A stretch of 64,000 nucleotides of DNA from Caballeronia sp. TF1N1 (GTDB lineage: Bacteria; Pseudomonadota; Gammaproteobacteria; Burkholderiales; Burkholderiaceae), in assembly GCF_022878925.1 (NCBI RefSeq), contig NZ_CP084627.1, forward strand, positions 1,178,001-1,242,000. The letters are read 5' to 3'. A program made the translations under genes and the position numbers. The notes under the pieces are model-generated. The model was not told the origin of the DNA and did not search any database. It worked only from the letters and a program-made list of their open reading frames with translations. How positions within the stretch are numbered: position 1 is the first letter of the stretch; every line of letters starts with the position of its first letter. Of the stretch, positions 1 to 64,000 are shown one piece after another.

Positions 1-285
1 CCCGAAGACTTCGGCGAGTTCGCCAAGCCCGCGACGACGCCATAGATCGATCTGGAACAGACGATCGCGCGCGGCGTTGAAGCCTTGCACGAAGAACGCG
101 TCGCTGTCGTTGGCCGCGTAGATATGCGGCACGCCCCAGCGATCCACCAGGATGTCCGAAGGCTCGGAAAGTCCTGCCACGGTGATCGTTTCAGTGGGGG
201 TATCGTCCGCGAGGGCGGATTGAATGGGAAGTGAGGCGAGCAATGCAGCGCTGAGCAGCGCGGAAATAAGGCGTCTTGCTGGCAT
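1..285 (-). CDS. Penicillin acylase family protein (5' part, runs off left edge)
   Basis: Only the first 95 codons are present; the gene continues beyond base 1. The chain opens with a Sec-type signal peptide (MPARRLISALLSAALLASL, cleavage probably after ALA near residue 26). It continues with the conserved N-terminal segment of penicillin/AHL acylases: the motif DRWGVPHIYA, then FFVQGFNAARDRLFQIDLWRR. Family members are periplasmic Ntn-hydrolases that cleave amide bonds of beta-lactams or acyl-homoserine lactones; which substrate applies cannot be told from this fragment, and the catalytic Ser lies outside the window. The ATG is preceded by AGGAGA. It is divergent from the SnoaL-like gene at 469. 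Confidence 0.85.
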   Translation of the reverse strand, partial: MPARRLISALLSAALLASLPIQSALADDTPTETITVAGLSEPSDILVDRWGVPHIYAANDSDAFFVQGFNAARDRLFQIDLWRRRGLGELAEVFG

Positions 286-468
286 GTAACCGTCTCCTGT
301 CGACAAGAGCCGGAACACACGCCTCCGACTCAAGTCTCATGCGAAGCTATTGTTGGATTTTGCGCACGACGCGTGACCATACGTCGATTCCGCGATCGCT
401 CGAACGTCGTATGAGACGTGACGATGAATCGCGCACGCAACCCGAAGCCTATCGCAAAGGAGAAACTC

Positions 469-849
469 ATGCCCGACGAAACTCTCGGCCCGGTTGAAGT
501 CGCGCGACGTGTTTATGAAGCGTATGTGAGGAAGGATCGTGCCGCTATCGAAGCGCTCATCGCGAAAGACTTCCATTTCACGAGTCCTCGCGATAACCGT
601 CTCGACCGCGCGACTTACTTCGCGCGTTGCTGGCCGAACGCGAACGCAATCGCCACCTTCGACTTCGTTCACATGAGGCAGGACGGTGAACATGTGTTCG
701 TCACGTACGATGCGCGCATGCTCGACGGCAAGGCCTTTCGCAACACGGAGATTCTCTCGATACGAGCCGGCGAGCTGCACGACGCGCAGGTATTCTTCGG
801 CTGGACGCTGCCGCACGAAGCGCCCGAAGGCGATTCAATTACGGCATGA
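469..849 (+). CDS. SnoaL-like / NTF2-fold protein
   Basis: A 126-residue protein with the look of a nuclear-transport-factor-2 fold: an N-terminal helix (VARRVYEAYVRKDRAAIEALI), then DFHFTSPRDNRLDR, the aromatic-rich ARCWPNA region and a C-terminal beta sheet ending in VFFGWTLP. Such proteins are small cytosolic cone-shaped barrels that act as isomerases, hydrolases or ligand binders; no catalytic assignment is possible here. The ATG at 469 follows AAAGGAG at 456-462, so it is preferred over an in-frame ATG at 418 that has no ribosome binding site. The next gene (pqiC) is convergent, 8 bases away. Confidence 0.75.
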   Translation: MPDETLGPVEVARRVYEAYVRKDRAAIEALIAKDFHFTSPRDNRLDRATYFARCWPNANAIATFDFVHMRQDGEHVFVTYDARMLDGKAFRNTEILSIRAGELHDAQVFFGWTLPHEAPEGDSITA

Positions 850-857
850 TTCCTCGT

Positions 858-1433
858 TCATTGCCGCATCTCGCCGAGCGCGGCCGCGATCTGCCGGCTC
901 ATCTGCGCGAGCGCGCGGCTATGCGCCGCGGCGATGGCGGCGAAACCATCGCCTTTCGTGTTTTCGTGCACGAGCGTGTGCCCGTCGAAATGCGATACAC
1001 CATCGGGGGCGCGAAGGCTCCAGAGTGCATCGAGCGTGACGGATTCGTCGATGACGGATTCGAAATGCATCACATCGACGCGTAGCTGATAGGTCTTGAT
1101 GTCCGCACTCGCCGGATAAATCGACACATTGTCCACGCCAAGCACGCGCGACAAATCCGCTGCCAACGTACGCGCGATATTCTCTTTCAACGGCTCGCCC
1201 CAGCGCGCGTACTCGTTCACGGTCACTTCGTTCGGCATGGTTCGCGTGATCATTTGCGGCTTGTCGACAAGGTCGGGAACCGTCACGGGCCCCACGGTCA
1301 CGCGAACGGGCCTGACATTCGCGGCAGGTTGCAGTGTGGCTTCGGGACTTAACGTATAGAACGCGGCCTTGGGCGATGCACCACACGCGCCGACCATGAC
1401 GATGAGCGCTGGAACGAAGAAACGGTATATCAC
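858..1433 (-). CDS. pqiC: PqiC-like outer-membrane lipoprotein (ABC transport auxiliary)
   Basis: A 191-residue lipoprotein. It starts with a hydrophobic stretch ending in a lipobox (VMVGAC, Cys at residue 17). A YmbA/PqiC domain follows (residues about 25-185) with the typical YTLSPEA opening and VGPVTVPDLVDKPQMI strand. In E. coli PqiC sits in the outer membrane and docks with the PqiB tunnel. The start is GTG with GGAGG eight bases upstream and overlaps the pqiB stop by 4 bases, which argues for translational coupling. It is the last gene of the long minus-strand series beginning near 10826. Confidence 0.9.
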   Translation of the reverse strand: MIYRFFVPALIVMVGACGASPKAAFYTLSPEATLQPAANVRPVRVTVGPVTVPDLVDKPQMITRTMPNEVTVNEYARWGEPLKENIARTLAADLSRVLGVDNVSIYPASADIKTYQLRVDVMHFESVIDESVTLDALWSLRAPDGVSHFDGHTLVHENTKGDGFAAIAAAHSRALAQMSRQIAAALGEMRQ

Positions 1434-3082
1434 CTTTTATCCTCCGGCTTGCCGCGCAGAATCGCTTCCGGATGCTGTTCGAGATACTCCGCGAGATTGC
1501 GGAATGCAGCGGCCGTGCGCGACAACTCACGCATGGTTTCGGCGGTGCTGGTCTGCAACGGCGAGTCGCTCTGCAACGCGCGGCTCGTCGCGCCGAGCGC
1601 ATCGCGTGCAGCCGCGAGCGTTGCTTTCGCTTGTGGCGCGACGTCGGTGTCGAGCGTTTTGATAAGCACCTGCGCCTGTTTGAGCGTATCGCGCAGGTCA
1701 TTGCTGATCCCTTCGATCGGAATCTTGTTGAACTTCGCCACGAGTGCCTGCACGGAGTCCTGCAATGACTGCAAGCCGCCCGGCACGGTCGGGATTTCCG
1801 GCGGATCGCCGCTTGTGTCCATCTTTTCTTTCGGCGTGTTCGGGAAGAAATCGACCGCGATATAGCGCTGTCCCGTCAGGATGCTACCGGTACGCAATTG
1901 CCCGCGAAAGCCGTGCTCGACCATGTATTGCAAGAGCTGATGCCGGTCGGGCACGAGACGTCCCGTCTTGTCGCCTGCCCGTATGCGCATGGTGAAGCGT
2001 TCTGGATAGAAGTTCACGCGTACGGGGATGCTGAATTCCCGCCGCACCGGATCGTATTGCGTATTGATCGCCGTCACTTCGCCGAGCACGATACCGCGAA
2101 AATCCACTTCCGCGCCGACCGACAGACCGCGCACCGATTCCTTGAAATTGAACACGTAGGTATCGACGATACGATCATGCCGCTTCATCGCTTCGGGGCG
2201 TGTTCCGAAGAGCTGGAACACGCTGCTCGCAGGCGCTTCCGCCAAATCCTGATGATCCGAGCTATCGGCGAGCTCTTTCAAGGGCGCCGGCGTTTCGAAT
2301 GCGAGCCCGCCCACGAGTATCGCGACGAGCGATTCCGTGTCCATCTTCACACCGGTCGAGTCGAGCTTGACGTCCACGCCGCTCGCCTGCCAGAAGCGCG
2401 TATCGAGCTTGACGTACTTGTCGTAAGGGGCGTTGACGAAGATGTGGATGGTCACGCCCATGCCGTCCGCATCGAGCTCATAGGCGGTCACCTGTCCCAC
2501 CTGGAGACGCCTGAAGTAGATCGGTGCACCGGCATCGAGCGAACCCATGGTCGGGCTCTTCAACACGAACTCGCGCCCCGGCACGTCCGCCGTGATGACA
2601 GGCGGCGATTCGAGCCCGGTATAGTCGTGACGCTTCGCGCTCTTCACGCCCACATCCACGCCGATGAACGCGCCTCCGATCAACGTGCCGAGGCCCGACA
2701 CCGTGCCGCCTGAAATGCGCGGGCGCACGACCCAGAAGCGTGTGTCGTCGACGAGCATGTGTTCCGCATCCTTCGCCATTTCCGCCGATGCGATCACGCG
2801 CTTGTGATCCGGCGCGAGCACCACGCTCTTCACCGTGCCGATATCCACGTTCTTGTACTTGAGCTTGGTCTTGCCCGCTTCGAGCCCCTCGCCCGTGTTG
2901 AAAGTAATGGAGATCGTCGGACCTTTCTCGAGGATGGCCTGCACCGCGAGCCATCCGCCGATCAGCACCGCGATGAACGGCACGAGCCAGATCAGCGAAA
3001 TGCCGAAGCGCGGGCGGCGGGCGGGCAAGGCTTCGGGAAATTCATCCGGAGGCGCTCGCTTGATGTCGGGAGGTTCAGCCAT
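1430..3082 (-). CDS. pqiB: PqiB, intermembrane MCE-domain protein
   Basis: A 550-residue membrane-anchored protein. One N-terminal transmembrane helix (about residues 26-46, SLIWLVPFIAVLIGGWLAV) is followed by three MCE/MlaD domains, starting near residues 50 (ISITFNTGEGLEAGKTKLKY), 165 and 305 (FNFKESVRGLSVGAEVDFRG). The C-terminal region of about 130 residues is helical. E. coli PqiB forms a hexameric, syringe-like tunnel across the periplasm that moves lipids between membranes; the same role is inferred here. The gene overlaps pqiA by 8 bases and pqiC by 4. Length and domain number match the family. Confidence 0.93.
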   Translation of the reverse strand: MAEPPDIKRAPPDEFPEALPARRPRFGISLIWLVPFIAVLIGGWLAVQAILEKGPTISITFNTGEGLEAGKTKLKYKNVDIGTVKSVVLAPDHKRVIASAEMAKDAEHMLVDDTRFWVVRPRISGGTVSGLGTLIGGAFIGVDVGVKSAKRHDYTGLESPPVITADVPGREFVLKSPTMGSLDAGAPIYFRRLQVGQVTAYELDADGMGVTIHIFVNAPYDKYVKLDTRFWQASGVDVKLDSTGVKMDTESLVAILVGGLAFETPAPLKELADSSDHQDLAEAPASSVFQLFGTRPEAMKRHDRIVDTYVFNFKESVRGLSVGAEVDFRGIVLGEVTAINTQYDPVRREFSIPVRVNFYPERFTMRIRAGDKTGRLVPDRHQLLQYMVEHGFRGQLRTGSILTGQRYIAVDFFPNTPKEKMDTSGDPPEIPTVPGGLQSLQDSVQALVAKFNKIPIEGISNDLRDTLKQAQVLIKTLDTDVAPQAKATLAAARDALGATSRALQSDSPLQTSTAETMRELSRTAAAFRNLAEYLEQHPEAILRGKPEDKR

Positions 3083-4340
3083 GTCCTTGGTCCGCGGCGT
3101 CCCAGATGAGACGCGGGTCGAATGCCATTGCCGCGAACATCGTCAGCACGACGACTCCACCGAAAGCAATGGCGGCGGCGCCCGCGCGTATCGTCGCCAG
3201 CGCATTGAACTGCACGAGCGCGACGAGCACGGTGATCACGTAAATATCGAGCATCGACCAGCGACCGACGAACTCGACGATGCGATAGATCTTCGTGCGC
3301 CGCGCGGGCAGCCAGCGCGAGCGCATCTGCGTGCTGACGACGAGCATGAGCAGCGCGAGTATCTTGAGCATGGGCACGGCAATGCTCGCGATGAACACCA
3401 GCACCGCGAGCGGCCATGAACCCGAAGTCCACAGATAGGCGACACCGCTCATGATGGTGTCCTTCTGCGCGCCGAAGAGCGAACTCGTATCCATCACGGG
3501 CAGCACGTTGGCGGGCACGTAGAGCACCATCGCGGCGATCAGCAGCGCCCACGTTCGCTCGATGCTGTCGGGCTTGCGAAAGTGCAGCCGTGCGTGACAA
3601 CGCGGACAGTTTCCGTCGTGTGCATGCGGCGGCGCCTTGGAGACGAGCGCGCAATCGTGACAGACGAAGAAGCCCGCTTGTTTCGCGGTGCGCGCGTGGC
3701 CGCGATAAGCAGGGGCATCGGCGAGGCTGCTTTTGTAGATCAATGCCCATGCCTCGCGCGGATCGAACGATGCCGAAGCGCCCGAGATCAGCAGCATGAC
3801 GCCGCCGAATGCAAAGAGCGCAAGGCCAGGCACGACACTCGCGATATGCGCAAGTTTCACGAGCGCCACGAGAAAGCCGAGGATCAGCACCTCGGTCATG
3901 CCCCACGGCCGCACCGTATGCAACGCACGAAAGGCGGCACGTCCGGCACGCGGCGCGTAGCCCCTGCTCAGTGGAACGAGCAGCCACGCCATGGCGCACA
4001 TCTCGGCAAGCGGCATGATGAACGTGGTCGCGAGCACGAGCCCCGCGATGGGCCACATGCCATCGGCGTAAAGCACACGCACCGCGCCGAGCAGGGTGGT
4101 TTGAACCACCGTGCCGCTCACTTCGAGTCCCACGATAGGAAACGCATTGGCGATGCAGAACATCGTGAGGGCGGCGAGCGTGCAGGCAAGCGCGCGATTC
4201 AGTCCATCGGGACGATTGCGATACAGTGGCGCGCCGCAACGTGCGCAGCGCGCGACGCCGCCTCTTTGCAGCACGGTTTCATGTTGCAGGAGATCGCATT
4301 CGTGACAGGCGATCAAACGCATGTTGACGTGCGCGTTCAT
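3075..4340 (-). CDS. pqiA: PqiA, inner-membrane paraquat-inducible protein A
   Basis: A 421-residue protein built of two related PqiA halves. Each begins with a rubredoxin-like zinc-binding cysteine pair set (CHECDLL...CARCG near residues 13-36; CHDC...CPRCHARL in the second half near residue 220) followed by about four membrane helices. PqiA is the inner-membrane partner of the MCE protein PqiB. Its ATG overlaps the stop of the outer-membrane factor gene (ATGA), physically tying the Pqi genes to the efflux genes upstream. In E. coli the pqi genes belong to the SoxRS regulon; no SoxS site was looked for successfully here. Confidence 0.93.
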   Translation of the reverse strand: MNAHVNMRLIACHECDLLQHETVLQRGGVARCARCGAPLYRNRPDGLNRALACTLAALTMFCIANAFPIVGLEVSGTVVQTTLLGAVRVLYADGMWPIAGLVLATTFIMPLAEMCAMAWLLVPLSRGYAPRAGRAAFRALHTVRPWGMTEVLILGFLVALVKLAHIASVVPGLALFAFGGVMLLISGASASFDPREAWALIYKSSLADAPAYRGHARTAKQAGFFVCHDCALVSKAPPHAHDGNCPRCHARLHFRKPDSIERTWALLIAAMVLYVPANVLPVMDTSSLFGAQKDTIMSGVAYLWTSGSWPLAVLVFIASIAVPMLKILALLMLVVSTQMRSRWLPARRTKIYRIVEFVGRWSMLDIYVITVLVALVQFNALATIRAGAAAIAFGGVVVLTMFAAMAFDPRLIWDAADQGHG

Positions 4341-5827
4341 GGCGATGGCTCGTCCTTCGCATCGCGTTTGACCACCGCGCCGCGCGTGTCGTAAACCACT
4401 GCCGTGCGTTGCTCGGCTTCCGCGACCCAGCCGCCGCCCATCGCCTTGTAGAGCGAAACCATGGCATTGAGCGCGGCGGCCTGCGTCTGCGTATAGCTCA
4501 ACTGCGACTGGAAGAGGCTGCGTTCCGCATCGAGCACTTCGATATAGCTCGTGTAGCCACCCTCGTAACGCAGCCGCGCGAGATTGGCGTAGGTGCGCAA
4601 GGCATCGACCTGACGGCCCTGCACATCGCGTGCTTCGCGGCTCTTGGTTAGCGTGATGAGACTGTCGTCGACATCCTGAAAGGCCACTTGAATCGCTTTT
4701 TCATAGGAGAAAAGCGCTTGTTGCTGCTGCGCTTCCGCCGCCTTGACTTGTCCGCTGATCGCTCCGCCCGTGAAGATGGGCTGCGTCACGGCACCCGCGA
4801 ACGACCACGCGCGCGCCGCTCCCGTGAAGAGTTGCGAGAATTGCGTGCTTGCAGTGCCGAAGAGGCCCGTGAGCGATATCGACGGAAAATACAGCGCCCG
4901 CGCCGCGCCAATCTGCGCATTCGCCGCAATCAGGTTCTGCTCCACCTGACGCAGATCCGGCCGCCGCGTGAGCAACTCCGAGGGCAGACCTTCTGGGACT
5001 TGCGGCGTGGCCAGGTCGTCGAGTTCGCGGTCGCGTGCGATGCCTTGCGGATTACGGCCCAGCAGAATGGACAACGCGTTTTCTTGCGTGGCGATCTGCT
5101 GTTCGAGTTGCGGAATCGTCGCGAGCGCGGCCTGATACTCCGACTGCGACTGCGCCAGTTCCATCTGCGAGACTTCGCCGTATTGAAAGCGCAGGCCGAA
5201 CACGATCACGGACTCCTGCCGGCTCTTGACCGTGGCTCGCGCAATATCGAGTTGCCGGTCGAGCGAAACGAGCGTGATGTAGGTCGATGCCACCGAAGCC
5301 ACCAACGACAAAATAGTCGCTCGGCGGCCTTCCTCACTTGCAAGCAGACTAGCGCGTGCGCTTTCCGTCTGACGCCGCAAGCGCCCGAACACGTCTATTT
5401 CCCACGAAGCATTCAACGCGAGTTGATACTGATTGATGACCGTGCCTACGCCCGGCGGCAATTGCGCGGACCCGATGGGTAAGCGCTCGCGCTCGGCATT
5501 CGCGCCCAATCCCACTTGCGGAAACAGCTGCGAACGCGTGACTTGAAATTGCCCGAGGAATTCATCGACGCGCGCCGCCGCGATTTTCACATCCTTGTTC
5601 TCCTGCAACGCAATGGCGATCAACTGATTCAACGCGGGGTCCTGAAATTGCTCCCACCATGCCGTGTTGGCGATCTCGTTCGATTGCTGTGCGGCGAAGC
5701 GAAAGCTATCGGGCGTTTCGATGGCGGGACGCTCGTAATTCGGCCCGAGCAGACAACCGCCGAGCATCGACGACACGATCAGCACGATCACACGCGATGA
5801 CGGTTTCATGGCTATGTTTGAGCGCAT
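4337..5827 (-). CDS. RND efflux outer-membrane factor (NodT/OprM family lipoprotein)
   Basis: A 496-residue TolC-like channel subunit. The lipobox MLGGC gives a lipidated mature N-terminus, followed by the family motif GPNYERPAIETPDSFR. The two repeated coiled-coil outer-membrane-efflux domains follow, with the ELLTRRPDLRQVEQNLIAANAQIGAARA signature region in the middle (ELLTRRPDLR, then IGAARALYFPSI). The start at 5827 lies one base after the RND pump stop and has GGAGG eight bases upstream within the pump gene; an upstream in-frame start at 5860 lacks this. It completes a tripartite pump with the two upstream genes. Confidence 0.92.
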   Translation of the reverse strand: MRSNIAMKPSSRVIVLIVSSMLGGCLLGPNYERPAIETPDSFRFAAQQSNEIANTAWWEQFQDPALNQLIAIALQENKDVKIAAARVDEFLGQFQVTRSQLFPQVGLGANAERERLPIGSAQLPPGVGTVINQYQLALNASWEIDVFGRLRRQTESARASLLASEEGRRATILSLVASVASTYITLVSLDRQLDIARATVKSRQESVIVFGLRFQYGEVSQMELAQSQSEYQAALATIPQLEQQIATQENALSILLGRNPQGIARDRELDDLATPQVPEGLPSELLTRRPDLRQVEQNLIAANAQIGAARALYFPSISLTGLFGTASTQFSQLFTGAARAWSFAGAVTQPIFTGGAISGQVKAAEAQQQQALFSYEKAIQVAFQDVDDSLITLTKSREARDVQGRQVDALRTYANLARLRYEGGYTSYIEVLDAERSLFQSQLSYTQTQAAALNAMVSLYKAMGGGWVAEAEQRTAVVYDTRGAVVKRDAKDEPSP

Positions 5828-5828
5828 G

Positions 5829-8800
5829 TCATTCGCCTCCGTGCGTCGCGGGCCCGTCATGGTCCGCCGCGGGCGATGAACCCGCTTCGCCCTTGCCTTC
5901 GCCTTTCTTCTTCGACCCGAACCTGGCGCTCATGGTCTCGATGACGTAATAGAACATCGGGATGAAGAACACGGCGATGAGCGTGGCGCCCAGCATCCCG
6001 CCGATCACACCCGTGCCGATGGAATGCCGGCTATTCGCCGATGCCCCCGTCGCAATCGCGAGCGGCACGCAGCCGAGAATGAACGCGAGCGATGTCATCA
6101 CGATCGGGCGCAGGCGCTCGGATGCGGCGGTCATCGCGGACTCGTAGATGGACTTGCCCGCTTCGCGGTTGAGCACCGCGAACTCGAAGATCAGAATGGC
6201 GTTCTTCGCCGCGAGCGCAACGAGCATGGTGAGGCCGATCTGAAAGTACACGTTGTTGTCGAGCCCGCGCAGCAGAATGGCGAGCAGTGCGCCGAACAAG
6301 GCGAAGGGCACGGCGAGCAAGACGCCCATCGGCAACGACCACTTCTCGTATTGCGCGGCGAGAATCAGGAACACCATGACGAGGCCGAAGACGAACACCA
6401 TCGCCGATGAACTGCCCGAGCTCTGTTCCTCGTATGCCTGACCGCTCCACGCAATGCCGTAGTCCTGCGGCAACGTGCTCGTCGCAATGTCCTGCAGCGC
6501 GGCCATGGCCTGCCCCGTGCTGTAACCGGGCGCGGCGTTGGCCGTGATCTTCACTGCGGGAAAATTGTTGAAGCGCGTGATCAGATCGGGACCGGTCACG
6601 TACTTGTACGTGACCACGGATTTCAACGGCACCATTTCGCCTGAACTGCCGCGCACGAAGATGCGATTCAGGTCCTCGGGCGTGCGACGCTCCGACGATT
6701 CCGCCTGCAGGATCACCTGCCACAGACGGCTGTCCTTGTTGAACTGCGAGACGTAGAGCGAACCGAACATGGTCTGCATCGCGCTGTAGACATCCTGCAC
6801 CGGAACGCCGAGCGTTTCGGACTTGGCACGATCCACTTCGACCTGAAGCTGTTGCGCGTTGGCGTTGAACGTGGATGTCACGCCCTGCAATTCGGGCCGT
6901 TGCTTCGCTTTCGCCAGATAATCCTGCACCCTGGCCGATATCTGCGCGCTGCCCGCATCGCCCTTACTTTGTATCCACATCTCCAAACCGCCTGTCGTGC
7001 CAAGGCCCGGAATGGAAGGCGGATTGACGGGCAGCACGATACCCTGACTCACCGTGGACAAATTCTTGTACGCGCCGAGCAGCACGGCGCGCGCATTTTG
7101 CGTGCGAATGTTCGCGGACGAATAGCGCTCATCGAAACTCTTGAAGCCGACGAAGAACGTACCCGCGTTGTTCTTCGTCTGACTGTCGAGCAGGCTGAAG
7201 CCATCCACCGTGGTGATACTGTCCACGCCTGGCTGCTTCATGAAGTAATCGGTTACGCGTTCCGAGACTTCTCCGGTGCGGTCGAGGCTCGCGGCATCGG
7301 GCATGATCACCGCACCGAGCAGATACCCCTGGTCCTCGGGCGGCAAGAAGCTCGTGGGTATCGACTTCACCATCCAGATCGAAAGGCCGATCATGCCCGC
7401 GAAGATCAGCAACATGAGGACCGAGCGCTTGATGACGAACGCCACCGAGCGCGAATAACCGCGCGTCATCTTCGCGAAGCCGTTGTCGAACCATACGAAA
7501 AAGCGCGCCTTTTTGCCATGCTCGGGCTTGAGCAACAGCGCCGCGAGCGCGGGCGACAAGGTCAACGCAACGATCCCGGAGAACACCACGGATATGGCGA
7601 TCGTGATGGCGAACTGCTTGTACAACTGCCCGGTGATGCCACCGAGAAACGCCACGGGCACGAACACCGCGCACAGCACGAGCACGATAGCGACGACCGG
7701 TCCCGAGACTTCGTCCATTGCGCGCTTCGCGGCTTCTTTCGGCGGCAGCTTGAAGACCGTCATGTTGCGCTCGACGTTCTCGATCACGACGATGGCATCG
7801 TCCACCACGATCCCTATCGCCAGCACCATCCCGAACAACGTGAGCATGTTGATGGAAAAGCCGAGCAGCGACATGCCCACGAAAGTGCCGACGATCGACA
7901 CCGGCACCGCCAGCACCGGAATGAGCGTCGCGCGTATGCTCTGCAGAAACAGATACACGACGATCACCACGAGCACGAGTGCTTCGAAGAAGGTGTGGAT
8001 CACATCGGCGATCGAAGCGCGCGTGAACTCGGTGGTATCCATCGAAACGCGATAGTCGATCCCTTCCGGAAATGACTTCTTCATCTGTTCGAGCGTGGCG
8101 CGCACTTGCTTCGATACATCGAGCGCGTTCGCGCCCGGCTGCTGATACACGGCGATCACCGTTGCGGGCTTGCCCTGAAAGCGGCTGCGGATCGAATAAT
8201 CCTTCTGTCCGAGTTCGACGCGCGCCACGTCTTTCAAGCGCACGATAGCGGCGCCTCCGTTCTGCGCGCGAATGATGATGTTCTCGAACTCGGCAGGCGT
8301 GGCGAGCCGTCCCGTGGTGGTGACGGCGAACGACTGCTGCACGGGCGTGCCCGTCGGCGATTGTCCGATACTGCCCACCGCAAACTGCTGGTTCTGATTG
8401 GACACCGCACTCTGCACTTGAGAAGGCGTCACGCCGAGCTGTGCCATGCGTTCGGGCTTGAGCCAGATGCGCATGGCGTAATCCGGAAAGCCGAAGATGC
8501 TCGCCTGATTCGCGCCGGGAATGCGCTTCAGTGCATCGAGCACGTAGATGTTCGCGTAGTTGGCGATATACGTCGCGTCGTAGCGGTTGCTCGACGAATA
8601 GATGGCGATCACCATCATGAACGCCGACGACTTCTTCTGTACCTGCACCCCTTGCGCCTGCACCGATTGCGGCAACTGCGGCAGTGCAAGGTTCACGCGA
8701 TTCTGCACGTCCACTTGCGCGAGTTGCGGGTTGGTGCCGATATCGAAGAACACGTTGAGCGTCATTTGTCCCGTCGATGAGCTCGACGAGTTCATGTAGA

Positions 8801-9032
8801 TCATGTTGTCCGCGCCGTTCACCTGTTGCTCGATCGGCGCGGCCACGTTGTTGGTGACGACATCCGCGCTTGCGCCGGGATACTGAGCCGTCACCGTGAC
8901 CTGCGCAGGCGTGATGTCCGGATACTGCGCGATCGGCAACGCGAGCATGGCGATGACGCCCGCAAGCGTGATGACGATCGACACGACCATCGCGAAGATC
9001 GGCCGGTCGATGAAGAAGTGAGAGAATTTCAT
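5829..9032 (-). CDS. RND multidrug efflux pump, HAE1 family permease
   Basis: A 1067-residue AcrB/MexB-type inner-membrane pump. It opens with FFIDRPIFAMVVSIVI (first membrane helix) and PIAQYPDITP, as usual for HAE1 proteins. Proton-relay residues are present as a DD pair in GIVVDDAIVVIENVERN (fourth transmembrane helix, about residue 405). The large periplasmic porter/docking loops and the C-terminal membrane block (AAKNAILIFEFA) are complete. The length fits the family. It uses proton motive force to expel drugs or other amphiphiles; the substrate is unknown. The start is 12 bases past the adaptor stop. The C-terminal tail is rich in Lys/Gly/Asp. Confidence 0.94.
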   Translation of the reverse strand: MKFSHFFIDRPIFAMVVSIVITLAGVIAMLALPIAQYPDITPAQVTVTAQYPGASADVVTNNVAAPIEQQVNGADNMIYMNSSSSSTGQMTLNVFFDIGTNPQLAQVDVQNRVNLALPQLPQSVQAQGVQVQKKSSAFMMVIAIYSSSNRYDATYIANYANIYVLDALKRIPGANQASIFGFPDYAMRIWLKPERMAQLGVTPSQVQSAVSNQNQQFAVGSIGQSPTGTPVQQSFAVTTTGRLATPAEFENIIIRAQNGGAAIVRLKDVARVELGQKDYSIRSRFQGKPATVIAVYQQPGANALDVSKQVRATLEQMKKSFPEGIDYRVSMDTTEFTRASIADVIHTFFEALVLVVIVVYLFLQSIRATLIPVLAVPVSIVGTFVGMSLLGFSINMLTLFGMVLAIGIVVDDAIVVIENVERNMTVFKLPPKEAAKRAMDEVSGPVVAIVLVLCAVFVPVAFLGGITGQLYKQFAITIAISVVFSGIVALTLSPALAALLLKPEHGKKARFFVWFDNGFAKMTRGYSRSVAFVIKRSVLMLLIFAGMIGLSIWMVKSIPTSFLPPEDQGYLLGAVIMPDAASLDRTGEVSERVTDYFMKQPGVDSITTVDGFSLLDSQTKNNAGTFFVGFKSFDERYSSANIRTQNARAVLLGAYKNLSTVSQGIVLPVNPPSIPGLGTTGGLEMWIQSKGDAGSAQISARVQDYLAKAKQRPELQGVTSTFNANAQQLQVEVDRAKSETLGVPVQDVYSAMQTMFGSLYVSQFNKDSRLWQVILQAESSERRTPEDLNRIFVRGSSGEMVPLKSVVTYKYVTGPDLITRFNNFPAVKITANAAPGYSTGQAMAALQDIATSTLPQDYGIAWSGQAYEEQSSGSSSAMVFVFGLVMVFLILAAQYEKWSLPMGVLLAVPFALFGALLAILLRGLDNNVYFQIGLTMLVALAAKNAILIFEFAVLNREAGKSIYESAMTAASERLRPIVMTSLAFILGCVPLAIATGASANSRHSIGTGVIGGMLGATLIAVFFIPMFYYVIETMSARFGSKKKGEGKGEAGSSPAADHDGPATHGGE

Positions 9033-9044
9033 GGCGGCCTTCGC

Positions 9045-10292
9045 TCACTTCGCCTGTTGGGCTGGCTCGACCTTGATGGTCGCTTCGCCTGGCGGCGCAA
9101 CGGGCGCGGCATCGCCCTTCACGTTGACGGGCGCGCCCGCGGACACGCGTATCGCGCCATCGACGATCACGCGGTCGCCCGCGCGCAGACCATCCGATAT
9201 GAACCAGTTGTCGCCGAGCCAGTCGCCCACCTCCACCACTTGCTCGCGCGGCGTCTTGCCGTCCTTGTCGAGCAACCATACGTAGTGGCTTTTCGCGCCC
9301 TGCAACACGGCGCGTTGCGGCACGAGAATGGCGTTCGGCCGCGTGAGGCCATGCACCAGCGCGCGCACGAACTGGCCGGGGCGCAACTGCCCGGCCTTGT
9401 TCGGCAGCACCGCGCGCACGAGGAACGTGCCCGTGTCCTTGTTATACGAAGGCGCGAAGAAATCGACCGGGCCGGTATCCGGATAGCGCGAGCCATCGGC
9501 GAGAATGACTTCGACGATATAACGCTTGTCAGCGGGCGCGGTCAGGCGTCCTTTCGCGATCTGATCGCGATAGCTCAAGACCTCGTTTTCCGAAAGGCTG
9601 AAGTTGATCCACATGGGATCGAGTTGCGCGACCGAAGTCAGCAGGCTCGAATTGCCTGCCGAAAGATAGCTGCCTTCCTGCATGCGCGCATAGCTCGACA
9701 AGCCGGTGAGCGGACTCTTGATGGTGGTGTAGCCCAGATTGAGTTCGGCGTTCTGTACTTCGCCTTGCGCGGCGATCACCGAAGCCTGTGCGGATTTCTC
9801 GTTGCCGATGGCGTCGTCGAGATCCTTCTTGCTGACGGCGTTCAGCGCTTCGAGCGGACGCACCCGTGCGAGATTCGCCTTGGTCACGGTGAGCCGCGCC
9901 TGCTGTTGCGCGAGCTGGCCGCGCGCGGTTTGCAGCGAAGCCTCGAACGGCTTGCGATCCATCTGGAACATCACCTGCCCTGCTTTCACGAGCGCGCCTT
10001 CGGTGTAGAGGCGCTTTTCGAGGAAGCCTTCCACGCGTGCGCGGATCTCCACTTCGCGCGAGCTCTGCGTCTGCGCGACGAATTCGAACGTGACGGGCGT
10101 GTCGTGGCCTTCGACGGTCATCACGGTAACTTCGGGCGCGGCGGGCTTGGGCGCGCTCGCTTGCTTCTCGCATGCCGCGATGGCGAACATCAACGAGACG
10201 CCGACGAAGCGCATGCCCGCGCGCCGCCAGCGCACGAACGCCGACGAAGCCGGAGCGGGGGCTTTGAAGATCCGCAAAGGTGAAGTCGGCAT
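9045..10292 (-). CDS. RND efflux periplasmic adaptor (membrane fusion protein)
   Basis: A 415-residue HlyD/AcrA-type adaptor. A long basic N-terminus precedes a hydrophobic stretch and lipobox (MFAIAAC). The lipoyl/barrel-sandwich halves follow (EIRARVEGFLEKRLYTEG and YTTIKSPLTGLSSYARMQEG), separated by a Gln/Ala-rich coiled-coil hairpin (about residues 120-180), then a beta-barrel and membrane-proximal domain. It links the inner-membrane pump to the outer-membrane channel. The ATG has GGAGA six bases upstream. The gly-zipper gene ends 27 bases upstream. Confidence 0.93.
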   Translation of the reverse strand: MPTSPLRIFKAPAPASSAFVRWRRAGMRFVGVSLMFAIAACEKQASAPKPAAPEVTVMTVEGHDTPVTFEFVAQTQSSREVEIRARVEGFLEKRLYTEGALVKAGQVMFQMDRKPFEASLQTARGQLAQQQARLTVTKANLARVRPLEALNAVSKKDLDDAIGNEKSAQASVIAAQGEVQNAELNLGYTTIKSPLTGLSSYARMQEGSYLSAGNSSLLTSVAQLDPMWINFSLSENEVLSYRDQIAKGRLTAPADKRYIVEVILADGSRYPDTGPVDFFAPSYNKDTGTFLVRAVLPNKAGQLRPGQFVRALVHGLTRPNAILVPQRAVLQGAKSHYVWLLDKDGKTPREQVVEVGDWLGDNWFISDGLRAGDRVIVDGAIRVSAGAPVNVKGDAAPVAPPGEATIKVEPAQQAK

Positions 10293-10319
10293 AAGTGTCT
10301 CCGCTCGCGTGGCTCGCGT

Positions 10320-10826
10320 CTATTGCACGGTGTAGCCGCGTCCCGTCATGCAGGCGGACACGGCCCGGTTGAAGGTCGTCATCTCCTGCGAGACCTGTTG
10401 CTGATTGGCCTGCTGCTGCGACGCGGCCGCACGCCGCTGCTGCCGTTGATGCACCCCGCCCATCACTGCACCGCCCGCCGCACCCGCTGCCGCGCCCTTG
10501 CCCGCGTCGCCGGCTATCGCACCCATCGCGGCGCCCGCTGCCGCCCCGCCCGCCGCGCCACGCACGCGTCCGCCCTGTTGCTGCGTTGGCGGTGGCTGGT
10601 TAGCCTGCTGCGCGAGTGACATCGGATCGATACCGGTGTTCTGCTTCGCCCATTGCTGGCATTGCGATACGTCATTGCCCTGCTGGCTCTGGCTTTGACC
10701 GCGCGCGGGGTAATAGATCGCCTGCTGCGCGGCTGCTTCGAGCGTTACCGCGGTCGCAAGCATGAGCGCCAAGCTCGATGACAGGCGCACGCGCCGGCTC
10801 CGCGCGGTTTGAAACGTGCTGTTCAT
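10320..10826 (-). CDS. Glycine-zipper, Gln-rich envelope protein of unknown function
   Basis: A 168-residue protein. A signal peptide (ALMLATAVTLEAAAQQ) is followed by a Gln-rich segment. A central glycine zipper of alternating Gly/Ala (GAAGGAAAGAAMGAIAGDAGKG, about residues 85-125) comes next, then another Gln-rich part and the conserved ending FNRAVSACMTGRGY. Glycine zippers pack helices in membranes or pores. Function is not known. The start at 10826 has GAGGGAG eight bases upstream; an in-frame start at 10880 lacks one. It precedes the RND adaptor by 27 bases and may be the first gene of that operon. Confidence 0.75.
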   Translation of the reverse strand: MNSTFQTARSRRVRLSSSLALMLATAVTLEAAAQQAIYYPARGQSQSQQGNDVSQCQQWAKQNTGIDPMSLAQQANQPPPTQQQGGRVRGAAGGAAAGAAMGAIAGDAGKGAAAGAAGGAVMGGVHQRQQRRAAASQQQANQQQVSQEMTTFNRAVSACMTGRGYTVQ

Positions 10827-10929
10827 TTCGGTACTCCCTCTCAGTGTTTTCGTCGATGCCTGACCGTCTGCGTGACGCAACCGGCCCTCGTTCCATGTGT
10901 CGTCGTTTTATGCGGTGCCGGGAAGGACG

Positions 10930-11322
10930 TCATGGCGCCTCGCGCACGCGTGCAATGGCCGCGCGCACCGCGCCGATGAACACTTCGTCGTCGAATGGTT
11001 TATGCAGATAGGCCGCGGCTCCCGCAGCGAGCGCCGTATCGCGCACGGCGGGATCGTCGTGAGCCGTGACGAAGACGATCGGCATATCGCTGCCCGCCAG
11101 ACGCCGTTGCACTTCCAGCCCGTTGATGCCGGGCATCTGCACGTCGAGCACGATGCAGTCGGGCCGCCATGCGGCGTCGTTTTCGTCGAGTGCGGCGAGC
11201 AACGCGTCGCCCGTGCCGAAGCTCGCCGACGCCATGCCGGCCGCACGCAGCAGCCGCTTGAGTGCCCGGCAGACCGATTCGTCGTCATCGACCACGGCCA
11301 CGGTTGGCGTCGCATCGCTCAT
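10930..11322 (-). CDS. Single-domain response regulator (FixJ-type receiver)
   Basis: A 130-residue stand-alone receiver. It has the acidic pair in VVDDDESV, phospho-acceptor Asp in CIVLDVQMPGINGLE, the switch Thr in FVTAHDD and the conserved Lys in HKPFDDE. No DNA-binding domain follows. It is probably a phosphorelay intermediate or a protein-protein switch; its kinase is not adjacent. ATG 11322 was chosen because homology begins right after it, though an in-frame start at 11439 would add 39 weakly conserved residues and no strong ribosome binding site favours either. Confidence 0.8.
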   Translation of the reverse strand: MSDATPTVAVVDDDESVCRALKRLLRAAGMASASFGTGDALLAALDENDAAWRPDCIVLDVQMPGINGLEVQRRLAGSDMPIVFVTAHDDPAVRDTALAAGAAAYLHKPFDDEVFIGAVRAAIARVREAP

Positions 11323-11595
11323 TGGATCAGGCGTGAAGTTCGGCAGCACCGCGAGGCGCTGTGTCCACGCCCCGGCTCTTGATTTCTCGCTGGAGAATAG
11401 GCGCGCGGCTCTTGAACCGGTATTGGACTTTAGTCCCATGAGCGCGGTGAGGAATAAAGCGGGGACCCGGTCCGGGAAGAAAACCGGGACCGACCGCTAA
11501 ATTCGAGATACGAATTCCGCTATAGTCTGCGGCTTCACGCGCCGGAGGGGTCGGCGATGTGTCGTTGAAGGTAAGTCGTTGAAGAGGAGAATCCG

Positions 11596-12381
11596 ATGAA
11601 AACCATCCATCACCTATGTCAGGGCGGCTCGGCCGCGGCCATGTTGCGCACGGCGTTGCGCGATCCCGTCATCGATATCCTCGACGATGGCTCGATCGGC
11701 CCGCTCGTCGATGTCGACACCGGCTCGCCCGATGCGCGCGTCGGCTTCATGAAGGCGCTCTACGCGTGCGGCGGCTTCGATCCGCAAGACGAAGCGTCGA
11801 TGGACTGGTATGGCGAGTTACGCGACATGAACCGGCGCCTCGCCGACCTGACGACTCAGGCGTCCGAGGTAGTGATCTGGGCCGAGGCAGGCGATGTGGA
11901 GCAAGCGCTGCGTCGACGCGCGCACTGGTGGCTGCGCGACGCGGACGTGCCCGTGAGCGAAATCGATGCGAGCCTGCGCGCCGTGGCTCGCGCGATTCCC
12001 AAGGGACAAGCGCTGGCGCTGGATGTCGGCGCGGCCGCCGCGCTCGTCGCGGCACGCAAGCCCGCAAGCGCCGGCCTGCGCGCGCAACTCGCGAACGAAT
12101 GGGCCGCGCTCAAGGAAGATGGCGAAGCCGTGCGTGTGTGGGAAGACGGCAAGCTCGCTTCGCATCCTATCGATCACTACGACGCGGACTTCATCGCGCT
12201 CGCGTCGGGCGCCCCGGCCAAGCTCGCAAGCAGCGAGATGCTTGGCGCGGCTATGCATCGTTCGGGACGCAGCGATCTCTTCTGCAAGTGGCGCTTTGCC
12301 CGCCTCATCGAAGCAGGCAAGTTGACGGTAACGGAAGGCGACGCCCACGATCTCAACTCGGTGTGGATCGTAAAGAGTTAA
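11596..12381 (+). CDS. DUF1835 domain protein
   Basis: A 261-residue cytosolic protein. The N-terminus has the DUF1835 pattern (HHLCQGGSAAAMLRTAL, then DDGSIGPLVDVD), with a WAEAGDVEQALRRR-WWL block in the middle, and a DUF3658-like C-terminal half ends in SGRSDLFCKWRFARLIEAGKL. Some members of these families resemble RNA polymerase ECF sigma-associated or HTH-adjacent proteins, but the function is unknown. The ATG follows GAGGAG. Gene-proximal upstream sequence contains TATAGT at 11521-11526, a possible -10 element without a convincing -35. Confidence 0.75.
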   Translation: MKTIHHLCQGGSAAAMLRTALRDPVIDILDDGSIGPLVDVDTGSPDARVGFMKALYACGGFDPQDEASMDWYGELRDMNRRLADLTTQASEVVIWAEAGDVEQALRRRAHWWLRDADVPVSEIDASLRAVARAIPKGQALALDVGAAAALVAARKPASAGLRAQLANEWAALKEDGEAVRVWEDGKLASHPIDHYDADFIALASGAPAKLASSEMLGAAMHRSGRSDLFCKWRFARLIEAGKLTVTEGDAHDLNSVWIVKS

Positions 12382-12399
12382 GCGTCGGGCGTTCGAATC

Positions 12400-13302
12400 T
12401 CACCCCGCAAAACGCGGCTCTGGAAGGCCTGTCACGCCGAGTCCCGTCACCGCGAAAAGACCACCCTTGTCGCGCTCTTTCTGCGGAATGCCCCACATCG
12501 GGCGGCCCATCGTCGTGACGTAAAGAATGTCGAGATTCGGGCCGCCGAACATCACGCTCGTCAGATTGCGAACCGGAAACGGCACGACACGGTCGAGTGA
12601 GCCATCGGGCGCGAAGCGCAGGATGCGCCCGCCGAACACCAGCGCGGACCATACGTAGCCTTCGGAATCGACCGTCGCGCCATCGAATGTGCCGGCCATA
12701 TCGCGCGCGGAAGCAAACAGCCGCTTGTTCGATATCGCGCCCGTTTCGATGTCGTAGTCGTACGTGTACATCTCCTTGCTATACGTGTCGGTGAAGTAGA
12801 AAGTGCGGTTGTCCGGGCTCCAGCATGGACCGTTCGAACAACTGATGCCGCTGTCCAGATGCGCGATCTTGCCGTCCGTATCGAGCCGATAAAGTCCGCC
12901 GCTTTTGGTGGAACGCTGGCCGCGATCCGCAAAGTAGCGATCGAAGTCGTAAGACATGGTGCCCGCAATGAACCGCCCTTGCCGATCCACCTTGCCGTCG
13001 TTGAAGCGCGTTTCGGGATCGTCGCTTTCCGGGTCGCCGATAAACTGCACCGTCTGCGAGTCGAAGTCGTAGAAATGCAGCCCGTTCGCGAGCGCGACCA
13101 CCGCGCCGCCTTGTTCACGCAGCGCCATGGAACCGATATGACGCGGCACGAAGTAGCGTTCGACCTCGTTGCCATCGGCGCGGCAGCTATAGATTTCGGC
13201 GGCGGTACTGTCGATCCAGTAGAGCTTCTCCTCCTTCACGTCCCAAAGCGGTCCTTCACCCAGATGATTGTTGGCATCGACCAGCAAGCGGGTTTCGGGC
13301 AT
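12400..13302 (-). CDS. SMP-30/gluconolactonase/LRE family lactonase
   Basis: A 300-residue six-bladed beta-propeller enzyme. The metal-ligand motifs are visible: LGEGPLWD near residue 14 (Glu), FNDGKVD near residue 100 (Asn) and CSNGPCWSPDNRTFYFTDT (Asn/Asp) near residue 155-172. Family enzymes hydrolyse aldonolactones with a divalent metal; sugar specificity cannot be read off. It is the distal gene of the nine-gene catabolic operon and is well placed to open a lactone made by the SDR encoded upstream. The ATG has AAGGAG in front. Confidence 0.88.
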   Translation of the reverse strand: MPETRLLVDANNHLGEGPLWDVKEEKLYWIDSTAAEIYSCRADGNEVERYFVPRHIGSMALREQGGAVVALANGLHFYDFDSQTVQFIGDPESDDPETRFNDGKVDRQGRFIAGTMSYDFDRYFADRGQRSTKSGGLYRLDTDGKIAHLDSGISCSNGPCWSPDNRTFYFTDTYSKEMYTYDYDIETGAISNKRLFASARDMAGTFDGATVDSEGYVWSALVFGGRILRFAPDGSLDRVVPFPVRNLTSVMFGGPNLDILYVTTMGRPMWGIPQKERDKGGLFAVTGLGVTGLPEPRFAG

Positions 13303-13330
13303 CGTCGTCTCCTTCCTGGTTGTGGCGTGG

Positions 13331-14272
13331 CTACGCCTTGTCCTTGTCCGCGAGGCGGTGAGCGATCAGCGCCATCAGCCTGCGATCGCGCCAGCTACTG
13401 CGGTTTTCGATCTGATCGCGCGGCAGAACGGCGCGGCGTTCGGCGTCGAGCTTAGTCAATATCTCTTCGGGCCAGTCGAAAGGCACGCGCGTCGCCGTGA
13501 TGTTGCGATACGTGCCGCCATAGCGCGCCGCGTAATCCGCGACGCCGCCTGGCGCGTTCAGATCGATCGTTTCGAACGGACCCATGAACGACCAGCGCAT
13601 GGCGAGACCATCGCGCATGACCGTATCGAGGTCGGCCGCCGTGGCGTAACCCTGCGCATAGAGACTGAGCGCTTCGTCGAGCACCGCGCCTTGCAGGCGG
13701 TTGAGCAGAAAGCCCGAAATTTCACGATTCACGGTCACGGGCTTTTGTCCCGCCGCTTCGTAGATGGCGCGCGCTCGTTCGATCGCTTCGGGCGCGGTCC
13801 ACGGCGCGCCGCATAGCTCGACGAGCGGCACAAGCGAAGGCGGATTCACCGGATGCGCGACGAGGCAGCGCGCGCCGCCCTTCAAGCCTTGCGTAAAGGT
13901 CGATGCAGGCAGGCCCGAGGTCGAACTGGCAAGCAGCGCATTGGGATGAGTCAGGCGGTCGAGTTGCGCGAATAGTTCGCGCTTGGGTTCGACCATCTCC
14001 GCGATGTTCTCCTGCACAAGACCCGCGTCGGACACGGCTTCTTCGAGCGACTCGCAACTCTTGATGCGCGCGACGATGGCATCGGTCGACTCGTCGGTCA
14101 GCTTGAACGACGCGAGGTCGTCCACGCTTTCCCGTATCGAAGCGATCGCGCCGTTCAGCATGTCCTTCGACGCATCATGCAGATTCACGCTGAAACCCGC
14201 GCGCGCAAACACGATGGCCCACGCCCTGCCGATGCGTCCGGTACCGATGATCGCTATTTGCCTTGGGTTCAT
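13331..14272 (-). CDS. 3-hydroxy acid dehydrogenase, lambda-crystallin / L-gulonate 3-dehydrogenase-like
   Basis: A 313-residue member of the 3-hydroxyacyl-CoA dehydrogenase superfamily. An N-terminal Rossmann fold (IAIIGTGRIGRAWAIVFARAGF) is followed by SSTSGLPAS, the catalytic-His motif HPVNPPSLVPLVEL, and the C-terminal helical domain (GFLLNRLQGAVLDEAL). The HPVNPP and GLAMRWSFMGPFET motifs resemble mammalian lambda-crystallin (CRYL1), an L-gulonate 3-dehydrogenase, more than acyl-CoA or carnitine dehydrogenases. It should oxidise a free 3-hydroxy acid to a 3-keto acid with NAD, which is the type of substrate used by the BKACE in the same operon. Confidence 0.85.
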   Translation of the reverse strand: MNPRQIAIIGTGRIGRAWAIVFARAGFSVNLHDASKDMLNGAIASIRESVDDLASFKLTDESTDAIVARIKSCESLEEAVSDAGLVQENIAEMVEPKRELFAQLDRLTHPNALLASSTSGLPASTFTQGLKGGARCLVAHPVNPPSLVPLVELCGAPWTAPEAIERARAIYEAAGQKPVTVNREISGFLLNRLQGAVLDEALSLYAQGYATAADLDTVMRDGLAMRWSFMGPFETIDLNAPGGVADYAARYGGTYRNITATRVPFDWPEEILTKLDAERRAVLPRDQIENRSSWRDRRLMALIAHRLADKDKA

Positions 14273-14307
14273 TTCTTGTGTCTCCTCCGGTTTTTATGAG
14301 CGGCTCG

Positions 14308-16407
14308 TCAACCTCGCTTGTCGCGCAACGTGATCACCGCGGCGAGAACGACGAGGCCATTGATGATGTCGCGGACCGCTGGCGGCACCGTCGTGCCCGC
14401 GAGCAAAGTGCCGAGCGCGGTAAGCAGAAGCGCTCCGCCGAACACGCCGAGATAGTGACCGCGTCCGCCCGTGATGAGCGCGCCGCCGACCACGACCACG
14501 GCAATGGAAGGCAAGAGATAAGGATCGCCCATGCCGAGAAACGCCTGCGAACTGAAGCCCGCGAGCAGCAAGCCGACGAGCGCGGAACACAGACCCGAAA
14601 GACAATACACCGCGATCAACGTGGAGCCGACGCGCACGCCGGAAAGACGCGCGGCAATCGGCGAATTGCCGACCGCATAGACGCGCCTGCCGAACGGCGT
14701 CCGATGCAACAGCAACAAGGCAATCGCAAGAAACAGCGGCACGCTCCAGGCGGCTAGCGACAGCGGACCGAGACGAGCATTGACGAACTCGCTGATCACG
14801 GACGGCGTCCAGCCTTGCGGCGAGCCATTGCAATAGATGAGCGTGAGACCTTGCAGCAGGCCGTTCGCCGCCAGCGTCACGACAATCGGCGGCAAGCCGA
14901 GCATGACGACGCCCACGCCGTTGAAGATGCCCACGAGCAGGCCCACGCCGAGCACGACCGGCGCCGCCCAGACCGCGGCGCCGTTCAAGCCATGCGTGAG
15001 TCCCGTCAACAGTACGCCCGATAGCGTGATGAGCCACGGCATCGACAGATCGAGACCGCCGGTGAGAATGACCGCGCCTTGACCGAGACCGAGGACCGCG
15101 AGAAACAAGGTCAGCGTGAGCAGGCTGCTATAGAAGTTCGCGCTGATCAGCACGCCCGGACCATAGACGAAGCCCGTGATGACGACCACGCCGAAGAACA
15201 GCAGGTACGCGGGAATCACGTACTTGACCCATTCGCGATTGCGCTCGATCCAGTCCGGGATCGCGCGGCCCTTCAACTCCTTGTTCTCGATGGGACGATA
15301 ATCGCCGACTTCGAACGCCACGTGCCGCGCATGGCCGTCATCGCGTGCACGCGTGCCCGTTCGCACGGCCTTGAGCCATTGCGAAGCCTGCCGCGCGCAC
15401 TCGTGCGCCGCCGACTGCTTGCCGATGGAAGAACCGAGCACCGCGAGAATCAGGATCACGGCTTCGGCAATCGTCGTGAAGAACGCCGATACGTTCAAGA
15501 CGAGCAGAATGTTCACCGTGATCATCAGCGTCATTGCGGCGAACACGCTTCCAACGCAACCGCCACGACCGCCACCAAGCAACGTGCCGCCGAGCACGAC
15601 CGCCGTGAACATGGAAAGCAGGAGCGGGCGGCCGACGAGCGGATCGGCCGAGCCCGTCTGCGCCGACACGTATAGGCCCGCTGCCGCGTAGAACATGCCT
15701 GCGAGCGCATAGGTCGCGATGCGATAACGCGTGACCGGCATGCCGTTGGCATACGCGCCATCGGGGTCGCTGCCAAGCGCATAGAGACCGACGCCAAAGC
15801 GCGTGCGCTTGATGAACGACCACACGAGCAAAGCCACGATGAGCAGGACAGCCGACATCGGTATCTTGTCGGGAATCAGGTCGGCCGTGAGAAAGCCGCC
15901 GAATTGTTCGCCGATGCTGCCGCCCGGCTTGTTCTGGATGAGCAGCGTGACGCCTTGCACCATGAACATCGTCGCGAGCGTAACGACAATGGATTGCAAG
16001 CGGAACCACGCGATCAGCGCGCCGTTGACGAGGCCGATGCCGCCGCCTATGGCGATGATGAGCGCGACGCCCGCCCACTGCTCGACGGGCGAGCCTTGCA
16101 CGAAGCGCACCGCGAGCACGTTGGCCAGCGACACGACCGCCGACGCCGACAAATCGAACCCGCCCGACAGCACGACGATGGTCTGCCCGATGGCCGCGAG
16201 CGCGAGCGTCGTGCTGCTCGATATGACCGAACCGATGTCGTACATGCCGACAGGCGTGGCAGATAGCGCGACCCACGCAATGAGCATGGCGAGCAACGCA
16301 CCGATCGCGATGATGAGCCCGCGATGATGGTCGATGCGCGCGCCGATTCCCACGCGCGCGCCGGGCCTCACGATCTCGCTTTCTGGCGACGCTATGGCTA
16401 TTTTCAT
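14308..16407 (-). CDS. Sugar ABC transporter permease, two RbsC-like domains fused
   Basis: A 699-residue inner-membrane protein, about twice the usual length. Residues about 25-325 form a complete BPD_transp_2 permease (VLSGGFDLSASAVVSLANV; GGGRGGCVGSVFAAM). A hydrophilic linker of about 70 residues follows, then a second full permease (GGLDLSMPWLITLSGVLL; GGRGHYLGVFGGALL). Normally these importers use two separate or identical permeases; here the heterodimer is one chain. ATG 16407 has GAGGAG seven bases upstream; a TTG two codons earlier is less likely. It follows the ATPase gene by 10 bases. Confidence 0.9.
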   Translation of the reverse strand: MKIAIASPESEIVRPGARVGIGARIDHHRGLIIAIGALLAMLIAWVALSATPVGMYDIGSVISSSTTLALAAIGQTIVVLSGGFDLSASAVVSLANVLAVRFVQGSPVEQWAGVALIIAIGGGIGLVNGALIAWFRLQSIVVTLATMFMVQGVTLLIQNKPGGSIGEQFGGFLTADLIPDKIPMSAVLLIVALLVWSFIKRTRFGVGLYALGSDPDGAYANGMPVTRYRIATYALAGMFYAAAGLYVSAQTGSADPLVGRPLLLSMFTAVVLGGTLLGGGRGGCVGSVFAAMTLMITVNILLVLNVSAFFTTIAEAVILILAVLGSSIGKQSAAHECARQASQWLKAVRTGTRARDDGHARHVAFEVGDYRPIENKELKGRAIPDWIERNREWVKYVIPAYLLFFGVVVITGFVYGPGVLISANFYSSLLTLTLFLAVLGLGQGAVILTGGLDLSMPWLITLSGVLLTGLTHGLNGAAVWAAPVVLGVGLLVGIFNGVGVVMLGLPPIVVTLAANGLLQGLTLIYCNGSPQGWTPSVISEFVNARLGPLSLAAWSVPLFLAIALLLLHRTPFGRRVYAVGNSPIAARLSGVRVGSTLIAVYCLSGLCSALVGLLLAGFSSQAFLGMGDPYLLPSIAVVVVGGALITGGRGHYLGVFGGALLLTALGTLLAGTTVPPAVRDIINGLVVLAAVITLRDKRG

Positions 16408-16417
16408 ATGCAACTCC

Positions 16418-17932
16418 TCAACTGGATAGCATCTTGCGCATCACGTTCTCTTCGGTAAGCGCCTCGCCTTCGAGCTCGCCCGCATTGCGGCCGCGATACA
16501 TCACCGACACGCAGTCGCACACGTTGACGAGTTCGGGCACGTCCGTCGAATAGAACAGCACGGAGCCGCCCGCCGCCGCGAACGCACGCATCAAAACGAA
16601 GATCTGATGCTTGGTGCCTACGTCGATACCGCGCGTCGGGTCGAACATGAGCCACACGCGGCTTTGCGTGAGCAGCCATTTGGCCATCGCGATCTTTTGC
16701 TGATTGCCGCCCGAGAAAGAAAGACACGGCTTGTAGAGCGCACGCGGATTCACTTCCATCTGCGCAAGCGAGCGGCGTATGGCCGCCTGTTCGCGTTTGC
16801 GGTCGATCAAACCGAAACGCGAGTAGCGTCCGATCACCGGCAGCGATACGTTCTCGCCGCCCGGCAAGCGCAGGAACAAGCCTTCGGTCTTGCGGTCTTC
16901 GGGCAGGAAGCTCGTCGCGACGCCGGCCTTGAGCGAATCCGCCGTGGACGTCAACGTAACCGGCTTGCCGTCGATACGAATCTCGCCATCGTCGATGAAG
17001 CTCGCGCCGAAGAGCGCCTCGAACATCTCGCGCTGGCCCATGCCCTGCAACGCCGCGATGCCATGCACTTCGCCCACTTTCAGCTTGAGGACGAAGTCGC
17101 TCACGACGCCATCGACACGTATGCCGCGTGCTTCGATTGCAGGCGCGCCGTGGTTCTCCGTCAGCACCGGCGGCGTGACCTTCGGCGGATACTTCGCTTC
17201 CATCGAGCGGCCGATCACGAGACGAATGACTTCGTCATCGGAGATATCGGCGGTATCGAAAGCACCGACGTCCTTGCCATTCCGATACACCGTGAGGCTG
17301 TCGCAGAACTCGCGCACTTCCTGCATCCGGTGCGAGATGAACACGAAGGTCACGCCCTGCGTCTTCATCTCGTCGATACGGCGCGAAAGCCACGCCACGT
17401 CGCGGCCCGATAACGCGGACGTCGGTTCATCGAGCAGCAACACTTGCGGCGCGCGCACGATGGCCTTGGCGATCTCGATCTTCTGCCGCACCGGCAAGGA
17501 AAGGTCGCGTATATAAGCGCCAGGACGCACGTCCGACAGTTCCAGCTTGTCGAGCCATTCGGCCGCCTGGCGTTGCGCTTCGCGCTTCCTGATGCGCCCG
17601 AGAAAGCCGGTCGGCTCGTACGACATCAACAGATTCTGCGCGACGGTGAGATCGCGCACGAGTGTCATCTCCTGAAACGCGGTCTGCACGCCCGCCCGAT
17701 GCGCGTCCTTCGGGCCTTTCATCGCCACGTCCCGACCCATCACGCGAATGCTGCCGGCGTCGGGCTGCATGAGACCCGACAGCAGCTTCACCGTGGTGGA
17801 CTTGCCCGCGCCGTTCTCGCCGAGCAGCGCATGCACCGCGCCGCGTTTGACGGAGAACGACGCCCCGTCGAGCGCGACAGTGGCGCCGAAGCGCTTCGTC
17901 ACGTTCGACAGGTCGATCGCAAGGGATGTCAT
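16418..17932 (-). CDS. Sugar ABC transporter ATP-binding protein (RbsA/MglA type)
   Basis: A 504-residue double ATPase of the carbohydrate-uptake-2 family. The first domain has a standard Walker A (GENGAGKST near residue 40), signature LSLPVRQKIEIAKAI and Walker B VLLLDEPTSAL. The second domain has a degenerate Walker A region (ALQGMGQREMFEALFG) but a good signature (LSFSGGNQQKIAMAKWL) and Walker B (WLMFDPTRGID), as is usual for RbsA-type subunits. It energises import through the fused permease encoded immediately downstream. Confidence 0.93.
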   Translation of the reverse strand: MTSLAIDLSNVTKRFGATVALDGASFSVKRGAVHALLGENGAGKSTTVKLLSGLMQPDAGSIRVMGRDVAMKGPKDAHRAGVQTAFQEMTLVRDLTVAQNLLMSYEPTGFLGRIRKREAQRQAAEWLDKLELSDVRPGAYIRDLSLPVRQKIEIAKAIVRAPQVLLLDEPTSALSGRDVAWLSRRIDEMKTQGVTFVFISHRMQEVREFCDSLTVYRNGKDVGAFDTADISDDEVIRLVIGRSMEAKYPPKVTPPVLTENHGAPAIEARGIRVDGVVSDFVLKLKVGEVHGIAALQGMGQREMFEALFGASFIDDGEIRIDGKPVTLTSTADSLKAGVATSFLPEDRKTEGLFLRLPGGENVSLPVIGRYSRFGLIDRKREQAAIRRSLAQMEVNPRALYKPCLSFSGGNQQKIAMAKWLLTQSRVWLMFDPTRGIDVGTKHQIFVLMRAFAAAGGSVLFYSTDVPELVNVCDCVSVMYRGRNAGELEGEALTEENVMRKMLSS

Positions 17933-17962
17933 CGCTTGCCTCCCTTAACCTTTAGATGTCGC

Positions 17963-19096
17963 TCAGTCCTGATTGCCGGTGAGCGCCGCGTTGAAGCCCA
18001 CTTCCTTCGTGTCTTCCGAATAGATGTCGGCGAACCAGCCCGGCGGCACCTTGTCCGGCATGAAGGCCGTGCAGCCCGCCTTCAGTTCCTCGATACTGCC
18101 CGTCTTGCACAGCTTCGAATCCTGCGTGAGCACGAGCGGCAGCTTGAGCGTCACGCGCGGCGGAAAGTCCTTGCCGTCGAGCTTCTGCACGGCCATCTTG
18201 AGCGCCATGGCGCCCGAGTACGGCGGCGCGCCATACGAAATCGAGCGATACCCGATCGAGCGATACGTGCCCTCGCCCTTGACCGTTCCCGGCGGCAGCA
18301 TCTGCACACGATGCCCGTTCGACGATTCGCCCGCGCACGGCTTGATCTTGTCATCGGCGATACCGGCTTCGAGCTGCATCGACGCCGCCGTGAAGCAGCC
18401 GACCTGCATCCACAGGCCGTCGATCTTGTCCCAGCTATTCGTCGCGAGAATCTTCGAGAGTTCCGTGCGCGCCGTCGCCTGGCTCCACATGCCGGTGCCT
18501 TCGGCGACTATCTTGATGCCGGGGAACTTCGCGAACACGGCCTTTGCCGCTTCGGTGCGCGCGCGGTCCACCGACGTGCCCGGCACGCCGTTGACGACCA
18601 CGATATTGCCCTTGCCGTTGATGGTCTTCGCGAGCCATTCCGCGGTGACGGTGCCTGCTTGATGCTGATCGATGGTCACGTTATGCGCGCACGGCTCGGT
18701 CACTTCGCCGTCGTAGGCCGCGACCACCACGCCCTTGGAACACGCGTTCTTGATCGCGCGATTGAGCGCCGTCGGCGAGATCGGATAGATCACGATGGCT
18801 TTCGCGCCTGCCTGCACCATCGAGTTGATCTGCTGAATCTGCTTCTGTGCGTCGGTGCCCGCGACCTGCACTTCGAGATCGACTTTGTCCTTGAGCGCGG
18901 GCGTGTTGGCCATTGCCTTCACCATGTTCGCGGCTTCGGTCTGCCAGTCGTTGCCGACATAGCTCATCGACAGAAACACCTTGTACTTGTCCGCCGCTGC
19001 GGCCTGCCCTGTCATCGCGATACCGAGCGTCGTCGCGAGCGCCAAACCGAACGCCGTGCGTTTCGCACGACGAATTGTCTGCGTCAATGCTTTCAT
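17963..19096 (-). CDS. Periplasmic sugar-type ABC substrate-binding protein
   Basis: A 377-residue type I (RbsB-like) binding protein. It has a signal peptide ending around GQAAAADK, then the first lobe (YKVFLSMSYVGNDWQTEAANMV; QINSMVQAGAKAIVIYPISP) and the hinge/second lobe (GNIVVVNGVPGT). It carries six cysteines in the mature chain (in NACSKG, TEPCAHN, QVGCFTA, IKPCAGE, SKLCKTG, KAGCTAF), enough for three disulfides, which is unusual for this family. The ligand is unknown. The gene has GGAGGA upstream of its ATG and lies 30 bases before the ATPase gene. Confidence 0.88.
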   Translation of the reverse strand: MKALTQTIRRAKRTAFGLALATTLGIAMTGQAAAADKYKVFLSMSYVGNDWQTEAANMVKAMANTPALKDKVDLEVQVAGTDAQKQIQQINSMVQAGAKAIVIYPISPTALNRAIKNACSKGVVVAAYDGEVTEPCAHNVTIDQHQAGTVTAEWLAKTINGKGNIVVVNGVPGTSVDRARTEAAKAVFAKFPGIKIVAEGTGMWSQATARTELSKILATNSWDKIDGLWMQVGCFTAASMQLEAGIADDKIKPCAGESSNGHRVQMLPPGTVKGEGTYRSIGYRSISYGAPPYSGAMALKMAVQKLDGKDFPPRVTLKLPLVLTQDSKLCKTGSIEELKAGCTAFMPDKVPPGWFADIYSEDTKEVGFNAALTGNQD

Positions 19097-19148
19097 GTCT
19101 TCCTCCGGGTCTTCGTATGGTTTTTACCGCTTCTGCTATTGCGCGCTT

Positions 19149-19928
19149 TTACTTCGGAACATGCGGCAAGCGAGCGCTCGCCGGCAGTGCAATACCCGCG
19201 CTGCCGGGCACGACGTTGGGATCGTGTCCGGGTATGACGAAATCCGCGATCTGGCGAATCCGCGAAAGCGAGCTGAACTCCGCCAGCGTTTCATGCACGA
19301 TGCCAACGGGCACCAGACCCACGATGTTCTCCATGCAGTTCGCACAGTCGCCCGCGATCAGCACGACGCCGTCTTCGGTGTCCACCGCGACGGACTGATG
19401 CCCCGGCGTATGTCCCGGCGTCGGCACCACGCGCACGCCCGGCACGATGTCGGCCACGCCATGCACGAACTGCCACCGAAAATACGCTAGCGGCTCGCGG
19501 CCGATCAGAAACTCCTGGTAATACGTGGCCTGCGTCGGCAATGGATGCCCCGCGTATTCCCATTCGCTTGCCTGCACGATGAAGCGTGCGTTGCGAAAGA
19601 GCGTGTTGCCGCCCGAGTGGTCGTAATGCAGATGCGTGTTGATGACGATATCGACGTCATCCGCGCTCCATCCCACGTACTCCTTGAGCGCGCGTTCGAG
19701 CTTCTCTTCGGGCGCCTGCTCGCACGGACACACGAAGTTCGAAACCCAGCCCGGATCATGAATGCCGGTATCGACGACGATCTTCTTGCCGGCCCCGACG
19801 ATTGCCGTGGACCACACCGGCACCTTGATCTGCTGGCCGAAATAGCGGCCATACACTTGCGACGAGCGATCGACGGTCAGCCAGCCCGTCGGCATCGCGA
19901 CTACTTTCAGCTTTGCCCTGTCGTTCAC
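19149..19928 (-). CDS. Metallo-beta-lactamase-fold hydrolase (AHL-lactonase-like)
   Basis: A 259-residue MBL-fold enzyme with the dinuclear-metal motif THLHYDHSGGN (residues about 100-110), later metal ligands in PTPGHTPGHQS and AGDCANCMEN, and a final GHDP. The layout resembles the N-acyl homoserine lactonase family. Within a catabolic operon a role as a second lactonase or thioesterase is as likely as quorum quenching; this is inference. The start is GTG with AGAGGG five bases upstream. BKACE ends 13 bases before it. Confidence 0.87.
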   Translation of the reverse strand: MNDRAKLKVVAMPTGWLTVDRSSQVYGRYFGQQIKVPVWSTAIVGAGKKIVVDTGIHDPGWVSNFVCPCEQAPEEKLERALKEYVGWSADDVDIVINTHLHYDHSGGNTLFRNARFIVQASEWEYAGHPLPTQATYYQEFLIGREPLAYFRWQFVHGVADIVPGVRVVPTPGHTPGHQSVAVDTEDGVVLIAGDCANCMENIVGLVPVGIVHETLAEFSSLSRIRQIADFVIPGHDPNVVPGSAGIALPASARLPHVPK

Positions 19929-19941
19929 GATGCCCTCTGGC

Positions 19942-20874
19942 TCAGAAGTTGGTTTCGCTTGCGCCCTTCAGCTTCAGCATCTCACGCGCTTCGTCAGGCG
20001 TGGCGATGTCGAGCGACAGTCCTTCGATAACCTGACGAATCTTGCGCACTTGCGCCGCGCTCGATTCGGCGAGCTTGCCCGGTTCTATCCACAGCGAATC
20101 TTCCAGGCCCACGCGCACGTTCGAGCCTTGCGAGAGACCAATGGAGCCGAGTGTGATCTGGTTACGGCCCGCGCCGAGAATCGACCAGACATAGTCCTTG
20201 CCGAAGAGACGGTCGGCGGTACGGCGCATGTGCGCGAGGTCTTCCGGATGCGGCCCGATACCGCCGAGCAGACCGAACACGCTTTGCACGAAGAAAGGCG
20301 GCCTGGCGAGCCCGCGATCGACGAAATGCGCGAGGTTATAGAGATGCGAGATGTCGTAGCATTCGTATTCGAAGCGCGTGCCGTTCGCACCGCACGACGT
20401 GAGGATGTATTCGATATCCGCGAACGTGTTCTTGAACACGAGATCGCGGCTGTTCTCCAGATGCTTGCGCTCCCACTCGTGCTTCAGATCCTTGAAGCGG
20501 TCCAGCATCGGGTAGAGACCGAAGTTCATCGAACCCATGTTGAGCGACGCCACTTCGGGCTTGAAGTGATGCGCGGGCTTCAGACGCTCGGCCACCGTCA
20601 TGTGCGGACTGCCGCCCGTCGTCAGATTGATGACGGCGTTCGTTTCGGCCTTGATGCGCGGCAGAAATTCCTGGAACACGGCGGGGTCTTGCGTGGGATG
20701 ACCATCGTTCGGATCGCGTGCGTGCAGATGCAGAATCGCGGCGCCTTCCTTGGCGGCGGCGAGCGCCGCATCGCCGATCTCTTGCGGCGTGACCGGAAGA
20801 TACGGCGACATCGACGGCGTATGAATTGCGCCCGTGGGCGCGCACGTGATGATGACCTTGCGTCTCGTTGCCAT
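19942..20874 (-). CDS. Beta-keto acid cleavage enzyme (BKACE, DUF849 family)
   Basis: A 310-residue TIM-barrel Zn enzyme. It has the family opening RRKVIITCAPTGAIHTPSMSPYLPVTP. The metal-ligand motif AAILHLHARDPNDG (His pair) follows at about residues 46-58, then NLTTGGSPHMT, SLNMGSMNFG, the NTFADIEYIL block, and GLEDSLW near the C-terminus. Family members use acetyl-CoA to cleave a 3-keto acid, giving an acyl-CoA plus acetoacetate. The start at 20874 has AAGGAG six bases upstream; the upstream extension of the reading frame is an overlap with the SDR gene and is not coding. Confidence 0.92.
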   Translation of the reverse strand: MATRRKVIITCAPTGAIHTPSMSPYLPVTPQEIGDAALAAAKEGAAILHLHARDPNDGHPTQDPAVFQEFLPRIKAETNAVINLTTGGSPHMTVAERLKPAHHFKPEVASLNMGSMNFGLYPMLDRFKDLKHEWERKHLENSRDLVFKNTFADIEYILTSCGANGTRFEYECYDISHLYNLAHFVDRGLARPPFFVQSVFGLLGGIGPHPEDLAHMRRTADRLFGKDYVWSILGAGRNQITLGSIGLSQGSNVRVGLEDSLWIEPGKLAESSAAQVRKIRQVIEGLSLDIATPDEAREMLKLKGASETNF

Positions 20875-20888
20875 GTCGTCTCCTTGGT

Positions 20889-21698
20889 TTAGAGCACTTC
20901 GACGTTGCCGCACACCGAAATGGCCTGCCCCGAGATGCCGCTGCCGCCCGGCGAACACAGGAACAAGGCGGTGGCTGCGACTTCCTCGGGCGTCGTCATG
21001 CGGCGCAGCGAAATCTTCGCGAGATATTGCTTCTCCATCTCTTCGTAAGGCAAATTCAGTTGCTTCGCACGCGCCGCGATCACGCGCTCGATACGCGGCC
21101 CTTTCACGATGCCCGGCTGAATTGCATTGACGCGAATGTTCGACGGTCCGAGTTCGATGGCAAGACTCTTGGTCATGCCGACCACCGCCCACTTGGTTGC
21201 GGCATACGGCGTGCGAAAGGCGTAGCCGAGCCTGCCCGCAACCGACGACAGCGCGATGATCGCGCCGCCATCGCGCGCCTGCTTCAGAAGCGGCACCGCG
21301 CGACGCGCGAAATAGAACTGCGCGTTGAGGTTGATATCGACCGTGTCTTCCCAATCCTTCTCGTCGAGCTCGTCGATACCGCCTGTCGGTCCCGCGATTC
21401 CCGCGTTATTCAGAAGCACGTCGAGACCGCCGAGCTCGCGCTCGACATCGGCGAAGACGCGCTCCACGGCCGCTTTATCCGACACATCCGCGAGCGTCGA
21501 AGTGATCGCGTTGAGTTCCGTGCTGGCTTCGGCTTCGGCGAGTGCGTCGATGGCTTCCTGACTCGCATCGCACACGTGCACGCGCGCGCCGGCATCGACG
21601 AAGGCCCGCGCAATCACGAGCCCGATGCCCGATGCGCCGCCTGTCACGAGCACGCGCAAACCCGCGTGCGGTTTCAGCATCTGAAGAACCGTCATCAT
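20889..21698 (-). CDS. Short-chain dehydrogenase/reductase
   Basis: A 269-residue classical SDR. It has the cofactor motif TGGASGIG near residue 22, the structural NNAGIAG near residue 100, and catalytic Ser (ALSSVAG) and YAATK. The C-terminus ends GISGQAISVCGNVEVL. It likely oxidises a hydroxyl or hemiacetal of the imported compound with NAD(P). Two ATGs are adjacent (21698 and 21695); GGAG lies two and five bases upstream respectively, so 21695 may be the true start. The gene precedes BKACE by 14 bases. Confidence 0.9.
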   Translation of the reverse strand: MMTVLQMLKPHAGLRVLVTGGASGIGLVIARAFVDAGARVHVCDASQEAIDALAEAEASTELNAITSTLADVSDKAAVERVFADVERELGGLDVLLNNAGIAGPTGGIDELDEKDWEDTVDINLNAQFYFARRAVPLLKQARDGGAIIALSSVAGRLGYAFRTPYAATKWAVVGMTKSLAIELGPSNIRVNAIQPGIVKGPRIERVIAARAKQLNLPYEEMEKQYLAKISLRRMTTPEEVAATALFLCSPGGSGISGQAISVCGNVEVL

Positions 21699-21729
21699 GT
21701 CTCCGTCATTGTTATCGTTGAATACAAAC

Positions 21730-22458
21730 TCAGGCGCTTGCCTTTTGCTCGCCGTTGCCGCTTTCCGAATGAGAGGCCGGAAGCCGTTCCTGTAGATCGG
21801 CCGCCGCATCGCCGATATCTTCCTCGATGCCCGCGCGCGCGCCTTCGCCATCCCCGCGCCAAAGCGCATCGACGATATGCCGATGCGCAGCCATCGACTT
21901 GCGCATGTGCGGAATGTCCGGCGCGACGAGGTTCAGAAACGGGCCGATGCGCATCCACAAGTTTTGAATGGTCGCGAGCGTGAGATCGCTTGCGCCGTGC
22001 GTGTAGATCGCGATATGGAATTCGAAGTTGCTGCGCAGATAAGCGGATGCATCGCCGGCTTCGACGTAGGCATCCATCTCGTCGAACACTTCCTGCAATT
22101 GCGTGAGATGCGCGCGGCTCATGCGCGATGCCGCGCGTTTCGCGACCGCGCCTTCCAGCGCGATGCGCACGTCGCGCAATTCCTCCAGCAATTCGAGCGT
22201 CATGGGCGGGACCATCAGCGCGCGTCCGGCGCCGTCGATCAGCGCGCCTTCCGCTTGCAGGCGCGTGAGCGCGGCGCGTACCGGCATGGTGGATGACCCG
22301 ACCGCTTCCGCGACGCTGCGCAGACTCAGCAACTGGCCGGGCGCGAAGCGGCCGGTCATGATTGCCTCGCGCAACTGCGCATAGACGCGCCCGGCCATGG
22401 TTTCGCGCGCCACGACTTCGAGCGCGGGAAGGTCTGTCGTCGTGCGAGTCGCCAACAC
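21730..22458 (-). CDS. GntR-family regulator (FadR/FCD subgroup)
   Basis: A 242-residue transcription factor. The N-terminal winged helix-turn-helix is at about residues 20-85 (VYAQLREAIMTGRFAPGQLLSLRSVAEAVGSS, with SLRSVAEAVG as the core) and an FCD ligand-binding helical domain follows, with metal-type residues in NFEFHIAIY and AHRHIVDAL. It heads the catabolic operon and probably represses it until a pathway metabolite binds. Starts GTG 22458 and TTG 22455 are both possible; GGAGG lies two and five bases upstream respectively. A palindrome at 22486-22504 is a candidate operator. Confidence 0.9.
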   Translation of the reverse strand: MLATRTTTDLPALEVVARETMAGRVYAQLREAIMTGRFAPGQLLSLRSVAEAVGSSTMPVRAALTRLQAEGALIDGAGRALMVPPMTLELLEELRDVRIALEGAVAKRAASRMSRAHLTQLQEVFDEMDAYVEAGDASAYLRSNFEFHIAIYTHGASDLTLATIQNLWMRIGPFLNLVAPDIPHMRKSMAAHRHIVDALWRGDGEGARAGIEEDIGDAAADLQERLPASHSESGNGEQKASA

Positions 22459-22485
22459 AGCCTCCGGTTTGGTTTCGTATGGTTT

Positions 22486-22504
22486 GTGTGACCTGTGATC
22501 ACAC
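22486..22504. promoter_or_regulatory. Candidate GntR operator upstream of the catabolic operon
   Basis: Two overlapping symmetric elements lie about 30 bases before the GntR start: GTGTGA-N7-TCACAC (22486-22504) and the perfect 10-base palindrome TGTGATCACA (22494-22503). FadR-type GntR proteins commonly bind short palindromes of the GT-N-AC kind in their own promoters, so autoregulation is inferred. Confidence 0.5.
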
Positions 22505-22591
22505 TTGCTTGGAATGAAGTGTGGGACGTGATGGGCGTGGAGTCAACGAGGGATTGATAGGTGAAAACGCTGAGGCAGCCTCTAAAAGGAC

Positions 22592-24505
22592 TTATGCCCC
22601 AAACCGCCCCGCCACCGCCTTCTGAATTTCCTCGAACGCCACCGGCTTCACGAGATGATGATCGAACCCGGCTTCCTTCGACCGCTGCCGGTCATGCGCC
22701 TGTCCATAACCCGTCACCGCGATCAAGAGCGCATCCGCGGTCGCCGCACGCTTGCGCATCTCGCAGGCGAGGCGGAATCCATCCATCCCCGGCAAGCCGA
22801 TATCCAGCAGCACGATCTGCGGCGCGAATGTCTCGCTGATCTCGAGCGCAGCCGTCGCATCGTGGACGACGCGCACATCGTAGCCATCGGCTTCGAGCAG
22901 AAGACCCATGGCGGTTGCCGCGTCCACGCTGTCATCCACGAGCAGCACGCGTCTGCCGCCGCTCGATCCCGGCGCGATCTCGACACGCGGAACCGGCACC
23001 GCCTGCGGTCCACACGCAAGCGGCAGCCACACGACGAACTCGCTGCCCTGTTGCAGTCCCGCCGAATACGCTTCGATACGTCCGCCCTGCAACTCGACGA
23101 GCGTCCTCGCAAGCGGCAAGCCGATGCCGAGCCCGCCTTCCGAACGCTCCAGCGATGTCTCCGACTGCACGAACAAATCGAAGATATGCGGCAGCATGTC
23201 GGCGGCAATTCCGATGCCCTTGTCGCGCACGCTGATGCGCGCCTGGTCGCCGACCCGCGCCGTCTCGATCTCGATCTCGCCTTCCTCGACGCTGTACTTC
23301 GATGCATTCGACAAGAGGTTGCCGAACACCTGGGCAATCCGCACGCTATCGCCCACGATGAATAACGGCAAATCGCCGAGCTTGGTCGTGAGCGTATGGC
23401 GTTTTCTCTGCAGTGCGGGCTGCGCGGTTTCGATGGCCGCTTCGATCGCCATTGCCACATCCACCGCTTCCTGACGCAGCGTGATCTTGCCTTGCGTGAT
23501 GCGCGCGACATCGAGCAGATCGTCGACAAGACGGCTCAAATGCCGCACCTGACGGTCGATGATCGTACGCACCGTTTCAAAGTGCTGCGGCGAAGGCTTG
23601 CGCTTCGGATCGAGCAAATCGACGGCGTTTTGTATCGGCGCGAGCGGATTGCGCAACTCGTGCGCGAGCATCGCAAGGAATTCGTCCTTGCGGCGATCGG
23701 CGTCGCGCAGCAGCATTTCCGCGGCCTTGCGCTCGGAAATATCGTTGACGATGCCCGCGATGCGATCCGGCCGGCCGCCCACGCCGCGTATCGGGAACGC
23801 GCGCTCGGCCATCCAGCGCGGACCGCCCTCGGCACCCGTGACGCGAAACTCTTCCTGATAAGGCGTGCCGTGCGCCGCCAGTTCCCGGTACGCCGCGCCC
23901 ACATGTTCGCGGTCGAGCGGATGCACTTCGTTGGACCAGTGATCCACGCCCGGCGTGGGCAGCGGCGCGCCCTGGCGCGTATCCCACAGGCGCGCGTAAG
24001 CGGGGCTCACGTAGAGCAACTGATTGGTCGCGGGATCGAGCATCCAGAAAATGTCGTCGATATTCTCGGCAAGCTGACGAAACCGCTCCTCGCTTTCGCG
24101 CAACGCGCTTTCCGCAAGCCGCACGCGCAACAACGCACGCACATGCGCGATCAGTTCGGCGGGCTCGACGGGTTCGGTGAGGTAACTGTCCGCGCCGCCT
24201 TCCAGACCGCGAATGCGATCGAGGCTATGCACGGCCGCCGCCGATGTCTGCAGCACGAGCGTGCCCGCCGTCTCCGGCGAAGCCTTGATGAGCCTGCACA
24301 CTTCGAGCCCGTTGATATCGGGCAGTTTCACGTCGAGCAAAACGAGGTCGGGCGATTCGGCGCGCACGCGTTCGAGCGCCGTCGTGCCGGTAGCGGCTTC
24401 GATGACATTGAACCCCGCGCGCGACAGAATGCGCGTTTTCGCATAGCGCGCGCCGTCGTTGTCGTCGACGTTGAGGATCAGCACCTCGCTCCAGTCGCTC
24501 GTCAT
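22592..24505 (-). CDS. Hybrid histidine kinase (REC-PAS-HisKA-HATPase-REC)
   Basis: A 637-residue cytosolic kinase with no membrane helices. An N-terminal receiver spans about residues 8-125, with Asp58 in LVLLDVKLPD. The usual Lys before Pro is Glu111 (YLTEPVEP). A PAS domain follows at about 135-260, then HisKA with phospho-acceptor His282 in AHELRNPL. Next is the HATPase (NLLSNASKY, DKGIGI, GLGIGL), and a canonical C-terminal receiver (VLLVDDSVD, IVLLDIGLPG, LVKPVAFEE) ends the chain. Its ATG overlaps the stop of the preceding kinase (ATGA), making it the last gene of the stressosome operon. It probably relays the stressosome signal to a receiver protein. Confidence 0.92.
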   Translation of the reverse strand: MTSDWSEVLILNVDDNDGARYAKTRILSRAGFNVIEAATGTTALERVRAESPDLVLLDVKLPDINGLEVCRLIKASPETAGTLVLQTSAAAVHSLDRIRGLEGGADSYLTEPVEPAELIAHVRALLRVRLAESALRESEERFRQLAENIDDIFWMLDPATNQLLYVSPAYARLWDTRQGAPLPTPGVDHWSNEVHPLDREHVGAAYRELAAHGTPYQEEFRVTGAEGGPRWMAERAFPIRGVGGRPDRIAGIVNDISERKAAEMLLRDADRRKDEFLAMLAHELRNPLAPIQNAVDLLDPKRKPSPQHFETVRTIIDRQVRHLSRLVDDLLDVARITQGKITLRQEAVDVAMAIEAAIETAQPALQRKRHTLTTKLGDLPLFIVGDSVRIAQVFGNLLSNASKYSVEEGEIEIETARVGDQARISVRDKGIGIAADMLPHIFDLFVQSETSLERSEGGLGIGLPLARTLVELQGGRIEAYSAGLQQGSEFVVWLPLACGPQAVPVPRVEIAPGSSGGRRVLLVDDSVDAATAMGLLLEADGYDVRVVHDATAALEISETFAPQIVLLDIGLPGMDGFRLACEMRKRAATADALLIAVTGYGQAHDRQRSKEAGFDHHLVKPVAFEEIQKAVAGRFGA

Positions 24506-26256
24506 GACTCTGTTCCGTAAGCGCGGTGCGCGTCCGTCACCGCCGCGAGCACACTCGCGAGTTCACTGCCCGCCACCGGTTTGCCGATGAACGCCGCCGC
24601 GCCCAACGCTTCCGCCTCGCCACGGTCCTCGGCCTCGCCGAGCACGACGATCGGCAGGTTGCGCATGGCCGCCTGCGCGCGCAACGCGGCGAGCCACGTC
24701 CACGCTTCGACCGGCGCGGGCCGCACGGTCAACAAAAGCGCGGCGGGCGGTGTGCGAGTAAGCGCGCGGGTCGCTTCGTCGAGCGTCGCGGCCGTCATCG
24801 CGCGATACGGCGACTGCCGCAAGGCCGCTTCGCAATCGAGTCGCTCGATCGGATTGCTCGCGACGACGAGCACCATCGGACGAGGGTCGTCGGTGGCGGA
24901 ATGTTCGGTATGCGCGATGTCGTGTTCGTCGCCGTAATAAGCGGGCATGGTCGCGCTGAAGGTCGAGCCGCGCCCCGGTTCGCTCGTGAGCGACACATCG
25001 CCGCCAAGCAGCTTGCAGAGCTTGCGGCACAGCGGCAAACCGAGCCCCGTGCCTTTGACGTATTGCTGCAGCCGGTTCTCGACCTGGCCGAATTCCTCGA
25101 ACACCACGTGCTGATGTTCGGCCGCGATGCCGATGCCCGTGTCCGCGACCGCGAACGTAATCAGCCGCCGCGCTTCGTCGTAACTCGCGCTTACGCGCAC
25201 TTCGCCGCGCTCGGTGAACTTGAGCGCGTTCGACACGAAGTTTCGCAGCACTTGCGCGACCTTCGCTTCGTCGGTGCGAATGGGCGGCAGGCCCACGCAC
25301 GAATCGAAAATCAAGTCGACCGCGCCGCCCGGCGAAAGCGGCCGCAGCATGCCGCGCAGCGCGGAAAAAAGCGTATCGACTTCGAATTCGACGGGGCGCA
25401 CGTCGATCTTGCCCGCTTCGATCTTGGCGAGGTCGAGCAGGTCATCGACCGTTTCGGACAAGTCTTCCGCCGCCCGGCGAATGAAGCGCACCTGCTTTTC
25501 CTGCTCCTCGGTCAGCTCGCCGTCGATACGTTCGAGCAAGAGCTTGGACAACGCACGGATCGACGAAAGCGGCGTGCGGAACTCGTGACTCATGTTCGAC
25601 AAAAAGCGCGATTTGGACTCGTCCGCGCGACGCAGATGATCGGCGCGCGCATCCAGTTCGGCATAAAGCGCCACCACGCCGCGATTCGTATCTTCGAGTT
25701 CGCGCGTGAGATGCGTGAGTTCTTCCTGACGCTCGCGCAAGTCGGCCAGCGCGCCGATCAATTCGCGGTTCTGACGCTGCAATTCAGCGGTGGAATCGAC
25801 GTCCGTGGAAGCGGAGAGCGTGTCGGCGACCGAGCGGGCCGACGTTGCATCGAAGGGCGCGTTGTCCGGCAGCGCCTTCGCGAGCGAGATGGACGTGCCG
25901 CCGTCGGCTTCCTCGGCGATGGCGCATTCGTCCATCAATCGCTGTGCCGCGAGCAGGCCGAGCGCGGCTTGCGAATCGTCGGTTCTGACCGCGCGCAGAC
26001 GTTCGCCCGCACCGGCGCTTGCAAAAAAGCGCACGACGAAGCGGGCCGGCCGCGTGTCCGTATCGACGAGAAAATCGGCGCGTGCGGCCGTGCCCGCGAG
26101 CAGCACCGTGCGCGCCGCTTCCAGCACCGAAGTCGCGATGCGCGTCTGATCCTGCGACGAGAAACCGAGTCCCGCGCTCGCATCGCGCGACTTGCGCCGC
26201 GCCGCGACGATATCGTGCTCGCTTTCGAGCCGCATCGAATAGAGGCGCGTCGTCAT
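24502..26256 (-). CDS. Histidine kinase with degenerate RsbT-like N-domain and pseudo-receiver
   Basis: A 584-residue cytosolic kinase. Residues 1-130 match the RsbT layout in order but lack its key residues: LEAART has Thr50 where RsbT has the N-box Asn, FFASAGAG replaces VDQGPGIP, and LGLLAAQRLMDE parallels LGLGGAKRLCDE. A coiled coil (about 155-210) leads to HisKA (His224 in NMSHEFRTPLSS) and a full HATPase (NFVSNALKFTE, ADTGIGI, GTGLGLPL). The C-terminal 110 residues look like a receiver without its Asp pair or phospho-acceptor. ATG 26256 overlaps the previous stop by 4 bases. The kinase probably senses the stressosome by protein contact. Confidence 0.9.
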   Translation of the reverse strand: MTTRLYSMRLESEHDIVAARRKSRDASAGLGFSSQDQTRIATSVLEAARTVLLAGTAARADFLVDTDTRPARFVVRFFASAGAGERLRAVRTDDSQAALGLLAAQRLMDECAIAEEADGGTSISLAKALPDNAPFDATSARSVADTLSASTDVDSTAELQRQNRELIGALADLRERQEELTHLTRELEDTNRGVVALYAELDARADHLRRADESKSRFLSNMSHEFRTPLSSIRALSKLLLERIDGELTEEQEKQVRFIRRAAEDLSETVDDLLDLAKIEAGKIDVRPVEFEVDTLFSALRGMLRPLSPGGAVDLIFDSCVGLPPIRTDEAKVAQVLRNFVSNALKFTERGEVRVSASYDEARRLITFAVADTGIGIAAEHQHVVFEEFGQVENRLQQYVKGTGLGLPLCRKLCKLLGGDVSLTSEPGRGSTFSATMPAYYGDEHDIAHTEHSATDDPRPMVLVVASNPIERLDCEAALRQSPYRAMTAATLDEATRALTRTPPAALLLTVRPAPVEAWTWLAALRAQAAMRNLPIVVLGEAEDRGEAEALGAAAFIGKPVAGSELASVLAAVTDAHRAYGTES

Positions 26257-27272
26257 GGCGCACGCACGCCCATGCGCGCGACAAAAACCGTGACGTCGTC
26301 GCGGCCGCGCGTGAAATCGCGATACAAAAGCGCCGCGACCAGCGAAGGATGGCGCAGATTCAAACCCGGATAACGCGCGAGATCCCAGCGCGAAGTGAGC
26401 CCGTCCGAATGCAGCACGATGAGCGCGTGCGCGGGATAAGGCGTCGCGAATTGCTGCGCACGCCGCGCCGCGTGCCCGACGATGCCGCTGTGCGAGACCA
26501 GATGCTTGTGCGTGTCGAGCGACCACACACTCGCCGAAATATTGCCGATGCCCGCAAACGCGACCGCCGCCGAGTCACTGGCAAACGGCACGCGCGCGAT
26601 GCCCACTGCCGCGCCGCGAGTGGTGCGCAGCGCGCCGTTGGCCAGTTCCATGATGCGTTCGAGCGATGCGTCGCCGTCCGTGCCCAGAATTTTCGCCGCT
26701 TCGATTGCCGCGAGATTGGCAAGCGGACCGTGCCCGAGGCCATCGGCGACGAGCACGGTGAAGTCGTTCTCGCCCATGTGGCAGGACCAGGCATCGCCGG
26801 AAACGGTTTCGGTTTCGAGCGGCAGATTGACTACGCCATACGTCACGCGCGCCGGTGCCGCATGATTGGCTTCGCCGCTCCAGAACACCGTGCGCAGCAC
26901 CGTGCCTTGTCCCGGCTGGCTCCAGATGTCGAGTTCGTCGGACAGACGTTTGATCGCGCCCATGCCGTTGCCCGGGCTGCCGGCGGTCGTGTAACCGTCC
27001 TCGAAGCACCGGTAAAGATCCGCGATTCCCGGTCCGCTGTCGATGCACAGCACTTCGATGCCGTAACGCCCGCTATCTTCGAGCGGCCGCACCAGCAACT
27101 CGCCGTGCTCGGCATGCTTCAGCAGATTGGTGCTGCATTCCGTCACGACGATCGCCAGTTTTCCCGCGACCGTCTCGTTGAAACCGAGGCCGCGCGCGAG
27201 TTCGCCGATAGCGCGCCGGGCAAAGGCGATCTGACTCGCCTCCGCGATTTCGAAGCGCTGCTGCGCGGCCAT
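26253..27272 (-). CDS. RsbT-like kinase domain fused to a PP2C/SpoIIE phosphatase (RsbX-like)
   Basis: A 339-residue two-domain protein. The N-terminal GHKL domain (to about residue 130) keeps ATP-site residues: Glu45 and Asn49 in TECSTNLLKH, Asp78 in IDSGPGI, and GSPGNGMGAIKRL. The C-terminal PP2C domain keeps metal-binding Asp residues in SGDAWSC, LVADGLGHG, LHSDGLTSRWD and RGRDDVTVFV. In Bacillus, RsbX dephosphorylates RsbR/RsbS to reset the stressosome; here that activity is joined to a kinase-like module. ATG 27272 has AAGGA just upstream; an ATG at 27296 would overlap rsbT by 16 bases and lacks a ribosome binding site. Confidence 0.88.
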   Translation of the reverse strand: MAAQQRFEIAEASQIAFARRAIGELARGLGFNETVAGKLAIVVTECSTNLLKHAEHGELLVRPLEDSGRYGIEVLCIDSGPGIADLYRCFEDGYTTAGSPGNGMGAIKRLSDELDIWSQPGQGTVLRTVFWSGEANHAAPARVTYGVVNLPLETETVSGDAWSCHMGENDFTVLVADGLGHGPLANLAAIEAAKILGTDGDASLERIMELANGALRTTRGAAVGIARVPFASDSAAVAFAGIGNISASVWSLDTHKHLVSHSGIVGHAARRAQQFATPYPAHALIVLHSDGLTSRWDLARYPGLNLRHPSLVAALLYRDFTRGRDDVTVFVARMGVRAP

Positions 27273-27280
27273 CGATTCCT

Positions 27281-27733
27281 TCAAAACGGTTTCCATTTGG
27301 TGATCGAAACGTAAGTGCCCTCGCCCGGCGCCGAGCGAATCTCAAACTCGTCGCACAGGCGCTTTGCGCCGCCCAGACCAAGCCCGAGACCATGACCCGA
27401 GGTGAAGCCGTCGGACAACGCGCGGGCGATATCCGGAATACCGGGCCCCTGATCGACGAATTCGAGTTTGAGGCCACGGCGCCCATTGCGCTCGACGAGT
27501 AAGCAATGCACGTCGCCGCCGCCACCGTAGATGAGCGTGTTGCGTGCCAGCTCGCTTGCGGCCGTCACGAACTTGGTCTGATCGATGAGCGACAAGCCCT
27601 GCGCGACGGCTTTTTCGCGCACGAGCTGACGCAAGCGCACGATCTGCTCGTCGGAGCGGATCGGCAGCGTGATGGGCGACGTCGAGGCGGCTTGCGCGGC
27701 TGATGAAGTGAAGGTCGTCATGGAAGGCGTCAC
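27281..27733 (-). CDS. rsbT: RsbT, stressosome serine/threonine kinase
   Basis: About 150 residues forming a single GHKL kinase domain. The intact N-box is ASELARNTLIYGG (Glu61, Asn65), the G1 box FVDQGPGIPD (Asp94) and the G2 box GHGLGLGLGGAKRL. In known stressosomes RsbT phosphorylates RsbS and RsbR, is then released, and activates a downstream partner. Here RsbU is absent and the next genes encode proteins with related domains. The start may be GTG 27733 or ATG 27721; neither has a strong ribosome binding site. RsbS ends 9 bases upstream. Confidence 0.92.
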   Translation of the reverse strand: MTPSMTTFTSSAAQAASTSPITLPIRSDEQIVRLRQLVREKAVAQGLSLIDQTKFVTAASELARNTLIYGGGGDVHCLLVERNGRRGLKLEFVDQGPGIPDIARALSDGFTSGHGLGLGLGGAKRLCDEFEIRSAPGEGTYVSITKWKPF

Positions 27734-27742
27734 ATGCGGCCG

Positions 27743-28099
27743 TCAGTAGATGCTCTGATTGAGCAGCGCCATGCCCTTCTCGACGTTCAGCGCGGTGCGC
27801 ACGCCCGGCAGCGCGAGCCCGAGTTCGACGAGCGTGATGGCAACCGATGGCTGCATGCCGACGACCACCGTCTGCGCATCGAGCACGCGCGCCATGGCCG
27901 CCGTGTTGCCGATCATGCGGCCGATGAACGAATCGACCACGTCGAGTGAAGAAATGTCGATCAGCACGCCGCGCGCGCCATCTTTCACGATACGGCTCGT
28001 CAGATCGTCCTGCAGCGTGAGCGCAAGACGGTCGTGCATGTCCACTTGAATGGTGACGAGCAGCAGCTTGCCCATCGTGAGAATCGGAATGCGTTCCAT
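27743..28099 (-). CDS. rsbS: RsbS, STAS-domain stressosome scaffold
   Basis: A 118-residue single STAS domain. The phospho-acceptor site is recognisable as the Ser in DVVDSFIGRMIGN (about residue 57), corresponding to the RsbT target in Bacillus RsbS. RsbS co-assembles with RsbR into the icosahedral stressosome core and holds RsbT until phosphorylated. It lies 59 bases after rsbR and 9 bases before rsbT. Confidence 0.92.
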   Translation of the reverse strand: MERIPILTMGKLLLVTIQVDMHDRLALTLQDDLTSRIVKDGARGVLIDISSLDVVDSFIGRMIGNTAAMARVLDAQTVVVGMQPSVAITLVELGLALPGVRTALNVEKGMALLNQSIY

Positions 28100-28158
28100 C
28101 GCTGGCCCCGTTCGGTCTTTCTAATCGCGTTGTGCGTGGCGGTTGTCGACGCGCGCCG

Positions 28159-29091
28159 TCATTCGGCTTGCAGCGCGTCGTACGAACCCGCCGGGCCTGC
28201 TGTGCCGGATGCGCCGCTCTTGCCCCCGCGCTGCGTGTTTTCGACGGAGAGCGACTTGCCGGTGCGCTGCAGCGCGACCACGAACGCCGCCGCGAGCGTC
28301 GCCTTCGTCGTGACGTTGGACAGGTTCACGCCCAAATGCACGATGGTCTGCGCAATCTGCGGCCGAATCCCGCTGATGATGCAGTCCGCGCCCATCAAAC
28401 GCGCCGCCGCCACGGTCTTCAGCAGATGCTGCGCGACGAGCGTATCGACGGTCGGCACGCCCGTGATGTCGATGATCGAGATGGCGGCGCCGGTCTCGAC
28501 GATCTTCTGCAGCAGGTTTTCCATGACCACCTGCGTGCGCGCCGAATCCAGCGTGCCGATGAGCGGCAACGCGAGGATGCCGTCCCACAGTTGCACGACA
28601 GGCGTGGACAGTTCGAGCAACTCTTGTTGCTGACGTACGATCACTTGCTCACGGCTCGCCTGGAACACTTCGGTGGTGTAGAGCCCAAGCGCGTCGAAGA
28701 GCGTGCTGATGGTCCAGGTGAGATCGGCAAGCGTCGCGGGCTCGCCTTCGAGCGATGCGCGCAGACGCGCGAACAGCGGCTGCTTCAGCGAGAACACGAA
28801 CATCGCGGTCTCGACCGGCGAGAAACCCTGACGCGCGCGTTGGCCGGACATATCGGCGAGAAATGCGCGCACTTCCTGCCACGCGCTCGATTCGAAGTCG
28901 ACCGTGTCGCTTGCGCCGAGCGCGGCCACCATGAGTTCGACGAACTGTCCGAACTGATTGCGCAACTCCGCTTCGCCGACCAGTCCGCGCCGCGATGCGA
29001 TTGCATGCTGCTGCGTGATCCACTCGGCGAGCAGTCCCGCCTGGTTGCTGTTGAACAATTGGGCTAGCCGAGTTCCGCCGACCATATCCAT
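28159..29091 (-). CDS. rsbR: RsbR-type stressosome sensor (globin-like N-domain plus STAS)
   Basis: A 310-residue protein. Residues about 1-150 form a helical, non-haem-globin-like sensor domain (LAEWITQQHAIASRRG through FDALGLYTTEVFQ), and residues about 165-280 form a STAS domain with the DITGVPTVDTLVAQHLLKT phospho-site region and IISGIRPQIAQTIVHLG. The C-terminal tail is Gly/Ser-rich. RsbR subunits build the stressosome shell and are thought to sense stress. The start has AGGA eight bases upstream (second possible ATG 29085). It is the first gene of the RsbR-S-T-X-kinase-kinase operon. Confidence 0.92.
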   Translation of the reverse strand: MDMVGGTRLAQLFNSNQAGLLAEWITQQHAIASRRGLVGEAELRNQFGQFVELMVAALGASDTVDFESSAWQEVRAFLADMSGQRARQGFSPVETAMFVFSLKQPLFARLRASLEGEPATLADLTWTISTLFDALGLYTTEVFQASREQVIVRQQQELLELSTPVVQLWDGILALPLIGTLDSARTQVVMENLLQKIVETGAAISIIDITGVPTVDTLVAQHLLKTVAAARLMGADCIISGIRPQIAQTIVHLGVNLSNVTTKATLAAAFVVALQRTGKSLSVENTQRGGKSGASGTAGPAGSYDALQAE

Positions 29092-29403
29092 GCCGAGATT
29101 CCTGTGCGAATGTTTTTATGCGCGCGTCCGTAGGATGACTGGCGAGCCGCGCCGGGCGAAAGCGCTTTTGCGCTGCAACGATCGGCCACGCAGAACTGCG
29201 AATGACCGAAAGCAACGCAAAGGCGCTCGGAATGTAGCACGTCGTCTCAAAAATCGACAGTCTGCGAAGCCTTTTGGCGCGTGCCTTCCGCGCATTTTCG
29301 ATAGCTCGATAAAGCGATTCGCAAGCGATCGGCAATTGCTTCCGGTCGTTCGATCCGGGATGGACAGAAGCCGGTCAAAACTATCCCATGCAATCAAACC
29401 ATG
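29092..29403. other. Non-coding gap upstream of the stressosome operon
   Basis: 312 bases without a credible gene between rsbR (leftward) and the orphan receiver gene (also leftward). It must hold the rsbR promoter unless transcription reads through from the receiver gene. I found no convincing -35/-10 pair; TACATT on the minus strand at about 29232-29237 is a weak -10 candidate. Open frames here have atypical composition. Confidence 0.5.
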
Positions 29404-29751
29404 TCAGCGTGTCAGCAGGAACAGTTCCAGCGCCTGGAGGCTGATGGGCTTGAGGAGATAACCGTCGAATTCCGTTTCGCCGCTGCCATCGACGAAATCG
29501 GAGTGACCCGTCATTGCGATGATGCGGGCGTCGCGCGAAAGACCGGCGGCGCGAATCCGGCTGCAGATGTCGCGGCCGTCGGCGTCGGGCAGGGAAATGT
29601 CGAGAAAGATGCGGTCGAAACGTGTGTGACTCGTGAGCGCCAGACAACCGGCGCCGTCGTACGCAATGGCAGCGGTGTGCCCGAGACTCGTCGCGATATC
29701 GGCGAGAGTCTCGATGCAGGCTTCATTATCGTCGACGAGCAACAGGTTCAT
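29404..29751 (-). CDS. Orphan single-domain response regulator (CheY-like)
   Basis: A 115-residue receiver with the acidic pair in LLLVDDNEA, phospho-acceptor Asp in RIFLDISLPDADG, Thr in AMTGHSD and Lys in YLLKPISLQ. No output domain. The ATG at 29751 begins right at the receiver fold, with GGAG nine bases upstream; the longer in-frame extension to 30024 runs through the permease promoter region and is rejected. It sits 312 bases upstream of rsbR on the same strand and is a plausible phosphorylation target of the two hybrid kinases there. Confidence 0.85.
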   Translation of the reverse strand: MNLLLVDDNEACIETLADIATSLGHTAAIAYDGAGCLALTSHTRFDRIFLDISLPDADGRDICSRIRAAGLSRDARIIAMTGHSDFVDGSGETEFDGYLLKPISLQALELFLLTR

Positions 29752-30026
29752 CGTGACTGGCTCCGGTACGACCGAAACGATGCGCCAGCGGCAAGCAAAA
29801 AAACTCCAAGCAACCCATGACGCCGCGCGCGAGAAAGAGTGTAGTCCATCCACTCTGGCGCCAGCACATTCGTACCGAAAGCGGCGAAGGTTTGGCCGTT
29901 CGCCGCTTGAGTCGGCGCGTCGATGCGCCATTGCATGCCATCTATAGCGGCGCGAATATTTTTCCAGGAGCGTGCCGGTGCAATACTCGCCCGGAGCAGG
30001 ACAACCATGAAACTTGCGGAGCACAC

Positions 30027-31385
30027 ATGGCCCACACGATCCATCCCGTCGATGAAGTGCTGCCTTTGCCCGCCATGCTTGCAGTGGGCATACAGCACGT
30101 GCTCGTGATGTATGCGGGCGCGATTGCGGTGCCGCTCATCATTGGCGCGGCGCTCAAGCTGCCGAAGGATCAGGTCGCGTTTCTCATCAGCTCGGACCTC
30201 TTCGCGTGCGGGATCGTGACGTTGGTGCAGTGCATCGGCGTATGGAAATTCGGCATTCGCTTGCCGGTCATCATGGGCGTGAGTTTCGCGCCGGTCGGGC
30301 CGATGGTCGCCATGGCTTCGTCGGGCGCGGGGCTCACCGCCATCTTCGGCGCGACCATCGCGGCGGGCGTGTTCGCCATACTCATCGCGCCATTTTTCGG
30401 GCGGCTGATGCGCTTCTTTCCGCCTATCGTCACGGGCACGATCATCCTGACCATAGGCATGACGCTCTTTCCGGTGGCGATCAACTGGGCGGGCGGCGGG
30501 CGCGGCGCGCCTAATTTCGGCGATCCGAAGAACTTGATGATCGCGGGCATCGTGCTGCTGGCGATTCTCGTCATCAACAAGTATCTGCGCGGCTTTCTCG
30601 CGAATATCTCCGTGCTGCTCGGCATGGCGATTGGCTTCGCGGTCGCGTTGGCGCTCGGACTCGTCGATGTCTCGGGCACCGCTCAAGCGGCATGGTTTTC
30701 TCCGGTGCGGCCGTTCGCTTTCGGCTGGCCGACTTTCGATATCGCGGCGATTGCGTCGCTGTGTCTCGTGATGGTCGTCATCATGGTGGAGTCGCTCGGC
30801 ATGTTTCTCGCGCTGGGCGATCTCGCGGGGCGGCCGGTATCGCGCGGCGACGCGACGCGTGGCTTACGCACCGATGGCCTCGGCACGGTGATCGGCGGCA
30901 TCTTCAATACGTTTCCGCATAGCTCGTTTTCGCAGAACATCGGACTCGTCGGGATTACGGGCGTGAAGAGCCGCTGGGTGGTCGCGGTATCGGGCGTGAT
31001 CCTGATATTGCTCGGGCTCTTGCCGAAGCTGTCGAATTTGATCGCATCGATTCCCGTGGTCGTGTTGGGCGGCGCGGGAATCGCGATGTTCGGCATGGTC
31101 GCGGCCACGGGCGTGAAGATACTCGGCAAGGTCGATTACGAGAGCAAGAACAACTTGCTGATCATCGCGATCAGTCTGGGCGTGGGCGTGATTCCGCTCG
31201 TCGCGCCGACGTTCTTTGCGCACATGCCGGCGTGGGCCGGGCCGCTGACGCACAGCGGCATCACGCTTGCTGCCGTGTTTGCGATTCTGCTCAATGCGTT
31301 CTTCAATCGCGGCAGAGCGGCGGCGGATGTCGAGCGCGAGATTGCGGGGGAAATGCCGTTGAGTTTGAGGCAGGGGGAGGAGTGA
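30027..31385 (+). CDS. Xanthine/uracil/urate permease, NCS2 (NAT) family
   Basis: A 452-residue membrane protein with about 14 hydrophobic segments. It shows NCS2 hallmarks: QHVLVMYAGAIAVPLIIG at the start, PVIMGVSFAPVGPM, the VESLGMFLALGDL segment, and the signature QNIGLVGITGVKSRWV around residue 310. Members import purine bases or uric acid with protons or sodium; the GVKSR context fits the xanthine/urate branch, but the substrate is inferred. ATG 30027 follows GCGGAG. The 275 bases upstream, shared with the divergent receiver gene, hold its promoter. Confidence 0.9.
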   Translation: MAHTIHPVDEVLPLPAMLAVGIQHVLVMYAGAIAVPLIIGAALKLPKDQVAFLISSDLFACGIVTLVQCIGVWKFGIRLPVIMGVSFAPVGPMVAMASSGAGLTAIFGATIAAGVFAILIAPFFGRLMRFFPPIVTGTIILTIGMTLFPVAINWAGGGRGAPNFGDPKNLMIAGIVLLAILVINKYLRGFLANISVLLGMAIGFAVALALGLVDVSGTAQAAWFSPVRPFAFGWPTFDIAAIASLCLVMVVIMVESLGMFLALGDLAGRPVSRGDATRGLRTDGLGTVIGGIFNTFPHSSFSQNIGLVGITGVKSRWVVAVSGVILILLGLLPKLSNLIASIPVVVLGGAGIAMFGMVAATGVKILGKVDYESKNNLLIIAISLGVGVIPLVAPTFFAHMPAWAGPLTHSGITLAAVFAILLNAFFNRGRAAADVEREIAGEMPLSLRQGEE

Positions 31386-31538
31386 CGGTTCAGCGACACT
31401 TCTTCGCGTTGTCGCATAAGCACGAGTGTCAGCAAAATTTCGCGCGGGATCGAGGGAACCGGCGCTACACCGTCACGTCTCATTGATCGCATGCGGCACG
31501 AGCGCCGCGAACATAACCAATCCTGCAAGGAGCGCCAA

Positions 31539-32087
31539 ATGTTCCAATACCCCGGTCAATTCGCCTACCAGATGCCATCGCTTGCTCGCGCCAATCTACA
31601 GGCGTTTCTCACTATCAGCGGCCGATTCGCGAGCACCATGCAGGCGCTCGCCGAACTCAACGTGCAGACCGTCAATAAAATGGTCAAGGAAAGCAACGCG
31701 CTTCTGAAAGCGGGCGATGAAGCCAGCGCCGGCGATGTCTTCGGCTGGCAGTCGATCATGCTCGCGCAGTTCCCGCAGAAAGCGGCATCGTACGGACAGC
31801 ATGTGTTGTCGATCATCACGTCGACGGAAGCTGACGTCGTCGGCGAAGTGCGCAGTCAGTATGAGCAAAATGGCATCAAACTGAAGGGTCTCTTCGATAC
31901 CGCCACGACCGACGCCACCGAAGCCGCGCAGTCCACGGGCGCCGTCATCACCGATCTCGCCGACACCGCGACTACAACCGCGGAGCAAACCAGCGGCGTC
32001 ATTCTCGATGCGAGCGGCGAGATCACACAGAGCGCGCAGACCGCTGTCACGAAGGCAACACGCGCGGCATCGAAAAGATCGAGCTGA
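31539..32087 (+). CDS. Phasin family protein (PHA granule-associated)
   Basis: A 182-residue amphipathic helical protein of the phasin_2 type. The family opening is seen as ARANLQAFLTISGRFASTMQALAELN, with helical heptads through FGWQSIMLAQFPQKAASYGQHV. The tail is rich in Ala, Thr and Ser (TTDATEAAQSTG, TKATRAASKRSS). Phasins coat polyhydroxyalkanoate granules. ATG 31539 has AAGGAG six bases upstream; an in-frame start at 31491 does not. It is convergent with exonuclease III, only 6 bases apart. Confidence 0.9.
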   Translation: MFQYPGQFAYQMPSLARANLQAFLTISGRFASTMQALAELNVQTVNKMVKESNALLKAGDEASAGDVFGWQSIMLAQFPQKAASYGQHVLSIITSTEADVVGEVRSQYEQNGIKLKGLFDTATTDATEAAQSTGAVITDLADTATTTAEQTSGVILDASGEITQSAQTAVTKATRAASKRSS

Positions 32088-32093
32088 CGCGCC

Positions 32094-32909
32094 TCAAGCG
32101 TCCGCCGCCTTCTTCTTCGGGCGCGCGCCTCCGCGCCCTTCCTTCAGCACGATCCACGTTGGCGCATGATCGCTTGCATGCGGCTCGCCACGCACCCACG
32201 TGTCGACGCCCGCATCTTTCAGCTTCGGCGCGAGGTCCTTGCTCAGCAAGAGATGATCGATGCGCAAACCCGAGTTCGTCTGCCAATGCTGCCGAAAATA
32301 ATCCCAGAACGTATAGATACGCTCATTCGGATAATGCTTGCGCAATGCATCGGTCCAGCCTTGCGCCAACAGCTTCTCGTAAGCCGCGCGACTCTCGGGC
32401 TGCAATAGCGCGTCCTTTTTCCATGAGCGGGTGTTGTAGATATCCTCGTCGGTGGGAATGACGTTGTAATCGCCCGCGAGCACGACAGGATGGCCACTCT
32501 TCAACAAAGCGGCCGCGTGCGCGTTGAGGCGCTCGAACCACGCGAGCTTGTAGTCGAACTTCGGGCCGGGCTGCGGGTTGCCGTTCGGAAGATAAAGACA
32601 TCCGATCAGCAAACCATTGACTGCCGCCTCGATGTAGCGGCTATGTGTGTCGTCTTCGCCACCTGGCAATCCGCGCCGGCTGAGGATCGGTTCCGCGCCC
32701 TTGGCGAGAATGGCGACGCCGTTCCAAGATGCCTGACCGTGCCACAGCGCGCCGTAGCCCGCTTTCTCGATATCGGCGGCGGGAAACTGCGCATCGGTGG
32801 CTTTCAGCTCCTGCAGACAGACGATATCCGGCTCCTCGCGTTCGAGCCACCCGAGCAGGGCGGACAGGCGCGGGCGGATGCCGTTGATGTTGAAAGTCGC
32901 GATCTTCAC
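32094..32909 (-). CDS. xthA: Exodeoxyribonuclease III
   Basis: A 271-residue AP endonuclease/3'-5' exonuclease of base excision repair. Catalytic motifs are present: Asn in FNINGIRPR, metal-binding Glu in CLQELKATD, Asp/Asn in LAGDYNVIPTD, the RIDHLLLS strand and the final SDHAPTW (Asp-His pair). The start codon is GTG with GGAG nine bases upstream. The C-terminal tail is basic (RPKKKAADA). Divergent from the MFS gene at 33065. Confidence 0.94.
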   Translation of the reverse strand: MKIATFNINGIRPRLSALLGWLEREEPDIVCLQELKATDAQFPAADIEKAGYGALWHGQASWNGVAILAKGAEPILSRRGLPGGEDDTHSRYIEAAVNGLLIGCLYLPNGNPQPGPKFDYKLAWFERLNAHAAALLKSGHPVVLAGDYNVIPTDEDIYNTRSWKKDALLQPESRAAYEKLLAQGWTDALRKHYPNERIYTFWDYFRQHWQTNSGLRIDHLLLSKDLAPKLKDAGVDTWVRGEPHASDHAPTWIVLKEGRGGARPKKKAADA

Positions 32910-33064
32910 TCGGCGTTCTCCATCGGTCGTGGACTCGTGGCGCGTTCATCGTAACGCGCCCAGGGCCGTTGCACGATGCATGCCGCGTCGTCGTGGCCAA
33001 GCGCATCGCCATGAAATCTGCGACATTCACGGGGATTCGACTTCACTCTCCTGTCCGCATCCAC

Positions 33065-34318
33065 ATGTCCGCTACTGTTCCGCCGCACGCCGATGGCTCG
33101 CTGCACTGGCAACGCAATCTCTATGTCTGCGTGTTCGGTTCGTTCACCACCATCATGGCGATGACGCTCCTCCTGCCCTTTTTGCCGCTTTACGTGCAGC
33201 AGTTAGGCGCGGCCTCCGTGGAGAGCGCGGTGCAATGGTCGGGCGTCGCGTTCGGCGCGACCTTTCTGGCGGCGGGTCTCGTCGCGCCTTTGTGGGGGCG
33301 TCTTGCCGACCGATATGGCCGCAAGCCGATTTTGATCCGCGCGAGTCTCGGCATGGCGATCACCATGTCGCTGCTCGGTGTCGTGCAGACGGTCTGGCAA
33401 CTGGTGGCGATCCGCTTTCTCGCGGGACTCGTCGGCGGCTATGCGAGCGGCGCCATCGTGATGATCGCGACGCAGACGCCACGGCACCGCACCGCGTGGG
33501 CGCTCGGCACGCACGCGTCGGGGATGATGGCGGGCAATCTCGTCGGCCCGCTCGTGGGCGGGCTGCTGCCTGGGCTGATCGGCATCCGTTCGACCTTCTT
33601 TCTTGCAGGCGGCCTTATTTTCTGCTCGTTCATCATGACGACGCTCTTCGTGAAGGAAGAGCGCCGTGTGCCCGACGGCGCGAAGGGTTCGCCGGGCCGC
33701 GCGCGCAGCAGCGGCTGGCGCGACGTGCCGAAGCTTACGCCCGTCATCGCGATGCTCGCGAGCGCCATGCTGCTGATGTTCGCCAACATGTCGATCGAAC
33801 CGATCATCACCGTGTATGTGTCGCAACTGGTGCAGGACCAGAAGAACGTGACGCTGGTCGCGGGCCTCGTGATGTCCGCCGCCGCGCTGGGTAGCGTGCT
33901 CGCCGCGCCTCGCGTCGGGCGGCTGGCGGACCGCATCGGCGCGACGAAGGTGATCGTCGCGTGTCTCGGGTTATGCGGCGTGCTGCTGATTCCGCAGATC
34001 TTCGTCACGACCGGCACGCAGCTCGTCGTGCTGCGCTTTCTAATGGGGCTTGCGCTCGGCGGTCTTTTGCCCGCCATCACTAGCGTGGTGCGTCATAGCG
34101 TGCCGGACAGCGCGGCGGGCTATATCCTCGGCTATGCGACTTCGGCCCAATACATCGGACAGGTGACGGGGCCGCTCGCGGGCGGCTTCATCGCGGCGCA
34201 CGTGGGCATGCATTCGGTGTTCGCGATGACGAGCGTGTTGATGTTCATGGGGGCGGGGTTTAATGCGTGGGTGTTTTTGCGCAGCAACGGCGGCACGAGC
34301 TCGGATGCTGCGCCGTGA
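33065..34318 (+). CDS. MFS transporter (MdtG-like, 12 TM)
   Basis: A 417-residue major facilitator with twelve predicted helices in two halves. It has the first-loop motif GRLADRYGRKP between helices 2 and 3 and its relic GRLADRIGATK in the second half. The family is proton-driven drug efflux; the substrate is unknown. The start is uncertain because no clear ribosome binding site precedes ATG 33065; an in-frame ATG at 33011 is the alternative. Confidence 0.88.
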   Translation: MSATVPPHADGSLHWQRNLYVCVFGSFTTIMAMTLLLPFLPLYVQQLGAASVESAVQWSGVAFGATFLAAGLVAPLWGRLADRYGRKPILIRASLGMAITMSLLGVVQTVWQLVAIRFLAGLVGGYASGAIVMIATQTPRHRTAWALGTHASGMMAGNLVGPLVGGLLPGLIGIRSTFFLAGGLIFCSFIMTTLFVKEERRVPDGAKGSPGRARSSGWRDVPKLTPVIAMLASAMLLMFANMSIEPIITVYVSQLVQDQKNVTLVAGLVMSAAALGSVLAAPRVGRLADRIGATKVIVACLGLCGVLLIPQIFVTTGTQLVVLRFLMGLALGGLLPAITSVVRHSVPDSAAGYILGYATSAQYIGQVTGPLAGGFIAAHVGMHSVFAMTSVLMFMGAGFNAWVFLRSNGGTSSDAAP

Positions 34319-34421
34319 TAGTCATGCGGCACCTCCTTTTACACCGCCTCTGACAAACGCTCCCATAACCCTTACCATGCAAGCCACGCCGCGCGTGTGC
34401 GCGAACCACTCTCCCCACATC

Positions 34422-35015
34422 ATGGCCGATTCCAAACCCCACGACAGCATGCGTATCTGGCTGATCCGGCATGGCGAAACCGAATGGAGCAAGTCGGGCC
34501 AGCACACCGGTTCGACCGATATCCCCTTGACCGACGAAGGCCGCAAGCAGGCATCGGCGCTCGCACCCGTGCTCGCCGCCCAGTCGTTCGATCTCGTGCT
34601 CACGAGTCCAATGAGCCGCGCGCGGGAGACCTGCAAGCTCGCGGGTCTCGGCGATCAAGCCGAGGTCGAGCCGTCGCTGCACGAATGGGACTACGGCATC
34701 TACGAAGGCAGGAAGACCGTGGATATCCGCCAGGAGATTCCCGACTGGTCGGTCTGGACTTCCCCCATGCCCCAAGGCGAGATTGCCGCCGATATCGGAC
34801 GCCGCGCGCAATCCGTGATCGACCGGCTGACTGGCTCCGGCAAGACGCATATCGCCATCTTTTCGCACGCGCACTTTCTGCGCGTGCTCGCGGCGCAGTG
34901 GGTCACCGGCACGGCCACGTTCGGCGCGCATCTCGTGCTCGATACCGCGTCGATGAGCGTGCTCGGCTTCGAGCGCGACACCCGCGCGATCATCAAGTGG
35001 AATCTGCGCGCCTGA
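34422..35015 (+). CDS. Histidine phosphatase family protein (phosphoglycerate-mutase-like)
   Basis: A 197-residue branch-1 histidine phosphatase. The catalytic motif WLIRHGETEWS lies near residue 13, TSPMSRARETC provides the second Arg, the acid Glu is in HEWDYGIYEG and the second His in IFSHAHFLRVLA. It is likely a cytosolic phosphatase of a small phospho-metabolite rather than glycolytic mutase, judging by length and the IYEGRKT context. The start could also be ATG 34449, directly before the motif. Confidence 0.9.
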   Translation: MADSKPHDSMRIWLIRHGETEWSKSGQHTGSTDIPLTDEGRKQASALAPVLAAQSFDLVLTSPMSRARETCKLAGLGDQAEVEPSLHEWDYGIYEGRKTVDIRQEIPDWSVWTSPMPQGEIAADIGRRAQSVIDRLTGSGKTHIAIFSHAHFLRVLAAQWVTGTATFGAHLVLDTASMSVLGFERDTRAIIKWNLRA

Positions 35016-35024
35016 ACCGTCCGC

Positions 35025-35906
35025 TCAAGCGTCGAGCCAGCCGCTCGCCGTCTCCCGCGCAAAGTCGCGATACGACCGCGGCGACCTCTGCAACAGCGCG
35101 CTCAGGCGCTCGATCTGCGCGGCCGTTGCCACCGCGCCTTCCCGCTGATAGCGCCGCATCATGAGTTGCATGTCGTACGCGAGCCATTCGGGCGCCGCCT
35201 TGAGGCTTGCCTGCAAAGGAGCGAGGTCGTCGCCGGCGTAACGGATGGGGCGCTGCAAGGCTTCGGTCCAGATAGCCGCGACGCTCGTCCCAGTGATCGC
35301 CTCCGGTCCGACGAGGTCGTAGGTTTCGGCAGGCAGCGCGTCGGTTGCGTGTTCGCGTCTGAGCAATTCGCGCGCGGCCGCCTCGCCGATATCGCGCACA
35401 TCGACCATCGAAATCCCTTTATCGCCGATAGGCATGCCGAAGATTCCCGCGTTCAGCAGCGGCTCTTTCTGGCGCACGTCGTTCTGCATGAAATACGCCG
35501 GACGCAGCACGGTGACGGGCAGCGCCTCACGCTCGATCATGCGCTCCACGGTGTGCTTGCTCGTGAAGTGCGGCACATCCGCATATTCGTCGCCCTTGAA
35601 TACCGACAAATAGACGATGCCCTTCACGCCCGCCTCGCGCGCAAGGCTCAAAGCCTGCAGGGCCTGCGTGAGTTCGTCGGCAGCGTTCGGCGCGAGCAGG
35701 AACAGCGTGTCGATATCGGCGAGCGCCGCTGCAAACGAAGAGAGGCCGCTGAGATCGCCCTGCACCGGCTTGACGTGCGCCGGAAACTTCGCGTCCGCGG
35801 GCTTGCGCGTCAGCGCCCTCACCTCGACGCCGCCATCCAGCCGCGCGAGTTGTTCGATGACCTGCGTGCCGATCACGCCCGTGCTTCCTGTAACGAGAAT
35901 AGCCAT
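35025..35906 (-). CDS. NmrA-family NAD(P)-binding protein
   Basis: A 293-residue atypical SDR with Rossmann motif VTGSTGVIGTQV at the N-terminus, GDLSGLSSFAAAL after strand 4, and VLRPAYFMQN. The Tyr-x-x-x-Lys pair is missing, as expected for NmrA/HSCARG-like proteins, which act as redox sensors or quinone reductases. The ATG has GGAGA upstream. It is divergent from the LysR gene at 36029, so that regulator probably controls it. Confidence 0.87.
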   Translation of the reverse strand: MAILVTGSTGVIGTQVIEQLARLDGGVEVRALTRKPADAKFPAHVKPVQGDLSGLSSFAAALADIDTLFLLAPNAADELTQALQALSLAREAGVKGIVYLSVFKGDEYADVPHFTSKHTVERMIEREALPVTVLRPAYFMQNDVRQKEPLLNAGIFGMPIGDKGISMVDVRDIGEAAARELLRREHATDALPAETYDLVGPEAITGTSVAAIWTEALQRPIRYAGDDLAPLQASLKAAPEWLAYDMQLMMRRYQREGAVATAAQIERLSALLQRSPRSYRDFARETASGWLDA

Positions 35907-35932
35907 GTTGATTCTCCAGTTTTCGAGTTGAT

Positions 35933-35951
35933 CGGGCCGTCAAGAGGCCCG
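35933..35951. promoter_or_regulatory. Inverted repeat in the NmrA/LysR divergent promoter
   Basis: CGGGCC-N7-GGCCCG, a perfect 6-base inverted repeat located 27 bases before the NmrA start. Possible operator or transcript hairpin; not matched to a known site. Confidence 0.35.
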
Positions 35952-35969
35952 GTGTTGATACGATAGGCG

Positions 35970-35988
35970 TTCCGCTTTCGAGTCGGAA
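35970..35988. promoter_or_regulatory. Candidate LysR binding site (TTCCG-N9-CGGAA)
   Basis: A 19-base interrupted palindrome located 40 bases before the LysR start in the divergent intergenic region. Size and dyad symmetry fit LysR-type recognition sites, which are usually interrupted palindromes in the shared promoter. Confidence 0.45.
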
Positions 35989-36028
35989 GCCCTTAAAACA
36001 AGACGCCCCGTCTCACGGATGGAACGCC

Positions 36029-36886
36029 ATGAACCTGATCGCTCTCGCCGATTTCAACGCCGTCGCCCAACATGGCGGTTTCGCGGCCGCCGCGCGCAAG
36101 CTCGACCGGCCGAAAGCCACGCTTTCGCGACGCGTCGCCGAACTCGAACAGGAGCTCGGCGTGCGGCTGATCGAGCGCGGCTCGGGCACGTTGCGGCTCA
36201 CGGAGGACGGTCAGGCGCTGCATCAGGGAACGCACGGACTGCTCGCGGATATCGCCGATCTCGGCGAATCGATCGCCTCGCGTGCGCCCGTGCCACGCGG
36301 CAAGCTGCGCGTAAGCGGGCCCGTCGTGTTCACACATGCGGTGCTTGCGCGTGTGGCTGCCCGGTTCGCGCTTGCTTATCCCGAAGTCGAACTGGAGCTC
36401 GTCGCCGAGGACCGTCTGGTCGATCCCGTGCAGGACGCTTATGACCTCGTGATACGCGTGAATCCGGCGGCCGACGTACTACTCATGGGCCGTCAGATCG
36501 CGACCGACCGGCGCGTGCTGGTTGCTGCGCCTTCGCTTATCGACAGCGATGAACTTCCCGCGTCGCTGCCTGCGATCACGCTTTCCACCGCAAACGACAC
36601 GCCTTGGCAAATTCGTACCGCCAATGGCAAGTCACGTACCATCGAAGCACGGACGGTGTTGCGTATGTCGTCGCTCTTATTGATACGCGAAGCCGTGCTG
36701 GATGGTGCGGGCGCCGCGCTTCTGCCTGGGTTGCTCGTTGCGCCGGATGTGGCTGCGGGCAGGCTGGTCGCGTTGGGGGAGGATGCAGGTCCGGCCGTCG
36801 CGATCTGGGCGCTGTATAGCTCACGTCGTTTGTTGAGTGCGAAGGTGCGGGCTTTTCTGGATGTGCTCGGAAAGCCGGAGTGCTGA
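36029..36886 (+). CDS. LysR-family transcriptional regulator
   Basis: A 285-residue LTTR. The N-terminal helix-turn-helix is DFNAVAQHGGFAAAARKLDRPKATLSRRVAELE (recognition part KATLSRRVAEL), followed by the linker helix and a periplasmic-binding-like effector domain (from LRVSGPVVFTHAVL). Divergent from the NmrA gene, it most likely regulates it, typically with a quinone or oxidant-like effector; that is inference. Confidence 0.9.
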   Translation: MNLIALADFNAVAQHGGFAAAARKLDRPKATLSRRVAELEQELGVRLIERGSGTLRLTEDGQALHQGTHGLLADIADLGESIASRAPVPRGKLRVSGPVVFTHAVLARVAARFALAYPEVELELVAEDRLVDPVQDAYDLVIRVNPAADVLLMGRQIATDRRVLVAAPSLIDSDELPASLPAITLSTANDTPWQIRTANGKSRTIEARTVLRMSSLLLIREAVLDGAGAALLPGLLVAPDVAAGRLVALGEDAGPAVAIWALYSSRRLLSAKVRAFLDVLGKPEC

Positions 36887-37147
36887 ACGTAGGCTGTTTG
36901 AGCGTCATGTGTTCAACCGACCGATGTATGTTTGCGGTCTTTCACTCCGTCACGCCGATGGCTGCGAGTGGGCGGGCGATCGAGATTGGCATCGACAACG
37001 ACCATTGGAACCTATCTGTCCGATGGTTCGCTCACCATCACGTACGAGTCTGTCGGAAGCAGGCTTGCTTTATGCGTCCTCGTCCGACGGCCGGTGAAGA
37101 AATGACAGTCTTCATCGCAAAACACCAATGAAACCAACGGAGGAACC

Positions 37148-37600
37148 ATGAGCATCTTTTCAAGCATCCTGAACAAGATTTTCCCGCAAGATCATCCAGC
37201 CGCGAGCGCATCCGGCGCCGCTACTCCGCCCGCTTCACCGGGCGCAGCGCCGGCGACACCGACGGCATCGGGCACGCCGACGAGCACGCCCGCAGGCACG
37301 GCAAGCGCCGAACCCGCGCGCCCGCCGGTCACGCCGATGCCCGAAGTGGATGTCGAAGCGATCCTCACGCAGAAACAGCAGCAGAGCGGTGCGACCCTGA
37401 ACTGGCGCACTTCGATTGTCGACTTGCTTAAGTTGCTCGATCTCGACAGCAGCCTGGATGCGCGCAAGTCGCTAGCCGCCGAGTTGCACTACACCGGCAA
37501 CACCGACGATTCCGCGTCCATGAACATCTGGCTTCATAAGCAAGTCATGAAGAAGCTGGCGGAAAACGGAGGCAAGGTGCCGGCGGATTTGCAAGACTGA
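37148..37600 (+). CDS. DUF3597 family protein
   Basis: A 150-residue protein. It opens MSIFSSILNKIF and has a low-complexity Ala/Pro/Thr/Ser linker (residues about 18-65). A compact helical C-terminal domain follows (DVEAILTQ, then LNWRTSIVDLLKLLDLDSSLDARKSLA, and NIWLHKQVMKKLAENGGK). This matches the DUF3597 layout, whose C-terminal domain resembles a LysM/peptidoglycan-binding-like helical bundle of unknown role. GGAGG precedes the ATG. The 261 bases before it hold no convincing gene. Confidence 0.85.
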   Translation: MSIFSSILNKIFPQDHPAASASGAATPPASPGAAPATPTASGTPTSTPAGTASAEPARPPVTPMPEVDVEAILTQKQQQSGATLNWRTSIVDLLKLLDLDSSLDARKSLAAELHYTGNTDDSASMNIWLHKQVMKKLAENGGKVPADLQD

Positions 37601-37614
37601 CCATGCTGTAAATT

Positions 37615-37641
37615 GTCGCGGCGCTGCCTTGGCGTCGCGAC
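37615..37641 (+). terminator. Hairpin terminator candidate after the DUF3597 gene
   Basis: A 10-base-pair GC-rich stem (GTCGCGGCGC / GCGTCGCGAC, one G-U pair) with a 7-base loop, 15 bases after the stop codon. The following T-tract is weak (ATTTGG), so termination is only probable. Confidence 0.5.
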
Positions 37642-37753
37642 GCATTTGGTACGACGCATCACGACCCGCAACTCCCATCCTTTAGCGCGATCGCCCCATG
37701 CGCGCCAACGCCACCATGGCAAACCCCGCACCCAGTGCCACGTAAGTCGATGC

Positions 37754-38149
37754 CTAGGCACGCTTGCTCAAACGCGCCTCGTATCCCGGCGTGAAGCGTT
37801 TAGGGACGACATGGTAATCCACGACATAAGCAGTGACTGACGTTGCAATCGCGGCAGCAACGACATCACGCGGACGCGCACGCGAAGTGCACAGCGCTTC
37901 GAATGGCACGCCCCAAAAAACCGCGCTGCCCAGATGGATGCCAGAACCGACGGCGGTAAATTGAACGCTGGGCGCCTCCTCCTTTGGCGCCTGATCGGGC
38001 CAGACGCAATGCGCGACAGCGTTCATCGCCGAATAAGGACGATGCCCGGATTTCGACGCGCCCGCCGCTGCGACAAGCGCCGACGCCACACCCGCGCTTG
38101 CGCCGGAGAACATCGCGCGCGACAAGGTTTCAATTAATCTGGAATGCAT
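37754..38149 (-). CDS. Hypothetical membrane protein
   Basis: A 131-residue protein of unknown function. Predicted hydrophobic stretches are AMFSGASAGVASALVAAAGAS near residue 12-32, GIHLGSAVFWGVPFEAL in the middle and VVAAAIATSVTAYVVDYHVV near the end, the last followed by PKRFTPGYEARLSKRA. The start at 38149 has AAAGGA six bases upstream; the reading frame extends to 38392 but that extension lacks a ribosome binding site and membrane-protein character. It faces the DUF3597 gene. Confidence 0.65.
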   Translation of the reverse strand: MHSRLIETLSRAMFSGASAGVASALVAAAGASKSGHRPYSAMNAVAHCVWPDQAPKEEAPSVQFTAVGSGIHLGSAVFWGVPFEALCTSRARPRDVVAAAIATSVTAYVVDYHVVPKRFTPGYEARLSKRA

Positions 38150-38585
38150 ACTTTTTCCTTTGAGAGTCTTTAGCCAAGAGCAAAGGCTATTCCGCGTGCC
38201 GTAAGTTCTGGTCGACAGCCCGGTCGCGGCACACCGATTGCGAAAATCCATGTACTTCTCGAGCGATCGGTCTTTCTCGCTGGACGCTGAAGGAAAAAGC
38301 TGCACAACGGATTCAATGGCACGGCGGTTGCTGTAGTACTTACAAGCCGACACCACGCCCGTCCACGCGGCTGCATGAACTTGGTTCCCCATTCAACGAC
38401 TCAATTCGGCCCTGTCCCCGGCCGTTCAGCCAGCGCGAACCATGCGCTGAGGCTCGCAGCAAGATGACCGCAAGTGACGCAACAACGTCCTCTCGGTCGC
38501 CGCGAGATCAACAACTCATCTAAAACCGAATGCGTGCGCTCGTCCGCTGCAGGACGGCGCTCGCTGTTACAAAGGAGTGGCTGAT
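38150..38585. other. Intergenic region between hypothetical protein and manganese catalase
   Basis: 436 bases with no supported gene. It should hold the divergent promoters. The catalase ribosome binding site AAAGGAG is at 38571-38577. No clear promoter consensus was recognised. Confidence 0.5.
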
Positions 38586-39470
38586 ATGTTCGTTCACAAT
38601 AAGCGTCTGCAATACACCGTCCGCGTAGCTGCGCCGAATCCTGGTCTTGCCAATCTTCTGCTAGAGCAGTTCGGCGGGCCGCAAGGCGAACTGGCGGCGG
38701 CATGCCGTTACTTCACGCAAGCTGTATCGGAAGACGATCCGGGCCGCAAGGACCTGCTGTTCGATATCGCCACCGAAGAACTGAGCCATCTGGAAATCAT
38801 CGGCTCGATCGTGGCCATGCTCAACAAGGGCGCAAAGGGCCAACTCGCCGAAGCGGTACAGACCGAAGCCGAGCTGTATCGCTCGATGACCGGTCACGGC
38901 AACGACTCGCACACGACCGCTCTGCTCTATGGCGGCGGACCGGCGCTTACGAACTCGGCCGGTGTGCCTTGGACCGCGGCTTATATCGATACGATCGGCG
39001 AACCGACTGCCGACCTGCGCTCGAATATCGCGGCGGAAGCACGTGCGAAGATCGTCTATGAACGCCTTATCAACGTGACCGACGATCCGGGCATCAAGGA
39101 AGCGCTCGGCTTTTTGATGACGCGTGAAATCGCGCATCAGAAGTCCTTCGAAAAGGCGCTGCATTCCATTCAGCCGAATTTCCCGCAAGGCAAGTTGCCC
39201 GGTCAGCCGGAATTCACGAGCGTGTACTTCAATATGTCGAAGGGCGATGACGCGCGCGGTTCGTGGAATGAAGGCGGCGACTGGAAGTTCGTCGAAGATC
39301 CGCAACCCGCAGTCGATGGCGGCGATGGCACGGCCACCGTCGGCGTATCGAAGGAAGAAGTGGATGCGTTGCAGGCAATGGCTACGCGTACTGCATCGGA
39401 CCCGTCGAGCGACCCGACCACCGGCGCCGATCTCGGCTCCGGCATGGCAACGGCCGCAACCTCGAACTAA
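38586..39470 (+). CDS. Manganese (non-haem) catalase
   Basis: A 294-residue di-manganese catalase that dismutates hydrogen peroxide. Metal-ligand motifs are in place: Glu in GPQGELAAACRYF, Glu/His in ATEELSHLEIIG, Glu in AAEARAKIVYE and Glu/His in TREIAHQKSF. The typical C-terminal part is present (LPGQPEFTSVYFNMSKG, then GSWNEGGDWKFVEDPQP). ATG 38586 has AAAGGAG eight bases upstream; an in-frame GTG at 38577 overlaps that ribosome binding site. A strong terminator follows at 39527. Confidence 0.95.
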   Translation: MFVHNKRLQYTVRVAAPNPGLANLLLEQFGGPQGELAAACRYFTQAVSEDDPGRKDLLFDIATEELSHLEIIGSIVAMLNKGAKGQLAEAVQTEAELYRSMTGHGNDSHTTALLYGGGPALTNSAGVPWTAAYIDTIGEPTADLRSNIAAEARAKIVYERLINVTDDPGIKEALGFLMTREIAHQKSFEKALHSIQPNFPQGKLPGQPEFTSVYFNMSKGDDARGSWNEGGDWKFVEDPQPAVDGGDGTATVGVSKEEVDALQAMATRTASDPSSDPTTGADLGSGMATAATSN

Positions 39471-39526
39471 GCTTAATTAAGTAGTAACCGCCGGTTCTGC
39501 GGCTAATGCGGTGCGGAACCGGAACG

Positions 39527-39556
39527 AAAAGAGCCGCTCGATTGCGGCTCTTTTTT
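39527..39556 (+). terminator. Rho-independent terminator after manganese catalase
   Basis: Perfect 7-base stem GAGCCGC / GCGGCTC with loop TCGATT, preceded by AAAA and followed by six T residues; 57 bases after the catalase stop. Confidence 0.88.
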
Positions 39557-39583
39557 CCTCGTAATTCATTAGGATCACCAAAA

Positions 39584-39838
39584 ATGTCTACTGTTTCATC
39601 GAAAGGAACCGTTCGCGTTCACCGTAGCCCGATCGATTGGGTCGCTGGCGCGCTTGTCATCATCGGTGCGTTGAATTGGGGGCTGGTTGGACTGCTGCAG
39701 CTCGATCTCGTGGCGGCGATCTTCGGCGTGGCCTCGCCGCTATCGCGGATCGTCTATGTGCTGGTTGGCATCGCCGGAATTTATATGCTGGTGCGCGCCT
39801 TCATGCCGGCACGCGAGCATGGATTGGCCAAGCTTTAA
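39584..39838 (+). CDS. DUF378 family small membrane protein
   Basis: An 84-residue protein with two transmembrane helices: DWVAGALVIIGALNWGLVGLL (family motif GALNWGL) and IVYVLVGIAGIYMLV. DUF378 proteins are short inner-membrane proteins of unknown role, often near stress genes. AGGA lies nine bases before the ATG. It sits 27 bases after the catalase terminator and so is probably transcribed from its own promoter or by read-through. Confidence 0.88.
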   Translation: MSTVSSKGTVRVHRSPIDWVAGALVIIGALNWGLVGLLQLDLVAAIFGVASPLSRIVYVLVGIAGIYMLVRAFMPAREHGLAKL

Positions 39839-39845
39839 AGACAAA

Positions 39846-39877
39846 TCGGCCCCGCTGGCTGCGCCATGCGGGGCCGA
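39846..39877. terminator. Bidirectional hairpin terminator between DUF378 and ABC permease
   Basis: A perfect 10-base stem TCGGCCCCGC / GCGGGGCCGA with a 12-base loop lies between two convergent genes. On the minus strand it is followed by TTTGTCTTT, 22 bases after the permease stop; on the plus strand the T-run is poor. Confidence 0.7.
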
Positions 39878-39898
39878 CATTCAAATGCACGAATCCAA

Positions 39899-40783
39899 TT
39901 AATTCTGCACGCCCCAGCGGCGCACGGTGACACGCTCGACCGTATCGAACACGAGATGCTCGACAGCAAGACCGATCACGATCACCGCTGCAAGTCCCGC
40001 GAAAACGCGATCCGTGTAAAGCTCGTTGCGGTTCTGAAAGATGTACCAGCCAAGCCCGCCCTTTCCTGAACTCGCGCCGAAGACAAGCTCCGCTGCAATC
40101 AAGGTCCGCCACGCGAATGCCCAGCCCACTCGCAAGCCGGCAAGAATCGACGGCAACGCGGCAGGCACGAGAATCAGCACCACGTGACGCAAGCCCGTCA
40201 GCCCGTAATTGCGCCCTGTCATGCGCAAGGTCGAAGGCACCGCCTGAAAACCCGAATAGGTGTTGAGCGCGAGCGGCCACAAGACCGAATGCACCAGCAC
40301 GAACAACAAGCTGCCCGTGCCAAGGCCGAACCACAACAACGCCAGCGGTAACAGCGCGATGGACGGCAACGGATTGAACATTGCCGTGAGCATCGACAAG
40401 ATATCCCGGCCAATGCGCGTCGAGACCGCAAGCGACGTCAAGACGAACGCGAGCGCCGCGCCGAGCAAATAACCGCGCAACAGCACCGACATTGAAATGG
40501 CAACCTTGTCGATGAGCTCGCCCGAGATGATCCCCTGCACGAACGCAACGGCCGTTGCGCTGAACGTCGGCAGTAAAAGATCGTTATCGACGAAGCGCGC
40601 GGCGATTTCCCAAATGCCGATGAGCACCAGCGCAATCAGCGTCTTGCGCAGCCACGACATGTCCGCGATCCGCCGCGCGAGCGGCAGTTTGACTTCGCTT
40701 TGATACTGAATGTCCGCGGGCGCGGCAGGCTCTACTTCATATTCCGGGCGTACCGGCGGCGCAGCGAGATGCGGCGTGCTCAT
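39899..40783 (-). CDS. ABC transporter permease (sulfonate/taurine/nitrate type)
   Basis: A 294-residue SsuC/TauC-like permease. A cytosolic N-terminus of about 45 residues precedes six membrane helices, and the EAA-type loop is visible (RVGWAFAWRTLIAAELVFGAS) near residue 220. Its ATG overlaps the ATPase stop by 4 bases. Together with the ATPase and binding protein it imports a sulfonate-, ester- or nitrate-like anion; the TauD-like enzyme upstream favours an organosulfur compound. Confidence 0.9.
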   Translation of the reverse strand: MSTPHLAAPPVRPEYEVEPAAPADIQYQSEVKLPLARRIADMSWLRKTLIALVLIGIWEIAARFVDNDLLLPTFSATAVAFVQGIISGELIDKVAISMSVLLRGYLLGAALAFVLTSLAVSTRIGRDILSMLTAMFNPLPSIALLPLALLWFGLGTGSLLFVLVHSVLWPLALNTYSGFQAVPSTLRMTGRNYGLTGLRHVVLILVPAALPSILAGLRVGWAFAWRTLIAAELVFGASSGKGGLGWYIFQNRNELYTDRVFAGLAAVIVIGLAVEHLVFDTVERVTVRRWGVQN

Positions 40784-41604
40784 TGCGCGGCCTCCTCTTC
40801 GAACAGCAAGCGATGAATGCGCGCGACGCTTTGCTGAAACTCCCCGCGACCCAGACTTTCCTGCGTGTATTGATGGCTATTCAGTTCGGCGCGCACGCGT
40901 CCCGGATGCGGCGTCAGTAACAAGATGCGATTGCCGACGATCAACGCCTCTTCGATCGAATGCGTGACGAACATGAGTGTGAAGCGCTCATCGCCCCACA
41001 GACGCAGCAACTCTTCCTGCATGCGGCGGCGCGTGAGTGCATCGAGTGCGGCGAAGGGCTCGTCCATCAGCAGAATGCGCGGCTGCATGGCAAGCGCGCG
41101 TGCAATCGCCACACGTTGCTTCATGCCGCCCGAGAGCGTATGGGGATAGGCATCCGCGAAACGCGCCAAACCTACCTTGTCGAGATAATGGAGCGCGCGT
41201 TCGCGTGCCTCGGCGCGACTGAGCTTGCGCGCGACGCGCAGCGGAAACGCGACGTTTTGCAGCACCGTCTTCCACGGCGGCAACTGATCGAATTCCTGGA
41301 ACACGACGATACGATCCGCGCCCGGCCCCTTCACGCGCTCACCGGCTATTTCGATACTGCCCGACACCGGTTCGATAAAGCCCGCGACGGCCTTCAGCAA
41401 GGTGGATTTGCCGCAGCCCGAAGGGCCGAGCAGCACGAAGCGGTCGGCGCCATAGACGTCGAAGCTGACATCGTGCGTGGCCCGCACGAGCCTTTCGGGC
41501 GTGCGGTATTCGAGAGAAACGTTTCTGGCCGACAGCAGCTTGTCGCTCGTCCCGGCTTCGGGCTGGGGTTCGCGCGGATAAATGGCTTGGGGATTCGCCG
41601 CCAT
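40780..41604 (-). CDS. ABC transporter ATP-binding protein (SsuB/TauB-like)
   Basis: A 274-residue single ATPase with Walker A GPSGCGKST, Q-loop VVFQEFDQL, signature LSGGMKQRVAIARAL, Walker B ILLMDEPFAALD and switch His in FVTHSIEEAL. The GGMKQR signature and EPFAALD box are typical of the nitrate/sulfonate/taurine class. ATG 41604 is preferred over a TTG at 41631. The binding-protein gene ends 103 bases upstream. Confidence 0.92.
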   Translation of the reverse strand: MAANPQAIYPREPQPEAGTSDKLLSARNVSLEYRTPERLVRATHDVSFDVYGADRFVLLGPSGCGKSTLLKAVAGFIEPVSGSIEIAGERVKGPGADRIVVFQEFDQLPPWKTVLQNVAFPLRVARKLSRAEARERALHYLDKVGLARFADAYPHTLSGGMKQRVAIARALAMQPRILLMDEPFAALDALTRRRMQEELLRLWGDERFTLMFVTHSIEEALIVGNRILLLTPHPGRVRAELNSHQYTQESLGRGEFQQSVARIHRLLFEEEAAQ

Positions 41605-41691
41605 GATCTTATGCCTGAATGCAATCCTCAAGCATAGTCAGGGCGGCACGTTCGCCTAACCAATCTTTGCGAATATGGAAAGCAGTCAGCA

Positions 41692-41713
41692 CGATATCAA
41701 CTCGATATCAACT
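41692..41713. repeat. Tandem 11-base direct repeat at the 3' end of the binding-protein gene
   Basis: CGATATCAACT occurs twice head to tail and spans the stop codon of the substrate-binding gene (stop at 41708-41710). Possibly replication slippage; effect on the product is at most the last residues. Confidence 0.75.
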
Positions 41714-42727
41714 GCCGCCGCGCGTCACGGGATCGTCGAAAAAGTAGTCTTGCCACGATTTGGGATCGTTCTTGATCGCGCCCACGCGATGCATGAACTG
41801 CGCAAGCGGAAAGGTGTTCTGCGGCTGGACCTTGAACTGCACAGCAGGGTCCTTGATGACCTTGAGGAGCAGATCACGGTCGAGCTTCGCGTTGTTCACG
41901 CGCAAATAGATGTCGGCCGCCTTCTCGGGATTGGCGGTGACGAAGCGCGCCGCATCGTTGAGGCCATCGACGAAAGCGCGATACGTCTTCGGGTTCTCAT
42001 TGCGGAACTTCTCCGTTGCATAGAGCACGGTGGCCGAACTCGGCCCACCCAGCACGTCATACGAGTTGAGCACGATATGCGCTTTCGGATTGCCCGCGAG
42101 TTCCTGCTGCTGGAACGGCGGATTGCCAAAGTGCGCGTTGATTTCCGTGCCGCCCGCGATGATGGCCGCCGCCGCGTCCGGATGCGGCACCGCTTGCGTG
42201 AGCTTGTCGAGGCGATCGTACTGCTTGTCGCCCCATTGCTTGGCCGACGCGAATTGCAGAATGCGCGACTGCACCGAGACGCCCACGGCCGGCACCGCTA
42301 TTCGATCTTTATCGCTGAAATCGGCGATGGTCTTCACGCGCGGATCGTTCGATACGAGGTAATACGGCAGATTGCCAAGCGACGCCACGCCCTTCACGTT
42401 CTGCTTGCCGTGCGTGCGATCCCAGATCGTGAGCAACGGACCGACGCCTGCCGCCGCGATATCCACGGAGCCGGACAACAACGCGTCGTTGATGCTCGCG
42501 CCACCCGAGAGCTTGGCCCAATCGACCTTGATATCGACGCCTTGCTTCTTGCCTTCCTGCTCGATGAATTTCTGATCGCGCGCCACGTTGAGCAGCAGAT
42601 AAACCACGCCGAATTGCTCGGCCACGCGCAACGTGCCTTCCGCCTGCGCGGTCGCCGAACAGCCCAACGAGACGACGAGCGCGGCGGCGAGCACGCGCAA
42701 CGAACGCTTCCCGAAACGAGAATGCAT
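41708..42727 (-). CDS. ABC substrate-binding protein (sulfonate/nitrate/taurine type)
   Basis: A 339-residue SsuA/TauA-like periplasmic protein. The signal peptide ends near ATAQAEG; the mature part has LSGGASINDALLSGSVDIAAAGVGPLL, a classic pattern for this family, and the lobe-2 segment VSVQSRILQFASAKQW. Residues such as HFGNPPFQQQEL replace the more common sulfonate-site pattern, so the ligand is open. It is transcribed 26 bases after the dioxygenase gene. Confidence 0.9.
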   Translation of the reverse strand: MHSRFGKRSLRVLAAALVVSLGCSATAQAEGTLRVAEQFGVVYLLLNVARDQKFIEQEGKKQGVDIKVDWAKLSGGASINDALLSGSVDIAAAGVGPLLTIWDRTHGKQNVKGVASLGNLPYYLVSNDPRVKTIADFSDKDRIAVPAVGVSVQSRILQFASAKQWGDKQYDRLDKLTQAVPHPDAAAAIIAGGTEINAHFGNPPFQQQELAGNPKAHIVLNSYDVLGGPSSATVLYATEKFRNENPKTYRAFVDGLNDAARFVTANPEKAADIYLRVNNAKLDRDLLLKVIKDPAVQFKVQPQNTFPLAQFMHRVGAIKNDPKSWQDYFFDDPVTRGGS

Positions 42728-42753
42728 GTGAGAAAACCCCGTGAAATAAGCGC

Positions 42754-43665
42754 TCAGAACGGCGCGTCGCCTTCAATGGTCGTGCGATACAGCTTGCGGC
42801 GTTCGTCGTCGGGCGTGCCGGCGGCCAAGTGCATGACCGAGCGGTTGTCCCAGAACACCATGTCGTGATTGCGCCACTCGTGGCGGTAAAGAAACTCCGG
42901 CTTCACGCTATGCGCGAAGATTTCGTCGAGGAGCGCGCGGCTCTCGTCTTCCGGCATGTCGATGATGCGCGTGGTGAAGTGCTCGCTCACGAAAAGCGCG
43001 CGACGCCCGTTCTCCGGATGCGTCCGCACAATGGGATGCACCACCGGTTTGACCTGCGCGATTTGCTCGGGCGTCAGGTTCGGGCGCCACGGACTGCGTT
43101 TCTGCAACTCGGCGTATTTGGCAAGATAGGTATGCTCCGCGCGGCGTCCTTCGACTGCGCGACGCAGATGCTCGGGCAACGTATCCCACGCAAGATGCTG
43201 ATTCGAAAACAGCGTATCGCCGCCAACTTTCGGCAACTCCTGCGCATGCAGCAGTGAGCCGAGACTCGGCGTTTCCTTGTACGAGAGGTCCGAGTGCCAG
43301 AAGTGCCCGGCATCGCCGAGACCGATCGGCTTGCCGTTTTCGAGCACGTTGGAAACGATCAGCACTTCCGGATGCCCGGCGAGCGCGAACTGCTTGAGCA
43401 CGTGAATTTGCAGCGGCCCGAAGCGCTTGCTGAACGTGACCTGCTGTTCCGGCGTGATGCGCTGGTCGCGAAACACGAGCACGTGATGATCGAGATGCGC
43501 GCGATGAATGCGCGCGAAATCGGCTTGCGAGAGCGGCTTGCTCAGATCGAGCCCGATGACCTCGGCGCCGAGCGGCGCGTCGAAGGCGCGAATTTGAATG
43601 GATTCGTCGATGGATCGATCGGCGGCTTGGGTCGAACTTTCGAGGGTCGGTGCGAGGGTCGTCAC
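42754..43665 (-). CDS. TauD/TfdA-family Fe(II)/2-oxoglutarate dioxygenase
   Basis: About 303 residues of a double-stranded beta-helix oxygenase. Iron ligands are seen as His and Asp in FWHSDLSYKE and a distal His in DNRSVMHLA, and the 2-oxoglutarate-binding Arg is in RRKLYRTTIEGD. TauD-type enzymes hydroxylate sulfonates, sulfate esters or aryloxy-acids and release sulfite, sulfate or a phenol. GTG 43665 is a reasonable start just before the domain; a TTG at 43722 is possible, and neither has a clear ribosome binding site. It heads an operon with the ABC importer. Confidence 0.88.
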   Translation of the reverse strand: MTTLAPTLESSTQAADRSIDESIQIRAFDAPLGAEVIGLDLSKPLSQADFARIHRAHLDHHVLVFRDQRITPEQQVTFSKRFGPLQIHVLKQFALAGHPEVLIVSNVLENGKPIGLGDAGHFWHSDLSYKETPSLGSLLHAQELPKVGGDTLFSNQHLAWDTLPEHLRRAVEGRRAEHTYLAKYAELQKRSPWRPNLTPEQIAQVKPVVHPIVRTHPENGRRALFVSEHFTTRIIDMPEDESRALLDEIFAHSVKPEFLYRHEWRNHDMVFWDNRSVMHLAAGTPDDERRKLYRTTIEGDAPF

Positions 43666-43765
43666 GATGTTCTTGAACGGCGCAAAGACAGCCAATCTAC
43701 TTCGTCGCGGCCGTGCCGCCAACGAACGATCCGCGATTTGCTTATTCCCTTTGGCGCTTAACGCC

Positions 43766-44932
43766 TCAGTCGAACGGCAGTTCCACTTGAATCGGTTCGA
43801 TGAAGCCGCCGTCCTCTCCGCGCACGCTCAACGCGCTCACGCGCACGCCGAGTAACCGCAGCCGTCGATCCAGCGTAATGCGCTTCACGCATTCGGTAGC
43901 GGCGCGGCGAATCTCGACGGGGTCGTCGGTGGAAACGGGAATGGTCAGATCACGCGTGAGCGTGCGGAAGTCGTCGAAACGCAGCTTGATGCCGACCGTG
44001 CGGCCTACGTAACCTTTGCGCTGTAGGTCGTCGGCGACTTTCTTGCACAGCCCCGTGAACGCCTCGGAGAGCTTCGCGCGGTCGTTCTTCGGATGCAGAT
44101 CGCGCTCGAACGTGGTCTCACGGCTCATCGACTTCGGCTGCGAACTCACGACCACGGGCCGATCGTCCTGTCCCTGCGCGATACGCGCGAGCCATGCGGC
44201 GTAAGTGCCGCCAAAATGCGTCTGCAGAAATCCCAGGTCGGCGGCGGCAATGTCACCCACCGTCGCGATACCGAGCGCCGCCAGCCTTTCGCTCGCCTTG
44301 GGCCCGATGCCATTCACCTTGCGCGCCGCGAGCGGCCAGATGCGTGTGGGGAGATCGTCCATCGTCAGGATGGTCAGGCCGTCGGGCTTGTCGAGCTCCG
44401 AGCCGATCTTCGCCAGCAGCTTGTTCGGCGCGATGCAGATCGAGCACGTAAGCCCGGTGGCTTCGTGCACCGCGTCCTTCATGCGCCGGCCGATGCTTGC
44501 GGAATCGCCCGGCATGTCGGTCACGTCGATATAAATCTCGTCGATGCCGCGATTCTCTATCTGCGACGTGAACGCCGCGACGGCTGTCTTGAAGAGCCGC
44601 GAGTAATGGCGATACGACTCGAAATCCGTGGGCAGAAGAATGGCGTCGGGCGCGAGTTGCGCGGCCTTCATCATGCCCATGGCCGAGAACACGCCGAACT
44701 TGCGCGCTTCGTAAGTGGAGGTGGTGACGACACCGCGCCCCGCGTAATCACGCAGTTTTCTGAAGCGGCGTGTGCCATCGGCCAGCGTCTCGGGAATGGC
44801 ATTGCGTCCGCCGCCGACCACCACCGGCTGACCGCGCAGTTCGGGATAGCGCAGCAATTCGACGGAGGCGAAGAACGCATCCATGTCCAGATGCGCGATA
44901 CGGCGAGTCGTGGGCGTGGCGGGCGTGTCCAT
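43766..44932 (-). CDS. dinB: DNA polymerase IV (Y family)
   Basis: A 388-residue translesion polymerase. Catalytic carboxylates are in HLDMDAFFASVE (first metal Asp) and GIDEIYIDVTD (Asp/Glu pair), the helix-hairpin-helix in RKVNGIGPKASERLAALGI, and a complete little-finger domain follows (FRTLTRDLTIPV). It copies past damaged bases during the SOS response. A near-consensus LexA box lies 100 bases upstream. Confidence 0.94.
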   Translation of the reverse strand: MDTPATPTTRRIAHLDMDAFFASVELLRYPELRGQPVVVGGGRNAIPETLADGTRRFRKLRDYAGRGVVTTSTYEARKFGVFSAMGMMKAAQLAPDAILLPTDFESYRHYSRLFKTAVAAFTSQIENRGIDEIYIDVTDMPGDSASIGRRMKDAVHEATGLTCSICIAPNKLLAKIGSELDKPDGLTILTMDDLPTRIWPLAARKVNGIGPKASERLAALGIATVGDIAAADLGFLQTHFGGTYAAWLARIAQGQDDRPVVVSSQPKSMSRETTFERDLHPKNDRAKLSEAFTGLCKKVADDLQRKGYVGRTVGIKLRFDDFRTLTRDLTIPVSTDDPVEIRRAATECVKRITLDRRLRLLGVRVSALSVRGEDGGFIEPIQVELPFD

Positions 44933-45031
44933 TGCCTAGAACGGACGCGTGCCGACAAGGCCGGAAGACGACGACGTGCGAAGGACGTGGCTAAACATGC
45001 GCGGGCGCGAAGAACGCGGAAAATGCGCATA

Positions 45032-45047
45032 CTGTACATTCATACAG
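45032..45047. promoter_or_regulatory. LexA (SOS) box upstream of dinB
   Basis: CTGT-acattcat-ACAG matches the CTGT-N8-ACAG LexA consensus exactly, with flanking TA before and TG after. It is 100 bases before the dinB start and 60 bases after the AAA+ gene stop, so dinB is expected to be damage-inducible. Confidence 0.88.
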
Positions 45048-45106
45048 TGATTCGCGCTAGTCTGCCTTATGTCCCTAGCGGCGCTCGGCGCAAATCCGCA
45101 GCCCGG

Positions 45107-46282
45107 TCAGCCAAGAATGCTTAAATTGCGAATCAGGTAGTCATTGAACATCGGCACGGTGAACGCGATATCACCATGGGACGGACTGTAGATCATGCCT
45201 TTGTTAATGATCTGCGCGCGGCGAGGACCGAGACTCTGCGGGGTTTCGCCGAGCGCGTCCGCAACGTCGGACGAACGATAAGGGCCACTGCCTAATTTCG
45301 CCATGGCAATGACGTATTCGCGTTCCTTGGGCGTCAGGCGATCGAAGCGAACTTTGAAGAACCCTTCGTCCAGACGCTTGAGCGTTGTCGACTCGGCGCG
45401 CCTTGCGTCGCTTACGGTAATCGTGTCGCCGACGGCGAGATTCCAGGACTGATGGCCCCACTCCTGCAGAAAGTAGGGATAGCCTCTCGTCTTGAGGAAA
45501 ATCTCTTTCAGAGCAGCATCGTCGATAACGGCGCCTTCGTCGTTCACTGGTTGACGGATCGCGGCCTTGGCATCGTCCTCAGGCAGAGCACCGACTTCCG
45601 GGTAGTGAAATAGCCGCTCCGCATACGATTTGGCTTGTCCCGACAGGGCCGCGACCTGTGGCAAGCCGGCGCCGAAAAACAGCACGGGCAAGCGCGCCTG
45701 GTTGATCTTGTGCAATGACACGATGAGAGCGGCTAAGTCTTTTTCGCTTAGGTACTGGACTTCATCGATCAGGAGCGTCCAGGCTTTACCGGCAGCTTTA
45801 GCGGCCTCGCCGATACGCACGAACAGTTCTGGAAGATCATTCTCGAGGTCGCCGCTGTCCGCGACTCCTACTTCGGGATCCACCGCGATTGAGACATCGC
45901 CATATTCCAACTTGAATGCGGAGGCAAACGACCTCAACGCTCGCAGCGCGTCGTATGTCTTCGCCTTGGCATTCGCGGCGACTGACAGTTTTCGAAGCAC
46001 TTGATGCATGCGTGGCAGCAGTTGCTCACCCAACGATTTGTTCTCGGGCGCCTCGATCATGGAAGTGACGTGGCCACGCTGATTAGCGAGCGCTTCGACT
46101 GCGTTGAGCAGCACGGTCTTGCCTACGCCGCGTAAGCCCAGAAACATTTGCGAACGGCTGGGCTTACAGAGCACCGCGCGTTCAATGGCGATACGTGCGT
46201 CCTCGATGATTGCTTCGCGCCCAGCGAGTGCGGGCGGCTGGCTACCGGCGCCGGGCGCAAATGGGTTCCGAACCGGATCCAT
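45107..46282 (-). CDS. AAA+ ATPase with C-terminal winged-helix-like domain (Orc1/Cdc6-like type)
   Basis: A 391-residue ATPase. Walker A is LRGVGKTVLLNAVE (about residue 49-62), Walker B TLLIDEVQYLS, sensor-like LFFGAGLPQVAAL, and a C-terminal wHTH-like part (LTPKEREYVIAMAKLGSGPYRSSDVADALGE, then PRRAQIINKGMIYSPSHGDIAFTVP). This is the arrangement of archaeal Orc1/Cdc6-like and related STAND/MNS-type ATPases. Substrate or partner is unknown. No ribosome binding site precedes ATG 46282 and the upstream bases are very AT-rich, suggesting leaderless or unusual expression and perhaps transfer. Confidence 0.85.
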   Translation of the reverse strand: MDPVRNPFAPGAGSQPPALAGREAIIEDARIAIERAVLCKPSRSQMFLGLRGVGKTVLLNAVEALANQRGHVTSMIEAPENKSLGEQLLPRMHQVLRKLSVAANAKAKTYDALRALRSFASAFKLEYGDVSIAVDPEVGVADSGDLENDLPELFVRIGEAAKAAGKAWTLLIDEVQYLSEKDLAALIVSLHKINQARLPVLFFGAGLPQVAALSGQAKSYAERLFHYPEVGALPEDDAKAAIRQPVNDEGAVIDDAALKEIFLKTRGYPYFLQEWGHQSWNLAVGDTITVSDARRAESTTLKRLDEGFFKVRFDRLTPKEREYVIAMAKLGSGPYRSSDVADALGETPQSLGPRRAQIINKGMIYSPSHGDIAFTVPMFNDYLIRNLSILG

Positions 46283-46350
46283 GACTATGACTCTATAACA
46301 ATATATAGCGTAGTATATCTCGACTACCTTATACTTTCCTATATTTCGCT
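46283..46350. promoter_or_regulatory. AT-rich promoter-like region of the AAA+ gene
   Basis: About 68 bases with roughly one-third GC, far below the surroundings, containing minus-strand TATACT, TATATT and TATAGA hexamers close to the start codon. It probably contains the promoter of the leftward ATPase gene. Confidence 0.45.
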
Positions 46351-46423
46351 AGATAGAGCACGTGGCGCTAGCGGCCTGCGGTTGGCGGCGCGACCGCCCT
46401 CACGACTCGCGTACGTTAATCGT

Positions 46424-46789
46424 CTACTCCGAAACCCGCTTCTCCGCCAACGCCCGGCGGCAATCCTCCAGAATGGGCCGCACCACGCCCGAATTGAAGT
46501 TGAGGTCTTCGCTGTCCAAAATCTCTTCGACCGCTTCGCGCGCCCAGTCGGATTCGAGGATAGCGCAATGTCGCGCGGCAAGATCGCGTGCAATGGCAGA
46601 GAGTTTGGCGATAGCAAGCCAGTCGGCTTCGCGTTGATGCCGATCGAGCCACTTGCGCGCGGCTTCGACATGAAATGACGGCGCGGGCCAGTCGCCGTTG
46701 AGATAGTACGCACCGAGGCTGCCGCACGTCAGCCAGCAAAGCAGTTCGACGCGGTCGCGGGCACTGAGAGTACGAGGCACTTCGTTCAT
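46424..46789 (-). CDS. Hypothetical protein
   Basis: A 121-residue, helix-rich protein not recognised. Visible segments are LSARDRVELLCWLTCGSLGAYYLNGDWPAP, a KWLDRHQREADWLAIAKLSAIARDLAARHCAILESDW helix block and EDLNFNSGVVRPILEDCRRALAEKR. It looks soluble. ATG 46789 fits the conserved-looking portion; the frame extends to 46846. It lies upstream of and codirectional with the AAA+ gene, 141 bases away. Confidence 0.6.
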   Translation of the reverse strand: MNEVPRTLSARDRVELLCWLTCGSLGAYYLNGDWPAPSFHVEAARKWLDRHQREADWLAIAKLSAIARDLAARHCAILESDWAREAVEEILDSEDLNFNSGVVRPILEDCRRALAEKRVSE

Positions 46790-47072
46790 GGCGGCGTTCA
46801 CGAGAGACGTTCGACGGAAAGGGCAAACGCGCTGCTGTACATCCATCCTTGTGTGAAACCTGTGTGAAAGAAGATACCACGCGATGGTGCGACGCGGCAG
46901 CCCATTCGCGTGCGCTGGCGTACATGTTTCGCAGGCTCAACTCTGTGCTGGCGACTGCATGTGCGAGCCATCATTCAACGCTAATTCGCGCGCCTTATTC
47001 TGGTTTCCATCGACGAGCCATACTGTATTCCGAGCGCAGGCCGTCGCCAACCGTCCGCCTAAGGAGCGCATC

Positions 47073-47258
47073 ATGTTCGAACGTCTTTCCAGATTCTTTT
47101 CCGCCACCGACGACCATTCGCACGACGACTACTTTGCCTCGTCGGGCGATCACGCCGAACTCGAGCGCCGCATGCGTCAGGTCGAGGAAAGCGACCACGC
47201 GTACAGCATGACCTTCTGCGGATCGATCCCCCGTCGCCCCGACGACCCTTACGCGTGA
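47073..47258 (+). CDS. DUF3563 family small protein
   Basis: A 61-residue protein, MFERLSRFF at the start, then the family core DDYFASSGDHAELERRMRQVEES and a polar end. DUF3563 proteins are short proteins characteristic of Burkholderiaceae and relatives, of unknown function. AAGGAG at 47061-47066 precedes the ATG. Convergent with the response regulator, 7 bases apart. Confidence 0.85.
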   Translation: MFERLSRFFSATDDHSHDDYFASSGDHAELERRMRQVEESDHAYSMTFCGSIPRRPDDPYA

Positions 47259-47265
47259 CACGCCC

Positions 47266-47949
47266 TCACTTCGCTTCGTCGCGTCCCGCCTGTCCCAGCA
47301 TCACGGTCCAGCCGAGGCCGCGTACGTTGCGGATCACCGCTGCGCCGAACTTTTTGCGCACCGAATGGATGATCACGTCGACAGCGTTGCTTTCGACTTC
47401 CTTGCCCCAGCCGTAAAGCCGGTCTTCGAGTTGATCGCGCGAAAAGATGGTGCCGGGCCGCTCCATGAGTGCGTGCATCAGCGCGAACTCCTTCGCCGAC
47501 AGCACGCCGGATGTCTCGCCGCACGTAAGCGTGCGCTGGTCGAGGTTGAGATTGATCGATTCGTCGCCGAGACGCGAGGTGGCATAACCCGCCTTTCTGC
47601 GCAGCACCGCGCGGATGCGGGCCAGCAGTTCGGGCGTGTCGAAGGGCTTGAGGAGGTAGTCGTCCGCGCCGAGGTCGAGCCCTTGCACGCGCGTGTCGAG
47701 GTCGTCGCGAGCCGTGAGGATCAGCACGGGCGTCGCGTTGCCCGCCGTGCGCGCACCACGCAACACTTCGAGGCCGGACATGCCGGGCAAGCCGAGATCG
47801 AGCAGTACTACCGTGTATTCGGCGGCGTCCATGGCCTCGCGGCCCGCCTGGCCGTCGCGCACCCAGTCCACGGCGTAATCGACGTCCTTGAGGGCGCGCA
47901 TCAGGCTGGTGCCGATCTGTACGTCGTCTTCGATTAGTAGGATTCGCAT
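47266..47949 (-). CDS. OmpR/PhoB-family response regulator
   Basis: A 227-residue regulator. The receiver has LIEDDVQIG, Asp51-type phospho-site in VVLLDLGLPGMSGLE, LTARDDLD and LLKPFDTPE. The winged-helix domain follows (LSAKEFALMHALMERPG; VDVIIHSVRKKFG; RGLGWTVML). It resembles QseB/PmrA-type regulators. ATG 47949 begins right at the receiver. Its cognate kinase gene lies upstream on the same strand, separated by 105 bases. Confidence 0.92.
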   Translation of the reverse strand: MRILLIEDDVQIGTSLMRALKDVDYAVDWVRDGQAGREAMDAAEYTVVLLDLGLPGMSGLEVLRGARTAGNATPVLILTARDDLDTRVQGLDLGADDYLLKPFDTPELLARIRAVLRRKAGYATSRLGDESINLNLDQRTLTCGETSGVLSAKEFALMHALMERPGTIFSRDQLEDRLYGWGKEVESNAVDVIIHSVRKKFGAAVIRNVRGLGWTVMLGQAGRDEAK

Positions 47950-48054
47950 GTTGAGTCCGCACACCGCGTTGACGCGACCAAGCTGACGCGGTCATCACCC
48001 ACGCGCAGCACGCGATCCCATTGTAATAGGCACAAAACAGCGCGGCCATTCCTT

Positions 48055-49422
48055 TTAAGCGGTGGCTGTCGCGGCGTTTGCCTCGGTAGCCACGCCGCTT
48101 TCCTCGACCGGAAAGCCAATCGAAGCGACGATGCCCGACCGCCCGTCATCGCGATTCCGAAGTGACACATCGCCACCGTAGCGCTGCGCGATCGCCTTCA
48201 CGATAGACAAGCCGAGCCCGCTACCCTCGATATCAGGGTTAGCCCTGAAGAAGCGGTCGAATACGCGCGGCAATAGCGTTTCCGCGATGCCCGGCCCCGT
48301 ATCGACGACATCGACCCATACCATGTCGCGCTCGCGCCGCATACGCAAGTCGATGGTGCCGCCATCCGGCGTATAGCGCACCGCGTTCGAAACGAGATTC
48401 TTCACCGCCATGCCGATATCCGTTTCCACCGCGCGCACGTGGGCCTCGACCATCTCTTCGGCGCCGATATCGAGGCCGCGTTGCAGCGCAATCGGCAGGA
48501 CATCGGCCACGGCGCTCGTTACGACCGTGGCGATATTCACCCGCGTGAGCGGCGTCGCGCCCATCGGGGCATCGGCGCGCGCCATGCGCAGAAGCTGCGT
48601 GATGAGGCTGCCCGCGCGTCCAATGCCGCGTCGCAACTCGCGAAAACGCTCCTGATTGCCCGGCGCGATGTGCGGCGCGAGATTATCGGCCTGCAATTGC
48701 AGGGCCGTGAGCGGCGTGCGCAGTTCATGCGCGGCATCGGCGATGAACTTGCGTTCCGACTCGATGGATTGCGCGAGGCGCTCGATCATCGTGTTGATCG
48801 AATGGATGAAGGGCGCGATTTCGGCGGGCACGCCGGACGTGGGCAACGGTTCGAGATTGGCGGTATCGATGCCTTGTACTTTCGCGCCAAGGCGTTTGAG
48901 CCTGCGCAGCGAGCGGCTCACGACGAGCGCGACCGCGATCCACACGAGCGGCAACAGCACGACGATGGGCCAGAGCGTCTGCGTCGCGGCCTCCCGCGTG
49001 AGTTCGCGGCGCACGGCGTTGCGCTGCGCCACTTGAATGGTCATGGTCGGATCCTGACGCGTGAAGACGCGCCACGATTCGTCGTTGACTTGATAGCTGC
49101 CGAAGCCCGCGGTTGCATCGCGCGGAAAGCGCAGAGAAGGATCGGTCGTGCGAAACGGCGTGGCTTCGTCCGGCTTCCACACGACGACCACGACATCGCG
49201 ATCGTCCTGCGTGCCGCGCGCGGGATTCTGCGGAATGCCTTCGGCGAAACCGTCGCGCATGCGGGTCGCCACTTGTTCGAGGCGCATGTCGAGCAGTGCG
49301 TCCATGCCGGTCCGGCAAAGATGATACGAGCTGATGCCCTGCAGCAAGCCCACCGCGCTGACGAGCAGCCCGAGCGCGACGACCAGTTGATTTCTCAGCG
49401 ATTTGATCATGTGAAGACGCAT
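48055..49422 (-). CDS. Membrane sensor histidine kinase (QseC-like)
   Basis: A 455-residue kinase. TM1 is near residues 12-30 (VALGLLVSAVGLLQGISSY), then a periplasmic sensor of about 115 residues, TM2 (LWPIVVLLPLVWIAVALVVS), a HAMP-like linker, HisKA with His in ADAAHELRTPLTAL, and HATPase boxes NLVSNAVRYTPDGG, DTGPGI and GSGLGLSI. It pairs with the OmpR-type regulator downstream. ATG 49422 or 49410 are the likely starts; the frame extends to 49518 without a ribosome binding site. The kinase resembles sensors of iron, polymyxin or quorum cues, but its signal is unknown. Confidence 0.9.
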   Translation of the reverse strand: MRLHMIKSLRNQLVVALGLLVSAVGLLQGISSYHLCRTGMDALLDMRLEQVATRMRDGFAEGIPQNPARGTQDDRDVVVVVWKPDEATPFRTTDPSLRFPRDATAGFGSYQVNDESWRVFTRQDPTMTIQVAQRNAVRRELTREAATQTLWPIVVLLPLVWIAVALVVSRSLRRLKRLGAKVQGIDTANLEPLPTSGVPAEIAPFIHSINTMIERLAQSIESERKFIADAAHELRTPLTALQLQADNLAPHIAPGNQERFRELRRGIGRAGSLITQLLRMARADAPMGATPLTRVNIATVVTSAVADVLPIALQRGLDIGAEEMVEAHVRAVETDIGMAVKNLVSNAVRYTPDGGTIDLRMRRERDMVWVDVVDTGPGIAETLLPRVFDRFFRANPDIEGSGLGLSIVKAIAQRYGGDVSLRNRDDGRSGIVASIGFPVEESGVATEANAATATA

Positions 49423-49856
49423 CGAGATGAAAAGACGCGGACCGGCTGGCGTCTCGATTCTACTAGCGGCTTTCGGCGGCTTCGGACTTTTCGATCTTTC
49501 GGCGCGGGGTTCTGGCATCGACGTGCTAAAAAAGAAGCGCCGGTCCGGGTCGGAGCCGACGCTCGAAGCTGAGGAGAACGAGGATGTGAACCAACCTTCT
49601 GTCCACGAACCCAGCGTATACCCCGATAGTTAGAGAAAAATGAGGACGAAGAGTCGGGCGAAGCGAGCAGGCTTTTTCAGCAGACGCTACCATTGCAGTC
49701 GACCGCTTCATCATCGACTTCATCGGCGATGCCGCCCCGCCGCACAACGGCTGATGCAGCTTCGCCTTGGCCGTATCGCCTTCTTCGTGCAAGCCCGCCT
49801 GTTGCCGCGCGCCGTATCCGCCTCGCGTGGCGGCGCCATTCCTTTCATGGAAACGC
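49423..49856. other. Intergenic region between sensor kinase and DHA2 transporter
   Basis: 434 bases carrying divergent promoters; only low-quality open frames were seen, all with composition like out-of-frame coding shadow. No convincing regulatory site recognised. Confidence 0.5.
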
Positions 49857-51341
49857 ATGCCACAAGCCAGACAAACCGTTCGTCCGCTCGTCATTGCCGC
49901 CGTGATGGCGTCGATGGCAATGGTCGCGATCGAGGCCACCATCGTCTCCACCGCGATGCCGCAAATCGCCACGCAACTCGGCGGTCTCGATCTCTACAGC
50001 TGGGTTTTCTCGTCGTTTCTGCTCACGCAGACTGCGCTTACCGTGGTGTTCGGCAAGCTCGCCGACCTTTATGGACGCAAGCCCGCGGTGCTCGTGGGCA
50101 TCGCCATCTTCTTGATCGGCTCGGTGCTCGCGGGCTTTGCCTGGTCGATGCCCGCAATGATCGTGTTCCGCTTGCTGCAAGGCGTGGGCGCGGGCGCCAT
50201 TTTGCCGGTGGTGCTGACTATCGTCGGCGACCTTTACCCGGCGCATGAACGCGGCAAGGTGCAGGGCTATTTGGCAAGCGTGTGGGCGGTATCGGCCGTG
50301 CTCGGACCCATGGTCGGCGGTCTGCTCATCCGGCAGTTCTCGTGGGCGTGGATCTTCTGGATCAACGTGCCGATCGGCTTTCTCGCCGCGCTGCTGTTCG
50401 TCATGTTTCTGCACGAAGAGAAACGCCACGGCCGCCCGTCGATCGACTTCGCTGGCGCGTTCTTTTTCACCGCCGCCGTCGCCGCGCTGATGATGGCCCT
50501 GACCGATGCCGGCCACGCCAGCAACACGCGTGTGGCCGTGGAAGTGGCGGTGCTGATTGCGAGCGCGTTCCTCTTCGTTTGGCAGGAACGCCGTGCCGCC
50601 GACCCGATGATCAACTTCGGCCTCTGGGCACATCGCCCGATTGCAGCGGGCAACGCGGCGACCCTGCTCGCCGGCATGGCGATGATGGGCCTCACCACTT
50701 TCCTGCCGATGTACGTGCAGGGCGTGATGCATCGCTCACCGGTCGAAGCCGGCTTCACGCTCACCATGATGATGGTCGGCTGGCCAAGCGGCGCCACGTT
50801 CACCTCGCGGACGTTCGCGCGCATCGGCCTGAGGCGGCTTCTGATCGGCGGCGCGTTCTTCATTCCGCTTGGCTCGCTGCCGTTCGTGTTCCTCAACCCG
50901 GACATGAGCCCGGTGTGGGCGGGAATCGGCTCGGCGGTCGTCGGCTTCGGCATGGGCGTGACGAGCGTCTCGTGCCTCATCCTGATTCAGGAGATCGTGA
51001 AGCCGCACGAACGCGGCAGCGCGACGGCATCCAATCTCTTTGCGCGCAATCTCGGCAACACGCTCGGCGCGGCGGTGTTCGGCGCGGTGCAGAACTACGG
51101 TCTAACGCATGTGACCGGCATGCCCGCCGTCCACGCGGATCAGTTGAAGCGTTTGTTGACGAGCGTGCCGGGCGACTTCGCAAGCAATAACGAGATCCGT
51201 CTTGCACTGCACCATGCGCTGCATCTGACTTTCACCGCGATGTTCTTCGTCGCGCTCGGCGCGGTCGTCTCCATGCTCTTCATGCCCGCCGTGAAGATCA
51301 GCCCACGGCGCGAAACCGTCCTCAGTCCTGTGCACGAGTGA
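49857..51341 (+). CDS. DHA2-family drug efflux MFS transporter (14 TM)
   Basis: A 494-residue EmrB/QacA-type pump. The family motif D1-like MASMAMVAIEATIVSTAMPQI begins helix 1, GKLADLYGRKP is the loop 2-3 motif, the VSAVLGPMVGGLL stretch is motif C (antiporter), and 14 hydrophobic segments are present. Exports drugs with protons. The start at 49857 matches the beginning of homology; the upstream frame extension is basic and Cys-rich and not convincing. Confidence 0.9.
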   Translation: MPQARQTVRPLVIAAVMASMAMVAIEATIVSTAMPQIATQLGGLDLYSWVFSSFLLTQTALTVVFGKLADLYGRKPAVLVGIAIFLIGSVLAGFAWSMPAMIVFRLLQGVGAGAILPVVLTIVGDLYPAHERGKVQGYLASVWAVSAVLGPMVGGLLIRQFSWAWIFWINVPIGFLAALLFVMFLHEEKRHGRPSIDFAGAFFFTAAVAALMMALTDAGHASNTRVAVEVAVLIASAFLFVWQERRAADPMINFGLWAHRPIAAGNAATLLAGMAMMGLTTFLPMYVQGVMHRSPVEAGFTLTMMMVGWPSGATFTSRTFARIGLRRLLIGGAFFIPLGSLPFVFLNPDMSPVWAGIGSAVVGFGMGVTSVSCLILIQEIVKPHERGSATASNLFARNLGNTLGAAVFGAVQNYGLTHVTGMPAVHADQLKRLLTSVPGDFASNNEIRLALHHALHLTFTAMFFVALGAVVSMLFMPAVKISPRRETVLSPVHE

Positions 51342-51528
51342 GCGGACTGTCCTCCTTGTCCTTGGGCGATGTACCCGCGCTATTGCCGTTGTCCGCGGGT
51401 GCGTCGTCCGATGCGATCATCTGCACGGTGACGCATTGCCGCGATGCCGTGCCAAATCCCCTGGCGAGCGCATAAGAAGCGGCAAGCGACGCCGCGATGA
51501 GAAAGATGATGCCGAGTTTGCGAGTCAT
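51322..51528 (-). CDS. Small exported protein of unknown function
   Basis: A 68-residue protein with a signal-anchor or signal peptide (LGIIFLIAASLAASYALA) and a polar tail rich in Asp, Asn, Ser and Lys. Its 3' end overlaps the end of the DHA2 transporter gene by 20 bases on the opposite strand. The ATG has GGAG eight bases upstream. Confidence 0.6.
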   Translation of the reverse strand: MTRKLGIIFLIAASLAASYALARGFGTASRQCVTVQMIASDDAPADNGNSAGTSPKDKEDSPLTRAQD

Positions 51529-51843
51529 GTGAATGCTCCATGAAGGGTTACCGAAATCACTTCACGGGCCTTCTCTCACTGCCTGACGGTCGCGCGGCCT
51601 CCTGAAATGTGCCTGCAGTCTAAGCGCGCACGCCCGTGCTGAAATCCCCTCTAAAGCGCGGATAATATTGGGTGGACGAAATCCCGACAAGAAGCGGAAG
51701 CAGCACACGAAGGGTTAAACTGCTGGCGCGCACGCGGCGTTTTCATGTGTCGAAAACACCGCTGCATGACGAACGCGGATTTTCGAACACATCGCGGTCG
51801 TTGCGTTTGCAACTTCTCAACCTGAGCGCCGCCCATCAGAACC
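51529..51843. other. Intergenic region before the PAS-PAS hybrid kinase
   Basis: 315 bases with no convincing gene. It should contain divergent promoters for the small exported protein and the kinase; nothing more specific could be supported. Confidence 0.45.
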
Positions 51844-53778
51844 ATGACTACCTTGCGCACTGCCAGGCCAGCAGGACCGGCGTCCGACAAGCCGAATGAC
51901 TCGACTATCGAAGACGAGCGCTATCACACGCTTGTCGATGCCATCGAAGATTGCGCGATCTTCATGCTCGACCTCAATGGCTGCATCACGACCTGGAACA
52001 CGGGCGCGCGCAAGATCAAAGGCTACGAGGCGCACGAGATCATCGGTCAGCATCTGTCGCGTTTCTATACGGCGGATTCCGTGGCGCGGGGCTGGCCCGA
52101 ATACGAGCTGAAGGAGGCGTATGCCACCGGCCGTTTCGAGGACGAAGGCTGGCGTGTTCGCAAGGACGGCACGCGTTTCTGGGCCAATGTCGTCATCACG
52201 GCGGCGCGCGACACGCGTGGCGAGATCATCGGCTATGCAAAGTACACGCGCGATCTCACCGCGAAGCGCGCCGAGGAAACCAAGCTGCGGCTTTCCGAAG
52301 AACGCTTCCGCCTGCTCGTCGAAAGCGTGAGCGACTACGCCATTTGCATGCTGAGCCCGGAAGGCGAGATCGAAAGCTGGAACATGGGCGCGGTGCGTAT
52401 CAAGGGATATCTGCCGGCGGAGATTCTCGGCAAGCACTTCTCCCTCTTCTATTCGCCCGAGGACATCGCCGCGAACGTGCCCGCATTGCAATTGCAGACC
52501 ACCATTCGCATGGGGCGCATCGAGACCGAGGGCTGGCGCGTGCGCAAGGACGGGTCGCTGTTTTGGGCGAACGTGGTGATCACGGCGGTGTATGACGAGC
52601 ACCGGACGCTGCGTGGCTTCTCCCAGGTCACGCGAGACATGAGCGAAAGAAAGCGACTGGAGCAACTCGAAGTATCGTCGCGACGCATCAGCGAGTTTCT
52701 CGCCACGCTCGCGCATGAGTTGCGCAATCCGCTCGCGCCCGTGCGCAATGCCGTCGGCGTGATGCAGATGGAAGCGGATATCTCGCCGAGACTCGCTTCG
52801 TGCCGCGACATCATCGACAGACAGACTTCGCATCTCGGCCGACTGGTCGACGATCTGCTGGACATGGGCCGTATCACCACCGGCAAGATCGAACTGCGCA
52901 TGGCGCGCGTGGGCGTGACCGAGATCGTCGAACGCAGCATGGAACTCGTGCGCCCTTTCACCGACGACCGCGCGCAGAGCATCACCACCGAATTGCCGCA
53001 AGAGCCTATCTTCGTCTTGGGCGATGGCACGCGGCTCGTTCAGGTCGTGCAGAATCTGCTCAACAACGCATCGAAGTTTTCGCCGCACGGCAGCAGCATC
53101 CACATCTGCGTGGAACGCGAGCGCAACGCCTTGCTGCTGAAAGTGTCCGACCGCGGCCGTGGCATTTCGCAGAAGGGTTTGACGGCTATCTTCGATCTCT
53201 TCGTACAGGAAGATCATTACCTGAATCCGGGCGAAGCCGGGCTCGGCATTGGTCTCACGTTGTGCCGTTCCATCGTCGAAATGCACGGCGGCACCATCTC
53301 CGCCGCGAGCGACGGCACCGGTCGCGGCAGCACGTTCACCGTGCGATTGCCCTACGCGCCCGCCGACGATGTGCCCATTGCCGGTTTGCTGGCAGCGCCG
53401 GCCGCATCGGGGACATTGCGTATCGTTGTGATCGATGACAACGTCGATTCCGCCGACAGCCTCGCCATGCTGCTGCAGATGAAGGGGCACGAAGTGCGCA
53501 TTGCATATCACGGCACGGAAGGTATCGACGTCATCCGGCATTTTCCGCCCGCGCTGATCCTGCTCGATCTGGCGTTGCCGGATATCGACGGCTTCGCGGT
53601 GCTGCGCTCGCTACGCTCGCAACGGCTCGTCGGCCGCGCGATGATCGTCGCAATGACGGGCTTCGGTCAGGAAGGCGACAAGGAACGTTCGGCGCAGGCG
53701 GGCTTCGACGGGCATCTGGTGAAGCCCGTGGACCTGCAATTGCTCGACGAGGTGGTGGCGAAGGCGAGTAAGCGCTGA
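51844..53778 (+). CDS. Hybrid histidine kinase (PAS-PAS-HisKA-HATPase-REC)
   Basis: A 644-residue cytosolic kinase. Two similar PAS domains lie at about residues 25-145 and 155-275, each with the GWRVRKDGxxFWANVVITA segment. HisKA follows (His in LAHELRNPLAPV, about residue 296), then HATPase (NLLNNASKFS, DRGRGI, GLGIGLTL). A canonical receiver completes the chain (VVIDDNVDSAD, LILLDLALPDIDG, AMTGFGQ, LVKPVDL). No membrane helices. The architecture resembles the last kinase of the stressosome operon. The PAS duplication suggests redox or ligand sensing by an unknown cofactor. Confidence 0.92.
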   Translation: MTTLRTARPAGPASDKPNDSTIEDERYHTLVDAIEDCAIFMLDLNGCITTWNTGARKIKGYEAHEIIGQHLSRFYTADSVARGWPEYELKEAYATGRFEDEGWRVRKDGTRFWANVVITAARDTRGEIIGYAKYTRDLTAKRAEETKLRLSEERFRLLVESVSDYAICMLSPEGEIESWNMGAVRIKGYLPAEILGKHFSLFYSPEDIAANVPALQLQTTIRMGRIETEGWRVRKDGSLFWANVVITAVYDEHRTLRGFSQVTRDMSERKRLEQLEVSSRRISEFLATLAHELRNPLAPVRNAVGVMQMEADISPRLASCRDIIDRQTSHLGRLVDDLLDMGRITTGKIELRMARVGVTEIVERSMELVRPFTDDRAQSITTELPQEPIFVLGDGTRLVQVVQNLLNNASKFSPHGSSIHICVERERNALLLKVSDRGRGISQKGLTAIFDLFVQEDHYLNPGEAGLGIGLTLCRSIVEMHGGTISAASDGTGRGSTFTVRLPYAPADDVPIAGLLAAPAASGTLRIVVIDDNVDSADSLAMLLQMKGHEVRIAYHGTEGIDVIRHFPPALILLDLALPDIDGFAVLRSLRSQRLVGRAMIVAMTGFGQEGDKERSAQAGFDGHLVKPVDLQLLDEVVAKASKR

Positions 53779-53788
53779 CGGGTTCATG

Positions 53789-53835
53789 CTTTGCCGTGCT
53801 TTACCGCTTTGCCGTGCTTTACCGCTTTGCCGTGC
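53789..53835. repeat. Tandem repeat, 18-base unit, 2.6 copies
   Basis: CTTTGCCGTGCTTTACCG is repeated at 53789 and 53807 with a partial third copy (11 bases) from 53825, in the gap after the hybrid kinase. No protein is encoded here that could be supported. Confidence 0.85.
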
Positions 53836-53884
53836 GAGGCCCGTGCCATGCCGCTTCGTCGCTGTGTTCTGCCACTGCGCATGG

Positions 53885-54979
53885 TTAGCCGACCTCGCGC
53901 AACGGGAAGATCAACTTCGCCGCAATGAGCCCAAGAGCGCCGCCCAGCAACGTCTCCCACGCGCGCGCGGCGAGCAGCGGTATCGAGTGAATGCCGCTCG
54001 CGGCCATCGTCACGATGAGCGTAAAGGCGAAAGCGCCGCACGCAATGTCATAGCGCTCGGGCAGCGCCATGGCGTAGACGATCATCGCGAGGGCGGCCAT
54101 CGCCCAGATGAAGAGCGGCGCGTGTTCCGCAAGCGGCAGGCAAATGAGGCCGACAGGCACGCCCACGAGCGTGCCGTAGATGCGCCGCCGCACGCGCTGT
54201 GCCGTGCCGACAGCCGAAGTCGCAACCACGTAGACGCAGGCCGTGATCGCCCACGCCGATTCCGCCATACCGAACGCCGCGTTCAACAACGCCACGACGA
54301 GCGCGCCGCTCGCCGCCTGCAGACCCATGGCAAGCGCGGGAGAAACCTGCTGCCGCCAGTAAGCCGGCTCGGACGCGAGCGCGGGCAACACCACCGGATG
54401 CTCCGCCGGCCCGCTCAGCACACGCGGCACGATTGCCGCGATCATGCCGATGACGAGCGCGAGCGTAATCGCCCATGAATCGCCCGGTGTCAGCTTCATC
54501 GAGTAAGCGACCAGTTGACCGATGTAGAACTGTGAGCCGACGCCCGCGCCGAGCAGGCCGAAACGCTTGAGATAGCCCGCGAGGAACGCGCCCGTGACGA
54601 GCACGAACTCCGCGCCGCCGCGCCCCATTTCGTGCAGCCACGGCCCGAAGAGCGCAAAGCTGAGTGCGCCAAGCGCGGCCGCGATGCACAACACGGCGAG
54701 ATCGCGGCTCGAATCGGCGCGCGCGCTGCGCGCTTCTGACACGCTTGCCCAAAGCGCGAAGGCGGCGGCCAGCATGCCGACGGAGACGCTGGCAGGCACG
54801 TCGCGCGTCACGTCGTGCAAGCCGCCGAGCGCGGCCGCGAGCCCATACGCGGTCACGAGCCGCAATCCCTTGATACGCCGATGCGTGCCCGGGTCCACGC
54901 GATCCAGCCAGGCAAGCCCCGCGCGCAAGAGGCCGAGGGGTGCAGCGTCAGTGGTGTCAGTGTGTTGCTCGTCGCTCAT
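53885..54979 (-). CDS. FUSC-family membrane protein
   Basis: A 364-residue protein with about ten predicted membrane helices in two related halves. The first half has GLRLVTAYGLAAALGGL, the second ALAMGLQAASGALVVALL then RRRIYGTLVGVPVGLICL, which resembles the fusaric acid resistance (FUSC/YccS) membrane domain. These proteins are linked to export of aromatic acids. ATG 54979 has GGCGGA six bases upstream; the frame continues to 55060. It is co-oriented with the downstream-lying LysR gene, 82 bases before. Confidence 0.8.
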   Translation of the reverse strand: MSDEQHTDTTDAAPLGLLRAGLAWLDRVDPGTHRRIKGLRLVTAYGLAAALGGLHDVTRDVPASVSVGMLAAAFALWASVSEARSARADSSRDLAVLCIAAALGALSFALFGPWLHEMGRGGAEFVLVTGAFLAGYLKRFGLLGAGVGSQFYIGQLVAYSMKLTPGDSWAITLALVIGMIAAIVPRVLSGPAEHPVVLPALASEPAYWRQQVSPALAMGLQAASGALVVALLNAAFGMAESAWAITACVYVVATSAVGTAQRVRRRIYGTLVGVPVGLICLPLAEHAPLFIWAMAALAMIVYAMALPERYDIACGAFAFTLIVTMAASGIHSIPLLAARAWETLLGGALGLIAAKLIFPLREVG

Positions 54980-55061
54980 GGACATCCGCCACGAAAGGAC
55001 AAAGGAAAAGCGTGCGCGGACAACGAAGGAGACGACTCGAGGGCCGCGCCTGCAACGCATT

Positions 55062-55991
55062 TTAGGCGCTGTTTTTTACACGCGCGCGCTTGCGAGCCGG
55101 AAGCGGCGTTTCCGGCTTGCGACTGGCCGCATCGGCGATGCAATCCGCGAGTTGTGCCGCCGCGTCCTGCCGTCCCTTGCGCGAACGCTCGACCAGCCCG
55201 ATCTCGCGATGGAACGTGTCGTCGCCCAGACCGAGCGCGACGACGCCGGCAGGCCACGGGCCGATGCCATCGGATACGGGCAAGAGCGCAACGCCCAAGC
55301 CGCGCGCGACCATTTGCGCGATGCCTTGCAACTCGTCCACTTCGATGGCGTCGCGCACCGCGATGCGTTGCTTGCGCAAGAACGTTTCCACTTGCCGTCC
55401 GCCGAACGAACGCCGGTCGTAACGGATGAACGGCGCCGTCTCGATTACTTCGCGCCAGGCGGCGCGCTTCATGGCGGCGGGCGCAAGCAACACGAACGGT
55501 TCGGCGACGAGCGTGCGCCAGCGCAATTCGGAAGGTATCGCGAACGGCGGACGAATGATGACGGCCATGTCCGTTTCGCCGGCATCGACCTGTGCGAGCA
55601 GCGACAGCGACACGCCCGGCACGAGCCGGATGCGCCACGCGGGCAGCACGCGTCTGAACGCGCCGATGGCATCGGGCAACAGCGCCGCATGCGCCGATGC
55701 GATCGCGCCGACCGACAACGCGCCGCCACGCCCGTCGACGCCCTCGGGTTCGGCGAGGCGCGTATAAAGCGCCATGAGTTCATCGGCAAGTTCTAGCGTG
55801 CGGCGGCCCGCCTTGTTGAGCGTGGCGGAGCGTCCGGTGCGGTCGAACAAGGCGAAGCCCAAATGCGCTTCGAGACGCTGCATCTGCGCGCTCACCGCCG
55901 ACTGCGTAAGCCCGATGTGCGCACCCGCGCCGGCAAAGGTGCCGTGGCGCGCGACCGCAATGAAAGTAGTGAGTTCGCGCAGCATATTCAT
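55062..55991 (-). CDS. LysR-family transcriptional regulator
   Basis: A 309-residue LTTR with N-terminal HTH (FIAVARHGTFAGAGAHIGLTQSAVSAQMQRLE, recognition TQSAVSAQMQRLE) and a C-terminal effector domain. The basic end is KPETPLPARKRARVKNSA. It is divergent from the VOC gene (start 56102) with 110 bases between them and lies just upstream of the FUSC gene, so it may regulate both. Confidence 0.9.
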   Translation of the reverse strand: MNMLRELTTFIAVARHGTFAGAGAHIGLTQSAVSAQMQRLEAHLGFALFDRTGRSATLNKAGRRTLELADELMALYTRLAEPEGVDGRGGALSVGAIASAHAALLPDAIGAFRRVLPAWRIRLVPGVSLSLLAQVDAGETDMAVIIRPPFAIPSELRWRTLVAEPFVLLAPAAMKRAAWREVIETAPFIRYDRRSFGGRQVETFLRKQRIAVRDAIEVDELQGIAQMVARGLGVALLPVSDGIGPWPAGVVALGLGDDTFHREIGLVERSRKGRQDAAAQLADCIADAASRKPETPLPARKRARVKNSA

Positions 55992-56101
55992 TCATCGATA
56001 AATTTGGGGCTGACTCCCGCAATATATCGTTTTTCAGCACTTTTATTTGTGAATAGAATTTGGGTCAAACGCCGTCGAACCCCACAACAAGGAGTTGCAC
56101 C

Positions 56102-56536
56102 ATGAGCACGACTCAGGCCGCCATGCCGCCTTTCCATCTGGCTTTCCCCGTTCACAGCCTTGCGTCCGCGCGCGAGTTTTATGGTGATCTACTCGGTTGT
56201 CCCGAAGGCCGCAGTTCACCGGACTGGGTCGATTTCGACTTTTACGGACATCAGATCGTCGCGCATTTGGCGCCCGAGGAAGTGGGTCATCGCACGACGA
56301 GCGCCGTAGATGGCGATGCCGTGCCGGTGCGTCACTTCGGCGTCGTGCTGTCGATCCCGCAGTGGGAAGCGTTGGCCGAGAAGCTGCGTGCGGCGAACAC
56401 GCGTTTCATCATCGAACCGCATGTCCGTTTCAAGGGCGAAGTGGGCGAGCAGGCGACCATGTTTTTCCTCGACCCTTCGGGCAATGCGGTCGAGATCAAG
56501 GCGTTTGCCAATATGGCGTCGTTGTTTGCAAAGTAA
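56102..56536 (+). CDS. VOC (glyoxalase-like) family protein
   Basis: A 144-residue vicinal-oxygen-chelate protein with the two beta-alpha-beta-beta-beta modules: FHLAFPVHSLASAREFYGDLLGC and RHFGVVLSIPQWEALAEKL, and the final metal ligand in FLDPSGNAVEIKAF. Metal residues look like His in the first strand and Glu in the last. Substrate unknown. AAGGAG at 56089-56094 precedes the ATG. Likely controlled by the divergent LysR protein. Confidence 0.88.
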   Translation: MSTTQAAMPPFHLAFPVHSLASAREFYGDLLGCPEGRSSPDWVDFDFYGHQIVAHLAPEEVGHRTTSAVDGDAVPVRHFGVVLSIPQWEALAEKLRAANTRFIIEPHVRFKGEVGEQATMFFLDPSGNAVEIKAFANMASLFAK

Positions 56537-56660
56537 GGTACGGCTTTGATTTGCGTGAGCTGAAGCGCGCAACATGATGGCCAGTTTTGCATTTGTCATA
56601 GCGCGTTCATACGCGCGCTTCTCGATGGCGGATTCCTCTTCGAATTGAATCACCATGTAA

Positions 56661-56686
56661 AACGGGACGCCCTTGAGCGTCCCGTT
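56661..56686 (-). terminator. Hairpin terminator of the small secreted protein gene
   Basis: Perfect 10-base stem AACGGGACGC / GCGTCCCGTT with a 6-base loop. On the minus strand it is followed by TTTTAC; it lies 39 bases past the stop at 56725 and could also stop transcription from the VOC side. Confidence 0.72.
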
Positions 56687-56724
56687 CATGTTTCCAGCGG
56701 CTGTTCCGCCGATTATTTCAGACC

Positions 56725-56994
56725 TCAGTTACCCGAGCCGCTCGCGCTGACCGGTGCGCCTGCGGTGCCCGGCGTGGCCGTGCCGCCAGGCGTGGTCGAC
56801 GGACCGGGCTTCATCGACGACTGGCTGCTGTGCGTGGCCTTCGAATGAGTCTTGTGCGCGTGCGTCGTGGTCGTTTGGGCGTTGTCGCCTGCTTGCAGGC
56901 CCGTATTCGAACTGGGAGGATTGTCCTGTGCGAATGCGGATGCGCAAACCAGGGCGAGTGCGCCAGCGGCGCATGAAATGGCGATACGCTTCAT
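56725..56994 (-). CDS. Small secreted Thr/Ser/Gly-rich protein
   Basis: An 89-residue exported protein. The signal peptide MKRIAISCAAGALALVCASAFA is followed by a low-complexity mature part with a His/Lys/Thr stretch (THAHKTHSKATHSS) and a Pro/Gly/Thr end (STTPGGTATPGTAGAP). The ATG at 56994 has AAAGGAG eight bases upstream. Function unknown; a cell-envelope or metal-binding role is possible given the His residues but is only a guess. Confidence 0.72.
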   Translation of the reverse strand: MKRIAISCAAGALALVCASAFAQDNPPSSNTGLQAGDNAQTTTTHAHKTHSKATHSSQSSMKPGPSTTPGGTATPGTAGAPVSASGSGN

Positions 56995-57298
56995 ATCGAA
57001 AAACTCCTTTTTGCGGTTGCAAGATGCGATGTCGTGCGGCTTGTGGTGCCTCCTTGCTGCTGCGGTGTTGACACGCAGCGGCAAGTCGCATGTTCTTCAT
57101 CAGCACACGACATGCCACGGTCTGACGATTGGCAAACAGGAGTGCGATGAGTGAAAGACTGGTGGTGAGAATACGAGGTCGGTTGAAATCCGCGAAGGTG
57201 CGCGCGACCGAAAAATGTAGATGCGGCCGTGCTCAATACCCGCCAAGCGTTTCTGGTAACTTCTCCCCCGGAAACGAAGATACAAGGAGCACGCAGCG
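56995..57298. other. Intergenic region between secreted protein and metallophosphoesterase
   Basis: 304 bases with divergent promoters; the metallophosphoesterase ribosome binding site AAGGAG is at 57283-57288. No gene supported. Confidence 0.45.
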
Positions 57299-58231
57299 AT
57301 GCATTACGACATCATCGGGGACATTCACGGGCAAGCGCGCAAGCTCGAAGCGCTCCTGACACGTTTGGGTTATATCGAGCGTGATGGCGCCTTACGACAC
57401 CCCGAGCGAACGGCCATATTCGTTGGCGATTTCATCGATCGTGGCCCGCATCAGTTGGAAACAATCGACATCGTTCGCTCCATGGTCGAGACCGGCAGCG
57501 CACTTGCCGTCATGGGAAACCACGAGTTCAACGCCATCGCCTGGTATCTGCGTGACCCGGATCAAAGTGACGAGTATCTGCGTCCGCGCAAGGGCGAGAT
57601 TGGCGAGAAGAATCGGCATCAGCATGCCGCGTTTCTGGCTGAGGTGGAGCACAAGCCAAGGCTCCATGCGGAGATAATCGAATGGTTCTTCTCTTTGCCG
57701 CTATGGTTGGACCTGTCTGAGTTGCGCGTGATTCATGCTTGCTGGCACCCCGAGTTCATGTCGACGCTCGAGCCGCAACTGAAACCAGGACGCCTGCTCA
57801 ATGATGTCACGATCATCTCGGCCAGCCGCAAAGGCACTGAGCAATATCGTTCGGTCGAAGGCTTGCTCAAAGGCGTCGAAGTTCGCCTTCCGTCCGGTTG
57901 CGCGTTTCACGACAAGTCGGGCGTTACTCGACACGAAGCTCGCATTCGATGGTGGGATCGAACGGCAACCACCTATCATCAAGCGGCGCTCGTGCCTCCT
58001 CAAACGCGAAAACAACTCCCTGATAGCGATATTCCTGCTGAAGCGAGGATCGACTATCCGACCGAGAAGCCGATCTTTGTCGGTCATTACTGGATGACGG
58101 GGAAGCCGGAAGTCTTGTCTCCGAATGTGGCATGCGTCGACTACAGCGCGGGTAAAGATGGGCCGCTCGTGGCTTATCGTTGGAGCGGGGAGTCGGTGTT
58201 GTCGTCCGAGAACTTCGTGCTGTCGAGTTGA
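57299..58231 (+). CDS. Calcineurin-like metallophosphoesterase
   Basis: A 310-residue phosphatase. Metal-ligand motifs appear in order: YDIIGDIHGQARKLE, FVGDFIDRGPHQ and VMGNHEFNAIA, then His in VIHACWHPE and GHYWM. It resembles the symmetrical diadenosine tetraphosphatase / PrpE-type serine/threonine phosphatases. Isolated gene, ending 83 bases before the stop of the convergent MFS gene. Confidence 0.9.
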   Translation: MHYDIIGDIHGQARKLEALLTRLGYIERDGALRHPERTAIFVGDFIDRGPHQLETIDIVRSMVETGSALAVMGNHEFNAIAWYLRDPDQSDEYLRPRKGEIGEKNRHQHAAFLAEVEHKPRLHAEIIEWFFSLPLWLDLSELRVIHACWHPEFMSTLEPQLKPGRLLNDVTIISASRKGTEQYRSVEGLLKGVEVRLPSGCAFHDKSGVTRHEARIRWWDRTATTYHQAALVPPQTRKQLPDSDIPAEARIDYPTEKPIFVGHYWMTGKPEVLSPNVACVDYSAGKDGPLVAYRWSGESVLSSENFVLSS

Positions 58232-58250
58232 TAAGGCTACCATCCAAACA

Positions 58251-58287
58251 AATCGCCCCGCGCGACCAACGTCCACGCAGGGCGATT
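58251..58287 (-). terminator. Hairpin terminator between convergent genes (phosphoesterase / MFS)
   Basis: Stem AATCGCCC / GGGCGATT with extra GC pairs inside; on the minus strand it is followed by TTGTTTGG. It lies 27 bases past the MFS stop and 20 bases past the phosphoesterase stop, so it may act in both directions. Confidence 0.65.
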
Positions 58288-58313
58288 CGACATCATCCAG
58301 GCACAACCCATCC

Positions 58314-59678
58314 TCAATGCCCGACCGGCTCCGTAGCCTTCAAATCGCTCGGCAACGCGGCCTGCGGATGCGCGGCCTGCTTGATCAGCAACGCCACCGC
58401 CGAGATCAATCCCGCGACGCCGATCACCGCGAAGATGCCGCCGAAGCTGAAGTGCAATCGCGTCAGTTCAGCCACGAGAAACGATCCCGCGATACCGCCG
58501 AAGCGCCCGATGCCCAGCATCCACGCCACGCCGGTGCCGCGTCCCTGAGTCGGATAAAACGATGCCGCGAGCGCGGGCATCGACGATTGCGCCGTGTTCA
58601 TCAACACGCCAGCAAGGAACACGATCAGCACGAGCAGTCCCACGTTGCCCACCGCCTGCCCGATGAAGTACACGCTCACCGCGGTCAACGCATAGCACGC
58701 GGCAATGATGCGGTTCGGGTTGAAGCGGTCCATCAACACGCCGCACAAGACAGCGCCCACGCCGCCGAGCGGGAACAACGCGGAGATCAGCGTCGCGCGC
58801 TGCGGACTCAGGCCAGATTCCTTGAGGAGAATCGGCATCCAGTTGATCGATGCATAGAAGATCACGAGGCCCATGAAGTATGCGAGCCACAACATGATCG
58901 AACCGACGATATACGAGCGCGACAACACCACGCTCACGCCGCCCTGCCCCTGCACCGCGGGCGCCGTCTCCGTCATGAAGAACGATCCTGCGTTGGCCGC
59001 CGCCGATGAAATGCGTGCAAGCGTCGCACGAATCTTCTCGGCCGGCTTGTTCTTCGCGACCATGTAGCGCACCGATTCCGGTAGGCTGATGAAGAGCAGC
59101 ACGACGAGCACGAGCGGCGCCACGCCACCGAGCAGCAGCACGCTGCGCCAGCCGAAATGCGGAATCATCCATGCCGCGAGAAAGCCGCCGAATGCCGCGC
59201 CCAGCGGAAAGCCGCAGAACATCAGGTTGATGAGCGTCGCGCGGCGCTTGTCCGGGCAGAACTCGCTCATCATGGTGACGGCATTGGGCATGGCGGCGCC
59301 GAGGCCGAGGCCCGTAACGAAGCGCAACGCCGTGAGTTGCGTGAGGCTTGCCGAATACGCCGATGCAAAGCACGCCACGCCGAACAGCAGTACCGAGGAC
59401 AACAGCATCAGCCGTCGTCCGAGCCGGTCCGACAACGGCCCGGAAAGCAGCGCGCCCGCCGCGAGCCCGAACAACGCAGCGCTCAGAACAGGCGCGAGCG
59501 CGGGCCGGCTGATCTGCCATTCGGATACGAGCGATGGCGCGATGAATCCGATGGCCGCCGTATCGAAACCATCCAGCAGCACGATGACGAAGCACATCAC
59601 GAAGATCAGCCACTGGAAGGGCGAAAACGGGTGCTCGTTGATGAACGTCTGCACGTTCACAGCAGGACTTCGGCTCAC
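58314..59678 (-). CDS. MFS transporter, aromatic acid:H+ symporter (AAHS) type
   Basis: A 454-residue, 12-helix transporter with hallmarks of the PcaK/BenK branch: FVIVLLDGFDTAAIGFIAPSL in helix 1, GPLSDRLGRR between helices 2 and 3, and LPESVRYMV before the central loop. Members import benzoates, 4-hydroxybenzoate or related acids. The start is GTG with GAGGGA six bases upstream. No catabolic genes are adjacent. Confidence 0.88.
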   Translation of the reverse strand: MSRSPAVNVQTFINEHPFSPFQWLIFVMCFVIVLLDGFDTAAIGFIAPSLVSEWQISRPALAPVLSAALFGLAAGALLSGPLSDRLGRRLMLLSSVLLFGVACFASAYSASLTQLTALRFVTGLGLGAAMPNAVTMMSEFCPDKRRATLINLMFCGFPLGAAFGGFLAAWMIPHFGWRSVLLLGGVAPLVLVVLLFISLPESVRYMVAKNKPAEKIRATLARISSAAANAGSFFMTETAPAVQGQGGVSVVLSRSYIVGSIMLWLAYFMGLVIFYASINWMPILLKESGLSPQRATLISALFPLGGVGAVLCGVLMDRFNPNRIIAACYALTAVSVYFIGQAVGNVGLLVLIVFLAGVLMNTAQSSMPALAASFYPTQGRGTGVAWMLGIGRFGGIAGSFLVAELTRLHFSFGGIFAVIGVAGLISAVALLIKQAAHPQAALPSDLKATEPVGH

Positions 59679-59846
59679 TTCATTCCCTCGTCGATGATTG
59701 GCAATCGTCGTTCGACTATTGTTCGTCAGGCGAACAGCGATTCACATAGCGAACTAATTCATGCGCGAGAGTACTGAAGTCTGCATGCCTTCGCAACGCG
59801 GGCTTACCCGTGTATGTCGGTTGCCTTGCGCGGGGCTGTCGGCGTT

Positions 59847-60980
59847 TCAAGAAACGCGCTGCCCGTTGCGATAAGTCTCGCGCGGCACAGGCAGACCGTC
59901 CGCCAGCGCGACGCGCACGAAGTCGGCGCGCAAGCCCGTCACGATGGCCCCACGGTCGGCGAGTCCGGCCGCGTGCGCGGGTGCCCAAGAAACCGTGGCC
60001 ACCGCGCGCGGCAAGGTCCATCCCGCCTTCTCGACGAGATCGAACACCGCGATGAGCAGGCTCGAAGGCACGTAATCGGACGAGAGGATGTCGAGCAACC
60101 CTTCGCGAGCGAGTTCGAGCGCCGACACGTTGCCCGAGTGCGAGCCGCCACGCACGACGTTCGGCGCGCCCATGATCGTGGCGATGCCATGTTCGCGCGC
60201 GGCACGGGCTGCATCGAGCGTGGTCGGGAATTCCGCGAGCGCAATGCCGTCGCGCGCAGCTTCTTCCACATGCTCGATGAGCGTGTCGTCGTGGCTTGCA
60301 AGCGAGATGCCCAAGCGCTGACAACGCGCGACGATGTCCGCACGATGCGCCGCCGCGTAACGCGCCTGATGCTCGGCCAATTGCGCGAGCACGTCATTCG
60401 CGTGTTCGTCGCTCCACTTGCCGTGACGTTCCTGATACTTGCGCCACTTTTCATGGTCCTGCCACTGGCGCTGACCCGGCGTATGGTCCATCACCGATGC
60501 GAGCCTGAAGAGCGGATGCGCGCTCAGTGAATCGAATACCTCGACCACGTCCGTCGTGCCGACTTCGCAACGCAAGTGCAGGAAGTGATCGGCGCGCAAG
60601 AGTCCGCGTTCGACGAACTTGCCGATGGACTGCGCGCAACGCACTTGAAGTTCGCGGCCACGCACGCCGTCTTCGGGACGCGAGCCCACACCGAGCGCAT
60701 CGAACACGGTCGTGATGCCGGCCGAAGCCACTTGCGCGTCATGCACGATGATCGCCGCTTCGTGATTCCACAGCACGCCGGGACGCGGCGCGAGATGCTT
60801 TTCAATGTTGTCCGTATGCAGTTCGACGAAGCCCGGCAGCAGATAGTCGCCGTCCCAGTTCAACGCATCGCGCGTCGCCGTATTTCCCGGCGATACATCC
60901 GCGATACAGCCCTCCTCGATGCGCACCGTGCCCGTGAATTCCTCGTTGCGCGTGACGATGCGCGCATTCGTAATCAGCAT
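59847..60980 (-). CDS. phnM: Alpha-D-ribose 1-methylphosphonate 5-triphosphate diphosphatase
   Basis: A 377-residue amidohydrolase-type enzyme. It has metal motif ELHTDNIEKHL near residue 54, the VLWNHEAAIIVHDAQVA block, SLASHDDTLIEHV and SGNVSAL. It removes pyrophosphate from the triphosphate made by PhnGHIL before PhnJ cleaves the C-P bond. ATG 60980 overlaps phnL by 7 bases. It is the distal gene of this operon within the window. Confidence 0.93.
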   Translation of the reverse strand: MLITNARIVTRNEEFTGTVRIEEGCIADVSPGNTATRDALNWDGDYLLPGFVELHTDNIEKHLAPRPGVLWNHEAAIIVHDAQVASAGITTVFDALGVGSRPEDGVRGRELQVRCAQSIGKFVERGLLRADHFLHLRCEVGTTDVVEVFDSLSAHPLFRLASVMDHTPGQRQWQDHEKWRKYQERHGKWSDEHANDVLAQLAEHQARYAAAHRADIVARCQRLGISLASHDDTLIEHVEEAARDGIALAEFPTTLDAARAAREHGIATIMGAPNVVRGGSHSGNVSALELAREGLLDILSSDYVPSSLLIAVFDLVEKAGWTLPRAVATVSWAPAHAAGLADRGAIVTGLRADFVRVALADGLPVPRETYRNGQRVS

Positions 60981-61747
60981 GTCTGCAATGCTCCGTCTTC
61001 GGATGAGTTGACCACTACCGGTGTTGCAAGGCGCACGATGCGGGTTGCCACGCGCTCACGCGTATCTTCGTCGTGAAAGATACCGACGATGGCCGCGCCC
61101 CGCTCGCGCGCCTCGACGATGAGATCGGCCACGACATCGCGGTTCTGTGCATCGAGCGACGCCGTGGGCTCATCGAGCAATAAGACAGGATGCGCCGCGA
61201 TCAGCCCGCGCGCAATGTTCACACGCTGTTGCTCGCCGCCGGAAAACGTCGCGGGCGCGAGCGACCATAAGCGTCGCGGTACGTTCAGCCTTGCAAGCAG
61301 GACGCACGCGCGCTCACGTGCTTCGTCTTCATCGACACCGCGCGAGACCAGCGGTTCCGCGACGAGATCGAGCGAAGAGACACGCGGGATGGCGCGGAGA
61401 AACTGGCTCACGTAACTGAGCGTGCTTTTGCGCAAGCGGATGATGTCGTGCGGCTCGGCGTCGGTCAGCACGAGATGTCGCGAAGCGCGGCTTTCGTCGC
61501 GAATGGCGATACTGCCGCGCGTCGCGAGATAATTGCCGTACATGCAACGCAGAAACGTGCTTTTGCCGGCGCCTGAAGCGCCCGCGAGCACCACGCATTC
61601 GCCGCGTTCCACATCGAGCGATACACCCGCGAGCGCCACGATGCGCACACCGCCCTGCTGATGCAGCGTGAAGGTCTTTTCTATGTCGCGTGCGCGCAGC
61701 ATTAGCTCCGTGCGCGTGGCGAACGCTTCTTCGTCTGTCATAGTCAT
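60974..61747 (-). CDS. phnL: PhnL, C-P lyase ABC-type ATPase subunit
   Basis: A 257-residue ABC ATPase: Walker A AGASGAGKSTFLR, signature FSGGEQQRVNIARGL, Walker B VLLLDEPTASLD, switch His in GIFHDEDTRE. PhnL works with PhnGHI in displacing the base of a nucleotide with phosphonate. ATG 61747 has GAGG six bases upstream (a second ATG is at 61741). phnK ends 10 bases upstream. Confidence 0.93.
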   Translation of the reverse strand: MTMTDEEAFATRTELMLRARDIEKTFTLHQQGGVRIVALAGVSLDVERGECVVLAGASGAGKSTFLRCMYGNYLATRGSIAIRDESRASRHLVLTDAEPHDIIRLRKSTLSYVSQFLRAIPRVSSLDLVAEPLVSRGVDEDEARERACVLLARLNVPRRLWSLAPATFSGGEQQRVNIARGLIAAHPVLLLDEPTASLDAQNRDVVADLIVEARERGAAIVGIFHDEDTRERVATRIVRLATPVVVNSSEDGALQTC

Positions 61748-61757
61748 CTGTTGCACC

Positions 61758-62528
61758 TCAAACCGGCAGCACGGACGCCACCAGCGTCTGCGTATATGGA
61801 TGTTGCGGATCATCCAATACCTGATCCGTGAGACCGCTCTCCACCACGCGCCCGTCCTTCATCACCATCAACCGATGCGCGAGCAAGCGTGCCACGCCGA
61901 TATCGTGCGTGACGATTACAGCGGCGAGATGCAGCTGGTTCGTCAAGGTACGCAGCAAGTCGAGCAGACGCGCCTGCACGGATACGTCGAGACCGGCGGT
62001 AGGTTCGTCCATGAAGACGAGTCGCGGCCCGGTCACGAGATTGCGCGCGATCTGCAAGCGCTGCTGCATCCCGCCCGAAAAAGCCGAAGGCAATTCGTCG
62101 ATGCGCGTCGCATCGAGCTCGACACGGCCCATCCAGTCCGAAGCCGTCTCGCGCAAACGGCCATAGTGGCGCGCGCCGATGGCCATTAACGGCTCGCCGA
62201 TGTTCGCGCCCGCCGACACGTTGCGCCGCAATCCATCGCGTGCATTCTGATGCACGAAGCCCCATTCCGTGCGTGACAAAAGTCGCTTGCGTGGCTCGCT
62301 GAGCGTGAGCAGATCCAGCGTTTCGCCTTCACGCGTGGTGTAGTCGAGCGCACCTTCATCGATGCTGCTTCTGAGCGCAAGCGCGTTCAATAGAGTCGAC
62401 TTGCCCGAACCCGACTCGCCCACGATGCACAGCACCTCGCCCGGATAGACCGCAAGGTCCACATCGACGCAACCGCCGCGTCCATCGTAGCGTTTGGTGA
62501 GTCCGCGCGCATTCAAGAGCGTCTTCAT
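61758..62528 (-). CDS. phnK: PhnK, C-P lyase complex ABC-type ATPase
   Basis: A 256-residue ABC ATPase with Walker A VGESGSGKSTLLN, signature FSGGMQQRLQIARNL and Walker B LVFMDEPTAGLDV, plus the VTHDIGVARLLAHR switch. PhnK binds the PhnGHIJ core as a dimer. ATG 62528 overlaps the phnJ stop (ATGA). Confidence 0.93.
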   Translation of the reverse strand: MKTLLNARGLTKRYDGRGGCVDVDLAVYPGEVLCIVGESGSGKSTLLNALALRSSIDEGALDYTTREGETLDLLTLSEPRKRLLSRTEWGFVHQNARDGLRRNVSAGANIGEPLMAIGARHYGRLRETASDWMGRVELDATRIDELPSAFSGGMQQRLQIARNLVTGPRLVFMDEPTAGLDVSVQARLLDLLRTLTNQLHLAAVIVTHDIGVARLLAHRLMVMKDGRVVESGLTDQVLDDPQHPYTQTLVASVLPV

Positions 62529-63391
62529 TGCGCCGCCTCCTTTGCCTCTTGCTCGTCGCGGCGGCTGTGACAATAGTCGCTATCGGAGCATACGAACATG
62601 CGCGCGCCTTCGTCGTCGACGATCATTTCATCGAGAAAGCTCTCACGCGACCCGCACAGCGCGCACGCATGGTCCCACTTCTGCACGCTGAATGGATGAT
62701 CTTCGAAATCCAAACTCTTCACCTTCGTATAAGGCGGAATGGCGTAGATGCGCCGCTCGCGTCCCGCGCCGAAGAGTTGCAGCGCCGCGTTCATGTGCAT
62801 CTTCGGATTGTCGAACTTCGGAATAGGCGAAGGCGCCGCGAGGTAGCGATCGTTCACCAGCACTGGATAATCGTAGGTCGTCGCAATGCTGCCGTGCTGC
62901 ACGATATCCTCGTAATATTTCACGTTGATGAGACCGTAGTCCGCGAGCGCATGCAGTTTCCTGCACTCCGTCACGCGCGGCTCCAGCCTGTAGAGCGGTT
63001 CGGGCATCGGCACCTGGTACACGAGAATCTGCGCTTCCGTGAGCGGCGTTTCAGGAATGCGGTGACGTGTTTGCACGATGGTGGCGTCCGCGGTGCGCGT
63101 GGTCGTGGCCACGCCCGCCGTGCGCGCGAAGAAGCGGCGAATGTTGACCGCGTTGGTGGTTTCGTCGGAGCCCTGATCGATCACCTTGAGCGTATCGTCC
63201 GCGCCGATGATCGCCGACGTCACCTGCAAACCGCCCGTGCCCCAACCATACGGCAGCGGCATTTCACGCGAGGCGAACGGCACCTGATGCCCCGGCACCG
63301 CAACGGCCTTGAGCAAGGCGCGACGAATCATGCGCTTGGTCTGCTCGTCCAGATAAGCGAAGTTATAACCTTCGGTCAGCGCGTTATTCAT
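62525..63391 (-). CDS. phnJ: Carbon-phosphorus lyase PhnJ (radical SAM)
   Basis: A 288-residue radical-SAM enzyme that cleaves the C-P bond of ribose-1-phosphonate 5-phosphate. The iron-sulfur ligands are recognisable in the atypical C-terminal cluster: Cys in HACALCGSRESF, then FVCSDSDYC. The N-terminus YNFAYLDEQTKRMIRRALLKA and GGLQVTSAII blocks fit. Overlaps phnI by 4 bases. Confidence 0.95.
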   Translation of the reverse strand: MNNALTEGYNFAYLDEQTKRMIRRALLKAVAVPGHQVPFASREMPLPYGWGTGGLQVTSAIIGADDTLKVIDQGSDETTNAVNIRRFFARTAGVATTTRTADATIVQTRHRIPETPLTEAQILVYQVPMPEPLYRLEPRVTECRKLHALADYGLINVKYYEDIVQHGSIATTYDYPVLVNDRYLAAPSPIPKFDNPKMHMNAALQLFGAGRERRIYAIPPYTKVKSLDFEDHPFSVQKWDHACALCGSRESFLDEMIVDDEGARMFVCSDSDYCHSRRDEQEAKEAAQ

Positions 63392-64000
63392 GCCGTCTTC
63401 TCCTTGCCGTGCGATGCACGAAGTCGCCGCAGCAATTCCAGTTCCGACTGAAAGTCCACGTAATGCGGCAGTTTCAAGTGCTGCACGAAGCCCGATGCCT
63501 CGACGTTGTCGCTATGCGAGAGCACGAACTCGACATCCTGCGTGGGTGAGCCGATGCTCTCGCCCAACTCTTCCGCTCGCAAGGCACGATCGACGAGCGC
63601 CATGGCCATGGCCTTGCGCTCCGAATGCCCAAACGCGAGACCATAGCCTTGCGTGAACTTCGGCGGCACTTCGCCGCTGCCCGCGAACTGGTTGATCATC
63701 TGGCATTCGGAGATGTCGATATCGCCGATCTCCACGGCAAAACCGAGTTCATCGATATGCATTTCCACGGCCACTTCACCGTGACGAATCTCGCCTGCGA
63801 ATGGATGGCTGTGCGCGTAGCCGCGCTGCGTGGCGTATCCCATTGCCAGCAGAAAGCCTTCGTCGCCGCGTGCAAGGTTTTGCAGACGCGTTGCACGATC
63901 AGCGGGAAACGCAAGCGGTTCGCGCGAGAGGTCGCCCGGCTCCGGTGAATCTTCCTGCGCGCGTTCCTGCTCGATTAGCCCTTCCTTGTTGAGCATCGAC
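63388..64000 (-). CDS. phnI: PhnI, C-P lyase core subunit (C-terminal part, runs off right edge)
   Basis: The reading frame stays open to the window edge; about 204 codons, the C-terminal half of a protein usually near 360 residues. Visible PhnI features are LAMGYATQRGYAHSHPFAGEIRHGEV, ISECQMINQF, PPKFTQGYGLAFGHSERKAMAMALVDRAL and the C-terminal HVKL-like HLKLPHYVDFQSEL. PhnI, with PhnG/H/L, makes the ribose-phosphonate intermediate. The rest of the phn cluster should lie to the right. Confidence 0.93.
   Translation of the reverse strand, partial: SMLNKEGLIEQERAQEDSPEPGDLSREPLAFPADRATRLQNLARGDEGFLLAMGYATQRGYAHSHPFAGEIRHGEVAVEMHIDELGFAVEIGDIDISECQMINQFAGSGEVPPKFTQGYGLAFGHSERKAMAMALVDRALRAEELGESIGSPTQDVEFVLSHSDNVEASGFVQHLKLPHYVDFQSELELLRRLRASHGKEKTA

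Follow-up and report, generated by a model that had tools for sequence, protein, structure and literature searches.

The stressosome operon of Caballeronia sp. TF1N1 ends in two histidine kinase genes, one encoding a kinase tagged with an RsbT-family domain, which suggests how stress sensing could pass directly into a phosphorelay in many bacteria. Six genes, all on the minus strand and in the order rsbR, rsbS, rsbT, X, HK1, and HK2, occupy positions 22592 to 29091 of the window, that is, of the whole 64,000-nucleotide stretch of DNA that was analyzed. Judged from sequence, they probably constitute (a reading held with moderate confidence) a stressosome-to-phosphorelay module in which HK1 would be coupled to the stressosome core through its N-terminal RsbT-family domain. 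The features of the locus are as follows.

29407 to 29751, minus strand: CheY-like single-domain receiver, 5' of rsbR (Response_reg, E 6e-17)
28159 to 29091, minus strand: rsbR, 310 aa, RsbRD_N sensor domain plus STAS domain (Pfam RsbRD_N, E 4.7e-29; STAS, E 6.8e-14)
27743 to 28099, minus strand: rsbS, 118 aa, lone STAS domain (E 1.4e-30 to RsbS 6jhk_A)
27281 to 27733, minus strand: rsbT, 150 aa, Ser/Thr switch kinase, GTG start as called (HATPase_c, E 3.2e-10; HATPase_c_2, E 2.1e-7)
26253 to 27296, minus strand: X, RsbT-type ATPase (residues ~5 to 140) plus RsbX/SpoIIE-type PP2C phosphatase (residues ~145 to 347) (HATPase_c_2, E 6e-11; SpoIIE, E 4.2e-7)
24502 to 26256, minus strand: HK1, whole gene (Pfam HisKA and HATPase_c, with a receiver match below the cut-off)
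25837 to 26256, minus strand: HK1 residues 1 to 140, RsbT-family domain with the ATP site lost (pseudo-RsbT)
25642 to 25836, minus strand: HK1 residues 141 to 205, linker with the conserved TNRGVVALYAELD motif
24502 to 25641, minus strand: HK1 residues 206 to 584, HisKA (His225), HATPase_c, and degenerate receiver (HisKA, E 1.6e-19; HATPase_c, E 2.4e-26; REC, E 0.0027, below the cut-off)
22592 to 24505, minus strand: HK2, REC-PAS-HisKA-HATPase_c-REC hybrid kinase (Response_reg, E 1.6e-43, two stretches)

The leftward six-gene series given in a preliminary description of this DNA stands, with every gene where it had been placed, as do the 4-base ATGA overlaps reported for the last junctions, X/HK1 and HK1/HK2; the T/X overlap is 16 bases, and the intergenic gaps are 59 bases (R/S) and 9 bases (S/T). 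A consensus scan of positions 22300 to 30100, which is a weak test, identified a single promoter-like site on the sense strand, upstream of rsbR (29407 to 29380), and none inside rsbR-HK2. The same region contains five terminator-like sites, compared with a shuffle mean of 7.9. Those on the sense strand fall within X, within HK2, and 5' of rsbR, none of them at a gene junction. An operon split by a promoter and a terminator was rejected on this weak test.

The first three genes encode an RST module by sequence: an RsbR with a sensor domain, a STAS domain, and both threonines, a lone-STAS RsbS with its serine, and an RsbT with intact motifs. RsbR aligns to the RsbR chains of solved stressosomes (7o0i_B, E 6.3e-33; 9o3o_A, E 1.7e-30). 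In the alignments, RsbR Thr180 and Thr217 and RsbS Ser57, a serine that is kept, fall at the phospho-site positions of the two proteins. Phospho-sites Thr205/Thr209 and Ser56 are given in PMC9237128, where RsbT is described as thought to be held by RsbS and freed once the core is phosphorylated. RsbT is a GHKL kinase with intact ATP-site motifs (Pfam and alignment). X was originally described as an RsbX-like phosphatase, which holds for its PP2C/SpoIIE domain but not for the protein as a whole: with its N-terminal HATPase_c_2 domain, X is an ATPase-phosphatase fusion rather than a plain single-domain RsbX, and this fusion form recurs in relatives.

The RsbU-RsbV-RsbW route is missing from this genome (7.07 Mb, nine contigs). 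A profile search in which the B. subtilis control gave a match detected no RsbU_N protein genome-wide; X is the only SpoIIE-type phosphatase; apart from RsbR and RsbS, just three frames contain a STAS domain (595, 580, and 108 aa); and, among frames shorter than 400 aa, HATPase_c_2 exceeds the cut-off only in X and RsbT. Thus, the absence of RsbU and RsbV/RsbW, first noted for the window, extends to the whole genome by the RsbU_N, SpoIIE, and STAS searches. A second RsbRD_N protein was identified in which RsbRD_N is fused to HisKA-HATPase_c (L082:4423-5649; in the genome analyzed here, contig C2 near 498.4-499.6 kb), that is, a histidine kinase bearing a stressosome sensor domain.

To the family level, RsbS matches were found in 55 of 200 genomes, and the family sample comprised 52 stretches, of which four were truncated or did not represent the operon, leaving 48 operons. 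HK1 is tagged with an RsbT-type domain in 33 of the 48. In eight of these 33 (L038, L039, L040, L042, L043, L044, L045, and L050, with L038-L040 from the genus of the window), the domain is joined to an HK2-like kinase type by a shorter linker, with no second kinase directly behind, so that the tag is combined with two kinase types. A short, untagged HK1 was found in eight further operons, followed by HK2 in seven (the eighth stretch ends early). The remaining seven (L046, L047, L051, L052, L083, L088, and L089) pair a single-domain X with a kinase of another kind; the two of these kinases that were scanned are RsbU_N-PAS-HisKA_3 proteins, and the other five show 70-94% identity to one of these two along its whole length. 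In some of the single-domain-X loci, the other strand also carries an additional RsbT-like gene.

The arrangement is also conserved far beyond the family. Scanning a single genome of each GTDB species for motifs yielded 315 relatives. The top 80 were retained, and 65 of these best 80 loci, from 11 phyla, show the strict one-strand order RsbRD_N-STAS-STAS-T-T-PP2C-T-kinase; the selection was made with HK1 motifs that include an intact ATP site and is thus informative neither on the frequency of site loss nor on the share of stressosomes with the tag. Twelve of the other 15 loci meet a contig end or a broken X frame. The last three (L182, L190, and L194, all cyanobacterial) are RsbT-tagged kinases with no rsbRST nearby and count against docking on a stressosome core. 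A chance arrangement is excluded because the gene order is conserved in 11 phyla, and the operon as a local oddity was ruled out by the strict order. The preliminary description singled out the combination for experimental attention; it is not rare and spans many phyla, and the co-occurrence of rsbRST with the kinases in relatives proved to be wide and fixed in order. In a fairer sample of 398 genomes of the phylum, the domain profile matched in 29 with an E-value no higher than 1e-20; for 10 of these 29, one such match falls in a frame of at least 400 aa, long enough for a kinase by this frame length criterion. The tag is present in the plasmid records of Deinococcus radiodurans MP1, Sphingomonas aliaeris, and Phaeobacter piscinae, whereas a Xanthomonas vasicola plasmid carries an untagged HK1 in an otherwise similar operon; together with the eight untagged family operons, this case indicates that the domain is not indispensable, which counts against the docking proposal. 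The module or its kin was also observed on plasmids and secondary replicons of several genera (L120-L124). Of 7998 protein clusters that were scored, at least 7959 match a family HK1 over its domain-plus-linker region (E 1e-10 or better). Among the 120 matches listed, most are called "ATP-binding protein" by NCBI; one, P0007 from Pararobbsia alpina, is named "serine/threonine-protein kinase RsbT," showing that annotation had already caught the likeness. Another protein, P0074 (1034 aa), contains HATPase_c_2, HisKA, HATPase_c, REC, and a SpoIIE phosphatase, combining a tagged kinase and a phosphatase in one chain.

The identity of the tag comes from sequence and fold comparison; no Pfam name exceeds the cut-off in the ~210 residues ahead of the HK1 HisKA. 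Residues 1 to 140 group with RsbT, RsbW, and SpoIIAB both by sequence and by predicted fold, the latter being confident; in the comparison, SiaB (11.4) and LvrC, a Leptospira response regulator (11.0), rank between these proteins and the first histidine kinase (8.4). In a domain-only scan, HATPase_c_2 was detected in 38 of 42 members. Given this likeness to RsbT/RsbW/SpoIIAB, readings of the N-terminus as a plain sensor or as a second, stray kinase ATPase were rejected. In a tree of 89 domains, T, X, and HK1 each fall on one side of a branch, with support of 71, 99, and 98, respectively, values that come from few columns and a quick method; the low support for the RsbT branch counts against the docking proposal.

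Homology of fold and sequence is accompanied in the window HK1 by loss of the ATP site, which was assessed by Glu46, Asn50, and the G1 Asp-x-Gly-x-Gly motif. The domain was compared across 110 loci (13 Caballeronia orthologues and 97 others, the latter including L038-L040, same-genus genomes with another HK1 type; duplicates L120, L125, L126, and L142 were excluded). Asn50 and the G1 Asp are absent from the window HK1 and from all 13 Caballeronia orthologues, with Glu46 retained. The site is intact in 96 of the 97 other domains (the exception is L055), in all 131 RsbT rows except for one gapped Glu, and in X, apart from single residues, across 118 rows. HK1 domains keep Arg20 and Arg39 in 110/110, Arg49 in 107/110, and Arg24 in 104/110 cases; position 39 is Arg in HK1 domains versus Lys in most RsbT, and Arg24, Thr38, and Arg49 characterize RsbT but not X. 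For SpoIIAB, PMC10345196 describes Asn50 as chelating Mg and Glu46 as acting as the catalytic base, and places Arg20 near the partner site. Ser45 of the SpoIIAB partner cluster described in the same source is Leu in 13/13 Caballeronia sequences, another point against docking; given this Leu and the other residues at the partner-side positions 39 and 49, only Arg20 matches SpoIIAB itself. The retention of RsbT-typical residues despite the loss of ATP binding appears best explained if the HK1 N-domain is a docking part.

From these observations, we infer a mechanism in which RsbR and RsbS would build the sensing core, RsbT would phosphorylate both, and X would dephosphorylate them, as their families suggest. 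The HK1 N-domain would dock at RsbT's own site, the STAS face of RsbS/RsbR, such that stress-driven phosphorylation of the core would alter the docking of both proteins at once. This shift may then travel along the conserved coiled linker and switch HK1 autophosphorylation, with phosphate passing to the putative partners, the HK2 receivers and, in some species, the upstream CheY-like protein. The Caballeronia HK1 domain would be a pseudokinase that keeps docking and has lost ATP binding. RsbU is a precedent for control via a coiled linker, which RsbT is reported to rigidify (PMC12143880). Extended across the bacteria, the proposal is tentative, and we rate it slightly below an even chance: a pan-bacterial class of stressosomes in which the kinase docks on the core by its own RsbT-family domain, a Ser/Thr switch feeds a His-Asp phosphorelay without RsbU, the release of RsbT and of the kinase is one event, and the Caballeronia domain is a pure docking pseudokinase. 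The original view of the output holds insofar as the stressosome is tied to histidine kinases and not to an RsbU partner switch (no RsbU_N, no second SpoIIE phosphatase, and co-occurrence in fixed order); the flow of signal to the kinase is the part that we infer.

The linker admits another reading. It lies mostly within one long predicted helix (residues 152-241), and a slightly altered TNRGVVALYAELD motif persists in two HK1 proteins that lack the T domain, which leaves room for free RsbT acting directly on the linker. RsbT released from the core could thus act in trans on the HK1 coiled linker as it does on RsbU, for which the reported stiffening of the RsbU linker also speaks, and the T domain of HK1 would be only a partner or brake, pairing RsbT with a pseudo-RsbT. 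The preliminary description likewise had free RsbT acting on the kinases, but HK1 has an RsbT-type domain of its own, which changes the likely wiring. Moreover, a profile scan found RsbU_N in 0/48 HK1 proteins, and the position of the invariant Arg20 adjoins the binding site for the STAS protein and sigma factor in SpoIIAB, as described in PMC10345196. Action in trans is an unlikely alternative to docking.

Rates of evolution bear on a different possibility, namely, that in most lineages the T domain of HK1 works as an active Ser/Thr kinase on STAS proteins, whereas the Caballeronia copy is a decaying relic with no role, HK1 being driven only via the linker or HK2. Besides the intact ATP site of nearly all other loci, this account draws on the long branch of the Caballeronia domain in the tree (1.34) and on its pace: across 14 Caballeronia sequences, the median dN/dS is 0.29 for the HK1 N-domain versus 0.07 for RsbT (and 0.07 for the HK1 kinase core), a difference that also counts against docking. 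The median is 0.30 for the PP2C part of X and 0.29 for the HK1 receiver. Conversely, a dN/dS near 0.29, the fact that 28 of 58 genus genomes encode a full-length HK1 of the window type uninterrupted by stop codons, the invariance of RsbT-typical residues, and the confidently predicted fold all argue against decay. The dN/dS values portray a domain that is relaxed but constrained, and a relic seems a little less probable still than action in trans.

The kinases themselves suggest candidates to which a docked HK1 might send its phosphate. The HisKA His and the ATPase boxes of HK1 are present, and HK2 is a histidine kinase by Pfam and its HisKA His. Both HK2 receivers carry the phospho-acceptor Asp, which is lost in the aligned HK1 receiver; hence, of the two hybrid kinases originally described, HK2 is one and HK1 is hybrid only by descent. 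The candidate phosphate acceptors are the two HK2 receivers or the CheY-like protein, orthologues of which (≥73% identity) are encoded 3.06-3.15 kb upstream of HK1 in 10 of the 28 genus genomes with full-length HK1, the window genome included. The CheY-like gene was also seen in G100, which has no HK1 match, and in G614, beside a broken HK1, and a CheY-like gene adjoins the stressosome operon in Vibrio brasiliensis (PMC4976288). The receiver and PAS domain at the front of HK2 could point to reverse flow, in which the stressosome receives two-component input from the kinases and HK1, as a rival of RsbT for docking, sets RsbT release, a task for which a degenerate competitor would work as a decoy. 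The genome searches revealed no RsbU-type outlet for RsbT, and the HK1 kinase motifs are intact, making reverse flow quite improbable. It is scarcely credible that the kinases simply share a transcript with the stressosome genes and are functionally unrelated to them, given that the order is strict in loci from 11 phyla and that HK1 itself contains an RsbT-family domain.

The presence of two-component genes in stressosome operons is a long-standing observation (PMC9237108, PMC10014275), and how stressosomes without RsbU or SigB relay their signal is posed as an open question in PMC9237108. The closest known system is that of Vibrio vulnificus, with RSTX and a D1/D2 two-component module (Heinz 2022, PMC9237108; Cutugno 2023, PMC10014275). 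Common to this system and the window are a minimal RST with a phosphatase, downstream sensor kinase genes, and the lack of RsbU; V. vulnificus lacks SigB as well, and output from stressosome to two-component system has already been proposed there. The two systems differ in RsbR (a globin sensor in V. vulnificus versus the RsbRD_N type in the window) and in the phosphatase (single domain versus ATPase-PP2C fusion). The window kinase bears an RsbT-type domain; the Vibrio kinase is known here by its published description. In the Vibrio work, most of the downstream proteins were found to lack RsbU_N, and RsbT was not found to bind D1 (PMC9237108). Histidine kinases with RsbU_N are mentioned in stressosome operons (PMC9237108, PMC12143880) and, as in the window, a kinase is the presumed stressosome output; however, these kinases carry the target domain of RsbT, whereas HK1 carries RsbT's own fold.

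The Bacillus and Listeria RsbR-S-T modules share with the window the homology of RsbR and RsbS and the phospho-site positions, with RsbT recognized by Pfam, but are followed by RsbU-V-W-SigB, in contrast to the kinase pair of a genome with no RsbU_N or second SpoIIE phosphatase. Likewise, the partner-switching kinases SpoIIAB and RsbW have the fold, Arg20, and Glu46 in common with the HK1 N-domain, which, unlike them, lacks the Mg-binding Asn50 and the G1 Asp and is fused to a histidine kinase. Searches of an open library turned up no report of RsbT-tagged kinases, which the 2005 stressosome survey or other subscription papers may already note. Thus, stressosome operons with two-component genes and RsbU_N kinases were known already, and what appears to be new is the RsbT-tagged kinase and its wide distribution. 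An RsbT-family domain inside the kinase would offer a concrete, testable answer to how output proceeds without RsbU in a widespread class of stressosomes, and the putative Caballeronia pseudokinase would represent a natural separation of docking from catalysis.
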